From contig NZ_FOYT01000001.1 of the NCBI RefSeq assembly GCF_900112175.1, forward strand, positions 310,001-374,000: a DNA stretch of 64,000 nucleotides. Reading direction: 5' to 3'. A program made the position numbers and the translations under genes. Of this stretch, positions 1 through 64,000 are shown in pieces. Under the pieces are notes generated by a model, which ran no database searches, was not told where the DNA came from, and was given only the letters and a program-made list of their open reading frames with translations. The stretch is from Halogeometricum rufum (GTDB lineage Archaea > Halobacteriota > Halobacteria > Halobacteriales > Haloferacaceae). Positions within the stretch are counted from its first letter, which is position 1. Every line of letters starts with the position of its first letter.

Positions 1-2
1 CC

Positions 3-530
3 GAGGACCTCGCGGCACTCGTGACGGCGGCCACCGAGCGATACGGACGCGTCGACGCCGTGGTGAACAACACCGGCCACCCCGCGACGGGTGACCTCCT
101 CGACGTCGACGACGAGGCGTGGCACGAGGGACTGGACCTCGTCCTGTTGAACGCCGTCCGGACGGCCCGCCTCGTCACGCCGGTGATGCGTGAGGGCGAC
201 GGCGGCGCGTTCGTGAACGTCTCGACGTTCTCGGCGTACGAACCGAGCGCCGAGTTCCCCGTCTCGTCGGTGCTCCGCGCCGGTCTCGGCGCGTTCACGA
301 AACTGTACGCCGACCGCTACGCCGCGGACGGCATCCGGATGAACGCGGTCCTGCCGGGGTTCGTCGATAGCTACGACGTGGACGCGGAGACGCGGGACCG
401 GATTCCGATGGGTCGCCCCGCGCGGACCGAGGAGATAGCCGACACCGTCGCGTACCTCCTCTCGCCCGCGGCGAGTTACGTCACTGGGCAGAACGTCCGC
501 GTGGACGGGGGGCTGACCCGGAGCGTCTGA
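3..530 (+). CDS. SDR-family oxidoreductase, 5' end cut by window edge
   Basis: The frame is open from the first bases and ends at TGA 528-530, so the N-terminal Rossmann part with the nucleotide-binding glycine motif lies outside the window. What remains fits the C-terminal two thirds of a short-chain dehydrogenase/reductase: NNTG (the NNAG element), a catalytic-region Ser in VNVSTFSAYEP, a substrate loop, and a C-terminal stretch YVTGQNVRVDGGLTRSV typical of FabG-like SDRs. The usual YxxxK is not obvious: the expected place reads SSVLRAGLGAFTK, so the catalytic Tyr may be replaced. Substrate unknown. It converges on a second SDR gene 40 bp away. Confidence 0.85.
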   Translation, partial: EDLAALVTAATERYGRVDAVVNNTGHPATGDLLDVDDEAWHEGLDLVLLNAVRTARLVTPVMREGDGGAFVNVSTFSAYEPSAEFPVSSVLRAGLGAFTKLYADRYAADGIRMNAVLPGFVDSYDVDAETRDRIPMGRPARTEEIADTVAYLLSPAASYVTGQNVRVDGGLTRSV

Positions 531-569
531 GTTCGAGACCGACTCGGCGGACGGGGTGACGCGGGCCGC

Positions 570-1277
570 CTACACGAACTCGATGGGTTGCGTGCCGTTG
601 GTGACGTGCACCTCGAACGACATCGTCTCGACCGACTGTTCGGCGAGGTGCCAGTACGTGTCGGCCACGTCGTCGGGGTCCAGATACGCCGACTCGTCCT
701 CGACGTCTCCCTCCGGCGGGCGGACGCTCCCGTCGATGACGACGTGCGCGACGTGGACGCCCTCGGGGCCGAGTTCGCGCGCCATCGACTGCGCCATCCC
801 GCGCACGCCGAACTTCGCCGCCGAGAAGGCCAGAGACCCCTCGCGCCCGCGGACGGCGGAGGTAGCGCCCGTGAACAGGATGGTGCCGCCGTCGCCGTCG
901 GTCATGTCGGCGGCGGCCTCCTGCGAGCAGACGAACCCGCCGCGGACGCCGACGGCCAACGCGTCGTCGAGTTCGGCCACGGAGAGGTCGCGCAGGCCCT
1001 TCCACGCCGCGCCACTCGCGTGGTTGACCAGCGTGTCGACGGGGCCGAGGGCGTCGCGAATCTCCGCGAACGCGTCGCGGACCTCGGCGGGTCGCGTGAG
1101 GTCCGTCGGGACGGCGAGTCCCGCCCCCGGCCCCTCGTCCAGTTCGTCGGCGAGCGATTCGACGTACGACGCGGAGCGTGCCAGAAGCGCGACGGCACAG
1201 CCCTCCGCGGCGAATCGGCGGGCGATGGACGCTCCGAGTCCGGGTCCGACACCGGCGACGACGACGACGTGTGTCAT
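570..1277 (-). CDS. SDR-family oxidoreductase
   Basis: A 235-aa short-chain dehydrogenase. The ATG at 1277 is followed directly by a Rossmann strand and the glycine motif GVGPGLG (about residues 9-15), so this start is preferred over longer readings through the upstream tandem repeat. A middle NHASG element and a helix with SAAKFGVRG supply the catalytic region; again the Tyr of YxxxK is not in place (FSAAK), as in several divergent SDRs. NAD(P)-linked; substrate unknown. Convergent with the truncated SDR at the window edge. Confidence 0.85.
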   Translation of the reverse strand: MTHVVVVAGVGPGLGASIARRFAAEGCAVALLARSASYVESLADELDEGPGAGLAVPTDLTRPAEVRDAFAEIRDALGPVDTLVNHASGAAWKGLRDLSVAELDDALAVGVRGGFVCSQEAAADMTDGDGGTILFTGATSAVRGREGSLAFSAAKFGVRGMAQSMARELGPEGVHVAHVVIDGSVRPPEGDVEDESAYLDPDDVADTYWHLAEQSVETMSFEVHVTNGTQPIEFV

Positions 1278-1331
1278 GGCCGTCACGTGGGCCGCCGGGG
1301 GCAAAACGGTGACTGCGACCGACGCGGTGGT

Positions 1332-1399
1332 GACGAGAGCGACGGCGGCGACGAGAGCGACGGCGGCGACGAGAGCGACGGCGGCGACGAGAGCGACGG
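1332..1399. repeat. 18-bp tandem repeat, 3 full copies plus partial
   Basis: The unit GACGAGAGCGACGGCGGC repeats at 1332, 1350 and 1368 with a partial fourth copy from 1386. It lies between the divergent SDR gene and rpiA, upstream of both starts. Copies are identical, so recent slippage expansion is likely. Confidence 0.9.
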
Positions 1400-1451
1400 T
1401 CGGCCACCGGAGAGCGCAAGGTTTGTGCGCCCCTGTCGCGACGCCACGGGT

Positions 1452-2141
1452 ATGAAGACGACGGGCGGCACGGACGACCAGAAGCGCCGTGCGGCCGAAC
1501 GCGCCGCCGAACTCGTTTCCTCGGGCGCGACGGTCGGCCTCGGCACCGGAAGCACCGCCGCGTTCGCCATCCGCGCTCTCGGCCGGGCCGTCGCCGACGG
1601 CGCCGACGTGCGCGGCGTCGCCACCTCGTTCGCCTCGCGCGAACTCGCCCGCGAGGTGGGGATTCCGCTCGTCTCGCTGGACGAGGTGTCGACGGTGGAC
1701 GTCGCCATCGACGGCGCGGACCAACTCGACGCCGACCTGAACCTGATAAAGGGTGGCGGCGCGGCCCACGCCCGCGAGAAGATAGTCGACGCGATGGCCG
1801 ACCGGTTCGTCGTCGTCGCCGACCCTTCGAAGGTGACCGAGACGCTCGACCGGACGGTGCCGCTGGAAGTGCTCCCCGACGCCCGCACCGCCGTCGCCGC
1901 GCGCGTCGAGACGCTCGGCGGCGAGGCGACGCTTCGGCGGGCCGACCGGAAGGACGGCCCCGTCGTCACCGACAACGGCAACCTCGTCCTCGACTGCGCG
2001 TTCGGCGCCGTCGCCGACCCCGCGTCGCTGGCGACGGACCTCTCGGCGACGCCCGGCGTCGTCGAACACGGCCTGTTCGTCGGCGTCGCCGACGAGGCGT
2101 ACGTCGGCACCGACGACGGCGTGGACGTGCGACGACCCTAA
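1452..2141 (+). CDS. rpiA: Ribose-5-phosphate isomerase A
   Basis: A 229-aa RpiA, which interconverts ribose 5-phosphate and ribulose 5-phosphate and so supplies ribose for PRPP and nucleotides. Diagnostic motifs are all visible: VGLGTGSTAAF near the N-terminus (phosphate loop), DGADQLD (active-site Asp pair), KGGGAAHAREK, and a late DNGN element. Length matches the family. The ATG at 1452 precedes the conserved start region and excludes the low-complexity upstream repeat. The PRPP synthetase that uses its product lies about 53 kb downstream. Confidence 0.96.
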   Translation: MKTTGGTDDQKRRAAERAAELVSSGATVGLGTGSTAAFAIRALGRAVADGADVRGVATSFASRELAREVGIPLVSLDEVSTVDVAIDGADQLDADLNLIKGGGAAHAREKIVDAMADRFVVVADPSKVTETLDRTVPLEVLPDARTAVAARVETLGGEATLRRADRKDGPVVTDNGNLVLDCAFGAVADPASLATDLSATPGVVEHGLFVGVADEAYVGTDDGVDVRRP

Positions 2142-2221
2142 TCGCGGAGCGCTCGGAGCGTCGCCACGAGGTCCTCGGCGTCGTCGACGCCGCCGACGAG
2201 GGAGAGGGCGAATCTGCGCGT
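2138..2221 (-). pseudogene. Possible C-terminal remnant of a Cys/Met-metabolism PLP enzyme
   Basis: Read on the minus strand, the last 26 codons before a TAG that overlaps the rpiA stop give RRFALSLVGGVDDAEDLVA and a closing LRALRD. This looks like the extreme C-terminus of trans-sulfuration enzymes (cystathionine synthase/lyase family), which usually end R-h-S-V-G-h-E-D-x-x-D-L-h-x-D-L. Upstream codons do not continue the similarity, and no PLP-lysine region is present. If real, it is a decayed fragment; it could also be chance. Confidence 0.3.
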
Positions 2222-2312
2222 GCGGGACACAGACGACGGTCGGCGTCGCGACTGGTAGACCTGCCGGTGGCGAGTCGTCGCGTCCAAAGAAAATTGGGTT
2301 GGGGTAACCGGC

Positions 2313-2480
2313 TTACAGGTCGCGGGGCTGGACCGTCTTCCGGTCGTTCTCTTCCGCACGGCGGGCGGCGTCTTCGAGCAGTTCCTTCACTTCCTCGTCG
2401 AGCGCGTCGTAGAAGTCAGAAGCGACGTTCTTGTCGTTGAGCGCTTCCTTGACGGCTGCCTTGACAATAAGGTCTGCCAT
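2313..2480 (-). CDS. Small histone-fold-like protein (DUF1931-type)
   Basis: A 55-aa acidic protein beginning MADLIVKAAVKEAL and ending RKTVQPRDL. The helical pattern and the KTVQPRDL ending resemble half of an archaeal histone fold, where a similar K-T-h-x-x-x-D-h sequence forms the last loop and helix; haloarchaeal proteins of this type are usually labelled DUF1931 (family assignment from memory). A TATA-like CTTATTAAG centred about 28 nt before the ATG suggests a leaderless transcript. It may bind DNA or act as a small dimerising protein; function not established here. Confidence 0.8.
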   Translation of the reverse strand: MADLIVKAAVKEALNDKNVASDFYDALDEEVKELLEDAARRAEENDRKTVQPRDL

Positions 2481-2503
2481 ACAGACACCCCTTCTAAGGC
2501 CTA

Positions 2504-2512
2504 CTTAATAAG
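2504..2512 (-). promoter_or_regulatory. TATA-like element of the histone-fold gene
   Basis: On the minus strand the sequence CTTATTAAG is centred near 2508, about 28 nt upstream of the ATG at 2480, the spacing expected of a haloarchaeal leaderless promoter. Confidence 0.6.
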
Positions 2513-2538
2513 ATTTCCCAAATCGGCCGCCTCTCCGC

Positions 2539-2557
2539 CCATATCGGTAGGATATGG
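2539..2557. promoter_or_regulatory. Perfect inverted repeat between divergent promoters
   Basis: CCATATC-GGTAG-GATATGG has two perfect 7-bp arms with a 5-nt spacer. It sits between the minus-strand TATA element of the histone-fold gene and a plus-strand TTTATATA at 2576-2583 that faces larB. The position suits an operator for one or both genes; no cognate regulator is known to me. Confidence 0.45.
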
Positions 2558-2575
2558 CCTTTCGGTGGGGACGGA

Positions 2576-2583
2576 TTTATATA
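2576..2583 (+). promoter_or_regulatory. TATA box facing larB
   Basis: TTTATATA is a near-ideal archaeal TATA box. Transcription would start near 2607, leaving an unusually long leader of roughly 105 nt before larB, unless a short unannotated transcript is made here. Confidence 0.5.
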
Positions 2584-2713
2584 GAGGGAGTTCACATACG
2601 TGGGGGCACATCGTTCGTGCCGTTCTCCGGCCCCGAGACGCCCGTGAGTCGCCGTTTCGGCGTCGTCGGCCCAAAGCGATAGGTAGGTGGGGAACCGGCG
2701 CGAACGCACGCCC

Positions 2714-3502
2714 ATGCGAGATATTCTAGAGGCCGTCGCGGCGGGCGACCTCGACCCGGCCGTCGCGGAGGCGCGCCTCTCGGGCTACACGACGACCGGC
2801 GCCGGACGGTTCGACGCGGCGCGCGAGACGCGACGCGGCGTCCCCGAAGCCATCCTCGCGGAGGGGAAGACGGCGGAGGAGGCGGCGACGCTCGCGGTGG
2901 CGGCCGTGCGGTCCACCGGACGCGCCATCCTCACCCGCGCGGCGGACGACCACGTGAGCGCCGTCGTGGACGCCCTCGACGACGCCGTCGCGTTCGACAG
3001 AGACGACCGCGCGCGAACGCTCGTCGCGCACGCCCCCGACTTCGACCCGCCGGACCTCTCGGCGACGGTGGGCGTCGCCACCGGCGGCACCTCCGACGCC
3101 GAGGCGGCCGGCGAGGCGGCGGTCATCTTAGAAGAGATGGGTGCGACCGTCACCCGCGTCGAGGACGTGGGCGTGGCGCACCTCGGACGCGTCCTCGACC
3201 ACCTCGACACCCTCCGCGACGCGGACGTACTGATCGTCGCCGCGGGCCGCGAGGGCGCACTCCCGACGGTGGTCGCGGGACTCGTGGACACGCCCGTCAT
3301 CGGCCTTCCGGTGTCCACGGGGTACGGTCACGGCGGCGCGGGCGAGGCGGCCCTCGCGGGGATGCTCCAGTCGTGTACGGTCATCTCGACGGTCAACGTC
3401 GACGCCGGGTTCATCGCGGGCGCGCAGGCCGGTCTCGTCGCACGCGCGGTCAGCGACGCTCGGACCGAAACCGACGAGCCGACCGGCGCGGACGACGCCT
3501 GA
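2714..3502 (+). CDS. larB: LarB, nickel-pincer cofactor biosynthesis carboxylase/hydrolase
   Basis: A 262-aa protein of the LarB family, which carboxylates nicotinic acid adenine dinucleotide at C5 and hydrolyses the phosphoanhydride, the first step to the nickel-pincer nucleotide of lactate racemase. Visible features: an N-terminal helical stretch with a pyrimidine-loop-like LSGYTTTGAGRFD, then a PurE-like domain with ATGGTSDAEAA and VGVAHLGR, and C-terminal LPVSTGYGHGGAGEAAL with SCTVISTVNVDAGFIAGAQA. Length is normal. No larC, larE or larA lies nearby, so partners must be elsewhere or the protein serves another nickel enzyme. Confidence 0.92.
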   Translation: MRDILEAVAAGDLDPAVAEARLSGYTTTGAGRFDAARETRRGVPEAILAEGKTAEEAATLAVAAVRSTGRAILTRAADDHVSAVVDALDDAVAFDRDDRARTLVAHAPDFDPPDLSATVGVATGGTSDAEAAGEAAVILEEMGATVTRVEDVGVAHLGRVLDHLDTLRDADVLIVAAGREGALPTVVAGLVDTPVIGLPVSTGYGHGGAGEAALAGMLQSCTVISTVNVDAGFIAGAQAGLVARAVSDARTETDEPTGADDA

Positions 3503-3682
3503 GGCGGGGTGACGCTCCGGCGCGTCTGCACGACCGCTCGTGACCCCGCGTGCAACACGTACGTCCGGTTTCGAACCACATTTGTGGACGATTCGGTGTC
3601 CCTCGCGCACGCGCGCGAAGCCCTATATGGGTGGGATTCGTACACGTGTTACCGGCACATGTGGTGGCTGCCGGATTCAACC

Positions 3683-3832
3683 ATGCCAACTTGCGACCAC
3701 TGCGGGTCGCACGTGTCTGAACGCTTCGCGCGCGTGTTCACCGACGGTGAAGGGCGACTGCTCGCCTGCACCAACTGCTCGGCGAACGCGGGTATCGCGG
3801 AGGTCGCACGACAACGAACCCGCACTGCATGA
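3683..3832 (+). CDS. Small zinc-ribbon protein
   Basis: A 49-aa protein with two CxxC knuckles, CDHC near residue 4 and CTNC near residue 29, plus a conserved-looking FARVFTDGEG segment between them. Such single zinc-ribbon microproteins are abundant in haloarchaea. A TATA-like CTATATGG near 3621-3629 lies upstream. Function unknown. Confidence 0.75.
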   Translation: MPTCDHCGSHVSERFARVFTDGEGRLLACTNCSANAGIAEVARQRTRTA

Positions 3833-3963
3833 CCACTGAAGCGGACGAAGACCACCACGCGAAGCCGTATCCTTCGAACCGACCGGCGTGAGACCACGCG
3901 ACCGGTCGTTTCTCCGCGAGACCAGAAACGCTACGTAGCACCCCGAGAACGCTCCGATATTCG

Positions 3964-4794
3964 ATGAGCGACGGATACACCATCCTCCTGACGAACGACG
4001 ACGGCATCGACGCTCCGGGAATCGCCACGCTCCGCGAGGAACTCACCTCCCTCGGCGACGTGACCGTCGTCGCGCCCGACGGCAACCAGAGCGGCGTCGG
4101 CCGCACCCGCAACCACACCGCCGTCGTCCGCGACCACCCGTGGGGGTACGCCCTCGCGGGGACGCCCGCCGACTGCGTCGCCTACGGCCTCCGCGGACTG
4201 GACGCGGACTTCGACGTGGTCGTCGCCGGCGTCAACGACGGACCGAACGCCGGCAACTACGTCGTCGGTCGGTCCGGCACCGTCGGCGCGGGCATCGAAG
4301 CCGCGTTCCTCGGGACGCCCGCACTCGCCATCTCCGCGTACCACTCGACGGACTTCTTCCTCTCGCCGCCCGAGGAGTACGACTTCGGCCGGCCCGCCCG
4401 CGTCGCCGTCGGCTTGGTCGAACGCGCCCTCTCGGCCGGCGTCTACGACGACGTGGACCTGTTGAACGTGAACGCGCCCGTCGACTCGCCGCACCCGCCG
4501 GTGATGCTGACCGAACCGCACCACGACTACGGCCAGCAGGTCGAACCCGTCGAGGACGACGAACTCGGGCCGGACGAACGCCGCGTCGAACTCAACGACC
4601 GGACGTGGCCCGACGCCGTCGGCTGGGAGAACCCGTTCCCCCTCGCGGAGACGCACCGCGACCGGTACCCCGTCGGCTCGGACCGCCGCGCGATGGTGGA
4701 CGCCGCCGTCAGCGTCTCACCGTTGACCGTGAGCCACGGCGTCGCCGACAGCGCGCGCCTCGCGGACGTGGTGGAGACGTTCGAGGTGGAGTGA
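3964..4794 (+). CDS. surE: 5'/3'-nucleotidase SurE
   Basis: A 276-aa SurE, a metal-dependent nucleoside monophosphate phosphatase. The N-terminus carries LTNDDGIDAPG with the metal-binding Asp pair, APDGNQSGVG forms the phosphate loop, and GVNDGPNAGNYVVGRSGTVGA supplies the third metal ligand and the conserved active-site loop. Length fits the family. The GIY-YIG gene follows after 10 bp and is probably cotranscribed. Confidence 0.96.
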   Translation: MSDGYTILLTNDDGIDAPGIATLREELTSLGDVTVVAPDGNQSGVGRTRNHTAVVRDHPWGYALAGTPADCVAYGLRGLDADFDVVVAGVNDGPNAGNYVVGRSGTVGAGIEAAFLGTPALAISAYHSTDFFLSPPEEYDFGRPARVAVGLVERALSAGVYDDVDLLNVNAPVDSPHPPVMLTEPHHDYGQQVEPVEDDELGPDERRVELNDRTWPDAVGWENPFPLAETHRDRYPVGSDRRAMVDAAVSVSPLTVSHGVADSARLADVVETFEVE

Positions 4795-4804
4795 GGCCGC
4801 GGCG

Positions 4805-5050
4805 ATGGGCGACCACTACGTCTACGTCCTCCGCTGTGCGGACGATACCCTCTACACCGGGTACACGACGGACGTGGCGCGGCGCGTCGAGGAACACGAC
4901 GCGGGCGAGGGCGCGAAGTACACCCGCGGCCGGACGCCGGTCGAACTGGTGCACAGGGAGTCGTTCGACTCGCGGTCGGCGGCGATGTCGCGCGAGTACG
5001 AGATAAAGCAGTTGTCCCGGCGGGCGAAAGAGCGGTTGGTCGAGGGCTGA
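4805..5050 (+). CDS. GIY-YIG domain protein (UPF0213/YhbQ type)
   Basis: An 81-aa single-domain GIY-YIG protein. YVYVLRCADDTLYTGYTTD supplies the two paired motifs (YVY...YTG), followed by the catalytic Arg in ARRVEEH and a downstream EYEIKQLSR with the conserved acidic residue. Related bacterial YhbQ-type proteins have weak nuclease activity and are linked to DNA repair; the role in archaea is unclear. Tight spacing behind surE suggests one operon; the next gene converges 3 bp away. Confidence 0.9.
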   Translation: MGDHYVYVLRCADDTLYTGYTTDVARRVEEHDAGEGAKYTRGRTPVELVHRESFDSRSAAMSREYEIKQLSRRAKERLVEG

Positions 5051-5053
5051 CGC

Positions 5054-5614
5054 TCAGTCGTCCGCGCAGGCGGTCCGCGCCGTCTCCGGGTGGAGGCGTC
5101 GCGCCTCCTCGACGACGGACTCGGCCAACGAGACGAGGCGGCGGCGCACGTCCTCGTCGGTGAGTTCGTCGCCGTCGTAGACGTTGTACGCGCCGCGGAC
5201 GCCGACCTGTTCGGGGACGACGCGGCCGTGGACGCCGCGGATGGTGCTCCGCATGTGTTCGAGCGTCGCGCCGTAGGACCCGCCGCCCGCGGTGGCCACC
5301 AGTCCGACGGCGGTGTCCTCGAACTCGTCCTTGGAACAGTAGTCGTGGAAGTTTCGCCACGTCGAGGAGTAGGACCCGTGATAGACGGGCGACCCGACGA
5401 CGACGCCGTCCGCCTCGCGGACGAGTCGCGTCAGCCGCTCGGATTCGCCCTGTTCGTCTCTGTCCGGGTGGTAGAGGGGGAGGTCCACGTCGCCGAGGTC
5501 CAGCATCGTCGCCTCGGCGCCGGCGTCGCGGGCGGCGTCGAGCACGATTTCGAGCGACCGCTTGGTGTAACTCCCCTCGCGTCTGCTCCCGCAGACGGCG
5601 ACGATTCGCGTCAT
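5054..5614 (-). CDS. NADPH-dependent FMN reductase family protein
   Basis: A 186-aa flavodoxin-fold protein. VAVCGSRREGSYTKR is the FMN phosphate loop, GSPVYHGSYSSTWRNFHDY is the isoalloxazine-binding loop, and GLVATAGGGSYG follows a further strand. Such proteins reduce FMN, quinones, azo dyes or metals with NAD(P)H. The ATG at 5614 sits directly before the first beta-strand. Physiological acceptor unknown. Confidence 0.9.
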   Translation of the reverse strand: MTRIVAVCGSRREGSYTKRSLEIVLDAARDAGAEATMLDLGDVDLPLYHPDRDEQGESERLTRLVREADGVVVGSPVYHGSYSSTWRNFHDYCSKDEFEDTAVGLVATAGGGSYGATLEHMRSTIRGVHGRVVPEQVGVRGAYNVYDGDELTDEDVRRRLVSLAESVVEEARRLHPETARTACADD

Positions 5615-5727
5615 CGTCCGGAGAGGGGGGACCGACGAGCAAAAGCCCGTTGGCTCGCGCCGAGCGGCCGGTTCCGCCGCCCCGTTCGCGGCGTACCTTT
5701 TTGACCGACGACGGCGCACGTCCCCGC

Positions 5728-7101
5728 ATGGACGCTATCTCCTTCGGGACCGACGGCTGGCGCGCGACGCTGGACACGTTCACGGACGACCGGGTCCGAA
5801 TCGTGGGACAGGCCGTCGCCGACTATCTCGCAGACGAGGGGTTCGACGCGCCCGTCTTCGTCGGCTACGACGCGCGGGACACCTCGCTCGGGTTCGCCGA
5901 GTCGCTGGCGGAGGTGCTGTCGGGCAACGGCTTCGACGTCCTCCTGCCGGACCGCGACCGACCGACGCCGCTCGTCGCCTACGCCATCGCCGACCGCGGC
6001 CTCTCGGGCGCGTTGATGGTGACGGCGTCGCACAACCCGCCGGAGTACAACGGCGTGAAGTTCATCCCCTCGGACGGCGCGCCCGCCCTCCCCGAGGTGA
6101 CGGAGGCCATCGAGGAACGCCTCGCCGAACCCGACCTGCTCCCCGAGTCCGAACACGGGACCGTCGAGGAGGTGGACATCGTCACGCCGCACTTCGAGCA
6201 CGCCCGCGAACTGGTGGACGCCGACCTCTCGGGACTCACCGTCGTCTACGACGCCATGCACGGGTCGGGGCGCGGCGTCACCGACGCCCTCCTCGAATCG
6301 GCGGGCGCCGAGGTCATCAGCATCCGCGGGGACCGCGACCCCGAGTTCGGCGGGTCGCCGCCGGAACCGAGCGCCGAGAACCTCGAACAGTTGGTCGAAC
6401 GGGTCCGCGAGGAGGACGCGGACCTCGGCGTCGCCAACGACGGCGACTCCGACCGGGTGGCGTTCGTCACGCCCGAACGCGGCCACCTCGACGAGAACCT
6501 GTTCTTCGCCGCCGCGTACGACTACCTCCTCGCCGACGACAGCGGTCCGGCCATCCGCACCGTCTCGACGACGTTCCTCATCGACCGCATCGCCGAGGCG
6601 CACGGCGAGGAGGTGTTCGAGACGGCTGTCGGCTTCAAGTGGGTCGCCGACGCGATGAAGGAACACGACGCGCTGATGGGCGGCGAGGAGTCCGGCGGCT
6701 TCTCCATCCGCGGGCACGTCCGCGAGAAGGACGGCGTCCTGATGGGACTGCTCGGCGCGGCCGCGGCCGTCGCCGAACCGATGGACGAACGCGTGGACCG
6801 ACTCCTCGACACCCACGGCGACATCGTCGCCGACAAGATTAGCCTCGACTGCCCCGACGCCGAGAAACAGCGCGTCATCGACGAACTGGACGACGAACTC
6901 CCCGAACAGGTCGCGGGACGGGACATCGAGAAAGTCGTCACCCTCGACGGCTTCAAACTCCTGCTGGAAGACGGGTCGTGGCTCCTCGCCCGCCCCTCGG
7001 GGACGGAGCCGAAGATGCGCGTCTACGCCGAGGCGTCCAGCGAGGAGGCCGTCCGCGAACTCCTCGACGCGGGCCGCGAACTGGTCGCGCCGCTCATCTG
7101 A
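5728..7101 (+). CDS. Phosphoglucomutase/phosphomannomutase (alpha-D-phosphohexomutase)
   Basis: A 457-aa alpha-D-phosphohexomutase. The catalytic phosphoserine is Ser101 in TASHNPPEYNG, the metal loop is GDSDR at about 239-243, the sugar-binding GEESGG lies near 318, and the C-terminal phosphate site is RPSGTEPKMR near 424. It interconverts hexose 1- and 6-phosphates for glycan and nucleotide-sugar synthesis; glucose, mannose or glucosamine specificity cannot be decided from sequence. The C-terminal end overlaps the convergent GNAT gene by 8 bp. Confidence 0.93.
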   Translation: MDAISFGTDGWRATLDTFTDDRVRIVGQAVADYLADEGFDAPVFVGYDARDTSLGFAESLAEVLSGNGFDVLLPDRDRPTPLVAYAIADRGLSGALMVTASHNPPEYNGVKFIPSDGAPALPEVTEAIEERLAEPDLLPESEHGTVEEVDIVTPHFEHARELVDADLSGLTVVYDAMHGSGRGVTDALLESAGAEVISIRGDRDPEFGGSPPEPSAENLEQLVERVREEDADLGVANDGDSDRVAFVTPERGHLDENLFFAAAYDYLLADDSGPAIRTVSTTFLIDRIAEAHGEEVFETAVGFKWVADAMKEHDALMGGEESGGFSIRGHVREKDGVLMGLLGAAAAVAEPMDERVDRLLDTHGDIVADKISLDCPDAEKQRVIDELDDELPEQVAGRDIEKVVTLDGFKLLLEDGSWLLARPSGTEPKMRVYAEASSEEAVRELLDAGRELVAPLI

Positions 7102-7552
7102 GGACGCCGCGGAACCGGTCGCCGTCGGTCGGGGGGTCGTCGTCTCGGCCGTCGCCGCCGTTGCCCTCGCCACCACCGCCGCCGTCGACGTTCGCCCCCT
7201 CCGTAGCGGGCGCTATCTCGAACCCGAGCGACTCGTAGAACGGCCGGACCTGCCGCCGAAACGTGGCCGTCAGCGGTCCGTTCGTCTCCGTCGCGGCCGC
7301 CGCGACCAGTCGCCGGCCGATGCCCCGCGCCCGTCGAGAGCGATGCACCGCTATCTGGGCTATCTCCGTCGCCGCGCCCCGGTCGGCGAGGACGCAGACG
7401 CCGACGACGCGGCCGTCAGCCTCGGCGACGAGGACGCCCTCGCGGCCGATTCGGTCGCGGACGCGGTCGGCGTCGACTTCGAGCATCGCGGCGTCGAGCA
7501 GTTCGACGGCGCGTCCGTGGTCGTCGGGGCGGGCACGACGTATCTCGGTCAC
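7094..7552 (-). CDS. GNAT family N-acetyltransferase
   Basis: A 152-aa acetyltransferase with a GTG start. The acetyl-CoA pyrophosphate loop is [10 protein letters not shown] after strand IAQIAVH, and FYESLGFEI is the typical C-terminal motif. After the fold ends near residue 115 there is an unusual Gly/Asp-rich tail. It lies 9 bp downstream of samp2 on the same strand and is probably cotranscribed; whether it acetylates a SAMP-pathway protein is unknown. Confidence 0.9.
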
Positions 7553-7561
7553 GCCGCCGCC

Positions 7562-7768
7562 TCACTCGGCGCCGCCCTTGATGAGGCGGAGAATCTTCAC
7601 CCGGTCGGTCGCGACGGGTTGGTCCTCGGGGACGGGCGACCCGTCGACGAGGACGGACACCTCGTGGGGGCTGAGGTCCACCGCCCGAATCAGGTCGGCG
7701 TACGTGTCGTCGTCGCCGACGCTGACCTCGCGGGTGTCCTCGCCGACGACTTCGACGGTGACGTGCAT
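7562..7768 (-). CDS. samp2: Ubiquitin-like small archaeal modifier protein 2
   Basis: A 68-aa beta-grasp protein of the MoaD/ThiS/ubiquitin type, close to Haloferax SAMP2 as I remember it (shared [15 protein letters not shown] and [10 protein letters not shown] segments, and a neighbouring rfcA). SAMP2 is adenylated by the E1-like UbaA and either joined to protein lysines or used as sulfur carrier for tRNA thiolation. Oddity: the protein ends IKGGAE, two residues past the diglycine, so activation would need removal of Ala-Glu. It is divergent from rfcA and leads the GNAT gene. Confidence 0.9.
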
Positions 7769-7862
7769 GGCCGCCTCTCCGCCCGCCGCGGGTTTCTCGG
7801 TTTCGCTCCGGTCGGCGGCGCAACGCGGGTGCTTTATCACCCGCCGGGACCGTGTGCAGCGT

Positions 7863-8849
7863 ATGAGCGAGGCCGCGGACGCGGAGGACGCCCCCACGGG
7901 TCGCGAGATATGGATCGAGAAGTACCGACCGCAGACGCTGGACGACGTGTACGGGCAGGAGGACATCGTCGACAGACTCCGCTCGTACATCGAACAGGAC
8001 GACCTGCCGCACCTGCTGTTCGCGGGCCCGGCGGGCGTCGGCAAGACCACCTCCGCGACGGCCATCGCCCGCGCCATCTACGGCGACGACTGGCGCGGCA
8101 ACTTCCTCGAACTCAACGCCTCGGACGAACGCGGCATCGACGTGGTGCGCGACCGAATCAAGAACTTCGCGCGCTCGTCGTTCGGCGGCTTCGACTACCG
8201 CGTCATCTTCCTCGACGAGGCGGACTCTCTCACCTCGGACGCGCAGTCGGCCCTGCGCCGGACGATGGAGCAGTTCTCCGACAACACGCGCTTCATCCTC
8301 TCGTGTAACTACTCCTCGAAGATAATCGACCCCATCCAGTCGCGGTGTGCGGTGTTCCGCTTCTCGCCCCTCGGCGACGACGCCGTGGCCGAACAGGTGC
8401 GCGACATCGCCGCGGCCGAGGACATCGAACTCACCGAGGACGGACTCGACGCCCTCGTCTACGCCGCCGGCGGCGACATGCGCCGCGCCATCAACTCCCT
8501 GCAGGCGGCGGCGACGACGGGCGAGGTGGTGGACGAAGAGGCCGTCTACCTCATCACCTCGACGGCCCGCCCCGAGGACATCGAGGCGATGGTCCAGTCG
8601 GCCATCGACGGCGACTTCCTCGCCGCCCGGTCGAAACTGGAGACGCTCCTCGTCGACACCGGGATGGCCGGCGGCGACATCATCGACCAACTGCACCGGT
8701 CGGTGTGGGACTTCGACCTGGACGAACGCACGACGGTCCGCCTGATGGAGCGCATCGGCGAGGCGGACTACCGCATCACCGAGGGGGCGAACGAGCAGGT
8801 GCAACTGGAGGCGTTGCTCGCGTCGTTGGCCGCCGCGACCGACGAGTAA
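7863..8849 (+). CDS. rfcA: Replication factor C small subunit
   Basis: A 328-aa clamp-loader ATPase that opens and loads [18 protein letters not shown] starts the AAA+ core, Walker A is [11 protein letters not shown] near residue 54, Walker B is FLDEADSL near 117, sensor 1 is SCNYSSKI, and the SRC motif with the arginine finger is SRCAVFRF. The collar domain follows. Many haloarchaeal rfcA genes carry inteins; this one has none at the usual Walker A position. Confidence 0.96.
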
Positions 8850-8858
8850 CGAGTCGGT

Positions 8859-11255
8859 TCAGTCGGCTCGGAACTCGAACCGCGCGCCGCCGTCGGCGCT
8901 CTCGGTCACCGACACGTCCCAGTCGTGCGCCTCCGCGATGCGCGAGACGATGGTGAGACCGTAGCCGATGCCGTCGCCGCCGGTGGTCTCGCCGGGGTCG
9001 AACACCGACTCGCGGCGGTCCTCGTCGATGCCGGGGCCGTCGTCTTCGACGTAGAACCCCCGCTCGCCGTCCAGCGGACCGACGCGAATCGTGACGCCGC
9101 CGCTCGTGTCGCCGTGTTCGACGGCGTCGTCGGCCGCCGGCCGACTGCTCGCGGAGCCATGCTCCACGCTGTCACCGGACGACGTCCGGTTGCTCGTGGA
9201 ACTGTGTTCCACGGTGTCTCCGGGAGGGGAGCGACCGGAGGGACGTCGAGCGCCGTGCTCGACCGAGTTCCGAAACAGGTTCCCGAGCAGTTCGGCCAGA
9301 CGCTCGTCGTCGGCCTCGACCGTCGCGGTGGCGCTCTCCAGCGTCGCGTCTTCGGTCTCGACGGTGTCCCACGCCCGACGGGCGACCGCCGCCACGTCCA
9401 CGGGGGTCGTCTCGCCGACGACTTCGCCCTGCCGCGCCAGCGACAGCAGGTCGTCGATGAGCCGTTCCATCTTGTTCAACGCGTCCGCCACCGCTTCGAA
9501 CGACTCCTCGCGGTCCGTCTCGCGTGCCAGTTCGAGGTGTCCCTGCGCCACCGCGAGGGGGTTCCGCAGGTCGTGGCTCACGATGTTGGCGAACTCCTCC
9601 AACCGCTGGTTCTGCCGTCTCAGCTCCGACTCGCGCTCTTTCCGCTCGGTGATGTCGGTGTAGAGCGCGTACCCCACGCCGTCGGCGGCGTCGGGGTCGA
9701 GTGGGACGACGTTGAGGATGAACTCGCGCCGGTCGCCGTTCGCGAGTCGCTGCACCTCGCAGCGCCGTCGCTCTCCCGCCGCGACGCTCAACTCCGGGGG
9801 GTCCGTCTCGTCGTCGGGGACGATTTCGGCGACGAGGTCCTCGCCGATGACGTCCACGCTGCACCGGCCGAACCGCTCCTCGAAGGCGTGATTGACGCTC
9901 TGGACGGACGCGACGCCCGCGCCCTCGTCCACCTGATAGGCGACGGCGGCGTCGGAGACGTGTTCGAACAGGGCGGTCGAGCGGTCGCGTTCCTCGCGGA
10001 GGTCCTCCTCGGCGCGGATTCGCTCGGCGGTCACGGCGACGTGCGCCATCAGGAGTTCGGTGAGTTCCGCGTCCGTCTCGTCGAACGCGTGCGGCGTGTA
10101 CGCGGCGGCCTGAAACACCGCGAAGTCGCCGATTGGGACGCTCAGCCCCGACCGATAGGTGTCCTTCGCCGGTTCGGCGTCGTCGGCCTCGGCCATGTCC
10201 GTGACGAGACGCGTCTCCTGCGTTCGGTAGACGGCGGCGGCGACGCCGCCGTCTTCGAGCGACTTGACCTCCGCGCCGTCCTCGGGGAACCCCTCTGACA
10301 TCGCGGCAGGGACGATGAAGCCGTCGTCGACGACGCCGACGTAGCTCAGGTCGAACGAGAGAATCTCGTCGGTGACCGCGACGGTTCGCTCGAACAGTTC
10401 GTCGATGTCGGTGACGGCGGCGAGTTCGACCGTGCCGCGGTGGAGCGCTTCGACGCGACTGCGACTCTCTCGAAGCGCCGCCTCGGACTCGATTCGGGCC
10501 GCCGTCTCGGCGACGTAGGAGACGAGCAGTTCCGCGAGGCGGCGGTCCGTCTCGTCGAACGCGTTCACGTCCGTCGAGATGGCCTGAAACACCCCGACGT
10601 CGCCGATGGGCACGCTGACGACCGACCGGAACCCCGGGTCGGCGGGGTCGGCCACGTCGCTGTCTCGGACGTCGTCGAGGCGGAACGATTCGCCCGTCCG
10701 GTACGTCTCACCGACGAGTCCCCTGTCGTAGTCGATGCGGTCGTCGTCGTCGAAGTCGTCGTCGGTGGCGCGGACGTGGAAGCCGTCGCCGGCGTCGGTG
10801 CAGACGACGGAGTTGTCGAACGCGAGGATGCGGTCGGCGATGTCGAGCGTCTGGTCCAACAGTTCGTCGGTCGTCTCGGCCGAGATGAGTCTCGAACTCC
10901 CCTCGTAGAGCCGTCTGAGCCTCGTCTCGTGGACCGCCACGCCGTCGGCCCGCGCCGCGAGCCAGCGGAGTTGCGTGCGGAGCGATTCCTCGTCGCCCCG
11001 TCGCACGAACGCGTCGAACCGCTCCGGTCGAGGCACCGACGCCGGGTCGCAGTCGGCGTAGCAGACGACCGGCACGTCGCGTTCGAAGTCGCTCGACGGG
11101 TCGGTGACGATGGCGACGTCTGCCGGTTCGCCGTCGCCGGCCGGCACGAAGGACGCCGAATCGGACACCAGCGTAAGATGCTCCATTGCCGCCGGGTCGT
11201 CCACGGCGAGTCGCAGTTGCTCCAGTCCTCGCACGTCAGTCTGGCTAGGGAACAT
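8859..11255 (-). CDS. Sensor histidine kinase with GAF-GAF-PAS architecture
   Basis: A 798-aa soluble kinase without membrane segments. Order: an N-terminal receiver-like segment (about 1-105), GAF 1 (about 115-265), GAF 2 (about 280-420), PAS (about 435-550), HisKA with His561 in IVSHDLRNPL, and HATPase with N-box NLFRNSVEHG, G1 DDGPGI and G2 GDGIGYGLTIV. The two GAF domains share PIGD-VFQA repeats, so they are internal duplicates. Between N-box and G1 lies a low-complexity insert with four VEH(G/S) repeats. Convergent with rfcA. Signal unknown; no response regulator gene is adjacent, as is common in haloarchaea. Confidence 0.93.
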   Translation of the reverse strand: MFPSQTDVRGLEQLRLAVDDPAAMEHLTLVSDSASFVPAGDGEPADVAIVTDPSSDFERDVPVVCYADCDPASVPRPERFDAFVRRGDEESLRTQLRWLAARADGVAVHETRLRRLYEGSSRLISAETTDELLDQTLDIADRILAFDNSVVCTDAGDGFHVRATDDDFDDDDRIDYDRGLVGETYRTGESFRLDDVRDSDVADPADPGFRSVVSVPIGDVGVFQAISTDVNAFDETDRRLAELLVSYVAETAARIESEAALRESRSRVEALHRGTVELAAVTDIDELFERTVAVTDEILSFDLSYVGVVDDGFIVPAAMSEGFPEDGAEVKSLEDGGVAAAVYRTQETRLVTDMAEADDAEPAKDTYRSGLSVPIGDFAVFQAAAYTPHAFDETDAELTELLMAHVAVTAERIRAEEDLREERDRSTALFEHVSDAAVAYQVDEGAGVASVQSVNHAFEERFGRCSVDVIGEDLVAEIVPDDETDPPELSVAAGERRRCEVQRLANGDRREFILNVVPLDPDAADGVGYALYTDITERKERESELRRQNQRLEEFANIVSHDLRNPLAVAQGHLELARETDREESFEAVADALNKMERLIDDLLSLARQGEVVGETTPVDVAAVARRAWDTVETEDATLESATATVEADDERLAELLGNLFRNSVEHGARRPSGRSPPGDTVEHSSTSNRTSSGDSVEHGSASSRPAADDAVEHGDTSGGVTIRVGPLDGERGFYVEDDGPGIDEDRRESVFDPGETTGGDGIGYGLTIVSRIAEAHDWDVSVTESADGGARFEFRAD

Positions 11256-11315
11256 TCAGGATTCACATAACTGTTGCGGCGCGTTCGTCCGGAACGCGGT
11301 GTGATACCTCACGAT

Positions 11316-11804
11316 TTAGTTCAACACCCAGAACCGATAGTTGAGCGCCGTCGCGAACGCCACCCAGGCGAGGTACGGGAGCATGAGTGCCGCGGCCCGC
11401 CGGTCGATGCGGCCGAACAGGGCGGTGACGGCGACGATGGCGAGGAGGAGGGGGACGATGACGACGAGGCCGTACAGCGGCGACTGCAGGCCGAAGAACG
11501 CCAGGGACCACGCCACGTTGAGGACGAGGTGGCCGAGGAATGCGTACAGGGCGACGCGGGCCCGCGGGTGCGAGGACCGGGAGACGAGGAACGCCGCCGT
11601 CCCCATCAGGGCGTACAGCGTCGTCCACACCGGACCGAACACCCAGTTCGGCGGCGCGAACGCCGGTTGGACGAGCGTCTGATACCACGTCCCGATGGCC
11701 GACGCCGTCGCCACGCCGCCGACGACGCCCGCAAGTTCGGAGAGCAGTACCCACGCCACCCACTCGACCGCGGGGCGTCGCCGGAGGGACTCGCGTAGTT
11801 CCAT
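11316..11804 (-). CDS. tspO: TspO/MBR family tryptophan-rich sensory protein
   Basis: A 162-aa membrane protein with five predicted helices. The family signature lies after helix 1: WYQTLVQPAFAPPNWVFGPVW, and the last helix ends LNYRFWVLN. TspO proteins bind porphyrins and regulate tetrapyrrole or carotenoid responses to oxygen and light. The ATG at 11804 is chosen because residues before it in the longer frame are Arg-rich and lack family similarity. Confidence 0.94.
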   Translation of the reverse strand: MELRESLRRRPAVEWVAWVLLSELAGVVGGVATASAIGTWYQTLVQPAFAPPNWVFGPVWTTLYALMGTAAFLVSRSSHPRARVALYAFLGHLVLNVAWSLAFFGLQSPLYGLVVIVPLLLAIVAVTALFGRIDRRAAALMLPYLAWVAFATALNYRFWVLN

Positions 11805-11962
11805 GCGCGAGAGTAGTCGGGCGACGACGTTAGCGGTGTCGGCGGCGGCCGCGCGTCGGACGCTCGTTTCCCGCCCGCGAGTGCGGAAACGATACCGAAA
11901 TCGTCGGTCCCCGTCCCGCACACCCGGAACTGTTTTACCCGGCCGTGGGTCAATCTGGGGTA

Positions 11963-14731
11963 ATGAGCGAACTCGAAGAGGAGTACCGCCTCGACTATTT
12001 CGAGGAGGAGGGGTTCTACCGGAAACAGTGCCCGGTGACCGACGCGTACTTCTGGACGCGGGACCCCGACCGCGAGACGTGTGGGGAACCGCCGGCGGAC
12101 GACTACTCGTTCATCGACAACCCCGGTTTCGACGAGGAGTACACCCTCGAAGAGATGCGAGAGGAGTTCCTCTCGTTCTTCGAGGAACACGGCCACGAAC
12201 GCATCGAACCGTACCCGGTCGCGGCCAACCGCTGGCGTGACGACGTGCTCTTGACGCAGGCGTCTATCTACGACTTCCAACCGCTCGTCACCAGCGGACA
12301 GACGCCGCCGCCGGCGAACCCGCTCACCATCTCGCAGCCCTGCATCCGGATGCAGGACATCGACAACGTGGGGAAGACGGGCCGGCACACGATGGCGTTC
12401 GAGATGATGGCCCACCACGCGTTCAACGCCCGCGAGGAGGTCGGCGACGAGTACGCCTACTCCGGCGAAGTCTACTGGAAGGACGAGACGGTCGAACTCT
12501 GCGACGAGTTCTTCGAGCACATGGGCGCGGACCTCGAAGAGATAACGTACATCGAGGACCCGTGGGTCGGCGGCGGCAACGCCGGTCCCGCCTTCGAGGT
12601 ACTGTACCGCGGCGCCGAGTTGGCGACGCTCGTCTTCATGTCGATGGAGCAGGACCCCGACGGCGAGTACGAGATGAAGGACGGCAACCGGTACTCGCCG
12701 ATGGACACCTACATCGTCGACACCGGCTACGGCCTCGAACGCTGGGCGTGGGTGTCGCAGGGGACCGCCACCGTCTACGAGGCGGTGTACCCGGACATGA
12801 TCGAGTTCCTGAAGGAGAACGCCAACCTCACCCTCACCGACGACGAGGAGGAACTCGTCCACCGCGCCGCGAAACTGTCGGGCTACCTCGACATCGACGA
12901 GGTGGACGACGTGTACGAGGCGCGCGTCGACATCGCCGACCAGTTGGGCGTCGACGCCGACGAACTGACGGCCCTGCTCCGCCCCCTCGAAGACATCTAC
13001 GCCATCGCCGACCACTGCCGGACGCTCGCGTACATGTTCGGCGACGGCATCGTCCCCTCGAACGTCGGGACGGGCTACCTCGCGCGCATGGTCCTCCGTC
13101 GGACGAAGCGCCTCGTCGACAACGTGGGCGTCGACGCCCCTCTCGACGAACTCGTGGACATGCAGGCCGAACGCCTCGGCTACGAGAACCGCGACACCAT
13201 CCGCGACATCGTGCGGACCGAGGAGCGGAAGTACCGCGAGACGCTCGAACGCGGGACGCGGAAGGTCGAGACGCTCGCCGACGACTACGCCGGCCGCGAC
13301 GAGCCAATCCCGGTCGAGGAACTCATCGAACTGTACGACTCCCACGGCATCCAACCCGACATGGTCGAGGAGATAGCCGAAGAGCGCGGTGCGCGGGTGG
13401 ACGTGCCGGACGACTTCTACTCGCTGGTCGCCGACCGACACGAGGGCGAAGGGGCCGCCGAGGCGGCCGAGGAACGCGAGGACCGCCTCTCTGACCTGCC
13501 CGACACGGAGAAGCTCTACTACGACGACCAGGAGCGGACCGAGTTCGAGGCCGTCGTCCTCGACGTCCTCGAACGCGAGGCGGGCTACGACGTCGTCCTC
13601 GACCAGACGATGTTCTACCCCGAGGGCGGCGGGCAACCGGCCGACCACGGGACGCTCTCGACGGACGACACGACGGTGCAGGTGACGGACGTGCAGATAC
13701 GCGACGGCGTCGTCCTGCACCGGACTGACGAGGACCCCGGCAAGGGCGAGTTCGTCCGCGGGCAACTCGACGTGGAGCGTCGCCGCCGCCTGATGCGGCA
13801 CCACACGGCGACGCACGTCGTCGGCTACGCGGCCCGACAGGTGCTCGGCGACCACGTGCGACAGGCCGGGGCACAGAAGGGCACCGACCGCGCCCGCTTC
13901 GACATCACCCACTACGAGCGAATCACGCGCGAGGAGGTCAAGCGGATAGAGCAGGTGGCCAACGACGTCGTGATGCGGAACGTCCCGGTGAAACAGGAGT
14001 GGCCGGACCGCCACGAAGCGGAGGAGCGGTACGGGTTCGACCTCTATCAGGGCGGCATCCCGCCGGGACAGAACATCCGCGTCATCTCCGTCGGCGACGA
14101 CGTGCAGGCCTGCGGCGGGACGCACGTCAAGCGGACCGGCGACATCGGCGCCATCAAGGTGCTGACGACCGAACCGGTGCAGGACGGCATCGAACGCGTC
14201 GTCTTCGCCGCGGGCGACGCGGCCATCGAGGCGACGCAGCGCACCGAAGACGCCCTCTACGACGCGGCCGAGGTGCTCGACGTGAACCCCGAGGACGTGC
14301 CGGACACGGCCGAGCGGTTCTTCACCGAGTGGAAGGAACGCGGCAAGACCATCGACCGGCTGAAGTCCGAACTCGCGGAGGCGCGCGCCGCCGCGGAGAC
14401 GGAGGAGACGGACGTGAACGGCACGCCCGCCGTCGTCCAACGACTCGACGGCGACGCCGACGAACTCCGCGCGACGGCCAACGCCATCGTCGGAGAGGGC
14501 AAAGTGGCCGTCCTCGGCTCCGCCGCGGGCGGCAGCGCCCAGTTCGTCGTCGGCGTCCCCGACGGCGTGGGCATCAACGCGGGCGAAGTCGTCGGCCAAC
14601 TCGCCTCGCGCGTCGGCGGCGGCGGCGGCGGCCCGCCGGACTTCGCGCAGGGCGGCGGTCCGAACGTCGACGCTCTGGACGACGTGCTGGCGGAGGCGCC
14701 CGACGTGCTCCGGCAGGTTCTCGACGCCTGA
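11963..14731 (+). CDS. alaS: Alanyl-tRNA synthetase (archaeal type)
   Basis: A 922-aa archaeal AlaRS, with the extra N-terminal region seen in archaea before the class II catalytic core ([33 protein letters not shown]). The editing domain has zinc ligands HHTATH near 612 and CGGTH near 716, and the DHHA1-like C-terminus has [16 protein letters not shown] and a Gly-rich run. It charges tRNA-Ala and clears Ser/Gly mischarging. Start ATG at 11963 follows TAA and matches the family N-terminus. Confidence 0.97.
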
Positions 14732-14902
14732 GGCGTCCCCCGGGGGGACGCACTTCCGCGGCCGGCGCCCCGGAGGGACGCGCCTCGCCGGCCGACGCCC
14801 TCGCGCGGACCATCGATTCCTGACGTTCGTTGCGGACCGAACCTCACCGTTTGACGACAGAGCAAGAGTTAAGACTATCTGTTGGATTTCTAAAACAACT
14901 GT

Positions 14903-15496
14903 ATGGAGCTCACAGAACGGGTGACGAACGAGACGCGGGACGCCGCCAACGTCCTCGTCCTTCGCCCGCAGTTGCAGTCCGGGTCGGACGCGACGTGCAA
15001 GCGACTCCTCGTCGGCGACGAACGCCCCGTTCACCTCCTCGGCATCAGTTTCTCGCGGCCGGCGACCCGGTGGTACGACCACTGGGTGGAAGTCCTCGGC
15101 GACGCGCCGGCGGCGGCCGCCGTCGTGACGACGCCGGACTCGTTCGCGGGGGACCCGCCGGACGGCGTCGCCGTCGAGACGGTGTCGAGTCCCGCGGACG
15201 CGACGGGCATCGGGATGCAGGTGACGAAGTACCTGAACGACTGGCAGGACGAGGACGCCGCCGTCGTCGTCTCCCTCGACTCGCTGACGCTCGTGCTCCA
15301 GTACGTCTCCGTCGAGACGCTCTACCGATTCCTGCACGTCCTCACGGGCCGTCTGGACGCCGTGGGGGCCACCGGCCTGTTCTTCCTCGACCCGACGACG
15401 CAGGACGAGACGACGGTGAACACGCTCAAGACGCTGTTCCACGGCGTCCTCGCGTACGACGCCGACGCGGACGACTGGCGACTGCAGACCCAGTAG
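14903..15496 (+). CDS. Haloarchaeal RecA/KaiC-like core protein without P-loop
   Basis: A 197-aa soluble protein. The alternation of strands and helices (NVLVLRP, HLLGISFS, AAAVVTTPD, AAVVVSLDSLTLVLQYV, GLFFLDPTTQDETTVNTLKT) resembles the KaiC/RadA-type RecA fold, with a Walker-B-like VVSLDSLT strand, but there is no GxxxxGK[ST] loop. Many haloarchaea have families of such proteins, some near signalling genes. Function unknown. Confidence 0.75.
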   Translation: MELTERVTNETRDAANVLVLRPQLQSGSDATCKRLLVGDERPVHLLGISFSRPATRWYDHWVEVLGDAPAAAAVVTTPDSFAGDPPDGVAVETVSSPADATGIGMQVTKYLNDWQDEDAAVVVSLDSLTLVLQYVSVETLYRFLHVLTGRLDAVGATGLFFLDPTTQDETTVNTLKTLFHGVLAYDADADDWRLQTQ

Positions 15497-15552
15497 CCCG
15501 TCGCGGGAGCGCTTGTCGAAGGTATAAGGTCGACCCTCGCCGATTGCCGCGC

Positions 15553-16329
15553 ATGCCTCTGGCTTCGAACGCTGGCGTCTCCTGTTACTACGAACGCGAC
15601 GGCGACGGCGACCCGGTGGTGTTCGTCGGCGACGCCGGCTACGGCGCGTGGCAGTGGGGGTGGCAACACGCCGCCGTCGCCGGCCCGTACGAGAGCGTCG
15701 TCACGGACGTCCGCGGCGCGGGACGGTCGGACGCGCCGGCGGGCCCCTACGCGATGTCGGACCTCGTCGCCGACCTGACGAGCGTCCTCTCAGACGCGGG
15801 ACTCCGCTCTGCCACCGTCGTCGGCGCGGGACTCGGCGGCGTGGTCGGTCTGGCGGCGGCGCGCACCACCGCGCGCGTCGACCGTCTGGTCTGTCTCGGG
15901 TCCGCCGCCTCGGGCGCGGACCTCGCCCTCGAATCGCTCTACGCCTCGCCGAACGACCGCGAGGGACTCGAACGATCGCTCGCGGCGGCCCTGTCCGACC
16001 GGTTCGTCGAGCGCCACCCCGACGCGGTCCGGCAGATGGTCGAGTGGCGCGCCGAGGAGGACGCCGCGCCCGACGCGTGGGAGGCACAAGTTGCCGCTAT
16101 CCGGGACTACGAACTCGACGCGCCGTACGAGGTGACGGCGCCCACACTGGTCGTCCACGGCACCGCCGACAGCGTCTGGCCCGTCGACCGCGGCCGCGAG
16201 TTGGCCGAGGCCCTCCCGCGCGGCGAGTTCGTCGCCGTCGAGGACGCGGGCCACCTCGCGCACGTCGAACGGTCCAAGCGCGTCAACGACGAACTGCTGG
16301 GTTTCCTCGCCGACGCCGACGACGAGTAG
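15553..16329 (+). CDS. Alpha/beta-hydrolase-fold protein lacking the nucleophile
   Basis: A 258-aa alpha/beta hydrolase fold. Conserved elements: strand VVFVGDAGYGAWQW, DVRGAGRSD, then a nucleophile elbow reading VVGAGLGG, where the position normally Ser (GxSxG) is Gly93. The acid in HGTADSVWP (Asp206) and the His in DAGHLAHVER (His234) remain. It may therefore be a pseudoenzyme, a ligand-binding protein, or a cofactor-less lyase/oxygenase rather than an esterase. A TATA-like GGTATAAGG lies about 30 nt before the ATG. Confidence 0.85.
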   Translation: MPLASNAGVSCYYERDGDGDPVVFVGDAGYGAWQWGWQHAAVAGPYESVVTDVRGAGRSDAPAGPYAMSDLVADLTSVLSDAGLRSATVVGAGLGGVVGLAAARTTARVDRLVCLGSAASGADLALESLYASPNDREGLERSLAAALSDRFVERHPDAVRQMVEWRAEEDAAPDAWEAQVAAIRDYELDAPYEVTAPTLVVHGTADSVWPVDRGRELAEALPRGEFVAVEDAGHLAHVERSKRVNDELLGFLADADDE

Positions 16330-16413
16330 GCCGCGCGGCACCGGTCACCGAGGGAACGGCAATCCCTCGCACGAGCGCAAGTCATTTTTCGTCCCACGTC
16401 GTTGGCTCTCACG

Positions 16414-17118
16414 ATGACTCAGGAAACCGGGACACTCCGTTTCGCCTTACTGGACGCCTCACACGGAGACACCAACACGCGACGGAACTTTCGACGGGAA
16501 CTGGACGCCGACCTGGCGGAGTTCGACGCGACGGAGAGCGAACTGCCGTCGCACTTCGACTTCGACGGCGTGGTCGTCACCGGGTCGCGCGCGTCGGTCT
16601 ACTGGGACGAGGAGTGGATTCCTCCCCTCGTCGACTACGTCGCCGACGCCGCCGACCGCGACGTGCCGATACTCGGCGTCTGCTACGGTCACCAGGTGGT
16701 CGCGGAGGCACTCGGCGGCCGCGTCGAGGACATGGGCGAGTACGAAATCGGCTACCGCGAGGTGTCGCGGACGACGGAGAGCGAACTGTTCGAGGGCATC
16801 GACGAGACGTTCACGGTCTTCACGACGCACTCGGACGCCGTCACCGAACTCCCGGCGGGCGCGGAACTCCTCGCGGAGAACGACTACGGCGTCCACGCCT
16901 TCCGGAAGGGCCACGCGTGGGGCGTGCAGTTCCACCCCGAGTACGACACCGACACCGCGGAGGCGGTGACGAAGGGCAAGGACCTGCCCGACGAACGAAT
17001 CCAGTCCGTCCTCGACGGCATCACCGCCGAGAACTACGACGCGGCCTGCGAGGCCAAGCGCCTGTTCGACAACTTCGCCGCCTACGCCCGACGAGTCCGG
17101 ATGGACGCGGCGGCCTGA
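16414..17118 (+). CDS. Class I glutamine amidotransferase domain protein
   Basis: A 234-aa stand-alone GATase1. The catalytic Cys90 is in GVCYGHQ, with His174 and Glu176 in FHPEYD completing the triad; VVVTGSRASVYWDEEW matches GMP-synthase-like amidotransferases of the GuaA-N type. It hydrolyses glutamine or a related gamma-glutamyl compound; no synthetase partner is adjacent, so the acceptor is unknown. Confidence 0.92.
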   Translation: MTQETGTLRFALLDASHGDTNTRRNFRRELDADLAEFDATESELPSHFDFDGVVVTGSRASVYWDEEWIPPLVDYVADAADRDVPILGVCYGHQVVAEALGGRVEDMGEYEIGYREVSRTTESELFEGIDETFTVFTTHSDAVTELPAGAELLAENDYGVHAFRKGHAWGVQFHPEYDTDTAEAVTKGKDLPDERIQSVLDGITAENYDAACEAKRLFDNFAAYARRVRMDAAA

Positions 17119-17183
17119 CCGTCTCGCGGCGGTCTCTCGCTCTCTTTTTTATCACTCTCCGATTCTCTCTCGGCCGTCTCCCG

Positions 17184-18623
17184 CTACCGACTCACGAGTT
17201 CGTACGGGTCGGCGCCGTCGGGGAGCGGACTCTCGTACTCGTGGCTGGCCGACTGTTCCTCGAACTCCGCGCGGGCGCGCCGGCGGAGTTCGTCGTCGGC
17301 GATGAGGTCAGCGAGCGTCGCCGCGATGGTCTTCGCCGCGAACTCCATCCCCGCCGTCCCCACCTCCTTGCCGGCCGCGACGGCCTGCCACGAGTGGGCG
17401 GGCGTCCCAACGGGCCACGTCGCGGCCGTGAACCGCCCGAGCGGGACGTTCCACGACACGTCGCCCGAGTCCGTCGAGTAGGACCCGGTCTCGTCCTCGT
17501 CCGGGGCGTCGATAGGCCGGGTGAACATCGCCGCCTCGCGGGCGGCTTCGCGCTCCGACTCGGGCAGTTCTCCGAGCGCGCCCTCCACGTCGCCGAGCGT
17601 CTCGCGGAGTTCCCCGGCGAATGCGCGCTGGTCGTCGTCCAGCGGGAACTCGGCACGCTCCATGTTCGCTCGGATGGCGTCGGCGATGGTGTGGTTCGGC
17701 AGGACGCCGTACATGCCGGCGGTCTTGGTGGCCTCGACTTCGGTCCGGGTCATCTTCGCGGCCGCCTCGGCGACGTCGCGGACCCACTCGGAGACGCGTT
17801 CGACCTCGTCGCGTTCCGGGGCGCGCACGAGGTACTCGACGCTGGCCTCGCCGGGGACGACGTTGGCCGCGGTGCCGCCGTTCCGGACGACGTAGTGGAT
17901 GCGGACGGCGTCGGAGACGTGTTCGCGCATGTACTCGACGCCGGTGTTCATGAGTTGCACCGCGTCGAGCGCGGAGCGCCCCGACTCTGGCGCGGCGGCG
18001 GCGTGCGACGTCTCGCCGACGAAGGTGAAGTCGAACGCGTCGTTGGCGAGACACGAACCCTTGCTCGGCGCGTTGTACCAGCCGGGGTGCCAGGAGACGA
18101 TGGCGTCCACGTCGTCGAAGGCGCCGTCGCGGACCATGTACACCTTGCCGCCGCCGGCCTCCTCGGCGGGCGTCCCGAAGAAGACGACGGAGCCCGAGAG
18201 GTCGCCGCGGTCGATGGCGCGCGCGACGGCGAGTGCGCCGCCGAGGCTTCCGACGCCGAACAGGTTGTGCCCGCAGCCGTGTCCCGGTCCGCCCGGGTCG
18301 ACCGGGTCGCGTTCGGCCGTCGCTCGCTGACTCATCCCGGGGAGGGCGTCGAACTCGCCCATCGTGCCGACGACGGGGTCCTCGTCGCCGTAGCGAGCGA
18401 CGAACGCCGTCTCGATGCCGCCGACGCCCGTCTCGATTTCGAACCCCTCCTCGCGCAGGACCGACTGGAGGCGTTCGCTCGACTCGGTCTCCCGCAGGGC
18501 GACTTCGGGACGCTCCCAGATGTCGCGGGCGACCGTCTTCAGTCGCTCGCGCTCGGACTCGATACTGTCGAACAGCGCCTGTTTCGGGGACTCGCGCTCG
18601 CGCTCACGTTCTCGCTCGGACAT
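17184..18623 (-). CDS. M20 family amidohydrolase (AbgB-like)
   Basis: A 479-aa zinc amidohydrolase of the M20D group. Metal and active-site elements: MGEFDALPGM, GPGHGCGHNLFG, GTPAEEAGGGKVYM (catalytic Glu pair) and WHPGWYN, then the dimerisation domain and a late TPAHSWQ. It is most like subunit B of p-aminobenzoyl-glutamate hydrolase; the true substrate is unknown. The protein begins with a short Arg-Glu dipeptide repeat encoded by a simple DNA repeat. Confidence 0.92.
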   Translation of the reverse strand: MSERERERERESPKQALFDSIESERERLKTVARDIWERPEVALRETESSERLQSVLREEGFEIETGVGGIETAFVARYGDEDPVVGTMGEFDALPGMSQRATAERDPVDPGGPGHGCGHNLFGVGSLGGALAVARAIDRGDLSGSVVFFGTPAEEAGGGKVYMVRDGAFDDVDAIVSWHPGWYNAPSKGSCLANDAFDFTFVGETSHAAAAPESGRSALDAVQLMNTGVEYMREHVSDAVRIHYVVRNGGTAANVVPGEASVEYLVRAPERDEVERVSEWVRDVAEAAAKMTRTEVEATKTAGMYGVLPNHTIADAIRANMERAEFPLDDDQRAFAGELRETLGDVEGALGELPESEREAAREAAMFTRPIDAPDEDETGSYSTDSGDVSWNVPLGRFTAATWPVGTPAHSWQAVAAGKEVGTAGMEFAAKTIAATLADLIADDELRRRARAEFEEQSASHEYESPLPDGADPYELVSR

Positions 18624-18794
18624 GTGTCACTCCTTCACAGGACGGCCCAAAAGGGTTCGCCCCCCGGCAGTCGGGTCGCTCGGCGACGAGTGCGGTGGGG
18701 TCGCCGTCCGAACCGACCGACGAGCGGTCGGGGGTCGGGGCGGCCCGCCGTCGCCGAGCGAACACCTTTTGTCACCGTCCCCCGCAGTACCATC

Positions 18795-19958
18795 ATGCTC
18801 GATTATCTGGGTTTAGAAGAGGACCTCACGGCGGAGGAGCGGATGATTCGAGACGAGGCGCGGCGGTTCGTCGAGAGCGAGGTCAAACCCGACATCGGTG
18901 AGCACTTCGAGAAGGGGACGTTCCCGATGGACCTGATTCCGCAGATGGGCGAACTCGGCTTCTACGCCCCCACCATCGACGGCTACGGCCTCCCGGGCGT
19001 CGGTGACCGCGCGTACGGCATCCTGATGCAGGAGCTAGAGGCCGGCGACTCGGGCATTCGGTCGATGGCGAGCGTGCAGGGCGCACTCGTCATGTACCCC
19101 ATCGACGCGTTCGGCTCCGAGGAGCAGAAAGAGCGGTGGCTCCCCGAACTCGGCACCGGCGAGGCCGTCGGCTGTTTCGGCCTGACCGAACCCGAACACG
19201 GGTCGAACCCCTCGGGGATGGAGACGCGCGCGGAACGGGACGACGACGGCTACGTGCTGAACGGGTCGAAGACGTGGATAACGAACTCGCCCATCGCCGA
19301 CGTGGCCGTCGTCTGGGCGCGCGACACCTCCGCGGCGAACGCGCCGGTTCGAGGCTTCCTCGTGGAGACGGACCGCGACGGCGTGAGCACGAACAAGATA
19401 GACGACAAACTCTCGATGCGCGCGTCCGTCACGGGCGAAATCGGCCTCGACGACGTGTGGGTGCCCGAGGAGGACGTCCTCCCGAACGTCGAGGGGATGA
19501 AGGGGCCGCTGTCGTGTCTCACGCAGGCCCGCTACGGCATCTCGTGGGGCGCAGTCGGCGCGGCCCGCGACGCCTTCGAGGACGCCCTCGCCTACGCGAA
19601 GGACCGCGACCAGTTCGGCGGGCCCATCGCCCGCTTCCAGATGCAACAGGACAAACTCGCCGAGATGGCGACGCAGATAACGAACGGGCAACTGATGGCG
19701 CACCGCCTCGCCGAGATAAAAGAGCGCGGCGACTTGCGTCACCAGCAGGTGTCGATGGCGAAGCGACACAACGTGCGGATGGCGCGCGAGGTGACGCGGA
19801 CGGCCCGCGAGATGCTCGGCGGCAACGGCATCACCACCGACTACTCGCCGATGCGACACATGGCCAACATCGAGACGGTGTACACCTACGAGGGCACCCA
19901 CGACATCCACACCCTCGTCCTCGGGGCGGACCTGACTGGCATCCCGGCCTTCGAGTGA
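18795..19958 (+). CDS. Acyl-CoA dehydrogenase, glutaryl-CoA dehydrogenase-like
   Basis: A 387-aa FAD flavoprotein. CFGLTEPEHGSNPSGMET and WITNSPIADV are the FAD/substrate loops, DKLSMRASVTGEI follows, and the C-terminal catalytic-base region is NIETVYTYEGTHDIHTLVLG with the catalytic Glu in YEGT. The pattern TEPxxGSxP and YEGTxxIxxL fits glutaryl-CoA dehydrogenase rather than short-chain enzymes. Electrons would leave through ETF, not encoded here. The last codons lie inside a 60-bp tandem duplication. Confidence 0.9.
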   Translation: MLDYLGLEEDLTAEERMIRDEARRFVESEVKPDIGEHFEKGTFPMDLIPQMGELGFYAPTIDGYGLPGVGDRAYGILMQELEAGDSGIRSMASVQGALVMYPIDAFGSEEQKERWLPELGTGEAVGCFGLTEPEHGSNPSGMETRAERDDDGYVLNGSKTWITNSPIADVAVVWARDTSAANAPVRGFLVETDRDGVSTNKIDDKLSMRASVTGEIGLDDVWVPEEDVLPNVEGMKGPLSCLTQARYGISWGAVGAARDAFEDALAYAKDRDQFGGPIARFQMQQDKLAEMATQITNGQLMAHRLAEIKERGDLRHQQVSMAKRHNVRMAREVTRTAREMLGGNGITTDYSPMRHMANIETVYTYEGTHDIHTLVLGADLTGIPAFE

Positions 19959-20076
19959 CTCCGTTCACTCGATTCGGTGGGATGGCAGTCAGCAACCGGG
20001 ATTTCGGCCTTCGAGTGACTCCGTTCACTCGATTCGGTGGGATGGCAGTCAGCAACCGGGATTTCGGCCTTCGAGT
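19945..20076. repeat. 60-bp tandem duplication of the dehydrogenase 3' end
   Basis: Two exact 60-bp units (19945-20004 and 20005-20064) and a 12-bp partial third copy. Each unit repeats the codons for the protein's last residues and stop, plus 40 bp of downstream sequence. Each full copy holds a perfect inverted repeat, TCGAGTGA-CTCCGT-TCACTCGA, at 19951-19972 and 20011-20032; the first covers the true stop codon. The hairpins may act in transcript ends or stability. Confidence 0.95.
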
Positions 20077-20259
20077 AAACGAGCGGAACGTTCACAGTTT
20101 CGAGTAACTCGCTCTAAGAATAACGTCCGGAAGCGCTTCGAGAGCCTCTCGACGCCGCTCTGCTCGACGAATTTCAGTCTTTGCCGGCCGTGCGCGGAGT
20201 GTGCTAATCATACACACAGTTTATAACCGCCGGCCCCTACCACAGACCGGAGGCACACA
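20077..20259. other. Intergenic region with TATA element of the next gene
   Basis: No gene seen. A TATA-like TTTATAA at 20220-20226 lies about 37 nt before the next ATG. The region is less GC-rich than its surroundings. Confidence 0.5.
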
Positions 20260-20550
20260 ATGACCGCTTCGGCCCACGACAGTCCGACCGCACTCGACCT
20301 CACGAACGAAGAGGCGTGGGCACTCCACGCCGCCCTCCTGGCCAGCGTCGAAGACGCCGTCGAGGAGGGAGAGACCCCGGAACCCGCCGTCACACTCCTC
20401 GACCGGGTCGAGGAGGACGACGACTTCGAGCGTGACGAACTGGCGTTCTTCGCGGAGGTGCTCCGGGAGTACGTCGACGGACGGGCGCCGTCGCGGGACC
20501 GGCGGCCCGCGCGCAGCGTCATCGACGACATCGAGGCCGCACTCGCGTGA
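20260..20550 (+). CDS. Haloarchaeal small acidic protein
   Basis: A 96-aa acidic, helical protein with no recognised catalytic motif (LDLTNEEAWALHAALL, then EPAVTLLDRVEEDDDFERDEL, and SVIDDIEAAL at the end). Similar small proteins are widespread in haloarchaea. A promoter-like TATA element precedes it. Function unknown. Confidence 0.75.
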   Translation: MTASAHDSPTALDLTNEEAWALHAALLASVEDAVEEGETPEPAVTLLDRVEEDDDFERDELAFFAEVLREYVDGRAPSRDRRPARSVIDDIEAALA

Positions 20551-20635
20551 CGGGGCCGCCGCCCCGCCGCGCACCCGCCCAGTCCCCACTCCGTCTCCCC
20601 GACGACGAACCCACACCACTCGTCCCCGAGGCACC

Positions 20636-21118
20636 TCAGGGCTCGTCGTCCCAGTAGTCCACCGTCTCGTCGCGTTCGAAGTACCCCGACACGACGCGTT
20701 CGTCCTCGCCGCCCGGCGGTGACCCCGCGTACACCCCTATCTTCTCCGAGTCGGGATAGACGGTCACGTCCGGGTCCCGCATCGTCGAGACCATCAGGTA
20801 GCGAAGCGGTTCGTCGCCGTCGTTGCGGAGTTTGTGCGCGCCCGAGGGGTCCGCGGGGAACGAGAGCAGGTCGCCGGCGCGTATCGACTCCTCGCCGTCG
20901 GGCGTTCGGAGCGTCCCCTCTCCGGCGAGGACGTACGCCATCTCCTCGTTGCCCGTGTGGAAGTGGTACGGCCACGACGACTTCCCCGGCGGGAGTTCGT
21001 ACAGGCTCGCGCCCAGACGGGTCGCCCCGGCCGCGGAACCCAGTTTCTTCCGTCGAAACGCCGTCTCGCCCGTTTCCGTCTCGGTCCAGTCTACGTCGTC
21101 CTCGTTGACTCGCGGCAT
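20636..21118 (-). CDS. Cupin domain protein
   Basis: A 160-aa single-cupin protein. Motif 1 is PYHFHTGNEEMAYVLAGEG, with metal ligands in HFH and the Glu of NEEM, and motif 2 is DLLSFPADPSGAHKLRNDG with a further His. The C-terminal DVTVYPDSEKIGVY and YFERDETVDYWDDEP match cupins seen beside sugar or detoxification enzymes. ATG 21118 is chosen; a TTG nine codons upstream is the only longer start. Confidence 0.88.
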   Translation of the reverse strand: MPRVNEDDVDWTETETGETAFRRKKLGSAAGATRLGASLYELPPGKSSWPYHFHTGNEEMAYVLAGEGTLRTPDGEESIRAGDLLSFPADPSGAHKLRNDGDEPLRYLMVSTMRDPDVTVYPDSEKIGVYAGSPPGGEDERVVSGYFERDETVDYWDDEP

Positions 21119-21221
21119 GCTCTCGACGTCGTCCTCGTCTGACAAGTCTCTGTCGAGAAGCTCAAAGTCCGCTATGAGCTTACGAACGGTTTACTCCCGA
21201 CGCGGGCCACGTCGGAGACGC

Positions 21222-22736
21222 ATGCAGCCCTCCACCAGAACACTCGCACTCGCCGCACTCGCCGTGACCGTCGCGGCGGCCGCCCCCGTCGCGGGGACGG
21301 CCGCGGCGGCGGGCGAGTCGCCGGCGTTCGAGAACGGCATCGTTCAGGTACCCGGCGGAGAGACGGCCGAAGTTCCGGTCTCGGTTCCCGAAGCGAACGG
21401 CACCGTCCGCGTCACGATCGGCTCCGAAGCGACCAACTTCGTCGCGCACGCAACGCTCGTGGACGCCGACGGCGACGGCAACGTGACCGTCGCGGTCGAT
21501 ACCGGCGCGGCCGGGACAACGGACGCCGCGTCGTATCTGAGCGTCTCCGACGGCGACGAACTGACGGACGCGACGCAGGAGACCGACCGCCTCTCGTCGC
21601 CGATCGCACCGGCCGAGTACGATCTGCGTCTCGGTCCCAGCGACGACCCCGCCGACGAGGCGGCACTCGTCGTCGAGAGCGCATCGTCGTCGCCGCCGAC
21701 GAACGCCTCCGGTTCGACCGCCGGCGTCGACGGCGACGCGCTGACGTTCGTCGACCCCGTCGTGACCGCGGATAGCGGGGCGACGGCCGACGTGACGGTC
21801 GCGCTCCCCGGCAGCAACGAGTCGACTCGTCTCACCGTCGGGTCGCAGGAGGCCGGCTTCCTCGCGCACGCGACGGTGGTCGACGCCGACGGCGACGGCA
21901 ACGTGACCGTCGCGGTCGATACCGGGACGGCCGGGACGACGGACGCCGCGTCGTATCTGAGCGTCTCCGACGGCGACGAACTCGAGAACGCGACGCAGGA
22001 GACCGACCGCCTCTCGTCGCCCCTCGACGCGGGCGACTACGACCTGCGTCTCGGCTCCGACGACGACACCACCGCCGTCGGAACGCTCGTCCTCGAGAGC
22101 GCGTCGACGCCCTCGGAGACGAACGCGTCCGAGTCGAACGCGTCCGAGTCGGCGACGCTCGACGAGGCAGTCGTGACCGCCGCCGGCGGAGAGACGGCCG
22201 CGATTCCGCTCGCGTTCCCCGACGGGACCGAGTCGGCGCGCGTCGCGGTCGGTTCCGAAGCGACCAACTTCGTCGTCCGCGCCACGGTGGTCGACGCCGA
22301 CGGTGACGGCGACGCCACCCTCGAACTCGATACCGGCACGGCGGGCACGACCGACGCCGCGTCGTACCTGCGCGTCTCCGACGGTGACGAACTGACGGAC
22401 GCGACGCAGGAGACCGACCGCCTCTCGTCGCCCCTCGACGCGGGCGAGTACGACGTGCGGGTCGGCCCCGCCGGCGACGCCTCGGACGTGGGAACGCTCG
22501 TCCTCGAGAGCGCGTCGACACCGGAGACGGACGACGGCGCGGAGACGACCGACGCCACGGAGACGACCGACGCCACGGAGACGACCGACGGCGCGACGAC
22601 CACCGACGCGCCGGCCACCCCGACACTCGAGGCGACGGCGACGCCCGGTGACACGCAGACCGCTTCGCCCGGATTCGGCGTCCTCGCCGGCGTCCTCGCG
22701 CTTCTGGCCGTGGCCGGACTCGCGAGGCGGCGCTGA
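21222..22736 (+). CDS. Secreted triple-repeat surface protein with PGF-CTERM-like anchor
   Basis: A 504-aa secreted protein. An N-terminal signal peptide (about 1-30) precedes three tandem domains at about 38-155, 177-295 and 313-432, each with VDADGDGxxTxxxDTGxAGTTDAASYL and DELxxATQETDRLSSP. The same module type occurs in haloarchaeal S-layer-like proteins. A Thr-rich linker (about 435-480, likely O-glycosylated) leads to SPGFGVLAGVLALLAVAGLARRR-type C-terminus (Pro-Gly-Phe, hydrophobic helix, Arg cluster), the substrate signal of archaeosortase A. N-glycosylation sequons (NxS/T) are frequent. Confidence 0.88.
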   Translation: MQPSTRTLALAALAVTVAAAAPVAGTAAAAGESPAFENGIVQVPGGETAEVPVSVPEANGTVRVTIGSEATNFVAHATLVDADGDGNVTVAVDTGAAGTTDAASYLSVSDGDELTDATQETDRLSSPIAPAEYDLRLGPSDDPADEAALVVESASSSPPTNASGSTAGVDGDALTFVDPVVTADSGATADVTVALPGSNESTRLTVGSQEAGFLAHATVVDADGDGNVTVAVDTGTAGTTDAASYLSVSDGDELENATQETDRLSSPLDAGDYDLRLGSDDDTTAVGTLVLESASTPSETNASESNASESATLDEAVVTAAGGETAAIPLAFPDGTESARVAVGSEATNFVVRATVVDADGDGDATLELDTGTAGTTDAASYLRVSDGDELTDATQETDRLSSPLDAGEYDVRVGPAGDASDVGTLVLESASTPETDDGAETTDATETTDATETTDGATTTDAPATPTLEATATPGDTQTASPGFGVLAGVLALLAVAGLARRR

Positions 22737-22837
22737 CCCCGACCGACGACGCGGCCGAACGCGTCGCAACGGGAGACTGACACGATCCTCGAACGGCGGC
22801 CAACTATTTGACGCCGCCGAACCAAGGTCTCGGTGCA

Positions 22838-23293
22838 ATGACAAACCAACAGGTCACGGACCTTCTGAAGAAGGCGTATCAGGACGAGTTGGAGACGGTG
22901 ATGAACTATCTGACGAACTCTATCGTCCTCGAGGGCATCAGCGCCGAGGAGATAAAGGAGTCCCTGCAGGCGGACATCCAGGAGGAACTCAACCACGCGG
23001 AGATGCTCGGAAACCGCCTGAAGCAACTCGACGAGCAACCGCCGGGGTCGGCCGAGTTCGAGGCCAACCAGATGAGCCTCCAACCGCCCGAGGACAGCAC
23101 CGACGTCATGTCGGTCGTCGAAGGTGTACTGGACGCCGAGGAGGACGCCATCTCGACGTACCGCGACCTCATCGACGCCGCCGAGGCGGCGAACGACCCC
23201 GTCACCGAGGACATCGCCGTGACGGTTCTGGCCGACGAGGAGGCCCACCGCACGGAGTTCCGCGGCTTCCGCAAAGAGTACAAGGGCGACTGA
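22838..23293 (+). CDS. Ferritin-like/rubrerythrin-type protein
   Basis: A 151-aa four-helix protein. Repeated carboxylate/His motifs: DELETVMNYL in helix 1, EELNHAEMLGNRL in helix 2, EEDAISTYRDL in helix 3 and DEEAHRTEFRGF in helix 4 fit a di-iron ferritin-like site (ExxH pairs). It likely handles iron or peroxide; no rubredoxin domain is present. Confidence 0.88.
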   Translation: MTNQQVTDLLKKAYQDELETVMNYLTNSIVLEGISAEEIKESLQADIQEELNHAEMLGNRLKQLDEQPPGSAEFEANQMSLQPPEDSTDVMSVVEGVLDAEEDAISTYRDLIDAAEAANDPVTEDIAVTVLADEEAHRTEFRGFRKEYKGD

Positions 23294-23435
23294 ACGCCCC
23301 GACGGTCGCGTCCCCTCGTTCGTTCGGCATCGTTTTTCACGCACCGTGAACTGGCCCCGGTGACCGACTTCGACACCATCGGCATCCCGGTCTGCACGGA
23401 GTTCGGAACGTAAGCCGGCGCGGGCCCGGCCGCGG

Positions 23436-25556
23436 TCAGTCGGCCGTCGCGGGCGTCGTCCCGTCGTCGGCGCCGACCGCGGTCCCGCGCTTCGACTCCA
23501 GCGCCTCGACCAGTAGCTCCGCCACGTCGATTATCTCGATGTCGTCCTCGTAGTCGCCGGTCTTGCGCCCGTCCTCGTACATCGTCGCGCACATCGGGCA
23601 GGCGACGACGAACTTCTCCACCGCCGCGCCCGCCTCGGTGTCTTCGAGGGCCTCGCGCAGGCGTTCCTCGCTCGGTTTCTCCTCCTCCTCGTGTTCCATC
23701 CAGAGGCCGCCGCCGCCGCCGCCACAGCAGAACGAGTCCGAGCGGTTGCGCGGCATCTCGGCGAGTGTCGCGCCCGTCGCCCGGACGAGTTCCCGGGGCG
23801 CTTCGTACTCGTCGTTGAATCGGCCGAGGTGACACGGGTCGTGGTAGGTGACGGTGTAGCCTATCTCCGTCCCGTCGAGACCCACGCGACCGTCGCGGAC
23901 GAGCGATTCGACCACCTGCGTGTAGTGGTAGACGGGGTAGTCGAAGTCGGGGTCCATCTCGGGGTACTCGTTCAGGAACGTGTTGTACGAGTGCGGGTCC
24001 GTGCAGACGATCTTGTCGAACTCGCAGTCGTGGACGGCGTCGGCGTTGTCCTCGACCAGCATCTCGTACAGGCCCTCCTCGCCGACGCGGCGCACGTCGT
24101 TGCCGTCGTGCTGTTCGTCCTCGTAGAGGATGCCGTAGGAGACGCCGGCGAGTTCGAACAGGCGGGCGAGCGAACGGGCGACGCGGCGGTTGCGTTCGTC
24201 GTAGGAGGGGTAGTCGCCGACGTACCAGAGGAACTCCACGTCCTCCTCGCGGGCGTCGGGCACCTCGAAGTCGAGGTCACGGGTCCAGTCCGGCCGCTTG
24301 CGGGCGGGGTCGCCGAAGGCGTTGCCGTTCTGGAAGATGTTCATCATCGCCTCCTGGACGGGTTCCTGCATCTGACCGGTCTCGGTGAGGCGGCGGTTCA
24401 TCTCGGTGAAGTGACTCAGGTGCTCGATGTCCACGGGGCAGGCGTCCATGCAGGCCATGCAGGCCATGCAGGACTCCATCGTCGAGGAGTCCACGACCGA
24501 GGTGCCGCCGTCGGCGACGATGTCTATCTCCTCGGTCTCGCCGGCGTCGAGCGACTCGCGGTAGGACTTCAGGTCGAGGATGACGTCGCGGGGGTCGAGC
24601 GGTCGGCCCGACGCCTTCGCGGGGCAAACGGACGAACACCGACCGCACTTCGTGCAGGCGTCCGTGTCGAGCAGTTGCCGCCACGAGAGGTCCTCGATGG
24701 ACGTGTAACCGATCTCCTCGGGCCCCTCGTCCGGCGGGACGCCCGGCAGGCGCTTGCCCGCCTTCTCGTCGGCGGTGACGACGTTGGCGAACGACGATAT
24801 CATGTGGAACGGCTTGGCGTAGGGGACGAACGCGACGAAGCCGAGGGCGAGTATCGCGTGGGACCACCACCCCGGCCAGTAGAGGAGCGTCGCCGTCTCG
24901 GCGGACATCCCGGCGGCGTCGAACACGAGGGCGACGAAGTAGCCGACGAACGACACCGTCTCCCACTCGGGGAACTCGGTGCCGACGATGCGGAGGGCTT
25001 CGAGGACGTAGCCGCCGACGCCGAGGACGAACAGCGTCCAGACGAACGCGTCGTCCTCGAACCCCGTGTGCTTCCCCCAGAGGCGTTCCTCGCGGACGAC
25101 GTAGCGGCGGTAGATTGCCATGCCGACGCCGACGACGAACAGGAAGCCGAGCGCGTCCATCACGAACGAGTACGAGAGGTAGAAGTCGCCCGTGAAGAAC
25201 GAGGTTCCCGTCAGGGTCCGGTAGACGTCGATGTCGAAGCCGAGGATGGTCGTCCCGATGAGGAGCGTGAGGAAGCCCCAGAGGATGAACGCGTGCATCA
25301 CGCCGCCGTACAGGTCGCGGTCGAACTGCTTCTCGTTCGAGAGGACGACGCGGGACGCGCGGCGCACTCGCCCCGGCAGGTCGTCCAGTCGCTCGAAGGC
25401 GTCCGCCTCGCCCCGCGCGTACCGCGCGAACCGCTCGTAGACCCCGTACAGGAAGACGAGGACGGCCATCGCGGCGAGGGCGTAGAACACCGCCTTGCCG
25501 ACCGGACTGATGGTCCAGAACGTCTCCCGAGTCGGTTCCGACTGCAAGAGTATCAT
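23436..25556 (-). CDS. Membrane-bound Fe-S oxidoreductase (FadF/HdrBC-like)
   Basis: A 706-aa fusion. N-terminal NarI-like membrane domain (about 1-260, six helices), then two 4Fe-4S ferredoxin clusters (CTKCGRCSSVCP near 300 and CMACMACMDACP near 368), then HdrB-like CCG domains with DPCHLGR and FCCGGGGGGLW. This architecture is that of FadF-type proteins thought to take electrons from ETF and reduce menaquinone in fatty-acid oxidation. TATA-like GATTTAACC lies about 27 nt before ATG. Could serve the acyl-CoA dehydrogenase 4 kb upstream; that link is an inference. Confidence 0.9.
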   Translation of the reverse strand: MILLQSEPTRETFWTISPVGKAVFYALAAMAVLVFLYGVYERFARYARGEADAFERLDDLPGRVRRASRVVLSNEKQFDRDLYGGVMHAFILWGFLTLLIGTTILGFDIDVYRTLTGTSFFTGDFYLSYSFVMDALGFLFVVGVGMAIYRRYVVREERLWGKHTGFEDDAFVWTLFVLGVGGYVLEALRIVGTEFPEWETVSFVGYFVALVFDAAGMSAETATLLYWPGWWSHAILALGFVAFVPYAKPFHMISSFANVVTADEKAGKRLPGVPPDEGPEEIGYTSIEDLSWRQLLDTDACTKCGRCSSVCPAKASGRPLDPRDVILDLKSYRESLDAGETEEIDIVADGGTSVVDSSTMESCMACMACMDACPVDIEHLSHFTEMNRRLTETGQMQEPVQEAMMNIFQNGNAFGDPARKRPDWTRDLDFEVPDAREEDVEFLWYVGDYPSYDERNRRVARSLARLFELAGVSYGILYEDEQHDGNDVRRVGEEGLYEMLVEDNADAVHDCEFDKIVCTDPHSYNTFLNEYPEMDPDFDYPVYHYTQVVESLVRDGRVGLDGTEIGYTVTYHDPCHLGRFNDEYEAPRELVRATGATLAEMPRNRSDSFCCGGGGGGLWMEHEEEEKPSEERLREALEDTEAGAAVEKFVVACPMCATMYEDGRKTGDYEDDIEIIDVAELLVEALESKRGTAVGADDGTTPATAD

Positions 25557-25662
25557 AGTTGTTTACGCGGAAACCGAGTGGTTAAATCTTGCCACCCGAG
25601 AGGGGGGCGGCGCGTCTCGGTCCGTCGATTCGACAGGTCGGAGGAACGCCGGGGTCGGCGGG

Positions 25663-26367
25663 TCAGAGGAACGCGGACGCGACGAGGAGGACGCCGACGG
25701 CGAGTGCGGGGTAGTCGCGCCGCCGGAAGCGGAGTTCCGGCAGGGTCGGGTTCCACGCGAAGCACCGCGCCCGGAGGGCGAGTGCGAGTCGGTCCGAGCG
25801 AGCGAACGCGCGGCGGACGCCCGCCGCCCCGACGGTTCGCATCCGCTCCCGCAGGGGACGCTGGTCGCCGAGGCGCGCCCTCGACGCCTCGCGCACGCGC
25901 CGGAGGTCAGCGAGGAGGACGGGCAAGAAGCGGAAGACGAGGGCGACGCCGACGCCGAGGAAGCGGCCGACGCGTCCCGGCAGGAGTCGCTCGACGGCGG
26001 CGCGGGAGTCCCGAACCGGCGTCGTCCGGAGGTAGACGCCGGAGACGACGAGGACGAGGAGGACGCGGTAACTCGCCAGCGCCGGTTCCACGGCCGCCGT
26101 CGGGTCGAGGCCGAGGGGCCACAGCGTCACCGTCGCCGCGAGGGGCGCGACGACGAGGAACGGGAGGGCGGGCGCGAACCCGCGAATCGGCACGGTCGGT
26201 GAGAGACGCCCCGCGGCGAGGACGCCGAGGGCGACGACGGTGAAGGCGGCCAGTCCGCGCGGCGTCGTGTGCGCGAAGGCGGCGAGGGCGAACGCCGCCT
26301 GCACGAACAGTTTCGCCCGCGGGTCCAGTCGGTGCGCCAGCGAGTCGCCGGGGCGGTACGTCAGCAT
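25663..26367 (-). CDS. Energy-coupling factor transmembrane protein (EcfT/BioN)
   Basis: A 234-aa integral membrane protein with about five to six helices. Family elements: a TYRPGDSLAHRLDPRAKL N-terminus (the LDPRxKL signature of EcfT), and two coupling-helix motifs with Ala-Arg-(Gly/Cys), here SRARLGD and LRARCFA. It couples the ATPase to the biotin-binding BioY. The ATG at 26367 overlaps the ATPase gene end by 7 bp; the order is bioY-ecfA-ecfT. Confidence 0.92.
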   Translation of the reverse strand: MLTYRPGDSLAHRLDPRAKLFVQAAFALAAFAHTTPRGLAAFTVVALGVLAAGRLSPTVPIRGFAPALPFLVVAPLAATVTLWPLGLDPTAAVEPALASYRVLLVLVVSGVYLRTTPVRDSRAAVERLLPGRVGRFLGVGVALVFRFLPVLLADLRRVREASRARLGDQRPLRERMRTVGAAGVRRAFARSDRLALALRARCFAWNPTLPELRFRRRDYPALAVGVLLVASAFL

Positions 26368-27074
26368 CCTCGGTCGGGAGGGCGTACGTCGTACCGTTCG
26401 AGGGCGTCGCCGAGGGCGTCCGGGGTGCCGTCGGCCACCACGCGCCCGTCGGCCATCACGACCACCCGGTCCGCGAGGGCGCACACGTCGCGCAAGTCGT
26501 GCGTGACGACGACGACGCTCGTCCCCGCGTCGCGGAGGGCGGCCAACCGGTCCACCACCGCGTCGCGGGCGGGGGCGTCGAGGCCCGTGAACGGTTCGTC
26601 GAGGACGAGGTGGCTCGGCCGCATCGCGAGTGCGCCCGCGATGGCGACGCGTTCCTGTTCACCGCCCGATAGCTCGTCCACCCGGTCGTCGCCGCGCCCC
26701 GCCATGTTCACCGCGGCGAGGGCGTCCGCGACCCGTTCGGTTATCTCCGCGCGCGGCAGGCCGAGGTTCTCGGGGCCGAAGGCGACGTCCGCGCCGACCG
26801 TCGCGGCGACGAACTGGTCCCGCGGGTCCTGAAACACCATCCCCACCGCGCTCCGGGCGGCGACGAGGTTCTCGGGGACGGACAGGCCGTCGACGACTAC
26901 CTCGCCCGCGTCGGGTTCCAGCAGGCCGTCGAAGTGGCGGACGAGCGTGGTCTTGCCGGACCCGTTCGCGCCCGCGAGGACGACGAACTCGCCGTCTTCG
27001 ACGGTGAGCGTCACGTCGTCGACGGCGACGGCGTCGCCGTAGCGGTGGACCAGCGACTCGGTGCGGATGGTCAT
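26361..27074 (-). CDS. Energy-coupling factor ATPase (EcfA/BioM)
   Basis: A 237-aa ABC ATPase. Walker A is AGANGSGKTTL, Q-loop MVFQDPRDQF, signature LSGGEQERVAIAGAL, Walker B HLVLDEPF, and the switch His is in VVVTHD. The QDPRDQ element is typical of ECF-type ATPases. One gene only, so the ATPase dimer is probably a homodimer. It is followed at once by ecfT and preceded by bioY. Confidence 0.93.
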   Translation of the reverse strand: MTIRTESLVHRYGDAVAVDDVTLTVEDGEFVVLAGANGSGKTTLVRHFDGLLEPDAGEVVVDGLSVPENLVAARSAVGMVFQDPRDQFVAATVGADVAFGPENLGLPRAEITERVADALAAVNMAGRGDDRVDELSGGEQERVAIAGALAMRPSHLVLDEPFTGLDAPARDAVVDRLAALRDAGTSVVVVTHDLRDVCALADRVVVMADGRVVADGTPDALGDALERYDVRPPDRGC

Positions 27075-27087
27075 CGGCGCCGCCGCG

Positions 27088-27693
27088 TCACTCCGCCGCC
27101 GCGGCGTCGCTCCGGACGACACCGACCGCGGCGGCTATCTTCACGGCCTCGAACGGCACGAACGCGAGGGCGCTGACGACGAACGCGCGGGCGAGCGCCG
27201 AGGGGGCGAACGCGCCGACGAGACCGTTCTCGACGACGGCGTAGCCGACGGTGCCGAGGGCGTAGATGACGACGGTGCCGGCGACCATGCCGCCGACGAG
27301 GCGGGTCAGGCCGACGTCGCCGGGGTCGCGCAGGTCGGACGTGCCGTGGACGACGGCGCCGACGAGGGCCGCCGCGAGGGGGTACGACCAGAGGTAGCCC
27401 GCGGTGTAGCTTACGAACGAGCCGAGGCCGGCGGACCCGCCGGCGAAGACGGGCACGCCGGCGGCGCCGGCGACGAGGTACAGCGCTATCGACGCGCCGC
27501 CCCAGACGGGCCCGAGGAAGATGCCGGCGAGGAAGACGCCCAGCACCTGCAGGCTCACCGGGACGGGAGAGACCGGGTTCGGGAACGAGACGTACGCGAA
27601 CGCGCCGGTCAACGCGGCGAACAGCGCCGCTCGCGCGACGTTGCCCACCACGTCGTCGCCGACGAGTTCGACCGATTCGGTGTTCGTGGACAC
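27088..27693 (-). CDS. bioY: Biotin transporter substrate-binding subunit BioY
   Basis: A 201-aa S-component with about six helices. Conserved elements: VSFPNPVSPVPVSLQVLGVFLAGIFLGP near the N-terminus, YLVAGAAGVPVFAGGSAGLG and GYLWSYPLAA. It captures biotin for the ECF transporter. It starts at GTG 27693 and is preceded by a BirA-type operator, so biotin probably represses the whole bioY-ecfA-ecfT unit. Confidence 0.94.
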   Translation of the reverse strand: MSTNTESVELVGDDVVGNVARAALFAALTGAFAYVSFPNPVSPVPVSLQVLGVFLAGIFLGPVWGGASIALYLVAGAAGVPVFAGGSAGLGSFVSYTAGYLWSYPLAAALVGAVVHGTSDLRDPGDVGLTRLVGGMVAGTVVIYALGTVGYAVVENGLVGAFAPSALARAFVVSALAFVPFEAVKIAAAVGVVRSDAAAAE

Positions 27694-27708
27694 GTCCGTC
27701 CGTGTCTC

Positions 27709-27736
27709 GTAAACCGTGATTAGTCGTTCGGTTTAC
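27709..27736 (-). promoter_or_regulatory. BirA-type operator upstream of bioY
   Basis: An inverted repeat GTAAACC-N14-GGTTTAC (arms perfect, extended by CG on both sides) begins 16 nt before the bioY start. It matches the widely reported BirA operator core (TTGTAAACC-N14/15-GGTTTACAA) both in arms and in 14-nt spacing. The placement over the presumed promoter suits repression by biotin-bound BirA. Confidence 0.8.
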
Positions 27737-27828
27737 GGCGGCGTCGCGGGCGGCGGTGGGTTCTCGCGGCCGTCGCCGGCCGGCGGCCCCCGGCGTGACT
27801 TTTTACCTCTGAGCGCGTACGCCCGGGC

Positions 27829-28440
27829 ATGGACGAGAAGACGGCCGAACTCAGAGACATCTTCGTGGAGACGACCGGGTCGGAGACGGTGACCGAGTCC
27901 CAGGAGGAGTCTCCCGGGTCGCTGACGGACGGCCTCTCGGACGGGGAACGCAACGAACGCGTGTCGGCGCTCGTCGCGGAGATGCGCGACCGCTACGCGT
28001 TCGAGACGGCACTCTCGGAGGCCGACCTGTGCCGCGTCGTCCGCGGGTTCTTCGACGGCGACACCGACGCGGAACTGGCCGCCGCCCTCGACGCGGACGC
28101 CGACGAGTCGGACGTGTTCGTCGCGCGGATGGACCTCCACCTCGTCCGCGACTCGGACCGCGACGCCCCCTTCCCGTTCGAGCGACTCCGCTCGCTCGTC
28201 GGCGACGGCGCGGACGACGAGACGTGCGCGGCCGAACTCGGAACCGACGCCGAGACGGTGGCGCACTACCGCCGCGTCGCGGCGGCGGCGCGGGAGGCGA
28301 CCCGCGCGAACGACCGGTTCTACTCCCTGTTCGACGAACTTCTGACCGACTCGGACCTCTCGGCGCGGTTGGCCGAGGACGCCCGCCGCGACGGCCTGCG
28401 GGAGGCCACCGAGGACATCGAGACGGACGTCTCGCTGTAG
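27829..28440 (+). CDS. Conditioned medium-induced protein 4 (Cmi4) family
   Basis: A 203-aa acidic soluble protein. It begins MDEKTAELRDIFVETTGSETVTESQEES, followed by helical repeats with VVRGFFDGDTDAELAAAL and a region reading LSDGERNERV. I recognise it as the haloarchaeal conditioned-medium-induced protein 4 family (named from Natrialba cultures at high density). The helical pairs resemble HTH units, so DNA or RNA binding is possible; function unproved. Confidence 0.8.
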   Translation: MDEKTAELRDIFVETTGSETVTESQEESPGSLTDGLSDGERNERVSALVAEMRDRYAFETALSEADLCRVVRGFFDGDTDAELAAALDADADESDVFVARMDLHLVRDSDRDAPFPFERLRSLVGDGADDETCAAELGTDAETVAHYRRVAAAAREATRANDRFYSLFDELLTDSDLSARLAEDARRDGLREATEDIETDVSL

Positions 28441-28450
28441 TCGCCCCCGG

Positions 28451-29452
28451 TCAGTCCTTCCCTTCGACGGGCCACTGCGGGAATATCGGCTCCTCCAACC
28501 GCGCCATCTCGTCGTCGGTCAGCGACACGTCGAGTGCGCCGAGGTTGTCCGCGAGGTGGTCCTCCCGGCGCGGGCCGACGATGGGCGCGTCCACGACGTC
28601 CTTGTGCAGCAACCACGCGAGACTGACCTGCGCGGGCGTCGCGTCCTTCTCCGCGGCGAGTTCGCGGACCACGTCCAGCACCCGCCAGTTCTCGTCGGTG
28701 AACCGCCGTTCGGTGTACTCGTCGTCCGCGGCGCGCGTCCCCTCGGGAATCGCCTCGCCGCGTTCGTACTTCCCGGCGAGGAACCCGCCGGCCAGCGGTG
28801 ACCACGGCACCACGCCGACGCCCTGGTCGGCGCAGATGGGCAGGAGGTTCGCCTCCTCGTGTCGGTCCACGAGGTTGTACTCCGGTTGCATGCAGACGAA
28901 CCGCTCGTAGTTCTCCACGTCGGCGACGTGCAGGGCCTTCGAGAACTGCCAGCCGGCCATCGTGCTCGCGCCGACGTACCGCACCAGTCCCTCCTCGACG
29001 AGGGCGTCGAGGGCCGACAGCGTCTCCTCGACGGGCGTGTGCTCGTCCCAGCGGTGTATCTGGTAGAGGTCGACGTAGCCGGTCCCCAGTCGGTCGAGGC
29101 TCCCTCGAATCTGGTCGAAGACGTGCTTCCGCGAGAGGCCGCCCTTGTTCGGGCCGTCGCCCATGTCGAAGTACACCTTCGTCGCGAGGACGAGTTCCTC
29201 GCGGTCGTAGCCCTCGATGGCCTCGCCGACGATGGACTCGCTCTCGCCGCGCGAGTAGGCGTTCGCCGTATCGAGGAAGTTGACGCCGGCGTCCAGCGCC
29301 GACCGGGCGAGTTCGACGCTCGCCTCGCGGTCGTTCATCATCCACGGCTGTCCGGACCCGAAGTTGAGGCACCCGAGCGCCAGTCGCGACACTTCCAGCC
29401 CCGTCTCGCCGAGTCGCGTGTACTCCATCTCCACGTCCGATTTCGATGCCAT
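28451..29452 (-). CDS. Aldo/keto reductase
   Basis: A 333-aa NADPH-dependent AKR. Catalytic tetrad: Asp in DTANAYSRGESE, Tyr four residues on, Lys in LATKVY, His in YQIHRWDE. The cofactor pocket is in WSPLAGGFLAGKY and the C-terminal PIVGPRREDHLADN. The MEYTRLGETGLEVSRLALG start fits the family. It is convergent with the cmi4 gene (10 bp). Substrate unknown. Confidence 0.93.
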   Translation of the reverse strand: MASKSDVEMEYTRLGETGLEVSRLALGCLNFGSGQPWMMNDREASVELARSALDAGVNFLDTANAYSRGESESIVGEAIEGYDREELVLATKVYFDMGDGPNKGGLSRKHVFDQIRGSLDRLGTGYVDLYQIHRWDEHTPVEETLSALDALVEEGLVRYVGASTMAGWQFSKALHVADVENYERFVCMQPEYNLVDRHEEANLLPICADQGVGVVPWSPLAGGFLAGKYERGEAIPEGTRAADDEYTERRFTDENWRVLDVVRELAAEKDATPAQVSLAWLLHKDVVDAPIVGPRREDHLADNLGALDVSLTDDEMARLEEPIFPQWPVEGKD

Positions 29453-29561
29453 ACCGCGACGACGCGCCGCGGGGAAAAATAGCTCACTGCGACGCCCCGA
29501 CAACCCTCCACTTTCACTCTGTGCGAAGACTCTTACCGGATGGGGCGCTTACTCCGGTGCG

Positions 29562-32500
29562 ATGGCGCAGGCCCCGCAGGACCCGGACGTGGACCTCACG
29601 GAACGGTTCATCCAGTTCTATCGAAAGTACTACAGCGACGACATCGGCCGACTCGCGCAGCGATACCCGAACGAACAGCGGTCGTTGTACGTCGACTACG
29701 ACGACCTGTTCCGCTTCGACGAGGACCTGGCGGAGGACTACCGCAAGAAACCCGACCAGATACGCGAGTACGCCGAGGAGGCGCTCAGACTCTACGACCT
29801 GCCGGTGGACGTGAAACTCGGCCGCGCACACGTCCGCCTCCGCAACCTCCCGGACTCCGTCGACATCCGCAACATCCGCGTCCACGACGACCACATCGGA
29901 CGGATGGTGTCCGTCCAGGGCATCGTGCGCAAGGCGACGGACGTGCGCCCGAAGATAACCGAGGCGGCGTTCGAGTGCCAGCGCTGCGGGACGATGACGT
30001 ACATCCCGCAGACCGACAGCGGCTTTCAGGAACCGCACGAGTGTCAGGGCTGCGAGCGACAGGGACCGTTCCACGTCGACTTCGACCAGTCCGAGTTCGT
30101 CGACTCACAGAAACTGCGCGTCCAGGAGAGCCCCGAGGGCCTGCGGGGCGGCGAGACGCCGCAGAGCATCGACATCGACGTCGAGGACGACGTGACCGGG
30201 AAGGTGACGGCGGGCGACCACGTCACCGTCACGGGCGTCCTCCACATCGAACAGCAGACCTCGGGGCAGGAGAAGACGCCCATCTTCGACCTCTACATGG
30301 ACGGCGTCGCCATCGAGATAGAGGACGAGGAGTTCGAGGACATGGACATCTCCGAGGAGGACGTGGCCGAAATCGTCGAACTCTCGAACGAACCCGACAT
30401 CTACGAGAAGATGGTGGGGTCCGTCGCGCCCTCCATCTACGGCTACGAACAGGAGAAACTCGCGATGATTCTCCAACTGTTCTCCGGCGTCACCAAACAC
30501 CTCCCCGACGGGTCGCGGATTCGCGGCGACCTGCACATGCTGCTGATAGGGGACCCCGGGACCGGTAAGTCGGCCATGCTCCAATACGTCCGAAACATCG
30601 CTCCCCGGTCCGTCTACACCTCCGGGAAGGGGTCGTCCTCCGCAGGCCTCACTGCGGCCGCCGTACGCGACGATTTCGGAGACGGACAGCAGTGGACGCT
30701 CGAAGCGGGTGCCCTCGTCCTCGCCGACAAGGGTATCGCCGCTGTCGACGAGCTAGACAAGATGCGTCCCGAAGACCGCTCGGCGATGCACGAGGGACTC
30801 GAACAGCAGTCTTACCACCCGGAATCGGAGATCCTCTTATCTGACGGCCGTCGTGCCCCCATCGGACCGTTCGTCGACTCACTGATGGACGACCGAGCCG
30901 AAGCTGTCGTCGACGGGGTCGACTGCGAAATACTCCCCGTCGACGACGTCGGCGTCCACTCAGTCGACTTGGAGTCGAACGAGACGGAGAAGATACCCGT
31001 CGACCGCGTCAGTAGACACGAAGCCCCGGACCGGTTCGTTCGCGTCACGTTCTCGAATGGCCGATCCGTACTCGTCACGCCCGAACATCCGATGTTCGTC
31101 GACGAGGACGGCGACGTCGAAACCGTCGCTGCGGAGGAGGTCACAGAAGGCGCCTTCGTCCCCGCACCACGGAAACTCCCGAACTCCGCGGAACCGCGCT
31201 CACTCGCACCGGAACCCCATCGAACTCGAGAGCGAGACGTCCGTCTCCCCGAGTCGATGTCGCCCGCGCTCGCGGAGCTACTCGGTCTATTGACTGCGGA
31301 AGGACACTCGTACGCCGGTAGTTCCCACGAGATCGGCTTCTCGAATCAGGACGAACGGCTCCTCGACCGGGTCGACCGATTGATGTCGAAACGCTTCGGT
31401 CTGGAGAGTACGGACGTCGTAGGCGACTGTGGGACGACGAAGCGATGGATTTCGACGAAGCTGTACCGGTGGTTCGAATCGAACTTCCCCGAGTTCATGC
31501 GGCCGTCGACGGAGAAACGGATACCAGAGGCGGTACTCGGTGCCTCCGAAGAGGAGATACGGCGGTTCCTCGTCGGTGCGTTCGCCGGTGACGGAAGCGT
31601 CGAGAGCGAGTCGATGGCGTTCGCTACCTCGTGTCGGGGGCTCGCAGAGGACTACGCTGACGCACTCTTAAAGATCGGCGTCGCTTCCCGTATTCACTAC
31701 GACGAGGCCGAAGATTCGTGGAAGACGTACGTCATGGGCGACTCGACCGCTACCTTCGTCGACGCGGTCGTCGACCCGGCGGACGACCGATACGAGAGGG
31801 CCGAAGCGTTCGCCGACAGAAGCACCGAAACGAAGCGTCACCACGATGTCCTTCCCACGAGCGCCGCAGAGGAACTGCGTTCGATCAAGCGACTGCTCGG
31901 TGTCTCGTTGACCGGGCGTTTCCGAGAGACGATTGACGAGGGATACGGCGTCCGCGTCGAGACCGTTCGCTCGGAAGTCGAGGCGCTCCGTTCTCGTATC
32001 GAGACCGTCCGCGCTGATCTCTCCTCAGTAGCGACTCTCGCAGACGTCAGGAAAGCGGTCGGCTGGTCGGGTCGACAACTCGCCGAACGGCTCGACGGCG
32101 TAACGACCAGTACCGTCCACTACGCCGAGAGTGGCGGATACGACGACGAGAAGCGGCGTCGTCTGTACGATGCCGCCGTCGAGAGCGTTCGTCTGGCACT
32201 CGGGGAGGCGACTGACCGTCTCGACGAACTCGATGCTCGGTGCGACCTTCGTTACTATCGCGTCACCGACGTGGAGACGGTGCCGAACGACGGCGAGTAC
32301 GAGTGTGACTGGGTGTACGACGTGACCGTCGAACCCACGAACACGTTCGTGAGTCAGGGTGTGGTACTACACAACTCCATCTCCATCTCCAAGGCCGGAA
32401 TCAACGCCACCCTGAAGTCCAGATGTTCGCTCCTCGGCGCGGCCAACCCGAAGTACGGCCGGTTCGACCAGTACGAGTCCATCGGCGAGCAGATCGACCT

Positions 32501-33242
32501 CGAACCCGCGCTCATCTCGCGGTTCGACCTCATCTTCACGGTGACGGACAGTCCGGACCCCGAGACGGACGCCGAACTCGCCGAACACATCATCAACACG
32601 AACTACGCGGGCGAACTCCACACGCAGCGGACGAAGATAGCCAACTCCGAGTTCACCGAGGACGAGGTGAACTCCGTCACCGAGGAGGTGGCCCCCGAGA
32701 TAGACGCCGAACTCCTGCGGAAGTACATCGCCTACGCCAAGCGCAACTGCTACCCGACGATGACCGACGAGGCCAAGGAGGTCATCCGCGACTTCTACGT
32801 CAACTTCCGCGCGAAGGGCTCCGACGAGGACTCGCCCGTCCCCGTGACGGCGCGGAAACTCGAGGCCCTCGTCCGTCTGGCGGAGGCGTCGGCCCGCGTC
32901 CGACTCTCGGACACGGTCACCGAGGACGACGCCGTCCGCGTCACCAACATCGTCGAGTCCTGCCTGCGCGACATCGGGATGGACCCCGAGACGGGCGAGT
33001 TCGACGCCGACATCGTCGAGACGGGCACCTCGAAGAACCAGCGCGACCGCATCAAGAACCTCAAGCAACTCATCAGCGACATCGAGAACGAGTACGAGGA
33101 GGGCGCCCCGGTCGACGAGGTGGTCTCGCGGGCGACGACCGAGTTGAACTTAGACGAGAGCAAGGCCGAACAGGAGATAGAGAACCTGCGGCGGAAGGGC
33201 GAGGTGTACGAACCGCGGACCGACCACCTGCGGACGACGTAG
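29562..33242 (+). CDS. mcm: Replicative helicase MCM with an in-frame intein
   Basis: A 1226-residue precursor; removal of the 522-residue intein leaves a 704-aa MCM, the normal haloarchaeal length. Extein order: N-terminal A domain, zinc motif CQRC...CQGC near 140-165, OB fold, AAA+ core with Walker A GDPGTGKSA at 330-338 and Walker B DE at 396-397, then winged helix at the end. The intein splits EGLEQQ from SISISKAG just after Walker B. It unwinds DNA at the fork. The next gene starts one base after its stop. Confidence 0.97.
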   Translation: MAQAPQDPDVDLTERFIQFYRKYYSDDIGRLAQRYPNEQRSLYVDYDDLFRFDEDLAEDYRKKPDQIREYAEEALRLYDLPVDVKLGRAHVRLRNLPDSVDIRNIRVHDDHIGRMVSVQGIVRKATDVRPKITEAAFECQRCGTMTYIPQTDSGFQEPHECQGCERQGPFHVDFDQSEFVDSQKLRVQESPEGLRGGETPQSIDIDVEDDVTGKVTAGDHVTVTGVLHIEQQTSGQEKTPIFDLYMDGVAIEIEDEEFEDMDISEEDVAEIVELSNEPDIYEKMVGSVAPSIYGYEQEKLAMILQLFSGVTKHLPDGSRIRGDLHMLLIGDPGTGKSAMLQYVRNIAPRSVYTSGKGSSSAGLTAAAVRDDFGDGQQWTLEAGALVLADKGIAAVDELDKMRPEDRSAMHEGLEQQSYHPESEILLSDGRRAPIGPFVDSLMDDRAEAVVDGVDCEILPVDDVGVHSVDLESNETEKIPVDRVSRHEAPDRFVRVTFSNGRSVLVTPEHPMFVDEDGDVETVAAEEVTEGAFVPAPRKLPNSAEPRSLAPEPHRTRERDVRLPESMSPALAELLGLLTAEGHSYAGSSHEIGFSNQDERLLDRVDRLMSKRFGLESTDVVGDCGTTKRWISTKLYRWFESNFPEFMRPSTEKRIPEAVLGASEEEIRRFLVGAFAGDGSVESESMAFATSCRGLAEDYADALLKIGVASRIHYDEAEDSWKTYVMGDSTATFVDAVVDPADDRYERAEAFADRSTETKRHHDVLPTSAAEELRSIKRLLGVSLTGRFRETIDEGYGVRVETVRSEVEALRSRIETVRADLSSVATLADVRKAVGWSGRQLAERLDGVTTSTVHYAESGGYDDEKRRRLYDAAVESVRLALGEATDRLDELDARCDLRYYRVTDVETVPNDGEYECDWVYDVTVEPTNTFVSQGVVLHNSISISKAGINATLKSRCSLLGAANPKYGRFDQYESIGEQIDLEPALISRFDLIFTVTDSPDPETDAELAEHIINTNYAGELHTQRTKIANSEFTEDEVNSVTEEVAPEIDAELLRKYIAYAKRNCYPTMTDEAKEVIRDFYVNFRAKGSDEDSPVPVTARKLEALVRLAEASARVRLSDTVTEDDAVRVTNIVESCLRDIGMDPETGEFDADIVETGTSKNQRDRIKNLKQLISDIENEYEEGAPVDEVVSRATTELNLDESKAEQEIENLRRKGEVYEPRTDHLRTT
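30810..32375 (+). other. LAGLIDADG intein in MCM (522 aa)
   Basis: Intein residue 1 is Ser (SYHPESEILLSDG), the end is VVLHN, and the +1 extein residue is Ser. Block B is TPEHP at intein 90-94, the splicing F block VYDVTVEPTNTFVSQ at 502-516. A homing endonuclease lies between: LLGLLTAEG (157-165) and FLVGAFAGDG (253-262), with acidic residues Glu164 and Asp261, so it may still cut. A helix-turn-helix (GWSGRQLAERLDGVTTSTV, about 418-436) follows it. Codon use is more AT-rich than MCM, as expected for a mobile intein. Confidence 0.95.
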
Positions 33243-33527
33243 ATGGACCGAATCTCCGCCCTTCGAAACGTCGAGGACGCCCTCCGCGACTTCGAGTCCG
33301 GCGAGTCTGACCTCGCGGCGACCGAACAGCGAGTCGTGACCGTCCTGCGGACGTACGCCACCGACTTCGAGAGCGAGGTCGGACGCGCGCCGTACCAGGC
33401 GACGGGCGAAGGCCGCGCTCACGGACTCGTCGTCGTCGCGGAGGGGCCAGACGACGCCCGCGAACGCATCCACGACCTGTTGGACGAGGAGCCCGGAACC
33501 CTCGAATTCGAGGTCGAGAGACTGTAG
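33243..33527 (+). CDS. Haloarchaeal protein linked to mcm
   Basis: A 94-aa protein. The ATG follows the mcm stop without a gap, so it is translationally coupled. It has an alpha/beta mix, starting MDRISALRNVEDALRDFE, with conserved RAPYQATGEGRAHGLVVVAEG and ending LEFEVERL. No known motif; tight linkage to mcm suggests a replication-linked or regulatory role, which is an inference. Confidence 0.8.
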   Translation: MDRISALRNVEDALRDFESGESDLAATEQRVVTVLRTYATDFESEVGRAPYQATGEGRAHGLVVVAEGPDDARERIHDLLDEEPGTLEFEVERL

Positions 33528-33593
33528 CTCGGGCGACACGAATTCAGTCGCTTCGGGAGACTTTTAGCGAATCACGAACGTCGTCGGGTAACC

Positions 33594-33932
33594 GTGTTGC
33601 TCGTCGTGACTTACTCGCGGGCGGCCCGCGAGACGCTCCGAAACGTCTGTCGAACGCACGAGGAGACGGTCGTCCGCCGGTTCGGCCGCGCGGCACTGCT
33701 CGCGGAGACGGAGTACGGGGCGTTCCTCGCGTGCCGACTGCGCGAGAAGCACGCGGGCGACGTGCAGGTCGAACGGACGGAACCGTTCAACGAGTACGCC
33801 GACGCGCCGGACGCGGTTCGGGAGGCCGCCGCGGCGTACGAGGCCCGCGAGGTGCCGAGCACGCCGTACGACAAGTTCGCCGTCGGCACCGACCACCCGC
33901 CGTCGTCGCGGATGCGCGACAGCGACCTGTGA
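33594..33932 (+). CDS. Haloarchaeal conserved protein
   Basis: A 112-aa protein with GTG start. LLVVTYSRAARETLRNVCRTHEETVVRRFGRAALLAETEYGAF suggests an alpha/beta fold with a conserved Arg/Glu-rich helix, then PSTPYDKFAVGTDHPPSSRM near the end. The terminal TGA overlaps the next GTG (start at 33929), giving coupled translation. Function unknown. Confidence 0.75.
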   Translation: MLLVVTYSRAARETLRNVCRTHEETVVRRFGRAALLAETEYGAFLACRLREKHAGDVQVERTEPFNEYADAPDAVREAAAAYEAREVPSTPYDKFAVGTDHPPSSRMRDSDL

Positions 33933-34804
33933 AGCCGGTTCGCGTCCACCTGCCCGACGGGCGGACGCACGTCGGCCCCGTCGTCGACTTACGAGACGAG
34001 GCGGACGCCCCCGACGCCGACGCTCTCAGACGGGCGACGCTGTTCGGGTCGCCCGTGCCGGCCGACGCGCCGCGCGTGGTCGCCCCCCGACCGTCGCCCG
34101 TCGCGCCGTTCGTCGCGCATCTCGCGCCCGGGGCGTCGTTCGACCGCCGCGGTGCGCTGGCGACGCTTGCGCGCGTTCGCGGACACGTCGCGGCCGCGGA
34201 GCGAACGCTCGAACGCGTCGAACGCGAGGTAGCGGCCGCGACGCCGCCCGACCCGGCGAACCTCGCAGACGCGCGCCGCCGGGCGGCCGAGGCGGGCGCT
34301 GAGACCGACCGCCTGCGCGAACGCGCGGCGACGATTCGCGGCCGCGTCGAGGCGGTTCGGGAGGCCGACGGCGACGCCGAGAGCGCGGAGGCGGAACTCG
34401 CCGAGACGATGGCGCGCCTCTCGGAGGCGGCGACCGAACGCGTGGCCGCCCGGCAGCGACTCGAGATGCTGGAGGAACGGACGCGCGCCGCGCGCGACCG
34501 CCGCGAGGAGCGCATGCGACTCGAAGACCGCGCCGCGAACCTCCGCCGGACCGTCCGCCGGTCGCTGGCCGCGGCCGTCTACGACGACTTCGCCGACGCG
34601 GTGGCCGCCCTCCCCGACCCGTTCGCCGCCGCCGCGGGCGACGCGCCGGGCGAGTACGAGGGACCGCCCGTGGCCGCCGCACTCGCCGTCACCCGTGTGG
34701 CGACGCTCCGGACGCCCGTCGTCGCCGACGCCGCGCTCCTCGACTCGTTCGGCGGTCTCGCGTCGCTCGCACGGTATCTCGACGCGCCCGTCGTCGTGCG
34801 GTGA
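33929..34804 (+). CDS. Coiled-coil haloarchaeal protein
   Basis: A 291-aa protein beginning at GTG 33929 inside the stop region of the preceding gene. Residues from about 75 to 215 form a long Ala/Arg/Glu-rich coiled coil; a short globular segment (VRVHLPDGRTHVGPVVDLRDE) starts it and another (AALAVTRVATLRTPVVADAALLDSFGGLASLARYL) ends it. Possible structural or partitioning partner of the MinD-like ATPase two genes on. Function unknown. Confidence 0.75.
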   Translation: MKPVRVHLPDGRTHVGPVVDLRDEADAPDADALRRATLFGSPVPADAPRVVAPRPSPVAPFVAHLAPGASFDRRGALATLARVRGHVAAAERTLERVEREVAAATPPDPANLADARRRAAEAGAETDRLRERAATIRGRVEAVREADGDAESAEAELAETMARLSEAATERVAARQRLEMLEERTRAARDRREERMRLEDRAANLRRTVRRSLAAAVYDDFADAVAALPDPFAAAAGDAPGEYEGPPVAAALAVTRVATLRTPVVADAALLDSFGGLASLARYLDAPVVVR

Positions 34805-34827
34805 GTCGCCGCGGCCGTGCGGTGGTT

Positions 34828-34835
34828 CATATACC
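34828..34835 (+). promoter_or_regulatory. TATA-like element before the next gene
   Basis: The sequence CATATACC lies about 25-28 nt before ATG 34856, so this gene may have its own leaderless promoter within the block. Confidence 0.45.
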
Positions 34836-34855
34836 AAGGCGCGGCCACCCCGCGT

Positions 34856-35698
34856 ATGGAGTACGACTGTGCGACGAGAACCGTCGCCGGAACGACGCTG
34901 GTGACGGTCACCGTTCGCAACGAGGCGGCCGTCCCGCGACGGGTCCGCGTCCGGAACGCCCTCCCCGGCCCGGTCCTCCCGCCCCGACGGGACGGCGTGC
35001 CCGAACGGGGGTGGGACGGTGACGGGTTCACCGGCGTCGTCCCCGCGAACGACGAGCGGTCGGTGGGGTACGCCTGTCCCGTCGTCAGCGACGCCGAGGC
35101 TCCCGTCGCCGTCGAATCGCTCGGCCGGGCCGACGGCGCGGACGCCGTCGACGCCGACCCGGAAGCCGAGGCGATTCGGACGCTCGGCAGGGCGCGCCCG
35201 CCCGCCGACGCGGTGCCGACGCCGGACGTGGCCGCTCGCGGCCCGGCCGACCGCTCCGCCGACGGCGAGTCGTCGCGGACGGAGGAGAGTCAGACGGCTT
35301 CCGATGAGCGTGCGGCGGCGGTGTCCCGTACCGCGGACCGGCGGTCAGTCGGTTCCCAGCCGTCTCGTGTCGGCTCGGACCCGCCCTCGGACGACATGGT
35401 CTCGTCTCCCGGCGGTGCGGACCCGACCGACCCCCCGGCCGCGGTCGAGTCGTGGCTCTCGGCCGTCGAGACGCGCGTCCGGCGCGCGGAGACGCTGACC
35501 GACGCGACGGCCGCGGAGGCGGCGACGGTGCTGGAGTCGACGGCGTGCGTCGCCGGTCTCCCGGCGGCCGTCGCGGCCGACGAGGCGGCGCTTCGGACGG
35601 TCGCCGACCGCGCGCGAACGCTCGCCGACCGGGCCGGACGCACGGACGCGGAACCGGTCGTCGAGGCGGTCGGGTCGCTGGCGGGCGGTGAGCGATGA
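34856..35698 (+). CDS. Haloarchaeal protein with disordered middle
   Basis: A 280-aa protein. The N-terminal 100 residues look like a beta-rich domain (TTLVTVTVRNEAAVPRRVRVRNALPGPVLPP), the middle is Ser/Asp-rich and probably disordered (about 110-190), and the end is helical with VESWLSAVETRVRRAETLTD. The ATG at 34856 is chosen because of the TATA element before it. It overlaps the ATPase gene by 4 bp (ATGA). Function unknown. Confidence 0.72.
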   Translation: MEYDCATRTVAGTTLVTVTVRNEAAVPRRVRVRNALPGPVLPPRRDGVPERGWDGDGFTGVVPANDERSVGYACPVVSDAEAPVAVESLGRADGADAVDADPEAEAIRTLGRARPPADAVPTPDVAARGPADRSADGESSRTEESQTASDERAAAVSRTADRRSVGSQPSRVGSDPPSDDMVSSPGGADPTDPPAAVESWLSAVETRVRRAETLTDATAAEAATVLESTACVAGLPAAVAADEAALRTVADRARTLADRAGRTDAEPVVEAVGSLAGGER

Positions 35699-36360
35699 TT
35701 CTGGCCGTCACGGGCGGGAAGGGTGGCGTGGGCAAGTCCACGCTGGCGTTCGAACTCGGGGCCGCACTCGACGCCGTCGTCGTCGACGCCGACGTCGGGA
35801 TGGCCGACCTGCCGACCGGACCTGGGCCGGACCTGCACGACGTGCTGGCGGGACGCGCCGACGCCGTCGAGGCCGTCCGAGAGGGCGGTCCGGTGCGCCT
35901 GCTGCCGTGCGGGCGGTCGCTCTCGGGGGCTCGCGCCGCGGACGTGCGCCGGTTGGGCGACGCCCTCCGCGCCGTCGAACGCGCTTACGGCGACGTCGTC
36001 GTGGACTGCCCCGCGGGGATGCGCGCCGACGCGGGCGTCCCACTCGCCGTCGCCGACGCCTGCGTCGTCGTCGCCTCGCCCCGGCCGTACGCTCTCGCCG
36101 ACGCCGTCCGCACCCGCGAACTCGCGCGCGAACTCGACGCCGGACTCGTCGCCGTCGCGGTCAACCGCGCCGTCGCGGACCCGCCCGAGGCCGTCTTCGA
36201 GGAGGTCCTCGGCGCGCCCGCCGTCACCGTCCCCGCGGACCCCCGCGTCGCCCGCGCTATCGAGACGGGGCGTCCCGTCTGCCGCGTCGCCCCGTCGAGT
36301 CGCGCGGGGCGGGCCGTCTCGTCGCTCGCGCGAGCGGTCGAACGCAGCACGCGGGCGTAG
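35695..36360 (+). CDS. MinD/ParA-like P-loop ATPase
   Basis: A 221-aa deviant-Walker ATPase. The start ATG (35695) overlaps the previous stop. The deviant Walker A is GGKGGVGKST (residues 7-16), followed by VDADVGMADL and the Walker B strand DVVVDCPAGM. Shorter than MinD and without an obvious membrane helix at its end. It may place a cell component; partner probably among the cotranscribed genes. Last gene of the block behind mcm. Confidence 0.88.
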   Translation: MILAVTGGKGGVGKSTLAFELGAALDAVVVDADVGMADLPTGPGPDLHDVLAGRADAVEAVREGGPVRLLPCGRSLSGARAADVRRLGDALRAVERAYGDVVVDCPAGMRADAGVPLAVADACVVVASPRPYALADAVRTRELARELDAGLVAVAVNRAVADPPEAVFEEVLGAPAVTVPADPRVARAIETGRPVCRVAPSSRAGRAVSSLARAVERSTRA

Positions 36361-36571
36361 CAGACAGCCTCACGGTTCTCGCCTCGCGCCTCGCGGCGTC
36401 GTCCGACCCCGACGCTGGCCGCGCGGGCCGACCGCTTCGCTGGCCGGGAAGCCGTCGAAGAACAGGTTCGTCGGTCGCTATCGGCCGGTCGCTACCGCAT
36501 CGGTCCCTGCCGCGTCGGACGACGCCGTACGGCCGCCGCCCCGCGTTCGCCCTCCCTTCCCGGTCGGTCGC

Positions 36572-37459
36572 TCACTCGTCGTCCGATAGCGCCACGTACG
36601 TCTTCCGCAGGGTGACGGGCGTCACGTCGGCGACGGCCGCCGCGTCGGCCTGCGTCAGGTCCGCGCCGAGGTCACGGGCGGCGGTGTAGAGACAGCCGGC
36701 GGCGACGCCGCTCGGGTTGCGACCGCTCGCGACGCCCGACTCGACCGCTTCGGCGGCGTACTCGCGGGCGCGGCGTTCCACGTCGCGCGAGAGGTCGAGA
36801 CGGGTGGCGAAGCGCGGGACGTACTCGACCGGGTCCACGGGGCCGACCGGGAGCCCGAGGTCGCGGTTCAGCGCATCGTACGCGGCGGTCTGTTCGCCCT
36901 CGGTGGCCTTCGCCTCGGCGACGACTTCGCCGACGGTGCGCGAGACGCCGGCGACCCGGCAGGCGGCGTAGACGCACGCGGCGGCGAACCCCTCCAGCGA
37001 CCGGCCGCGCAGGAGGTCCTCGTTCTGCGCCGAGTCGAACAGCGAACACGCGTGGTCGCGGATGCGTTCGGGGAGCGACAGCGCGCTCGTCAGGCGGCGA
37101 ATCTCGGTGAACGCGTACACCTGATTCCGCTCGCGCTTGGTGGAGATGCGAGCGCGGTTGTGCTGGCGGCGCATCCGGGCGAGGCGGCGGCGCTTGCGGC
37201 CCTTGACGCGCGTCGAGCGACCGATTTCGGTCGAGAGGCCGCGGTCGTGCCGGGACCGCGTGAGCGGTGCGCCCGTGCGCTTCGGGTTCCGGTCGTCGTC
37301 GGCGAACGACCGCCACTCGGGGCCGTGGTCGATGGCGTACTCGGCGACGACCAGACCGCAGTCGCCGCAGACCGTCTCCCGGCCGTCGGCGCGGAGGCGG
37401 CCGTCGCATTCGGGGCAGGCGTTCGTCGTCGCGTCGTCGGCGGAGCGTGCGTCACTCAT
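36572..37459 (-). CDS. Transcription initiation factor IIB (TFB)
   Basis: A 295-aa TFB. N-terminal zinc ribbon with CPECDGRL and CGDCG, then B-reader/linker region (WRSFADDDRNPKRTGAPLT), and two cyclin folds; the second ends with DVTPVTLRKTYVAL. It recruits RNA polymerase to TBP-bound promoters. Haloarchaea have several TFBs; this one is a full-length paralogue. A TTTAAATAC element lies about 30 nt before the ATG. Confidence 0.95.
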   Translation of the reverse strand: MSDARSADDATTNACPECDGRLRADGRETVCGDCGLVVAEYAIDHGPEWRSFADDDRNPKRTGAPLTRSRHDRGLSTEIGRSTRVKGRKRRRLARMRRQHNRARISTKRERNQVYAFTEIRRLTSALSLPERIRDHACSLFDSAQNEDLLRGRSLEGFAAACVYAACRVAGVSRTVGEVVAEAKATEGEQTAAYDALNRDLGLPVGPVDPVEYVPRFATRLDLSRDVERRAREYAAEAVESGVASGRNPSGVAAGCLYTAARDLGADLTQADAAAVADVTPVTLRKTYVALSDDE

Positions 37460-37486
37460 CACAATTGAAACTCGGTCCCGATGGAG

Positions 37487-37495
37487 TATTTAAAC
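37487..37495 (-). promoter_or_regulatory. TATA box of the TFB gene
   Basis: The minus-strand sequence TTTAAATAC lies about 28-36 nt before the TFB ATG at 37459, the expected place for a leaderless promoter. The divergent gene is transcribed away to the right. Confidence 0.6.
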
Positions 37496-37622
37496 ACGGG
37501 AGAATTCGGCCGTTCGACGGGTGAAACGCGGCACAGTACCTACCGGTAACCGGTACGCTCTGGTTTCAGATACGAGAACGCTGGCGAAACGGTTTACTGG
37601 GCCGCCGATGTACGACGACGAG

Positions 37623-38147
37623 ATGGGACTGGCGGACATCGCGGACGAGTTGGCGGTGACGACGACGACGCAGGACGAACGGGGCGTCGCGACGGTAGAC
37701 GACACCGACGTGAACCTCGACGCACGCCTCCGCGAGTACGCGGCCGAGTTGCCGTGTACGCCGGAGGCGGCGGCTACCGTCCTCGAACGCCACTCGGCCG
37801 GCGACAGCGTCGGCGACGCGGCGGAGGCGGCCGTCGTCGCCCCGGTGACGGCGGCGAAAGTCCTCCACCGCGCGGGCGTGGAGGGCGTGACGCCGCTGGC
37901 GCCGACGGCCCGGCGCGTGCTTCGCGACTGGCTCGACGGCCGACTGTCGCGCGCGGACGCCCTCGAACTCACCGGGGCGGACGACGCCGAGTTCGCCCTC
38001 GCGGCGTACGTCGAGACGCACGACCCGATACCGGAACTCGCCGACGCGACGCGGCGCGACGCGGCGCGTTCGCTGGGCGGCGACGCACTCGTGCAGAAGC
38101 GCGAGGAACTCGCGGACACGATGTCCGCCTCGACGGACCTCTTCTAG
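37623..38147 (+). CDS. Haloarchaeal conserved protein
   Basis: A 174-aa acidic helical protein with MGLADIADELAVTTTTQDERGVATVDD at its start and PCTPEAAATVLERHSAGDSVGDAAEAAVV, which looks like an HTH-like repeat unit. The ATG at 37623 is favoured by a GTTTACT element about 28 nt upstream; ATG 37608 is possible. Divergent from the TFB gene and overlapping its convergent neighbour by 4 bp. Function unknown. Confidence 0.72.
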   Translation: MGLADIADELAVTTTTQDERGVATVDDTDVNLDARLREYAAELPCTPEAAATVLERHSAGDSVGDAAEAAVVAPVTAAKVLHRAGVEGVTPLAPTARRVLRDWLDGRLSRADALELTGADDAEFALAAYVETHDPIPELADATRRDAARSLGGDALVQKREELADTMSASTDLF

Positions 38148-38926
38148 TTCACGTAGCGTTCGACGCTCGACAGCAGTCCGCCGCCGTCGAACGCATCGCT
38201 CACGTCCCGGCCGACGGCCGCCGCCGCGAGTTCGACTATCGCCCCCGCGAACGCCCCGCCGTCGTCCAGACAGGCCGGCACGCCGTCCGGTTCGACGACG
38301 CCGGACTCTGGTACCTCGCAGTCGGCACCCTCGAACGTCCCCCGCGTGGCGACGACGAGGTCGGCCTCGGCGCCGACGTGCGTGAGGCGCGTCCGCATTC
38401 GCTGGACGGCGTCCGCCCCGCGCGTCGTCCCCGGCGCGACGACGACGGCGCGGTCGGCGGCGTTCACCGCCGCTATCGCCTGATTCGCGGCTATCGGCGG
38501 CACGTCCACCAGCACGTGGTCGAACCGTTCGGCCGCCGCCGTCAGTCGCGTCTCCAGACGCCGGGCGGCGTCCGGCGTCTTCGCCCGCGCGAACCGCTCG
38601 AACGGTGCGAACGCCGGGCAGACCGCGACTCGTCCCGGCACCGCCACGTCGAGCGTTGTCAGTCCGTCCGATAGCGGGGCGTCCGCCTCGTCGGTCAGCA
38701 GTGCCGTCAGGTCGGGCGCTATCTGCCCCTCGACGTGGGCCGCGAGTCCCTGCGTGGCGAACGCGGCGTCGAACACGCCGACGTCCGCACCGTCGGCGGC
38801 GAGGGCGGCGGCGACTTCCAGCGTACACCGCGTCGTCCCCGCCCCGCCCGTCGCCCCGACGAACGCGACGCAGTTCGCCGCTGTCGTTCGGGCTCCGTCG
38901 CCACTCGTGCCGCCGGTGTCGTCCAT
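38144..38926 (-). CDS. ParA/CpaE-like ATPase with altered P-loop
   Basis: A 260-aa SIMIBI-class protein. The Walker A region reads GATGGAGTTRCT (residues 24-35), so both the signature Lys and the general Walker Lys are Thr, while Walker B (HVLVDVPPIA) and the switch region FDAAFATQGL are kept. This resembles CpaE/TadZ-type members, which may not hydrolyse ATP. It could localise a pilus or other assembly. Divergent from the kinase at 39072. Confidence 0.82.
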   Translation of the reverse strand: MDDTGGTSGDGARTTAANCVAFVGATGGAGTTRCTLEVAAALAADGADVGVFDAAFATQGLAAHVEGQIAPDLTALLTDEADAPLSDGLTTLDVAVPGRVAVCPAFAPFERFARAKTPDAARRLETRLTAAAERFDHVLVDVPPIAANQAIAAVNAADRAVVVAPGTTRGADAVQRMRTRLTHVGAEADLVVATRGTFEGADCEVPESGVVEPDGVPACLDDGGAFAGAIVELAAAAVGRDVSDAFDGGGLLSSVERYVN

Positions 38927-39071
38927 GCCTCGCGATGGCCGCGTACTCCACCTAAAACGTCCGGTCTGCGCGACAGTCTTTCACTCCGACGATACGTCCG
39001 TTCGCTGCGGAGACGACGGCACAGAGTCGCTTTCTCCAAACACTTATCCGCGGAGACTTTTTGTAGGCAGT

Positions 39072-41327
39072 ATGATTCGCGATGCAGAGTCCGTCTCCGT
39101 ACTCTGCGTTGACGACGAACCCGGGTTCGCCGACCTCACGGCGACGTACCTCGAACGGTACGACGACCAGTTCGCCGTCACCACGGCGACGTCCGGACCG
39201 GCCGGTCTCAGGACCCTGATGGAGACCGACTTCGACTGCATCGTCAGTGACTACGAGATGCCCGAGATGGACGGACTGGCGTTCCTCGAAGCCGTCCGCG
39301 CGGACCACCCGGACCTCCCGTTCGTCCTGTTCACGGGGGAGGGGTCGGAGTCGGTTGCCAGCGACGCGATTTCGGCGGGCGTCTCCGCGTACGTACAGAA
39401 GGGGGCGGGGACCAGTCACTACCGGACGCTCGCCCGCCGCGTCCGCAACGCCGTCGAACTGGTCCGGGCGAACGCGCGCGCCGAGGAGGCGCAGACGCGA
39501 GCGCGCGTGATACTCGAGAGTTCGCCGGACGCCATCAACGTGACCGTCGACGGCCGGTTCGTGTACGCCAACCCGGCCGCCGTCGACCTGTTGGGCGCTG
39601 ATAGCGAGGCGGAGTTGCTGGGGCGGGACGCCTTCGAGTTCGTCGCTCCGGAGGACGAAGCGGGCACCGAGGAGGCGATATCGCGCCTCGAACGGGACGG
39701 CGCGGTCTCCCAGTCGCGTCGACTCGCCCGGACGCTGGACGGGGAGACGGTTCCGGTCGAGGGGACGGCACGCCCCATCGTCTGGGACGGCGAGGACGGC
39801 GTCGTCGCCATCTTCCGGCGTCGTTCCGAACGGGAGGAACGCGAGTACGAACGGACGCGGTACGCCGCCGCGTTCGCCGGCGCGATGGACGCCATCGTCG
39901 TCGCCGACGACGAGGGGCGGTACATCGACGCGAATCAGAGCGCCTGCGACCTGTTCGGCGTCTCCCGGGCGGAGTTGCTGGACAGACACATCGGCGACTT
40001 CGCGACCGAGGACTTCGCGTTCGGCGACGCGTGGTCGTCGTTCCACACCGCGGGCGAGGACCGCGGCGTCTTCTCTCTGGTCCGCCCGGACGGCGAGCGC
40101 CGAATCGTCGAGTACGCGGCGACGCAGGACGTCGTCCCGGGCGAGCACCTGTCGGTCCTGCGCGACGTGACCGAACGCGCCCGACTGGAGGAACGCCGGC
40201 AGGCCGACCACGAGGCGTTGGAACAGATGCACCGCATCGTCGCCGACAGGGACGAACCGCTCGACGCGAAGGTCGAGCAGTTGCTCGAACTCGGGACCGA
40301 CTACCTGGGCGTGCCGTACGGCTTCCTGACGCGTATCACGGACGAGACGCAGACCGTCGTGGCGTCTGTCGGCGACCACGAACTGCTCCAACCGAACGAG
40401 TCCGGACCGCTCTCGAAGGCGTACTGTCGGAAGACCGTCGTGGACGACGAACTCGTCAGCGTGCAGCACGCGGCGGCCGAGGGCTGGGCGGACGACCCGG
40501 CGTACGAGCGGTTCGAACTCGGCTGTTACATCGGCGCGAAGGTCGTCGTCGAGGGCGACCTGTACGGGACGTTCTGCTTCGCGGGCACCGACCCGCGGGC
40601 GGAGTCGTTCTCCCACGGCGAGGAGGCGTTCGTCGAGTTGCTGGCGCGGTGGGTGGCGTACGAACTCGAACGCCGACGGAACACGGAGGCGCTCCAGAGC
40701 CAGACCGAGCGGTTGGCGGAGTTCGCCTCGGTGGTGAGTCACGACCTCAGAAATCCGCTCTCGGTCGCCACCGGCTACCTCGACCTCGCCCGCGAGGAGG
40801 GCGACCCCGAGCAGTTCGACCGCGTCGAGACCGCTCTCGACCGGATGGAGCGCATCATCGACGACCTGCTGTACCTCGCGCGGGAGAACGAGCAGATACG
40901 GGACACCGAACCCGTGGAGCTAGACGACGCGGTCGAGCAGACCTGGCAGACCGTCGTCGACGCCGACGCGGCGGCGACGCTCTCGACGGCGGGTGACCTC
41001 GGGACGGTCGTCGCCGACCGCAACCGACTGTACCAGCTTCTGGAGAACCTCTTTCGGAACGCGCTGGACCACGTCGGCGACGACGTTCACGTCCGGGTCG
41101 TCGCCACGGCCGACGGGTTCGCCGTCGAGGACGACGGTCCCGGCGTCCCCGCCGAGAAACGCGACGAGGTGTTCGAACAGGGGTACACGACCCATCAGGA
41201 GGGAACCGGCTTCGGCCTCTCCATCGTCGAGCAGATAGCCGACGGCCACGGCTGGTCGGTGGCCGTCACCGAGGCCGAGATGGGCGGGGCACGCTTCGAG
41301 GTGACGGGCGTCGCCAGACCCGAGTGA
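39072..41327 (+). CDS. Receiver-PAS-PAS-GAF hybrid histidine kinase
   Basis: A 751-aa soluble kinase. Receiver domain first (Asp60 in SDYEMPEMDG, Lys of the FVLFTGEG/AYVQKG switch), then PAS 1 (about 145-255), PAS 2 (about 270-375), GAF (about 385-540, QMHRIVADRDEPLDAK then KTVVDDELVSV), HisKA His557 in SHDLRNPLSVA, and HATPase with NLFRNALDH, DDGPGVP and GTGFGLSIV. This is the common HalX/bat-like haloarchaeal plan with a leading receiver. Signal unknown. Confidence 0.92.
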   Translation: MIRDAESVSVLCVDDEPGFADLTATYLERYDDQFAVTTATSGPAGLRTLMETDFDCIVSDYEMPEMDGLAFLEAVRADHPDLPFVLFTGEGSESVASDAISAGVSAYVQKGAGTSHYRTLARRVRNAVELVRANARAEEAQTRARVILESSPDAINVTVDGRFVYANPAAVDLLGADSEAELLGRDAFEFVAPEDEAGTEEAISRLERDGAVSQSRRLARTLDGETVPVEGTARPIVWDGEDGVVAIFRRRSEREEREYERTRYAAAFAGAMDAIVVADDEGRYIDANQSACDLFGVSRAELLDRHIGDFATEDFAFGDAWSSFHTAGEDRGVFSLVRPDGERRIVEYAATQDVVPGEHLSVLRDVTERARLEERRQADHEALEQMHRIVADRDEPLDAKVEQLLELGTDYLGVPYGFLTRITDETQTVVASVGDHELLQPNESGPLSKAYCRKTVVDDELVSVQHAAAEGWADDPAYERFELGCYIGAKVVVEGDLYGTFCFAGTDPRAESFSHGEEAFVELLARWVAYELERRRNTEALQSQTERLAEFASVVSHDLRNPLSVATGYLDLAREEGDPEQFDRVETALDRMERIIDDLLYLARENEQIRDTEPVELDDAVEQTWQTVVDADAAATLSTAGDLGTVVADRNRLYQLLENLFRNALDHVGDDVHVRVVATADGFAVEDDGPGVPAEKRDEVFEQGYTTHQEGTGFGLSIVEQIADGHGWSVAVTEAEMGGARFEVTGVARPE

Positions 41328-41331
41328 CGCC

Positions 41332-41553
41332 TCACTCCCGGTTCGAGACGCCGTAGACGAGGAGGGCGGCGGCGCTCTCCGCGGCGTCGACGCGCGGGAC
41401 GGGGGTCGCGGCTTCGTCTTCGTCGGTCGGTGTTCCGTCCGCGCCGGTCGACGCATCACTCTCGTCGGTCCGCGTCTCGTCCGGCGGTGCATCTCCCCCG
41501 GCGGTCGCCGAACCCCCCTCGACCGTCGACACGGTCGGTTCGCGCGTCGTCAT
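41332..41553 (-). CDS. Small acidic protein, likely disordered
   Basis: A 73-aa protein, Thr/Asp/Glu-rich, ending PRVDAAESAAALLVYGVSNRE. Its ATG overlaps the stop of the gene before it (ATGA at 41550-41553), so the two are translationally coupled. The conserved-looking C-terminal AALLVYGV may be the functional part. Function unknown. Confidence 0.6.
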   Translation of the reverse strand: MTTREPTVSTVEGGSATAGGDAPPDETRTDESDASTGADGTPTDEDEAATPVPRVDAAESAAALLVYGVSNRE

Positions 41554-41918
41554 CGGGCCTCGCGGCCGCCGAACCGGAGGTACGACGTCCCGTGCCGGAG
41601 GTTGTACAGTTCGACGCCGACGCCGACGGCGGCCAGTCCCGCGAGGGCCAGGAGGAAGACGCCCTCGTACAGCGCGACGTACAGGAGGACGAAGACGACC
41701 GCCGTGTGGACCGCCGACGCGAGTTCGTACAGCGGGTGTTCGCGGACGGCGTCGAAGACGCTCGCGGCGAAGATGCCGAGGACGACGACGGCCATCGCGA
41801 CGAACTCGACCGTGAGCGGTTCGTTCGCCGGTCCCACGAGCGCCGCGAGGACGGCCGCCAACGCGAGGAAGACGGCGAGGCGGGACGCGCTGACTCGGTC
41901 CCGGAGGGTGGAGGGCAC
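41550..41918 (-). CDS. Small integral membrane protein
   Basis: A 122-aa membrane protein with four hydrophobic helices (about 12-30, 37-53, 68-85, 88-105) and a basic C-terminus ending SYLRFGGREAR. No catalytic motif seen. Coupled to the small acidic protein downstream. Function unknown. Confidence 0.75.
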   Translation of the reverse strand: MPSTLRDRVSASRLAVFLALAAVLAALVGPANEPLTVEFVAMAVVVLGIFAASVFDAVREHPLYELASAVHTAVVFVLLYVALYEGVFLLALAGLAAVGVGVELYNLRHGTSYLRFGGREAR

Positions 41919-42005
41919 GGTTGCGCGTCGTTCGCCGTCGCGGCGGAAATGTATTCTGGTCGAAACGACGCGCCGGGGCCGCGGTGAACCGTCGGCAGGC
42001 CCCGG

Positions 42006-43259
42006 CTACACGCTCGTCCGCGCGGCGGCGGTGACGGTCACCGTCCGCCGGTCGCCGTCGCGGAGGACGGTCACCTCCACGTCGTCGCCCGGGCGGGTCT
42101 CGAACGCGAGGTGGGCGGCGAACGCCGCGACGGAGGTCACCGTCCGGCCGTCGAGGCCGACGACGACGTCGCCGCCGACGGGGACCTCGCGGCCGTCGAC
42201 CGCGGCCGTCTCGGAACTCCCGCGGAGTATCCCCGCGGCGGGTCCGCCCGGCGCGACGCGCCTGACGAGCACGCCCGTCACGTCTGCCAAGTCGTTCGCT
42301 CGCGCGACTGCGGGCGTCACCTCGACGACCGATATTCGAAGCGTCGCGTAGCGGTAGTCCCGTCCCGCGGTGAGTTCGGGGACGACGGCTTCGACGAGGG
42401 GCACGGGGATGCCGAAGTTGACGGCGACGCCCGCCCCCGAGTTGAGGACGCCGATGACCTCGCCCGCCGTCGACAGAATCGGCCCGCCGCTGTTGCCCGG
42501 GTTCGCCGTCGCGTCCACCTGTATCGCGCCGGGGATGGACGACCCGGTCGGACTGTCGAGGAAGCGCCCCGTCGCGCTGACGACGCCGACCGAGAGGCTG
42601 CCGGGCAGGCCGAACGGCGCGCCGATGATGGCGATGTCCTCGCCCACCGACGGAGGGTCCGCGGCGAGCGAGAGTGGCGGCGCGTAGTCGGGCGGGTCCG
42701 ACGGTTCGAGGACGGCCAGGTCGCCGATGGGGTCGGTGCCGAGCACCGCGGCCGTCCGCCACTCGTCGCGGTCGTAGCGGACGGACACCTCGCTCGCCGA
42801 CCGGACGACGTGCTCGTTGGTGACGATTCGCCCCGCGTCGTCGACGACCCACCCGGACCCGGTTCTGGTCCCCGCGCTCACCAGCGTCACCGAGTCGCTG
42901 GTCCGCTCGTAGAGCCGTTCGAAGACCGACTTCGTCTCCGTCTCGGTCGGCGTGGGCGTCGGTTCCGCCGTTTCGGTCGGCGTCGGCGTCCGCTCGGTCG
43001 GCGTCCGTTCGGTCGAGGTCCCGGTCGCCGTCTCTCCGCGGAATCCCCCGGGACAGCCGGCCAGCGCGCTCAGGCCGCCGCACGCGCAGGCGGCGAGCAG
43101 TCGGCGTCGCGTCACGCGCTTCCGACCGTCCGCGGGCGGTCCGGCCTCGTCGCCGTCGTCGGCCTCGTCGCCGTCGTCGGCCTCGTCGCCGTCGTCGGCC
43201 TCGTCGCCGTCGTCGGCCTCGTCGCCGTCGTCGGTCGCGTCGGAGTCGCTCCCGGTCAC
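42006..43259 (-). CDS. HtrA/DegP-like lipoprotein serine protease
   Basis: A 417-aa secreted protease. A (DDGDEA)5 repeat precedes a twin-arginine signal (RRRLLAACACGG) and lipobox LAGC, so the mature protein is membrane-anchored outside. A Thr/Pro-rich linker follows. The triad is His in VTNEHVV, Asp in GDLAVLE and Ser in NPGNSGGPI, then a PDZ domain (VTGVLVRRVAPGGPAA, VVGLDGRTVTS). It likely degrades misfolded exported proteins. GTG 43259 is the closest start before the repeat. Confidence 0.9.
   Translation of the reverse strand: MTGSDSDATDDGDEADDGDEADDGDEADDGDEADDGDEAGPPADGRKRVTRRRLLAACACGGLSALAGCPGGFRGETATGTSTERTPTERTPTPTETAEPTPTPTETETKSVFERLYERTSDSVTLVSAGTRTGSGWVVDDAGRIVTNEHVVRSASEVSVRYDRDEWRTAAVLGTDPIGDLAVLEPSDPPDYAPPLSLAADPPSVGEDIAIIGAPFGLPGSLSVGVVSATGRFLDSPTGSSIPGAIQVDATANPGNSGGPILSTAGEVIGVLNSGAGVAVNFGIPVPLVEAVVPELTAGRDYRYATLRISVVEVTPAVARANDLADVTGVLVRRVAPGGPAAGILRGSSETAAVDGREVPVGGDVVVGLDGRTVTSVAAFAAHLAFETRPGDDVEVTVLRDGDRRTVTVTAAARTSV
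43143..43232 (-). repeat. Five exact 18-bp repeats coding DDGDEA
   Basis: Five identical 18-bp units (43143, 43161, 43179, 43197, 43215) encode the Asp-rich repeat just before the Tat signal peptide of the HtrA-like protease. Because the unit is a multiple of three, slippage changes length without breaking the frame. Confidence 0.92.
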
Positions 43260-43340
43260 AGCCCTCGTTTCGCACGGTCGGCTGATGGTCGTTTGGATGG
43301 CCGCGTCGCCGGCGCGGTCACGCGCGGCGGTCGGGGACAC

Positions 43341-44537
43341 TCACTCCCTGCCCGCGGCCGTCCCGACGCGCCGCCACGCGACGGCGGTGACGACGAGCAG
43401 GCCGACGAGGGGGACGAACAGGAGGCGCATCGCCGCGGCGACGCCCGAGGCGTCGACGACGAACCCCATGACGGCCGGCACGCCGGCGATGCCGGCCGAC
43501 GAGACGACCAGTCCGAGGGCGTTGACCGGCGCGCTGTGTTCGGGGGCGCTCTCCGTCGCGTACGCCAGCAGCGTCGGGTACAGGCCGGACAGGCCGAGAC
43601 CGATGCCGAACACGCCGACCAGCAGACCGAGTCCCGACGCGAACGCGAACGTGTAGGCGGCCGAGAGCGTGCAGAGCACGCCCAGACCGAGGGCGAGGGG
43701 GACGTAGCCGAACCGCTCGGAGAGCGACCCCGCGAGGAACCGCCCCGGGACGTACGCGACCAGCAGGACGCTCAGCGACACGGTCTCCAGCGACTCGGCG
43801 ACCCGTCCCTGCGCGTACGTGGTGAGCCACGTGAACAGTCCGCCCTCGACGCCGGTCGAGAAGAGGATGCCCGCCGCCATCACCAGCACCGCGGGGCTCC
43901 GACCGATTCGCCGGACGTCAGCGAGGGTCAGCGGGTCGTCCCCGCCCGCGACGGACGGCGACGGCAGGTACCAGACGAGCGCACCGACCGGCAGGAACGC
44001 CGCGCCGAGCGCGTAGTACGCCAGTCGCCAGTCTCCGACCCAGAGCGCGGCGGTGACGGCCAGCGGTCCGAGCGTCGCCCCGACGGCCCACATCATGTCG
44101 TAGTAGCCGAACAGGCGGCCGCGGCGGGTCGGGTAGAGGTGGCTCAACAGCGGTCTGTCGCCGCCGCGGCCGACGCCGGCGAACGCGCCGCGGACGACGA
44201 GGACGGCGAGAAAGACGACGAACGAGGGGGCGAGTCCCATCGCGAACACGCCGACGCCGGTGCCGACGACGCCGACAAGGAGGAGTCGCCGGGTGTCGAC
44301 CCGTCCCGCGACGGCGCCGGCCGCGGCGACGAACACCACGAACCCGACCGTTCCCGCGGGGGCGACGAGCCCCAACAGCCACTCCGGCGCGCCGAAACTC
44401 TCCCGCAACGCCGGGAGCGCCGCGCCCTGTATCTGCAGCGTCGCGCCTTCGAGCGCGATGAACGCGAATATCGCGACCGTCCACCGACGACGGCTGTCGG
44501 CCCGCCGCGTCGCCTCGCCCTCCGTGGCCGTCTCCAT
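43341..44537 (-). CDS. MFS transporter
   Basis: A 398-aa permease with twelve predicted helices. Motif A-like loop AGRVDTRRLLLVG after TM2 and FLAGSLSERFGYVPLALG after TM8 support the major facilitator superfamily. The ATG at 44537 begins METATEGEATRRADSRRRW before TM1. Substrate unknown (drug or metabolite). Confidence 0.9.
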   Translation of the reverse strand: METATEGEATRRADSRRRWTVAIFAFIALEGATLQIQGAALPALRESFGAPEWLLGLVAPAGTVGFVVFVAAAGAVAGRVDTRRLLLVGVVGTGVGVFAMGLAPSFVVFLAVLVVRGAFAGVGRGGDRPLLSHLYPTRRGRLFGYYDMMWAVGATLGPLAVTAALWVGDWRLAYYALGAAFLPVGALVWYLPSPSVAGGDDPLTLADVRRIGRSPAVLVMAAGILFSTGVEGGLFTWLTTYAQGRVAESLETVSLSVLLVAYVPGRFLAGSLSERFGYVPLALGLGVLCTLSAAYTFAFASGLGLLVGVFGIGLGLSGLYPTLLAYATESAPEHSAPVNALGLVVSSAGIAGVPAVMGFVVDASGVAAAMRLLFVPLVGLLVVTAVAWRRVGTAAGRE

Positions 44538-44595
44538 GCGCCGACCACGGGACACCGACCGAACTACCTTTTGAAGACGGTCGGCGACGCGTCGC

Positions 44596-44641
44596 CGCCG
44601 GGGCCCAGCACACTAACCGCCGGGCCCCAGCACACTAACCG
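44596..44641. repeat. Two copies of a 22-bp repeat upstream of the MFS gene
   Basis: The sequence with CCCAGCACACTAACCG occurs twice with 22-bp spacing (44604 and 44626), followed by degenerate copies of similar GC-rich sequence to about 44690. It lies between the MFS and acetolactate-synthase-like genes. Confidence 0.75.
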
Positions 44642-44710
44642 TCGGACCTCGACGCACCGACTGCCGGACCCCCGCACCGACCGCCGGGTACGGCCGCGCC
44701 CGCCCCGGCG

Positions 44711-46291
44711 TCACCGCGGAATCGGAATCTCGACCAGCGTCATCGCACCGCTCTCGACGGCGTCGTCCAGCGCCGTCGCCACCTCGTCCCACGTCTCCGG
44801 GCGGTACGCCTCGACGTCGAAGCTCTCGGCGAACGCCTCGAAGTCCGGGTTCGTCAGTTCCGTCCCGAAGTGCTCGCCCGTGTGCGCCTCCTGCTTCTCG
44901 GAGATGAGGCCGTAGTCGTCGTCGTTGAAGACGACGATGGTGAACCCGAGGTCCAGTCGCGTCGCCGTCTCTATCTCCGCGGCGTTCATCAGGAAGCCGC
45001 CGTCGCCGGTGGCGACGACGACGTTCGAGTCGACGGCCAGGTCGGCGGCGACGCCGCCGGGGACGGCGATGCCCATCGACGCCAGCCCGTTCGAGACGAT
45101 GCAGGTGTTCGGTTCGTACGTCGGGTAGCCCTGCGCGATGGCCATCTTGTGACTGCCCACGTCGGAGACGAGCACGTCCTCGTCGGCCAGCGTCTCCCGG
45201 AGGTGCGGGAGGACGCCCGCGACGGAGAACGGTTCGTCGTCGTCGGGTTTCGCCGTCACGTGGTCGACGATGGTCTCGCGGTAGTCCGCACACCAGTCGG
45301 GTCCGGAGACGTCGTCGAGGCGCGCCGAGAGGGCCTCCAGCGTGGCCGAGATGTCGGCGACGACTTCCACGTCCGGGTTGTAGTGTTCGTACACCTCGGC
45401 GGGTTCGTGGTCCACGTGGACGACGCTCGTGTCGAGGTCCGGGTTCCACGACTTCGGGTCGTGTTCGGCGATGTCGTAGCCGACGGCGACGACGCAGTCG
45501 GCGCGTTCGACGGCGTCGCCCGCCTCGCCGTTCGGCCCCGAGTCCAGCGTCATGAGCGAGTTGTCGAGGCGGTCCGAGATGGCTCCCTTCCCCATGTAGG
45601 TGGCGACGACGGGCATCCCGGCCCGTTCGACGAGTTCGCGGAGGGCCTCGGCGGCGCGGGTTCGGACCGCGCCGTTGCCCGCCAGCACGAGGGGTTCCTC
45701 CGCGTCGGCGACGAGTTCGGCCGCCCGGTCCAGCGAGTGGTCGTCGGGGTCCGCGCGGCGGACGCGTTCGCGCGGCGGCAACGGGTCGGCGTCCACCGTC
45801 GCGGCCGCCACGTCCTCGGGGAACTCTAGATGGGTCGCGCCGGGCTTCTCGAACTCGGCGAGTTTGAACGCCTTCCGGACCGACTCGGCCACCGTCTCGG
45901 GTTCGGCGAGTTGGGTGTTCCACTTGACCACCTGCTCGAACGTGTCGACGATGTCGAGGGCCTGGTGGCTCTCCTTGTGGAGTCGCTCGCGGCCGCCCTG
46001 TCCGGTGATGGCGACCAGCGGGGACTTGTCGAGGTGGGCGTCGGCGACCCCCGTGAGGAGGTTGGTCGCGCCGGGACCGAGCGTCGAGAGACAGACGCCG
46101 GCGTCGCCCGTGAGGCGGCCGTGCACGTCGGCCATGAACGCCGCCCCCTGTTCGTGCCGCGTGGGAACGAACTGGACGTCAGACTCCCGGAGCGAGAACA
46201 GCAGGTCTTCGAGTTCCTCCCCCGGCAGGCCGAAGACGCGCTCGACGCCCTCGGTCTCCAGACACCGGACGAGCAGGTCCGACGCCTTCAT
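44711..46291 (-). CDS. Acetolactate synthase large subunit-like ThDP enzyme
   Basis: A 526-aa ThDP enzyme. GLPGEELEDLLF and RHEQGAAFMAD (catalytic Glu) form the Pyr domain, the centre has GKGAISD, and the ThDP pyrophosphate loop is GDGGFLMNAAEIETA...NDDDYG. Close to catabolic AlsS-type acetolactate synthases, and no small regulatory subunit is adjacent, so a fermentative or other carboligase role is more likely than valine synthesis. ATG at 46291. Confidence 0.87.
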   Translation of the reverse strand: MKASDLLVRCLETEGVERVFGLPGEELEDLLFSLRESDVQFVPTRHEQGAAFMADVHGRLTGDAGVCLSTLGPGATNLLTGVADAHLDKSPLVAITGQGGRERLHKESHQALDIVDTFEQVVKWNTQLAEPETVAESVRKAFKLAEFEKPGATHLEFPEDVAAATVDADPLPPRERVRRADPDDHSLDRAAELVADAEEPLVLAGNGAVRTRAAEALRELVERAGMPVVATYMGKGAISDRLDNSLMTLDSGPNGEAGDAVERADCVVAVGYDIAEHDPKSWNPDLDTSVVHVDHEPAEVYEHYNPDVEVVADISATLEALSARLDDVSGPDWCADYRETIVDHVTAKPDDDEPFSVAGVLPHLRETLADEDVLVSDVGSHKMAIAQGYPTYEPNTCIVSNGLASMGIAVPGGVAADLAVDSNVVVATGDGGFLMNAAEIETATRLDLGFTIVVFNDDDYGLISEKQEAHTGEHFGTELTNPDFEAFAESFDVEAYRPETWDEVATALDDAVESGAMTLVEIPIPR

Positions 46292-46416
46292 CGTGACCGC
46301 CCGTGGGGTCCGGACTCGGTCGGCGTCGCTGTCGCGTCTCCGCCGGCGGCGTCGCGGGTTGGCTTCATGTGTCTCGGCAGGGACGGCGGCGCAAAGAACG
46401 TGTTCGCCGTTCGCTC

Positions 46417-46833
46417 TCAGCCCTCGATTCGTCCCGCGATGTCGTCCAGTTCCTCGTCGGAGAGGTCGGGACGACCGCCGGCGACGCCGTGGATGGGGCC
46501 GCCGCCGTCGCCGTCGAACCGCGGAATCAGTTCGACGTGCAGGTGCAACACGTCCTGCCCGGCCGCCTCGCCGTCGTCGATACCGACCGTGAGGGCGTCG
46601 GCGTCCACCGCGTCCTCGACGCGTCCCACGAGGGCGTGGACGGTGGCGAACAGGTCTCTCGTCTGGTCGTCCGGCAGGTCGTCCAACCGCGCGTAGTGGT
46701 CCTTCGGGGCGACGACCGTGTGACCGGGTGCGACCGGGTCCGGGTCGAGGAACGCGAGCGTCTCGCGCGTCTCGTGGATGATTCGACCGTGGACGTCTCT
46801 GGCGGCGACGTCACAGAGCACACATTCTCCCAT
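46417..46833 (-). CDS. HIT family protein with altered histidine triad
   Basis: A 138-aa HIT protein. N-terminal CVLCDVAARDVHGRII has a CxxC, then GHTVVAPKDHYARL, and the triad reads HLHVELIPRF: the third His is Glu. HIT proteins hydrolyse nucleotide phosphoramidates or dinucleotides; the central His is kept. The C-terminal 33 codons are nearly identical to those of the next HIT gene. Paralogous, 60 bp apart. Confidence 0.9.
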   Translation of the reverse strand: MGECVLCDVAARDVHGRIIHETRETLAFLDPDPVAPGHTVVAPKDHYARLDDLPDDQTRDLFATVHALVGRVEDAVDADALTVGIDDGEAAGQDVLHLHVELIPRFDGDGGGPIHGVAGGRPDLSDEELDDIAGRIEG

Positions 46834-46893
46834 GCCGTCGTCGTGGCGTTCCACGACGAAGAACGTACCTCGGCCGTGTGTCGTGGCCGCCAG

Positions 46894-47316
46894 TCAGTCC
46901 CGCTCGATTCGTCCCGCGATGTCGTCCAGTTCCCCGTCGGAGAGGTCGGGGCGACCGCCGGCGACGCCGTGGATGGGGCCGCCGCCGTCGCCGTCGAACC
47001 GGGGGACGAGGTGGACGTGGACGTGCGGCACCTCCTGGCCGGCGGCAGCGCCGTCGTTGACGCCGACGGTGAGTCCGTCCGCGTCCACGGCGTCTTCGAC
47101 GCGCGGCGTGAGTTCGTCGACCGCGGCCCACAGGTCGGCGGCCGCCTCGTCCGGCAGGTCGCGGAGGCGTTCGTGCGCCTCCTTCGGGACGACCAGCGTG
47201 TGCCCCGGAGCGAGGGGGTTCGCGTCGAGGAACGCGATGGTCGTGTCCGTCTCGTAGACGACGCGCGCCGGGATGTCGCCGGCGACGATCTGCTCGAAGA
47301 TGGTGGGTTCGCTCAC
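46894..47316 (-). CDS. HIT family protein with canonical triad
   Basis: A 140-aa HIT protein starting at GTG 47316 (IFEQIVAGDIPARVVYE, then GHTLVVPKEAHERL). The triad HVHVHLVPRF is canonical, so catalysis is likely intact. It is upstream of the HIT paralogue with a Glu in the triad. A nucleotide-binding hydrolase or transferase acting on AMP derivatives; substrate unknown. Confidence 0.92.
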   Translation of the reverse strand: MSEPTIFEQIVAGDIPARVVYETDTTIAFLDANPLAPGHTLVVPKEAHERLRDLPDEAAADLWAAVDELTPRVEDAVDADGLTVGVNDGAAAGQEVPHVHVHLVPRFDGDGGGPIHGVAGGRPDLSDGELDDIAGRIERD

Positions 47317-47433
47317 GTCCGGGCGGTCGGCCGGATTCGGCAAGTAGGTTCGGGTCACCGCGTGGTCGGCGCCGTCCGTCTCGCCGGGGGAACACCCCTT
47401 TGTAGGAGCAGTCGAAACGACCGCCACCGTTCC

Positions 47434-48684
47434 ATGTCGGTAGCGCTGGCCACCGCTGGCATCGTCGTCGCACTGTTCGTCGGATTCAACATCGGCGGTT
47501 CCTCGACGGGCGTCGCGTTCGGTCCCGCCGTCGGGAGCCGTCTCGTCCGAAAGGCGACGGCCGCGGCGCTGTTCACCACGTTCGCACTCCTCGGCGCGTG
47601 GACCGTCGGCCGAAACGTCATCGACACCATGAGCAACAGCATCGTCCCGGCGACTCAGTTCTCGCCGGTCGCGAGCGTCGGCGTCCTCTTCTTCACCGGT
47701 CTGTCGCTGCTCGTCTCGAACCTCTACGGCGTTCCCGCGTCGACGTCGATGACCGCCGTCGGGGCCATCGTGGGGCTGGGACTCGCGACGGGAACGCTCA
47801 ACGAGGCGCTGATGTTCACCATCGTCTCGGCCTGGATCGTCGCACCGTTGGTCGGATTCGTCTGCGGCGCGGTCATCGGTCGGTACCTCTACCCGTATCT
47901 CGACCGCTGGTTCGCCTTCACCCGGTTCGAGTCGCACCTCTTCGAGGTGGACAACTCGGGGTCCGTCCCCCGACCGCAGTTCAACGACGACGCGTCGCCG
48001 CGCGACATCGTCGGCTCTCTCGTCGTCGTCTTCATCGCCTGTTACATGGGGTTCTCGGCGGGGGCGTCGAACGCGGCGAACGCCGTCGCGCCGCTGGTCG
48101 GCGCGCAGGGTCCACTGACCGTCGATCAGGGCGTCCTCTTGGCCGTCGCCGCCTTCGGACTCGGCGGATTCACCATCGCGCGCCGGACGCTCGATACCGT
48201 CGGCGACGACATCACCGAACTCCCGATACTGGCGGCACTCGTCGTCTCCGTCGTCGGCGGGACCATCATCACGGTGCTGTCGGCGCTCGGGATTCCCGCG
48301 AGTCTGGCCGTCAGCACCACCTGCTGCATCATCGGCCTCGGGTGGGGACGCGCGAGTCGGTCGGCGACGGTCGTCGACATCGCCACCCCGGCCGAGAACC
48401 GCGAACGGGACCTCGACGTCTCGACGGGCGCACTCGTCACCTCCCGCGACGAGGACGTCCCCACGAGTCCCACCGTCGGCGACTTGGCTCGGGGGGAGGC
48501 CCCGCCCGAACGGTCGGACGAGGAGGTCCCCGAGGTTCCGGACATCGGCGCGGCGGACGCGGCCGAACTGGACCGGAAGAGCCTGTTCGACCCGAGCGCG
48601 GTCAAGCGCATCGCGGCGCTGTGGGTCATCACCCCGTCGCTCGCCGTCGCGGGGTCGTACCCGCTGTTCCTGTTGGTGCTGTGA
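47434..48684 (+). CDS. Inorganic phosphate transporter, PiT family
   Basis: A 416-aa membrane transporter. The family signature occurs twice as inverted halves: VGFNIGGSSTGVAFGPAVGSRLVRK near the N-terminus and MGFSAGASNAANAVAPLVG in the second half, where GASNxANxVAPLVG is the phosphate signature. A cytoplasmic loop (about 305-385) separates it from the last helix. It takes up phosphate by ion symport. Starts at ATG 47434. Confidence 0.92.
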   Translation: MSVALATAGIVVALFVGFNIGGSSTGVAFGPAVGSRLVRKATAAALFTTFALLGAWTVGRNVIDTMSNSIVPATQFSPVASVGVLFFTGLSLLVSNLYGVPASTSMTAVGAIVGLGLATGTLNEALMFTIVSAWIVAPLVGFVCGAVIGRYLYPYLDRWFAFTRFESHLFEVDNSGSVPRPQFNDDASPRDIVGSLVVVFIACYMGFSAGASNAANAVAPLVGAQGPLTVDQGVLLAVAAFGLGGFTIARRTLDTVGDDITELPILAALVVSVVGGTIITVLSALGIPASLAVSTTCCIIGLGWGRASRSATVVDIATPAENRERDLDVSTGALVTSRDEDVPTSPTVGDLARGEAPPERSDEEVPEVPDIGAADAAELDRKSLFDPSAVKRIAALWVITPSLAVAGSYPLFLLVL

Positions 48685-48706
48685 GCGCCGCCCCGCGCTC
48701 CCCTCC

Positions 48707-49048
48707 TCAGGGCAGGCGCGCCCGAATCGCCGCGCGGTACTCCGCGTCGGTGTAGCCGAGTCGCGAGAGCCACACGTCCTGATAGGAGGGGTGAAGCAGG
48801 GGCAGAAGCGTCACGTCGAACGCGTCGAGGGCGACCGGTTCCAGCACCGAGTCGAGGAAGCCGTCGAGTTCCCGGCCGTCGAACGCGAGCATCGTCGCCG
48901 TCGCGTGCTTTCCGGTCGAGACCACCACCTCGGGGTCGACTTCGGCCACCTCGGTTTCGAGGTGGCTCCGGCAGTTCGCGCGTTCGGCCGCCGTCGGTTC
49001 GCGGTTCGACCCCGCGCCGTCGCACGGGAAGCACTTCACCGGTTCGTG
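48707..49048 (-). pseudogene. C-terminal fragment of uracil-DNA glycosylase
   Basis: About 110 codons of a family 4/5 UDG: VKCFPCDGAGSNREPT with two cluster-type Cys, ERANCRSHL with another, and motif HPS in LLPLLHPSYQD. The N-terminal half is missing; the fragment begins abruptly at AT-rich DNA. The matching N-terminal half lies on the same strand at 53630-53952, so the gene was split by the insertion between them. One base also seems missing near 49041 (ACGAACCGG), so the frame would not be restored by simple excision. Confidence 0.88.
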
Positions 49049-49422
49049 AAATTAATCACATCTATAATTTTTATATGTATTAGATAGACTGGAAGTACGG
49101 GTGTTAGTAGCACAATCCAGCAGAGCCAACACCAGTCGGCATTCCAGTTGAGACTTTCATAATTTGGTTGCCGTTCCAAAACTAGCCGCGAGTTCAGATA
49201 GATGTGTTCGTGAGAGTCCTCTCGGGACTCTAAGCGAGACTAGACGGCTGACTCTGTTCATATCGGTAAAGCGACTTTGGATAGTACGCAGAACGTACTA
49301 ATCATATTGAATACTCTAATCTGTATACCGTCACAGAGGGAATACACCACCCTCCTCACTAGAACTTGTCATCGGTGTTCAAAGATAGATTTATGTTATT
49401 TTAATGGTTTTTCCGACTTATC
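49049..49422. other. AT-rich non-coding left end of the insert
   Basis: No gene seen. Two perfect hairpins: AGAGTCC-TCTCG-GGACTCT at 49213-49231 and TAGTACG-CAGAA-CGTACTA at 49282-49300. A TATA-like TTTATGTTAT near 49390-49400 sits about 27 nt before the helicase GTG start. The hairpins could mark recombination, a small RNA, or regulation. Confidence 0.6.
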
Positions 49423-52353
49423 GTGACCAACGTCCTTGAAGCAGACATAGACTGGACAGACCCGCAACAGCGAGTCATCCAACACCAAGACGGCCCTCTC
49501 CAAGTTGCCGCATGCGCTGGATCTGGCAAGACCCACACAATCTCCGCCAGAATCGCCCACATGGTATCTAATGGGGTTCCACGAGACAATATCGTTGCGT
49601 TCACCTTTACTGAAAATGCCGCAGATGAACTAAAGGTGAGAATTCGTTACTGGATGGAACAGGCTGGCCTTGACGACGAAGGTCTCGGCGATATGTTCAT
49701 CGGCACTATCCATTCCTTCTGTCAGCAGTTACTACACGATCATCGAACAGAAACCCTCAGCTACGACATAATGGGAGAGAATGAACGACGAGCATTCATT
49801 CTCAACCACTTCTTTGACTTAGGACTTCACGAAATGAGTCCTTCCCACCCAGACAACACCTACAGGAAGGTGAAATGGTTCACTGAAGATCTCGATACTC
49901 TCCGTCGAGAGATGATTGTTGGAGAGGCAGATGCTTCTCAGGATAGTACTACCGAAGATCTCATGGAGGCTTATCACACCTATCAAGATATTCTTGACGA
50001 GTATCATTTCTTTGATCATCAGGAGCTCATCTATCGTGCCGTGCAAATGCTTTCTGAGGACGATGATGTACGAGAGAAAGTACAGGATCAATACCAGTAT
50101 CTGATCGTTGATGAATATCAAGACGTGAACAACATACAGGAACAATTAGTTCAGCTTCTCACCGGAGAGGACCAGAACCTGTGTGTTGTCGGAGATGATG
50201 ATCAATCCATCTATGGTTGGCGTGGAGCTCAACCCGCAAGCTTCATTAATTTCACAGAACGGTACGACGCAGAACAGGAAGTTCTAGCTGAAAACTTCCG
50301 GTCTACAGAACCAATAGTGGAACTCGCGCGGGAATTCATCGAGCAAAACGATAATCGTGTTGAAAAGCCGATGAATACCAATCATCCGGGGCAAGTAGGA
50401 GATATCTATCAACACTACTTCGACACTCAACAAGGTGAAATAGACTTCATCATGGATCGAATTGAAGAGGTAGTTGGAACTGTATATACTGATTCCGGAG
50501 GTAACGAACACACGGTTCGCTACGGCGATATTGGTATTCTGTTCCGTCGGAAGCGATTCATGGATGAGTTCCAAGACGCGATGAGAGACCGAGACATCCC
50601 CTATACTGTTCAGGGTGACAACGGGCTATTCGCACACCCTATCACTCACTTTGTACGTCTTGCATTCGGATATATTGCTAGAGGAGAAGATAACGGATTC
50701 GAGATAATAGATGGTGAACAGTCGAACGTTAACCAGGGAGACATCCAGACATTTGAGATAACTGAACGCCGGCTTCGAGGAGTCATTCGAAATACCGGGC
50801 CGCTACGAGACCGAGAAGACATCATTGTCGAGAAACTGAACGAAATCCAAGAATGGTACGCGGATCCCACGAGTAGGCGCATTGAACCTCAGGAGGAACT
50901 CCACAAAATCCTCCAAGCAATGGGCATTGCTAACGAAACAGAAGATAATGATGGAGTGAATGAAGGATTTGAGGAACCTGTGATGTACTCTCTCGGTCTC
51001 ATCAGTGAACTCATCAAAGACTTCGAATCTGTCTACGAAATCATCTTCCCCGATCAGATTACTGACTTAGTTCAATTCCTTGACCACGCCTACTTTTATG
51101 GTCGATCCGAAGTCGATGACCCCACGCTTGTTGATGCAGTTGATCTCTCTACTATCCATAATTCAAAGGGGAAGCAATACGCCGCGGTGTTCGTTCCTAC
51201 AATGTTCATCTACGGATTTGCAAATGAGAATCAAGGAGGAACTCGGGCATTTATGCGAGGTCAGGAGTGGATTGATGAAGACATATTCGATTACGAGAAC
51301 TACCAAGATACCAACGAAGGACTCCGCCGTTTATTCTATGTTGCTCTCACCCGTGCTGAAAAATACCTCACAATCACTGGTGCATCTGATAATCCAGGCT
51401 ACGAGAATAACTACTCTCCATCACAGTTCTACAACGAATTACTAAGTCTTGATCATCCTTCTGTTTTAACAGACACTGTCCCAGACCCTGCGCCACGAGA
51501 ACGTCAGGAATTACAAGAAGCGGGGAGAGACATCGTCTACCCCACCTCGTTTAGTGATCTTCGGTACTATCAGAAGTGCCCGTACGACTACAAACTGCGT
51601 CAAGTCTACGGGTTCGCTCCACCAATTGACCAAGCATTCGGCTTTGGATTTGCAGTGCACGATCTCCTTCGAGAGATGCATCAGCGACATACTGAGGATA
51701 ACAACGAATTTCCCATCTCTCCAGGAGAAATCCGAAACCGAGTCCAAGACTCCGACAGATTCCACCTACGGTATGCATCGGGGCAAATTGATGAAAATCT
51801 CCGTGAGGCCGCTGAAGAGATGCTTACCAACTACGCAGAGAACTATCGAGAAGACATGATAAGTGCATACCGTGCAGAAGTCCCATTCGAGATCTTGGTC
51901 GGGGATGAAAACGAACAAGGGGCAACAGCACTGGTCTCAGGCGAAATTGACCTATTGGAACACAAGAACCCTCACACCCAAGAAATCGAAGAAGTAGACA
52001 TCATTGATTTCAAAACGAGTGAACGGCCCGAAGATAACAGCCCTGATGCCCGAGACAATGCGTTCCAAGTCCACCTATACGGTGTCGCTACCAGGAGCGA
52101 CTTTAATCCTGATGCGACAGAGGGATACATTCACTATTTAAACCACGACCCAGAAGATGATGGGACCCTCGGTGAAAACAACGAAGAACGCGTCCCAGTT
52201 GATCTGTCCGAAACTGATCTTGACCGCGTTCAGATGTTGGTAGAGGATAGAGTTAATGAGATCGCTCAACGGCGATTCTTCCCGGACCCTGATGAAGAGA
52301 AATGTGAAACCTGCGACTTCAATGGAATTTGCCCCCACGCAGAAACCGAATAG
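49423..52353 (+). CDS. UvrD-like SF1 helicase fused to RecB/Cas4-type Fe-S nuclease
   Basis: A 976-aa protein. Helicase: Q-motif TDPQQR, Walker A ACAGSGKTHT (Lys36), DEYQD at 230-234, GDDDQSIYGWRGA near 256-269, STIHNSKGKQ near 576-585, LTRAEK near 642-647. Nuclease (about 700-976): metal residues in SGEIDLLEH (Asp843) and DIIDFKTSE (Asp862, Lys864), Cys719 plus Cys961, 964, 970 (Cx2Cx5C), the AddB/Cas4 4Fe-4S pattern. Acts on DNA ends or foreign DNA. GTG start; convergent with the methyltransferase. Confidence 0.93.
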   Translation: MTNVLEADIDWTDPQQRVIQHQDGPLQVAACAGSGKTHTISARIAHMVSNGVPRDNIVAFTFTENAADELKVRIRYWMEQAGLDDEGLGDMFIGTIHSFCQQLLHDHRTETLSYDIMGENERRAFILNHFFDLGLHEMSPSHPDNTYRKVKWFTEDLDTLRREMIVGEADASQDSTTEDLMEAYHTYQDILDEYHFFDHQELIYRAVQMLSEDDDVREKVQDQYQYLIVDEYQDVNNIQEQLVQLLTGEDQNLCVVGDDDQSIYGWRGAQPASFINFTERYDAEQEVLAENFRSTEPIVELAREFIEQNDNRVEKPMNTNHPGQVGDIYQHYFDTQQGEIDFIMDRIEEVVGTVYTDSGGNEHTVRYGDIGILFRRKRFMDEFQDAMRDRDIPYTVQGDNGLFAHPITHFVRLAFGYIARGEDNGFEIIDGEQSNVNQGDIQTFEITERRLRGVIRNTGPLRDREDIIVEKLNEIQEWYADPTSRRIEPQEELHKILQAMGIANETEDNDGVNEGFEEPVMYSLGLISELIKDFESVYEIIFPDQITDLVQFLDHAYFYGRSEVDDPTLVDAVDLSTIHNSKGKQYAAVFVPTMFIYGFANENQGGTRAFMRGQEWIDEDIFDYENYQDTNEGLRRLFYVALTRAEKYLTITGASDNPGYENNYSPSQFYNELLSLDHPSVLTDTVPDPAPRERQELQEAGRDIVYPTSFSDLRYYQKCPYDYKLRQVYGFAPPIDQAFGFGFAVHDLLREMHQRHTEDNNEFPISPGEIRNRVQDSDRFHLRYASGQIDENLREAAEEMLTNYAENYREDMISAYRAEVPFEILVGDENEQGATALVSGEIDLLEHKNPHTQEIEEVDIIDFKTSERPEDNSPDARDNAFQVHLYGVATRSDFNPDATEGYIHYLNHDPEDDGTLGENNEERVPVDLSETDLDRVQMLVEDRVNEIAQRRFFPDPDEEKCETCDFNGICPHAETE

Positions 52354-52365
52354 ATTGACCTAGAA

Positions 52366-53532
52366 TCACGCCTTAGCTGGGCGTTTTACGTGATCTTCCA
52401 GCTCATCTTGAGCAACGCGTTCTGGCCACGCAAATGGATCGTCCTCTTCCTCAGCTTCAACCCGAAGGCCGCCTTCCAATCCCTGTAGATGTGCTTCAAT
52501 CGCCCACCCTAGGTGATAAGCCAGCTTCGGTGGAACTGCGTTCCCAATCTGTTGGGCGACTCGCCACTGATGTTGTCGGCCCTGTATGGTGTAATCATCA
52601 GGTATTGTCTGGAGCCTCGCTCCCTCTCTGAGTGTTATCGCTCGGTTTTCAGAAGGATGCAAGTGACGTCCTTTCATCGGCTTATGAAAACCAGTTCGAA
52701 TCGTAACCGCAGGTTCGTCCATCCAGAGACGCCCAAATAGATCCGTACCGCCGCTTTCGTACCCTTTCCAGCACTCTGGAAGCAATTCTTCGGGAATATC
52801 AAATCGGTTTCCACCCTCAGGAACTGCTTCCATTCTCTTGATAGTTTTTTCCGAAAAGTTCCGAGTATTATGCCAGTTCTCGTTGTTTGGTTTCGTGGGT
52901 AAGTCAGCAATTGCGTCTCTTACCGTCCGTACAGGTTCTGAAGTCGTCGCAGGAAACACAGGTGTCCCTAGCCTACTCCCAATAATGAATGCTCGATGCC
53001 GTCGCTGCGGTACCCCATATTTGTGTGCCCATAGTCGGTCAACTACGGTGTTGTACCCCATCTCTTCCGCCTGAGCCACTACTTCCGATCCTTCTTTTGA
53101 GTCTAGAAACCGCGGGACGTTCTCAATTAAGAATAGGTCTGGTTGTATATCATTTACTGTTCGCATAAACTCTTCCCAGAGCTGGTTCCGATCGTCATCT
53201 AACTCATCAGTCTTTGTACTGTTGAGGTTTGAAAATCCCTGACATGGAGGGCCTCCAACGACGACGTCGGCATCGCTCCATTCTGTGAACGACTCAATTT
53301 GGGTGATATCTTCGTTAATCACCTCTGCGTCTGGGAAGTGATGCTCTACAGTAGCAGCTGCGTCTTCATTATTATCAACGGCTAATACTGTACGGAATCC
53401 ATTCCCAGGTGTCGTTAACCCCTCATATTTGAGGTCTCCTATTCCATTCAATCGATCAGGCTGCTCTAATCCAAGGGATAGTCCGCCAAGACCGCTAAAT
53501 AAATCAACAAGACGATGAGCCTCACCACTCAT
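52366..53532 (-). CDS. DNA (cytosine-5)-methyltransferase
   Basis: A 388-aa Dcm-type enzyme. Motif I LVDLFSGLGGLSLG, catalytic Cys97 in GGPPCQGFS (IV), ENVPRF (VI), QRRHR (VIII), and motifs IX/X with RLQTIPDDY and IGNAVPPKLA. The target-recognition region (about residues 235-290) lies between VIII and IX and is short. It modifies cytosine in an unknown site, with SAM. No restriction nuclease gene of the usual kind is adjacent; the helicase-nuclease may take that part. Confidence 0.95.
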   Translation of the reverse strand: MSGEAHRLVDLFSGLGGLSLGLEQPDRLNGIGDLKYEGLTTPGNGFRTVLAVDNNEDAAATVEHHFPDAEVINEDITQIESFTEWSDADVVVGGPPCQGFSNLNSTKTDELDDDRNQLWEEFMRTVNDIQPDLFLIENVPRFLDSKEGSEVVAQAEEMGYNTVVDRLWAHKYGVPQRRHRAFIIGSRLGTPVFPATTSEPVRTVRDAIADLPTKPNNENWHNTRNFSEKTIKRMEAVPEGGNRFDIPEELLPECWKGYESGGTDLFGRLWMDEPAVTIRTGFHKPMKGRHLHPSENRAITLREGARLQTIPDDYTIQGRQHQWRVAQQIGNAVPPKLAYHLGWAIEAHLQGLEGGLRVEAEEEDDPFAWPERVAQDELEDHVKRPAKA

Positions 53533-53629
53533 GTCTTATATTGTTATATCGACTCAAGATTAAGTTTACGTATAGGAGTCATATTGGGGCTTAGATCCGT
53601 TGAGTAACCTGAAAACCACAGTTCAAACA

Positions 53630-53952
53630 GTGTAGTAGGCGTCCGGGTGCCCCACCGCGGCCAGGAGGCGGCGGACGCGTCTCCCCGAGTGCCGCGTCGT
53701 GTACGCCGCGCCCGTGTGGTTGCCGCCCCGCCACCGGTCGGCCCCCGGGTCGCCCGCGCCGGGCGCCTCGCCGACGACCATCACCGACGCGTCCCGCGGG
53801 CCGGTCCCCCACGAGATTTCGGTCCGACACGCGACGAGTTCGGGACACCGCGCGCAGTCGGCCTCGACGACGAACCGCTCTCCGAACGGCGTCTCCGCCT
53901 CGTCGCCGTCCGCGGAGCGACCCTGGGTGTTCTCGGTGTTCCGTTCGCTCAT
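53630..53952 (-). pseudogene. N-terminal fragment of uracil-DNA glycosylase
   Basis: About 107 codons: cluster Cys pair in CARCPELVACR, motif VVGEAPGAGDPGADRW (the GEAPG motif of family 4/5 UDG), then HSGRRVRRLLAAVG and DAYYT. The frame then meets a stop (TGA 53623-53625) inside the insert. Together with 48707-49048 it would make one UDG of normal length (about 215 residues) that removes uracil from DNA. Confidence 0.88.
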
Positions 53953-54108
53953 CGAACCACTGGCGCACCGTCGCGCACGAGGTGCCGTATAGCTGTCCGT
54001 GTCCTGACTGCCGCCGTCGTCAGCCGCGAGGACAGATTTATACTTTGTGGCCCACCTTCTTAGTAGTCACTCGCGCTGGTGTACACACCAACCGCAGGTC
54101 CCCCCTCG

Positions 54109-54414
54109 ATGTATCTCTATCAGTTCGGCTCACTTCTCCACACGGAACGAATCGACGCCGAGGAGGGTCCGGTCGCGGCCCTGTTTCGCGCGTTCGAAGC
54201 GGTCGACGTCGACGTCGACGCCGACTCCACGGACGTCCTCCACGACTACATCGACCCCGGTGCGCTGGACCGCCTGTTCAGCGGACCGCAGTCGGGCCGG
54301 GACGGCGGGTTCGTCGTCTTCGAGATATGGGACGTTGTCGTGCAGGTGACGCGCTACGAAGTCGCCATCTACGACTCGCTCTCCGTGTCGGCGGCCGACG
54401 AGTCGAGGGACTGA
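54109..54414 (+). CDS. HalOD1-like small protein
   Basis: A 101-aa acidic protein. The core VLHDYIDPGALDRLF and GFVVFEIWDVVVQVTRYEVAIYD resembles the halobacterial output domain 1, where a short helix with D-P-x-A-L-D-x-L-F is followed by a beta hairpin. A TATA-like GATTTATACTT near 54036-54044 lies upstream; GTG 54079 is an alternative start. Function unknown, perhaps signalling output. Confidence 0.72.
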   Translation: MYLYQFGSLLHTERIDAEEGPVAALFRAFEAVDVDVDADSTDVLHDYIDPGALDRLFSGPQSGRDGGFVVFEIWDVVVQVTRYEVAIYDSLSVSAADESRD

Positions 54415-54415
54415 C

Positions 54416-54640
54416 TCACTCGGTCAGCGGCAGGAGGACGCCGAAGACGAACGGCGACAGGAGCGTGAGGACGACGCCGGCCGCCTCCGCGTCGAAGAAG
54501 AGCGTCTTCTCCCACGCCGGAAGCGGACCGACGACGGCGGGGGCGACGAGCGTCCCGAGTGCGCCGACGGTGAACAGGGCGAGTCCGAGGCCGACGCCGA
54601 GTTTGGTCAGTCGCGGGTAGTCGAAGCGTTCGTGTGCCAT
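54416..54640 (-). CDS. Small two-helix membrane protein
   Basis: A 74-aa protein beginning MAHERFDYPRLTKLGVGLGLALF, with two hydrophobic helices (about 13-36 and 53-72) and a PLPAWEKTLFFDAEA loop. Small haloarchaeal membrane proteins of this kind are common. It lies downstream of prs on the same strand and may be cotranscribed. Function unknown. Confidence 0.7.
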   Translation of the reverse strand: MAHERFDYPRLTKLGVGLGLALFTVGALGTLVAPAVVGPLPAWEKTLFFDAEAAGVVLTLLSPFVFGVLLPLTE

Positions 54641-54690
54641 GTCTCGTGGACGACCGGTATCGAATACAAACGTTTCGTTCGGCCCGCGCC

Positions 54691-55554
54691 TCACTGCGTC
54701 ACGGTTTCGACGGCGGCGGCGACGGCGGGGGCGACGCTGACGACGCTCACGTCGCGTTCGACGGTGTCGGTGCCGACGATTCGCTCGATGCCGGCGCGTT
54801 CGAGCTTCGTGCGGGCGTTGCGGACCAAGAGCGGGTGGACGCAGGCGGCGAAGACGCGGTGCGCGCCGTCCGAGTCGAGGTGGGTGACGGCCTCGCTCAT
54901 CGTCGACCCGGTGGCGACGATGTCGTCGACGATGACGACGTCCCGGTCGGAGGCGTCCGCGTCGCTGGGCGTTATCTCCACCTCCGACCCCGAGTGGCGC
55001 ACCTTCTCGAAGTAGTCGGTGTCGCCGCGGCCGTAGGCGTCGCAGACGTGTTCGGCGAGTTCGACGGCACCGGCGTCCGGCGACAGGAACAGCGGGTCGT
55101 TCAAATCGTCCGGGAGGGGTTCCGCGAGGCGGGCCGCGGCGTCGACGACGGTGACGTGGCCGTCGAAGAACGAGGCGACGGCCTCCTCGTGGGGGTTGAC
55201 GAGGACGACGCGGTCGGTTCCGGCGGAGGCGGCCCGCGCCATCGCGCGCGCGGAGACGGGACCGCCGGCCTCGAACGCCTCGTCCTGCCGGGCGTAGCCC
55301 ATGTAGGGCAGGACGGTGACGACTTCCGTCGCGCCCGCCTCGCGGACGGCGTCCTGCAGTTGGAACAGTTCGACCCACGCGTCGTTGGAGTCGGTCGTGG
55401 CCACGACCACCGCGCGGTCGGCGTCGAAGTCGGGGACGGCGGCGTACGTCTCGCCGTCCGGGAAGCGGTCGTACTCGACCGCCGCGAGCGGTTCGTCTAT
55501 CGCCGCCGCCAACTCGGCGGCGAGCGCCTGCGAGGATGACCCGGGTACGATCAT
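54691..55554 (-). CDS. prs: Ribose-phosphate pyrophosphokinase
   Basis: A 287-aa PRPP synthetase. MIVPGSSSQALAAEL starts it, RFPDGETYA and LPYMGYARQDEAF are the ATP and flexible-loop regions, and the PRPP signature is VVIVDDIVATGSTMSEAV. It makes PRPP from ribose 5-phosphate, the product of rpiA, for nucleotides, His, Trp and archaeal cofactors. Length fits archaeal Prs. Confidence 0.95.
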   Translation of the reverse strand: MIVPGSSSQALAAELAAAIDEPLAAVEYDRFPDGETYAAVPDFDADRAVVVATTDSNDAWVELFQLQDAVREAGATEVVTVLPYMGYARQDEAFEAGGPVSARAMARAASAGTDRVVLVNPHEEAVASFFDGHVTVVDAAARLAEPLPDDLNDPLFLSPDAGAVELAEHVCDAYGRGDTDYFEKVRHSGSEVEITPSDADASDRDVVIVDDIVATGSTMSEAVTHLDSDGAHRVFAACVHPLLVRNARTKLERAGIERIVGTDTVERDVSVVSVAPAVAAAVETVTQ

Positions 55555-55654
55555 GATGGGAGAATCTCCGTCGCGCGTTAAACCCGTTTTCGTCTGTACG
55601 CGGACTCGTCACGCCGGAGACGCGTCGGATGCGGGAGAGCCGCGGGTCGGCGGG

Positions 55655-56509
55655 TCAGACGACCGCCGCGGCGGTGACGCCCTGCAGACCGAGAATCTGG
55701 TGTCGCCACTCCGACTCCGGGAGGCGGACGAGGAACGTCCCCGCGTCGGTCACGGCGTACGTCGCCGTCGGCCCGTAGGCGACGGCGGCCACGGTCTCGG
55801 CGACGGGGACGGGTTCGGGGGCCCACTCGCCGCCGTCGCCGCGGGCGAACAGGTCGCCGCCGCCGACGGCGTGCGCCCGGCCGTCCGCCGCCGCACTCGC
55901 CACGTCGAACGCTCCCGACAGCGCGTCCATCCAGCCGTTCCCGAGCCTGTAGAGCCCGGTGCCCGTCGCGGCGAGGGGGTCGCGCCCCGCCACGTCGCGC
56001 GCGTCGTCCAACCCGACCGACGTGAGGCCGTCCGCGTCGAGTCGGTGGACGCCGTCGGCGGCGGCGACGAGGGGGCCGTCGACGGCGCGGACCGCCCCCG
56101 TCTCGCCCACGGTGGTCCACGCCGCGCCGTCCGCGTTCGCATCGTCGCCGCCGTCGCTCCCGCCACCGCCCTCGAACCGGGCGACGCGGCCGTCGTCGTC
56201 GCCCGCGTGGAGCGTCTCGCCGTCGAAGCCGACGGCCGCGGCGGGTCCGAACCCGGTCGGCTCGAACCGCAGGTCGTCCGCGTCGTCGGTCTCGGTCAGG
56301 TCCGCCCGGAACACGTCCTCGGCGGCGGCGACGGCGAGGGTCCCCCCGCCGACGGCGACGTCCCGGGCGCGGCAGCGGTGCGCGATGCCGAACCCGCCCA
56401 CGAGGTCGTCCGACACCGAGACGGCGACGACGCCCGCGTCGCTGGCGACGAACACCGTCTCGGTGCCGGTATTGTCGGTGTAGACACGCTTCTCGTCGAT
56501 AGTGGGCAT
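55655..56509 (-). CDS. HVO_0234-type beta-propeller protein
   Basis: A 284-aa protein of repeated beta strands (TETVFVASDAGVVAVSVS, GPLVAAADGVHRLDADG, LAATGTGLYRLGNGWM, then YAVTDAGTFLVRLPES) consistent with a propeller. It is the family named HVO_0234 in haloarchaea (from memory). Upstream of prs, likely same unit. Function unknown. Confidence 0.85.
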   Translation of the reverse strand: MPTIDEKRVYTDNTGTETVFVASDAGVVAVSVSDDLVGGFGIAHRCRARDVAVGGGTLAVAAAEDVFRADLTETDDADDLRFEPTGFGPAAAVGFDGETLHAGDDDGRVARFEGGGGSDGGDDANADGAAWTTVGETGAVRAVDGPLVAAADGVHRLDADGLTSVGLDDARDVAGRDPLAATGTGLYRLGNGWMDALSGAFDVASAAADGRAHAVGGGDLFARGDGGEWAPEPVPVAETVAAVAYGPTATYAVTDAGTFLVRLPESEWRHQILGLQGVTAAAVV

Positions 56510-56574
56510 CTCGCTCGGACGTTCGTGTACCCGGCGGGAAAACGTTGCGGAGGGGGCGACTCGGCCGTCAGTCG

Positions 56575-56853
56575 TCAGGGCTCGCCGACGACGGACGCGA
56601 CGAGGGCGGCGAGGACGAGGAGGTACGCGTGGAACGCGACGTCGAACGCCAGTCCGGTCAGCCCGGGAGCGAGCGGGTTCTGCAGGAGGTCGAACCCGAC
56701 CAGCAACAGGTAGCCGGGCACCTGCGTCGGTTGGAACCGGAGGGCGAACGCGAGTCCGACGAGGCCGACGAGGACGAGGTAGGCGACGCCGACGGCACTG
56801 CTCGTCGGCCGTCGCGGTCGGTGGAGGGGAACGGGGACTGACACGTGGACCAT
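56575..56853 (-). CDS. Small membrane protein
   Basis: A 92-aa protein with two to three hydrophobic helices (about 20-40, 45-60, 66-90). Precedes the propeller gene on the same strand. The ATG at 56853 is preferred over a start nine codons earlier. Function unknown. Confidence 0.65.
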   Translation of the reverse strand: MVHVSVPVPLHRPRRPTSSAVGVAYLVLVGLVGLAFALRFQPTQVPGYLLLVGFDLLQNPLAPGLTGLAFDVAFHAYLLVLAALVASVVGEP

Positions 56854-56923
56854 GCGCCGCAGTACGACCCGACGCGACAAAAAACCGCGCGCACGCCCAG
56901 AACGAGGCGACGCGGGCGGCCGC

Positions 56924-57559
56924 TCAGAGGAACTCGCGAACGTCCGAGTACCACATGTCGTGGTGGTCGAGTTCGCCGATGCGTTCGGCGACGGCGGCGG
57001 CGAGGACGTGCCAGCAGCGCTGGTCGTCGTCCTCGGTGTCGAGGTTGTACGAACTGTCCTTGCACGTACAGCCGCCGTCCTCGACGACGTACTCGTCGGC
57101 GTAGCCGACCACGACGGTGAAGTCTCGGTAGCGCTTCACGCGCCCCTCCGAGACGGCCTCGATGGCGCGCGTCCCGCGGGTGCCGTGGATGGTGGCGACG
57201 GCGTCCACGACGCCCGGCGTCAGTTCCCCCGCCGCCGCGAGGTCACGCCGCCACGCCGTCTCCCGGTCGCTCTTCGTCTCGGTGGGCACGGCGAACGCGG
57301 CGTCGGTGACGGCGTCGGCGGCGTCCGGGGCGTCCGATTCGCCGGCGGCCTCGGCGTCTGCGGCCTCCGCGCCGGCGTCTGCGGCCTCTGTACCGTCGGC
57401 GTCGGCGGCTTCCCCGCCGCCGTCTGCGGCATCGGTATCGGCGGACCCGGATTCCGCGCCGGACTCGCCGGGGTCGGACGCTTCGGCCGTGGGCGTCGCT
57501 TCCGGGTCGGCGGCCGCCTCGTCGTCCCCGTCGTCGGGACCGTCGCCCACCTCTCGCAC
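56924..57559 (-). CDS. SWIM zinc-finger protein
   Basis: A protein of about 211 aa. The first 85 residues are Ala/Asp-rich and disordered. The C-terminal part has [33 protein letters not shown], a CxCxnCxH SWIM finger, near the end, which binds DNA or proteins. GTG 57559 is taken as start; a TTG at 57586 would add nine codons. Divergent from trm1. Confidence 0.8.
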
Positions 57560-57660
57560 GCCCCGGAGTTGGCCGGTGGCGGACAAAACGGCACCGATGC
57601 GCTCGCCGTCCCGCCGGACGCATCGTATCGCTTTTCGCCGCGGGGACCGCTTCCCGGAAC

Positions 57661-58785
57661 ATGGACGTACGTGAGGGCGGCGTCGAGGTGTCGGTGCCGG
57701 GCGCCCGCGACGGCGCGTCGGAGGGGTCGGGCGACGACGTGTTCTACAACCCGACGCAGGAACTCAACCGCGACGTGACCGTCGCCACGCTCCGGGCGTA
57801 CCGGGAGCGAGACGACCGCGCGGAGTCGTATCTGGACGCGATGGCCGCCAGCGGCATCCGCGGCGTCCGCGCCGCGGCCGAGGGGTTCGACGTGACCTGC
57901 GCGGACCTCGACGAGGAGGCGGTCGAACTCGCCCGCCGGAACCTCGCGCGCAACGACCTGTCGGGCGAGGCGGTCCACCGCGACGCGAACGCCCTCATGC
58001 ACGACTCGGTGTTCGACGTCGTGGACCTCGACCCGTTCGGCACGCCCATCCCGTTCGCCGACGCGGCGTTCGCCAACACGCGCGATTTGGTCTGCGTCAC
58101 CGCCACCGACACCGCACCGCTGTGCGGCGCACACCAGAAGTCGGGCATCCGCAAGTACAGCACGCTCCCGCAGAACACCGACTACCACCCCGAGATGGGG
58201 CTCCGCGTCCTCCTGTCGGCGCTGATTCGCACGGCGGCGCGCTACGACAAGGCGGCCGTCCCCGTCCTCTCGCACGTGACGCGCCACTACGCCCGCACGT
58301 ACCTCGAACTCGACGGCCGGGCGACGAAGGCCGACGAACTCGTCGAGAAACTGGGCCACGTCTACCACTGCGAGGACTGCCTCGAACGCGACCACGAGTT
58401 CGGCCTCGTCGCGCACCCGCCGGACGACTGCCCGGCCTGCGGGAGTTCCCGGACGCTCGTCGCCGGCCCCATCTACCTCGGCCCCGTTTGCGACCCCGCG
58501 TTCGCTCGCTCGGTCCGCGAGCACGTCACCGAGGAGATGGGCGAGTGCAAGCGCGCCCGGTCGATGCTCGACACCGTCGCGGGCGAACTCGACCGACCCA
58601 CGCACTACGACCAGCACCGACTGTGCAAGCTCTGGAACCGCTCTGCGACGAGCATGGACGACTTCGTCGCCGAACTCCGCGAGGCGGGCTACGAGGCGAC
58701 GCGGGCGCACTACTCGGGGACGGCGTTCAAGACGGACGCGACCATCGCGGAGATGCGCGCGGCGACCACCGACGGCGACGGCTGA
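57661..58785 (+). CDS. trm1: tRNA (guanine26-N2)-dimethyltransferase Trm1
   Basis: A 374-aa archaeal Trm1. SAM-binding region [15 protein letters not shown], catalytic [29 protein letters not shown], then [10 protein letters not shown], and the zinc part [12 protein letters not shown]...CPACG. It dimethylates G26 of tRNA. Length is right for archaea. Confidence 0.95.
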
Positions 58786-58848
58786 GAGGCGACTTCAGCA
58801 CCTGTCAGCGGCAAGTATCTTCTTGTGCGTCTCCGACGAAGGCGGGAC

Positions 58849-60135
58849 GTGAGCGTTCGGATTCGCAATCAGTTATCCGTGGGTCGGTCGGTGGTCAGTA
58901 CCATCCAGGAGCGCGAGGTGACGTTCCTGGCGGCGAGCATCTCCTACTACACGCTCGTCTCCCTCGTTCCGCTTCTCACGCTCGCCCTCGTCGTCGCGTC
59001 GTTCGTCGGCGGCGACGCGTTCAGGGCGTACGTGCTCGACCTCGCCCAGCAGTACCTCCTGCCGTCGGGGTCGGACCTCGTCAGCGGCGCGCTCGAAGAC
59101 CCGACGGGACAGGGCGCGCTGTCGGTGGTGAGTCTCGGCGTCACGCTGTGGGGGGCGCTGAAACTGTTCCGCGGCCTCGACATCGCCTTCTCGCGCATCT
59201 ACGGGTCGGAGGCGAGCGGGCTCGTCGGGCAACTCAGAGACGGCATCGTCGTGCTGGCGTCGCTCGGCGCGGGGACGCTCGGCGTCGCCGCCGCCACCGT
59301 CGTCATCGGCCTCGTCGACCTCCCGTTCGCCGAGATTATCTCTCCCGTCCTGCTCCTCGTCCTCCTCGTCGTCGCGTTCTTCCCGTTCTACTATGTCCTG
59401 CCCGAAGCCGGCCTCTCTCCGCGGGAGGCGCTCCCGGGGACGCTGTTCGCGGCCGTCGGCTGGGCGATTCTCGGCGTCGTCTTCGGTATCTACACCGCGA
59501 CGGCGGGCGCGTCCGTCGCGGGCGCTCTCGGGGCGATTCTGCTGCTCGTGACGTGGTTCTACTTCTCGGGCATCCTCGTGCTCACGGGCGCGGTGGTCAA
59601 CGCCGTCCTCGCTGGGAAAGTGGTGGACGGACCGGGGGACGGCGTCTCGGGAGACCGGCAGGTACAACACAGACGCGCCCGACGAACAGACCGGACGATG
59701 AGCGTGGACGACGCACCCGGTAGCGACGACGCGGGCGAGACGGACGTGGAACCCCGCGGCGCGCCCGACATCGAGCAACTCGAAGACCGCGTCGAGGAAC
59801 TCCGCGCGGACCTCGACGCGTTCGAGTCGGACGTACAGGAGCGCACCGTCGACCGCCCGGACGTGGAGTCGGAACTCAAACGCTACGTGCGCGGTCGGAT
59901 GCGACAGGGGAAGGCCCGCGGGTGGGGGCCGTACCTCGTCCTCCTCTACGGGACGGCCGTCACCATCGCGGCGTTCTTCCTCATCCAGGACGACCTGCTC
60001 GCCGTCGTCGCCATGCTCGTCACGTACCTCTCGACGCTCGGCCTGTACGTCCTCTTCGTCGTCTTCGGCGTCGGACTGGGCGCCCTCGGCGTCCCCGGCC
60101 GCCTCGTCGACTGGGTCCGCGACCGGCGGTCCTGA
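58849..60135 (+). CDS. YihY/BrkB family membrane protein with extra domain
   Basis: A 428-aa protein. The BrkB domain (about 1-255, six helices, with FLAASISYYTLVSLVPLLT and LVTWFYFSGILVLTGAVVNAVLAGK) is followed by a soluble Asp-rich and coiled segment (about 285-345) and two more helices at the end. Other BrkB proteins end after the first part, so this looks like a fusion. GTG 58849 is chosen because of the short promoter distance. Function unknown. Confidence 0.82.
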   Translation: MSVRIRNQLSVGRSVVSTIQEREVTFLAASISYYTLVSLVPLLTLALVVASFVGGDAFRAYVLDLAQQYLLPSGSDLVSGALEDPTGQGALSVVSLGVTLWGALKLFRGLDIAFSRIYGSEASGLVGQLRDGIVVLASLGAGTLGVAAATVVIGLVDLPFAEIISPVLLLVLLVVAFFPFYYVLPEAGLSPREALPGTLFAAVGWAILGVVFGIYTATAGASVAGALGAILLLVTWFYFSGILVLTGAVVNAVLAGKVVDGPGDGVSGDRQVQHRRARRTDRTMSVDDAPGSDDAGETDVEPRGAPDIEQLEDRVEELRADLDAFESDVQERTVDRPDVESELKRYVRGRMRQGKARGWGPYLVLLYGTAVTIAAFFLIQDDLLAVVAMLVTYLSTLGLYVLFVVFGVGLGALGVPGRLVDWVRDRRS

Positions 60136-60258
60136 CGCGCCGGCCTCGCTTTCACCCGCGTCGCCGTCGGGCGCGACCCACCCGCCGACCCGACCACGCT
60201 CGCACGACGCTCCGTTCTCCGGCGGTTATATGTTCCTCCACTCGCCACTCCCGCAGTG

Positions 60259-61119
60259 ATGCAGACGCTCGTCACCGCCCGCGGCGTCGGTGAACTCGCC
60301 GTCGCCGACTCGCTCCCGGACGCCGTCGTGTCCCTGTTCGCCGCGCTCACCTACCTCGGCGACCCGTGGCTCTGTCTGCTGGCCGTGAGCGCCGCCTACG
60401 TCGTCGGCGACCGACTCGGCATCGCGCGGCCGTCGTCGGCGTTCGTCCTCGCCCTCGGCCTCGGGGCCGTCGGCCTCACCGTCGGCCTGAAGGAACTGTT
60501 CGCCCTCCCGCGCCCGCCGGGTGCGGTCGAGTCGGGGTACGGCTTCCCCAGCGGTCACGCCCTCGGCGCGACGGTGTTCTGGGGCGGCGTCGCCCTCCTC
60601 GCCGACGCGGGCCGCCGCCGCGTCCGACTGGGTGTCGCCGCCGCCGTCGTCTTCGTCGTCGCCCTCTCCCGCGTCGTCATCGGCGTCCACTACCTCGCGG
60701 ACGTGGTCGCGGGCGTCGCCGTCGCGACTGCCTTCCTCGCCGTCGTCTTCGCCGCCGGGCCGGGCCTCCGCCGGACCGCCGTCCCCTCTGACCGCGCCGT
60801 CGTCGCCTGCTTCCTCGGCGGCGGTGCCCTCACCGCTGCCGCCGCCGTCACGAACCCCATCGAGAGCGAGGTGCTCCTCGGACTCGGGACGGCCGCCGCC
60901 GGCGCAGTCGTCTGGTCGCGCCTCGGCGGCGCCCTCGACGGCGACGACGCCTCTCCCCGGTCGCTGGTCGTCGGCGCCGTCGCGGTTCCCCTCCCGTTGG
61001 CCGTGATGGTCGCCGTCGTCGAACTGTCGCTCGGGTCCGTCGCTCTCGTCACCGCGGGGGCCGGCGGCGGCGCCGCGTTGCTGTCGCTCCCCGCCGCGGT
61101 GTCGTCACTGCTCGATTGA
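60259..61119 (+). CDS. PAP2-type phosphatase, membrane
   Basis: A 286-aa integral protein with the three phosphatase motifs: KELFALPRPPG (KxxxxxxRP), PSGHALG (SGH), and SRVVIGVHYLADV (SRxxxxxHxxxD). It removes phosphate from lipid phosphates such as isoprenyl diphosphates in archaea. ATG 60259 preferred over GTG 60256. Confidence 0.92.
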   Translation: MQTLVTARGVGELAVADSLPDAVVSLFAALTYLGDPWLCLLAVSAAYVVGDRLGIARPSSAFVLALGLGAVGLTVGLKELFALPRPPGAVESGYGFPSGHALGATVFWGGVALLADAGRRRVRLGVAAAVVFVVALSRVVIGVHYLADVVAGVAVATAFLAVVFAAGPGLRRTAVPSDRAVVACFLGGGALTAAAAVTNPIESEVLLGLGTAAAGAVVWSRLGGALDGDDASPRSLVVGAVAVPLPLAVMVAVVELSLGSVALVTAGAGGGAALLSLPAAVSSLLD

Positions 61120-61173
61120 GAACGGGAGACGAAGAGAGAGCGGAGGAGCGACCGACGGCGGCCCGGGGCCGCC

Positions 61174-62550
61174 TCAGAACTTCTCGAGGTACCGGTCGAG
61201 TTCCCACTGCGAGACGTCGATGCGGAACTCGTCGTACTCCTGCGTCTTCGCCTCGACGAACTTCTCGTAGACGTGTTCGCCGAGTGCGTCCTGCACGACT
61301 TCGTCCTCCTGCAGGGCGTCGACCGCTTCGCCGAGGTTCGACGGGAGCGTGGTGATGCCGTACTCCTCGCGCTTCTCCTCGTCGAACTCGTAGATGTTCT
61401 CGCGGACCGGGTCGGGCGCTTCGAGGTCCTGCTCGACGCCGTCGAGACCCGCGTGGATGAGCGCAGCGAAGGCGAGGTACGGGTTGCAGGACGGGTCGGG
61501 GAAGCGAGCCTCGATACGGCTGGCCGCGGGGACGCGCGCCGCCGGCTTCCGGATGAGGGCCGAGCGGTTGCGGTCGGACCACGCGACGTAGACGGGCGCT
61601 TCGTAGCCGGGGACCAGACGCTTGTAGGAGTTCACCGTCGGGTTCGTCACGGCCGAGAGCGCCGGGGCGTGTTCGAGGATGCCCGCGAGGAACGAGTGGG
61701 CCGTCTCCGAGAGGTTGAACTCGTCGTCCTCGTCGTGGAACGCGTTCTCGCCGTCCTCGGTGAACAGCGACAGGTGCGTGTGCATGCCGGACCCGTTGAT
61801 GCGCGGGATGGGCTTGGGCATGAACGTCGCGTGCAGGTCGTGTTGCGCGGCGATGGCGCGGACGACGGTGCGGAACGTCCCCACGTTGTCGGCCGTCGTG
61901 AGGGCGTCGTCGTACTCGAAGTTGATCTCGTGTTGCCCCTGTGCGACCTCGTGGTGGCTGGCCTCTATCTCGAAGCCCATCCGTTCGAGGCCGTAGATGA
62001 TGTCACGGCGCACGTCGGAGGCGAGGTCCTTCGGCGCGAGGTCGAAGTAGCCGCCGGCGTCGTTCGTCTTCGTCGTCGCGCGACCCTCCTCGTCCTCCTC
62101 GAACAGGAAGAACTCGGGTTCGGGCGCGGCGTTTATCTCGTAGCCCATCTCCTCGGCGCGGGCGATGGCCTGCTTCAGGATGTACCGCGGGTCGCCCTCG
62201 AACGGTTCGCCCGTCGTGGTGTTGATCACGTCGCAGATGAGGCGCGCGGACCGGCCGTCGCGCCACGGGAGAATCGCGAACGTCTCGGGGTCGGGCTTGA
62301 GGCGCATGTCGGACTCCTGGATGCGCACGAAGCCCTCGATGGAGGACCCGTCGAAGTAGATTCCTTCGGTAAATGCCTTCTCGGCCTGCGTCGCGGGAAC
62401 GGCGACGTTCTTTACGGTGCCGAGAATGTCGGTGAACTGGAGGCGGAGGAAGTCGACTTCCTTCTCCTCGATTTCGTCGACGACGCGCTGTGCTTCCGCC
62501 GAGAGACCGCCATCGGCTACAACGTCAGAGTGAGCGTTTTCGTCCGTCAT
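61174..62550 (-). CDS. glnA: Glutamine synthetase type I
   Basis: A 458-aa [14 protein letters not shown] is near the N-terminus, [10 protein letters not shown] is the metal/ammonia site, [19 protein letters not shown] and NRSALIRKP follow, and [20 protein letters not shown] is the Arg-rich substrate region. The adenylylation Tyr sequence of the GSI-beta type is absent, so it is likely under direct feedback or protein control. It assimilates ammonium. Divergent from lrp. Confidence 0.96.
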
Positions 62551-62677
62551 CTTCCTGGACAGGAGTTTCTGACAACAGCCACCATTAAGATGTTATCGCT
62601 TAGTGCAACTCGTGACTGTCTGTGGGAGAACTGGATATTCGTAAAATTCTAATGCCCCGAGTGAGTGGGTCGCTTTG
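62551..62677. promoter_or_regulatory. Divergent glnA-lrp promoter region
   Basis: A minus-strand CTTAATGG near 62583-62590 lies about 33-40 nt before the glnA ATG, and a plus-strand TAAAATTCT near 62642-62650 about 28 nt before the lrp ATG. The 127-bp shared region is the likely site of autoregulated control by the Lrp protein. Confidence 0.55.
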
Positions 62678-63136
62678 ATGACGTACGAAAACCTCGATGC
62701 AAAACTCATCAACGCACTCCTCGGCGACGGGCGCGCGAGTCTTCGAAGCCTCGCAGAGGAACTCGACGTGTCGGTCACGACAGTCTCGAACCACCTCCGC
62801 GACCTGGAAGACGAAGGCGTCATCGAGGGGTACACCCCGCGTGTGAACTACGACGCCCTCGGCTACGACGTCACCGCCGTCATCCAACTCAAGGTCGAGG
62901 GGAGCGCACTTCCCGAGATTACGGACCGACTCCGCGAACAGAAACAGATGATCTCCGTCTACGAGGTGACGGGCGACTACGACATCATCGCCATCGGCAA
63001 GTTCACCGACACCGACGGAATGAACGACCAGATAAAGCAACTGCTGACGGACGCGGACATCCGCGAGTCCAACACGAGCGTCGTCCTCAACGCCGTCGTG
63101 GAGAACCAGCAGTTCGACCTCGACATCGAAGAGTAG
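62678..63136 (+). CDS. lrp: Lrp/AsnC family transcriptional regulator
   Basis: A 152-aa Lrp. N-terminal winged HTH ([48 protein letters not shown]) and C-terminal RAM domain ([18 protein letters not shown]). Divergent from glnA, so it probably controls nitrogen metabolism and itself. The ATG at 62678 is used; a TTG just before it is not needed. Confidence 0.94.
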
Positions 63137-63271
63137 CCGAGCGATACGACTAGTCGGCCGACCCTTCTCTCGGAACACGACCCGCCGAGTGACGACGACG
63201 GCGAACGACCGTCGCCCCCCGGCGACGACGTTCCCACAGACGCCCCCCACGGGCGTCGACGTCGTGCCTCC

Positions 63272-63424
63272 TCAGACGAAGCGATTCGCCACGTCTTCGA
63301 TGTCTGTTTGACAGTACGGGCACCGGTAACGCGTGTCGAATCCATCCCGCCGAGTCGTCGTCTTCGCCTCCAACTCGTGCATCCCCACGTCTCGACCGCA
63401 CTCGGTACAGAGTACCTTCGGCAT
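63272..63424 (-). CDS. 50-aa zinc-ribbon protein
   Basis: A 50-aa protein: CTEC at residues 6-9 and CPYC at 35-38, with DVGMHELEAKTTTRRDGFDTRYR between, like a rubredoxin-type zinc ribbon. A TATA-like GATTTATC about 30 nt upstream gives a leaderless transcript. The promoter holds the palindrome GTGATAAATCAC. Function unknown; too short for many gene finders. Confidence 0.8.
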   Translation of the reverse strand: MPKVLCTECGRDVGMHELEAKTTTRRDGFDTRYRCPYCQTDIEDVANRFV

Positions 63425-63448
63425 CGTCTGTTGGTACCCCAATCATCC

Positions 63449-63460
63449 GTGATAAATCAC
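63449..63460. promoter_or_regulatory. Palindrome over the zinc-ribbon promoter
   Basis: GTGAT-AA-ATCAC overlaps the TATA-like element, about 25-36 nt before the ATG at 63424. It may be a repressor site. Confidence 0.45.
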
Positions 63461-63573
63461 ACGGTAGTTGTGAACGTCTCTCAATCTTAGATACTCGACG
63501 CTCCGGCCGCGAACGCGCCAGTTCCACCCGTCGCTCGCTTCGCCCACCCGAACGCACGCGAACGTCCGCCTCG

Positions 63574-64000
63574 TTACTCGAAGTCGTCTTCGAACACGAA
63601 CGTCCCGTCTCGCTGGACGACTTCGCCGTCAACCTCGACGACGGAGTCCTCCGACATGTCCAGAATCATGTCCACGTGTTCCGCGCTGTCGTTCACCTCG
63701 TTCTCCTCGCCCACCGTCTCGGGGTACGCCGACCCGACGGCCATGTGGACGGTGTCGCCCATCTTCTCGTCGAACAGCATGTTGTAGGTGAACTGGTCGA
63801 TGGCGCGGTTCATCCCGATGCCCAACTCGCCGAGGTAGCGCGCGCCCTCGTCGGTGTCGAACACGCCGTCCAGCACTTCCTCGTTGCGTTCGGCGCTGTA
63901 GGACTCGACGCGGCCGTCCTCGAACCGCACGCGGACGTCCGATATCTCCCGGCCCTGCCGGTAGAGGGGCATGTCGAAGTGAACCTCGCCCTCGACGCTG
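63574..64000 (-). CDS. M29-like aminopeptidase, 5' part outside window
   Basis: The last about 141 codons of a leucyl-type aminopeptidase (AmpS/PepS, family M29). Visible: GELGIGMNRAIDQFTYNMLFDEKMGDTVHMAVGSAYPE with the Glu/His metal residues of the family, then DSAEHVDMILDM and a C-terminal VDGEVVQRDGTFV. The N-terminus is cut by the window edge; the frame stays open to the end. Confidence 0.9.
   Translation of the reverse strand, partial: SVEGEVHFDMPLYRQGREISDVRVRFEDGRVESYSAERNEEVLDGVFDTDEGARYLGELGIGMNRAIDQFTYNMLFDEKMGDTVHMAVGSAYPETVGEENEVNDSAEHVDMILDMSEDSVVEVDGEVVQRDGTFVFEDDFE

What the first reader, a model, noticed from the sequence alone, without database searches (positions are those of the whole stretch)
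49423..53532. Two-gene cassette: helicase-nuclease plus C5 methyltransferase as a candidate defence system
The insert has only a UvrD-like helicase fused to a Fe-S RecB/Cas4-type nuclease and a Dcm methyltransferase, convergent and 12 bp apart. Both catalytic sets are complete. A methyltransferase that marks self and a helicase-nuclease that destroys unmarked DNA would form a minimal restriction-like system different from the type I-III gene sets and from DISARM as I know them. Convergent order is unusual for such pairs.
Basis: partly seen in the sequence, partly recalled or inferred. Interest (0 to 1): 0.88.

Follow-up and report, generated by a model that had tools for sequence, protein, structure and literature searches.

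The report
Helicase-nuclease replacing a restriction enzyme
A salt-loving archaeon carries a small inserted cassette in which a DNA-marking enzyme, whose close relatives travel with an ordinary restriction enzyme, is instead paired with a motor-driven DNA-shredding enzyme, which points to a minimal two-gene restriction-like defence that can be tested directly.

Summary
A 4,581-bp insert (window 49049-53629, 47% GC in 70% GC DNA) splits a uracil-DNA-glycosylase gene that is whole in three same-genus relatives. It carries only two genes, convergent and 12 bp apart: a 976-aa UvrD helicase fused to a PD-(D/E)XK nuclease with four conserved cysteines, and a complete C5-cytosine methyltransferase.

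The same convergent pair occurs in another haloarchaeal family. In an independent sample of three bacterial phyla, 5 of 9 relatives of the nuclease have a C5 methyltransferase adjacent or close by.

The best clue is partner exchange. The closest relatives of this methyltransferase (about 60% identity, target-recognition domain included) sit, also convergently, beside HNH endonucleases. Bacterial helicase-linked methyltransferases form a separate clade, so this pairing arose at least twice. The helicase-nuclease occupies the place of the restriction enzyme.

The general association is prior art: Hudaiberdiev et al. 2017 described UvrD-Cas4-like fusions beside Dcm (with or without Vsr) or type III genes and predicted an ancillary defence role. 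New here are the minimal two-gene form, the swap with HNH, the repeated origin and the precise insertion. Methylation, cleavage and defence are untested.

The parts
49049..53629 (.). Whole insert (4,581 bp, 46.9% GC) carrying only the two genes; no transposase, integrase or terminal inverted repeat seen
   Evidence: Compared with intact UDG genes of three same-genus genomes; GC and ends
49046..49048 (.). GTG at the left edge; with 53630-53632 a 3-bp target duplication or microhomology
   Evidence: Junction alignment with L060-L062
53630..53632 (.). GTG at the right edge, second copy
49423..52353 (+). UvrD-like SF1 helicase fused to a PD-(D/E)XK (PF12705, Cas4/RecB-like) nuclease with four conserved cysteines, 976 aa
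49519..49533 (+). Walker A GSGKT (residues 33-37)
50110..50124 (+). Helicase motif II DEYQD (residues 230-234)
51577..51579 (+). Cys719, first of the four conserved Fe-S-type cysteines (others 961, 964, 970)
   Evidence: Invariant in 12 relatives
52006..52014 (+). Nuclease DFK motif (D862, K864); D843 lies upstream in GEID
   Evidence: Invariant in 12 relatives
52366..53532 (-). C5-cytosine DNA methyltransferase, 388 aa
53242..53244 (-). Catalytic Cys97 of GPPCQGF (motif IV)
52645..52962 (-). Target-recognition region (residues about 191-296), more alike to bacterial HNH-paired MTases than the catalytic part is
48707..49048 (-). 3' half of the disrupted uracil-DNA-glycosylase-family gene
53630..53952 (-). 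5' half of the disrupted uracil-DNA-glycosylase-family gene

Best explanation
A mobile two-gene restriction-modification-like cassette. The C5 methyltransferase marks one sequence in the host genome (inferred from its complete motifs). The UvrD-PD-(D/E)XK protein is the restricting half: an ATP-driven helicase-nuclease that attacks DNA lacking the mark and degrades it processively (inferred). It has taken the place that an HNH endonuclease holds next to the nearest relatives of the methyltransferase. The most likely way of finding its target is through the methyltransferase bound at unmodified sites, by loose analogy with type I and type III complexes; this step is a guess. Shown: intact catalytic motifs, recurrence of the pair, exchange with HNH, at least two origins of the pairing, horizontal insertion. 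Not shown: methylation, cleavage, any defence.
For: Same convergent pair in G179, another family, 50% (helicase) and 57% (MTase) identity, about 4 bp apart. The nearest MTases lie convergently next to HNH endonucleases: G176 (L008/L057, gap 3 bp; the HNH scores best against PADLOC REase_II) and a Halorussus plasmid. MTase tree: window+G179 (95/95) beside G176+Halorussus (98/96); bacterial helicase-linked MTases are a separate clade (98/96); the tree forces at least two helicase pairings. TRD identity to HNH-paired Sphingomonas MTase 56% against 39% in the catalytic part; to bacterial helicase-linked MTases only 34-37%. No HNH relative elsewhere in G000 or G179. Independent sample of three phyla found by the nuclease alone: 5 of 9 have C5 MTases adjacent or within about 1.1 kb, including all five scoring above 220 bits; two more have N-MTase plus a large ATPase. 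C5 context clusters on the helicase tree (2 changes, shuffled mean 9.1). dN/dS 0.10 (helicase) and 0.025 (MTase) in one bacterial pair.
Against: No biochemical data. The helicase-nuclease shows no recognisable site-specific DNA-binding domain. Some relatives sit beside a conventional restriction enzyme (MspI family, MvaI/BcnI family), which fits an accessory role. A few relatives have no MTase nearby (L048, L084, L085). Only two haloarchaeal species with this exact pair were found among about 390 searched.
Confidence: 0.55

Rival explanations
1. Ancillary nuclease: the helicase-nuclease does not choose the target but chews up DNA already cut by a restriction enzyme encoded elsewhere, or processes ends as RecBCD/AddAB do; the MTase belongs to restriction-modification proper.
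For: Proposed for this protein class in PMC5704561. Relatives sit beside MspI-family and MvaI/BcnI-family restriction enzymes or HNH genes. Fold nearest to UvrD, AddA and AdnB.
Against: The insert has no restriction enzyme gene and neither G000 nor G179 has a relative of the HNH partner; the helicase gene stands in the HNH position; many bacterial loci show only MTase plus helicase-nuclease.
Confidence: 0.2
2. Co-carriage without mechanism: the MTase protects the mobile cassette from host restriction, and the helicase-nuclease is an independent defence or repair factor.
For: The cassette is mobile; the G179 copy lies near integrase genes and a PCNA-like gene; solo MTases are common in haloarchaea (PMC6471742, PMC10609329).
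Against: Repeated, at least twice independent, tight pairing of the same two families and exchange with HNH in the same slot.
Confidence: 0.13
3. Repair of 5-methylcytosine damage: the helicase-nuclease works with Vsr-like mismatch repair to correct T/G mismatches at methylated sites.
For: Vsr genes accompany several related MTase loci (L090, Sphingomonas and Pandoraea plasmids, Priestia).
Against: No Vsr in this insert or directly beside the G179 pair; helicase-nuclease relatives also pair with N-methyltransferases, whose products do not deaminate to thymine.
Confidence: 0.07
4. Non-functional remnant left by a random insertion.
For: No mobility gene in the insert; a UDG gene was broken by it.
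Against: 976- and 388-codon reading frames are open with every catalytic residue kept, in a composition unlike the host.
Confidence: 0.05

Closest known systems
UvrD-Cas4-like (pfam12705) fusions in Dcm context (Hudaiberdiev et al. 2017, PMC5704561)
   Same: SF1 UvrD helicase fused to a PF12705 nuclease next to a C5 MTase; predicted defence role
   Different: Here only two genes, no Vsr, convergent; the MTase belongs to an HNH-paired lineage and not to the bacterial helicase-linked clade; exchange of partners seen
Type II restriction-modification with C5 MTase and HNH endonuclease (G176, Halorussus plasmid, Sphingomonas plasmid)
   Same: Same MTase lineage and similar target-recognition region, same convergent layout
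   Different: The HNH endonuclease is replaced by an ATP-dependent helicase-nuclease
CglI / NgoAVII ATP-dependent restriction (PMC4267653)
   Same: A methyltransferase system that needs a separate ATP-burning motor protein to cut DNA
   Different: There the DEAD-family ATPase and the site-specific nuclease are separate proteins; here SF1 helicase and nuclease are one chain and no site-specific nuclease is known
Hma (helicase, m5C methylase, ATPase; PMC8565338)
   Same: Helicase and m5C MTase side by side
   Different: Hma is a three-gene operon; no ATPase third gene here
Gabija (GajA/GajB)
   Same: UvrD-family helicase scores against GajB profiles
   Different: No GajA, extra nuclease domain, MTase present

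Membership tests
UvrD-Cas4-like (pfam12705) fusion family | UvrD SF1 helicase fused to a PF12705 nuclease | tested here: met
   Pfam hits over cut-off in one 976-aa chain
UvrD-Cas4-like (pfam12705) fusion family | Neighbouring Dcm-type MTase, or type III Mod/Res | tested here: met
   PF00145 gene 12 bp away
UvrD-Cas4-like (pfam12705) fusion family | One clade with the 2017 set of fusion proteins | not tested
Type II restriction-modification | Modification MTase of type II class | tested here: met
   Complete C5 MTase; PADLOC MTase_II 2e-88
Type II restriction-modification | Adjacent recognisable restriction endonuclease | tested here: not met
   Insert has only two genes; no relative of the HNH partner in the genome
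Type II restriction-modification | Cleavage at or near one fixed site | not testable with these tools
   Needs biochemistry
Type I / type III restriction-modification | HsdS specificity subunit, or N6/N4 Mod with SF2 Res | tested here: not met
   Two genes only: C5 MTase and SF1 helicase-nuclease
DISARM | DrmA/DrmB/DrmC with DrmMI or DrmMII | tested here: not met
   MTase scores weakly on DrmMII (3e-43); no other gene in the insert
Gabija | GajA OLD-family ATPase-nuclease beside GajB | tested here: not met
   Only GajB-like superfamily scores; no GajA gene in the insert
Druantia | DruE and companion genes with DruM | tested here: not met
   MTase scores on DruM (5.8e-95), no companion gene in the insert
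Hma | Helicase, m5C methylase and ATPase in three genes | tested here: not met
   No third gene; no Hma model among the listed hits

The most novel reading that the evidence does not exclude
A minimal class of ATP-dependent restriction-modification in which a free-standing C5 methyltransferase supplies all sequence specificity and a processive SF1 helicase-nuclease is the only restricting enzyme, and which arose at least twice, once by displacing an HNH restriction endonuclease.
Probability: 0.38. Interest if true: 0.85.

Novelty: new variant of a known kind. Interest (0 to 1): 0.62.

Why it matters
If the helicase-nuclease really replaces a conventional restriction enzyme, the same methyltransferase lineage exists with two quite different killers, a natural experiment on how modification is read by restriction. 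It would show that a processive repair-type motor can be put under the control of a single-subunit C5 methyltransferase, and it would give the predicted but untested UvrD-Cas4/Dcm systems a compact two-gene form for bench work in Haloferax.

Tried and rejected
Sigma-70 promoter and terminator scan of the insert: no more than in shuffles, and not meaningful for archaea. No tRNA in the window. Terminal inverted repeats: none. PADLOC hits to GajB, DruM and DrmMII were rejected as superfamily cross-matches because the partner genes are absent. Phage records: only helicase-domain matches, none covering 80%. Close viral relatives of the pair: none; viral relatives of the helicase are 27-29% identical, and none of the 80 viral loci fetched by the MTase holds the helicase-nuclease. 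The recognition sequence could not be predicted; no solved MTase is close (best matches by sequence: cytosine MTase 3g7u, DNMT1, HaeIII). Co-divergence of helicase and MTase: Mantel r 0.66 overall (p 0.0008) but p 0.06 without near pairs, so weak. dN/dS between window and G179 is saturated. A first MTase tree with long branches was replaced by a better-sampled one.

Full report
What is there. The two genes are present at the stated coordinates, convergent with 12 bp between stop codons. The + strand gene encodes a UvrD/PcrA-type SF1 helicase (residues 12 to about 675) fused to a PD-(D/E)XK nuclease of the Cas4/RecB type (708-971). All catalytic residues, and four cysteines laid out as in Fe-S nucleases of this class (719, 961, 964, 970), are invariant in 12 relatives from archaea and bacteria. 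The AlphaFold2 model is good (pLDDT 80, pTM 0.83) and Foldseek places it with UvrD, AddA and AdnB. The - strand gene is a complete C5-cytosine methyltransferase.

The insert. The cassette interrupts a uracil-DNA-glycosylase-superfamily gene: the two halves lie on the minus strand on either side. Three of four other genomes of the genus carry the gene whole (L060-L062), which fixes the insert at 49049-53629 with a GTG repeated at its ends, plus one base missing from the gene beside the left end. Its GC is 0.469 against 0.70 in the flanks. There is no transposase, integrase or terminal inverted repeat, so the way of insertion is unknown. The genome keeps three other genes of the UDG superfamily. 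The flanks read as housekeeping genes by inspection of the ORF translations (annotation by eye), so this is a two-gene insertion and not part of a defence island.

Does the pair recur? Yes. Among 391 haloarchaeal genomes searched with the helicase, G179, of another family, has the same convergent pair (50% and 57% identity, about 4 bp apart). That copy is also AT-rich (0.445 against 0.59-0.63) and lies among integrase and PCNA-like genes, which suggests mobile DNA. In bacteria, relatives at 28-37% identity found by the helicase query lie next to C5 MTases in Acutalibacter, an Oscillospiraceae MAG, a Bacteroidetes MAG, a Pseudomonadales MAG, a Planctomycetota MAG and two (pro)viral contigs; others lie next to N-methyltransferases or type III-like genes. 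Two plasmid loci add a conventional restriction enzyme (MspI family; MvaI/BcnI family). To avoid choosing by context, I then searched samples of three bacterial phyla with the nuclease profile only: of 9 new hits, 5 have a C5 MTase adjacent or within about 1.1 kb, two have an N-MTase with a large ATPase, one sits on a 4-kb contig and one has a broken frame. All five that score above 220 bits are C5-linked (two of the five are near copies). With a few C5 MTases per genome of some thousands of genes, adjacency by chance would be well under 1% (estimate). The C5 context needs 2 changes on the helicase tree against 9.1 for shuffled labels. One bacterial pair shows purifying selection on both genes (dN/dS 0.10 and 0.025).

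The partner exchange. By sequence the MTase of G176 (about 60% identity) is at least as close to the window's as the one in G179. In G176 the convergent neighbour, 3 bp away, is an HNH endonuclease, whose best PADLOC match is REase_II. A Halorussus caseinilyticus plasmid has the same MTase-HNH convergent pair (HNH 48% identical to that of G176). A Sphingomonas plasmid, and many viral contigs reached with the MTase, have MTase plus a related HNH gene. The IQ-TREE phylogeny gives window+G179 (95/95) beside G176+Halorussus (98/96), the four together 89/93, and a separate clade for the bacterial helicase-linked MTases (98/96); helicase pairing needs at least two origins. In the target-recognition region the window MTase is 56% identical to the HNH-paired Sphingomonas enzyme and 52% to the Pandoraea one, though only 39-40% in the catalytic part; against bacterial helicase-linked MTases the figure is 34-37%. 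The usual pattern is the reverse, so the target site is probably shared with HNH-type systems. Neither G000 nor G179 has a relative of that HNH enzyme elsewhere. The simplest reading is that the restricting half was exchanged while the modifying half and its target stayed. The direction (HNH first) rests on the many HNH-paired relatives; the tree is not rooted, so it is probable, not proven.

How it likely works. Shown: gene content, intact motifs, recurrence, exchange, mobility. Inferred: the MTase marks the genome; the helicase-nuclease, driven by ATP, degrades DNA without the mark. The weak point is recognition. The helicase-nuclease has no evident site-specific domain, so either the MTase at unmodified sites recruits it, or it acts on breaks or ends made by something else. 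The second possibility is the ancillary role proposed by Hudaiberdiev et al. and keeps a fifth of my belief.

What is known. PMC5704561 describes UvrD-Cas4-like fusions as a family in two contexts, type III restriction-modification and Dcm (with Vsr in several), and predicts that they belong to several defence systems in an ancillary role. I found no experimental test in the papers searched, but subscription papers and preprints are mostly outside that library. Two surveys of haloarchaeal and archaeal restriction-modification genes (PMC6471742, PMC10609329) contain no mention of UvrD or helicase in their main text. The known types I-III, DISARM, Gabija, Druantia and Hma each fail at least one defining feature here. 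CglI/NgoAVII (PMC4267653) is the nearest worked-out mechanism, with ATP-dependent restriction by a separate motor protein. I therefore call this a new variant of a known, predicted kind, whose new features are the two-gene minimum, the exchange with HNH, the repeated origin and the clean insertion.

Noticed in passing
window 48707-49048 and 53630-53952: A uracil-DNA-glycosylase-superfamily gene is split by the insert; three same-genus genomes have it whole, a fourth lacks a match, and three other UDG-superfamily genes remain in this genome.
   Followed up: yes
L172 (G000:C2:55000-74000), 6681-13491: A second methylation locus in the same genome: two C5 methyltransferases with an HhH-GPD DNA glycosylase gene between them and a DUF262-like gene (by eye), flanked by two similar three-gene sets that start with a 646/672-aa protein. 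L083 in Bacillota also has an HhH-GPD-like gene (by eye) beside its C5 MTase; possibly base-excision restriction.
   Followed up: partly
L058 8225-13030 and L054 7037-12052: A three-gene haloarchaeal cassette (N-methyltransferase, UvrD-nuclease about 29% identical to the window's, and a 391 to 463-aa protein; the 391-aa one has no Pfam match) in G353 and on a Haloferax lucentense plasmid.
   Followed up: partly
L081 883-11128 and L082 1095-10669: In two further haloarchaea a more distant UvrD-nuclease gene stands beside an approximately 1,865-aa Walker-A protein; in L081 the helicase-nuclease frame is split in two.
   Followed up: no
L043 261-7441: A helicase-nuclease gene in an Oscillospiraceae MAG is surrounded by three different C5 methyltransferase genes.
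   Followed up: no
L090 6636-12135, L091 6433-11978: In Bacteroidota the pair is extended by a Vsr gene upstream and an HNH_2 protein gene downstream (Pfam-checked in L090 only).
   Followed up: partly
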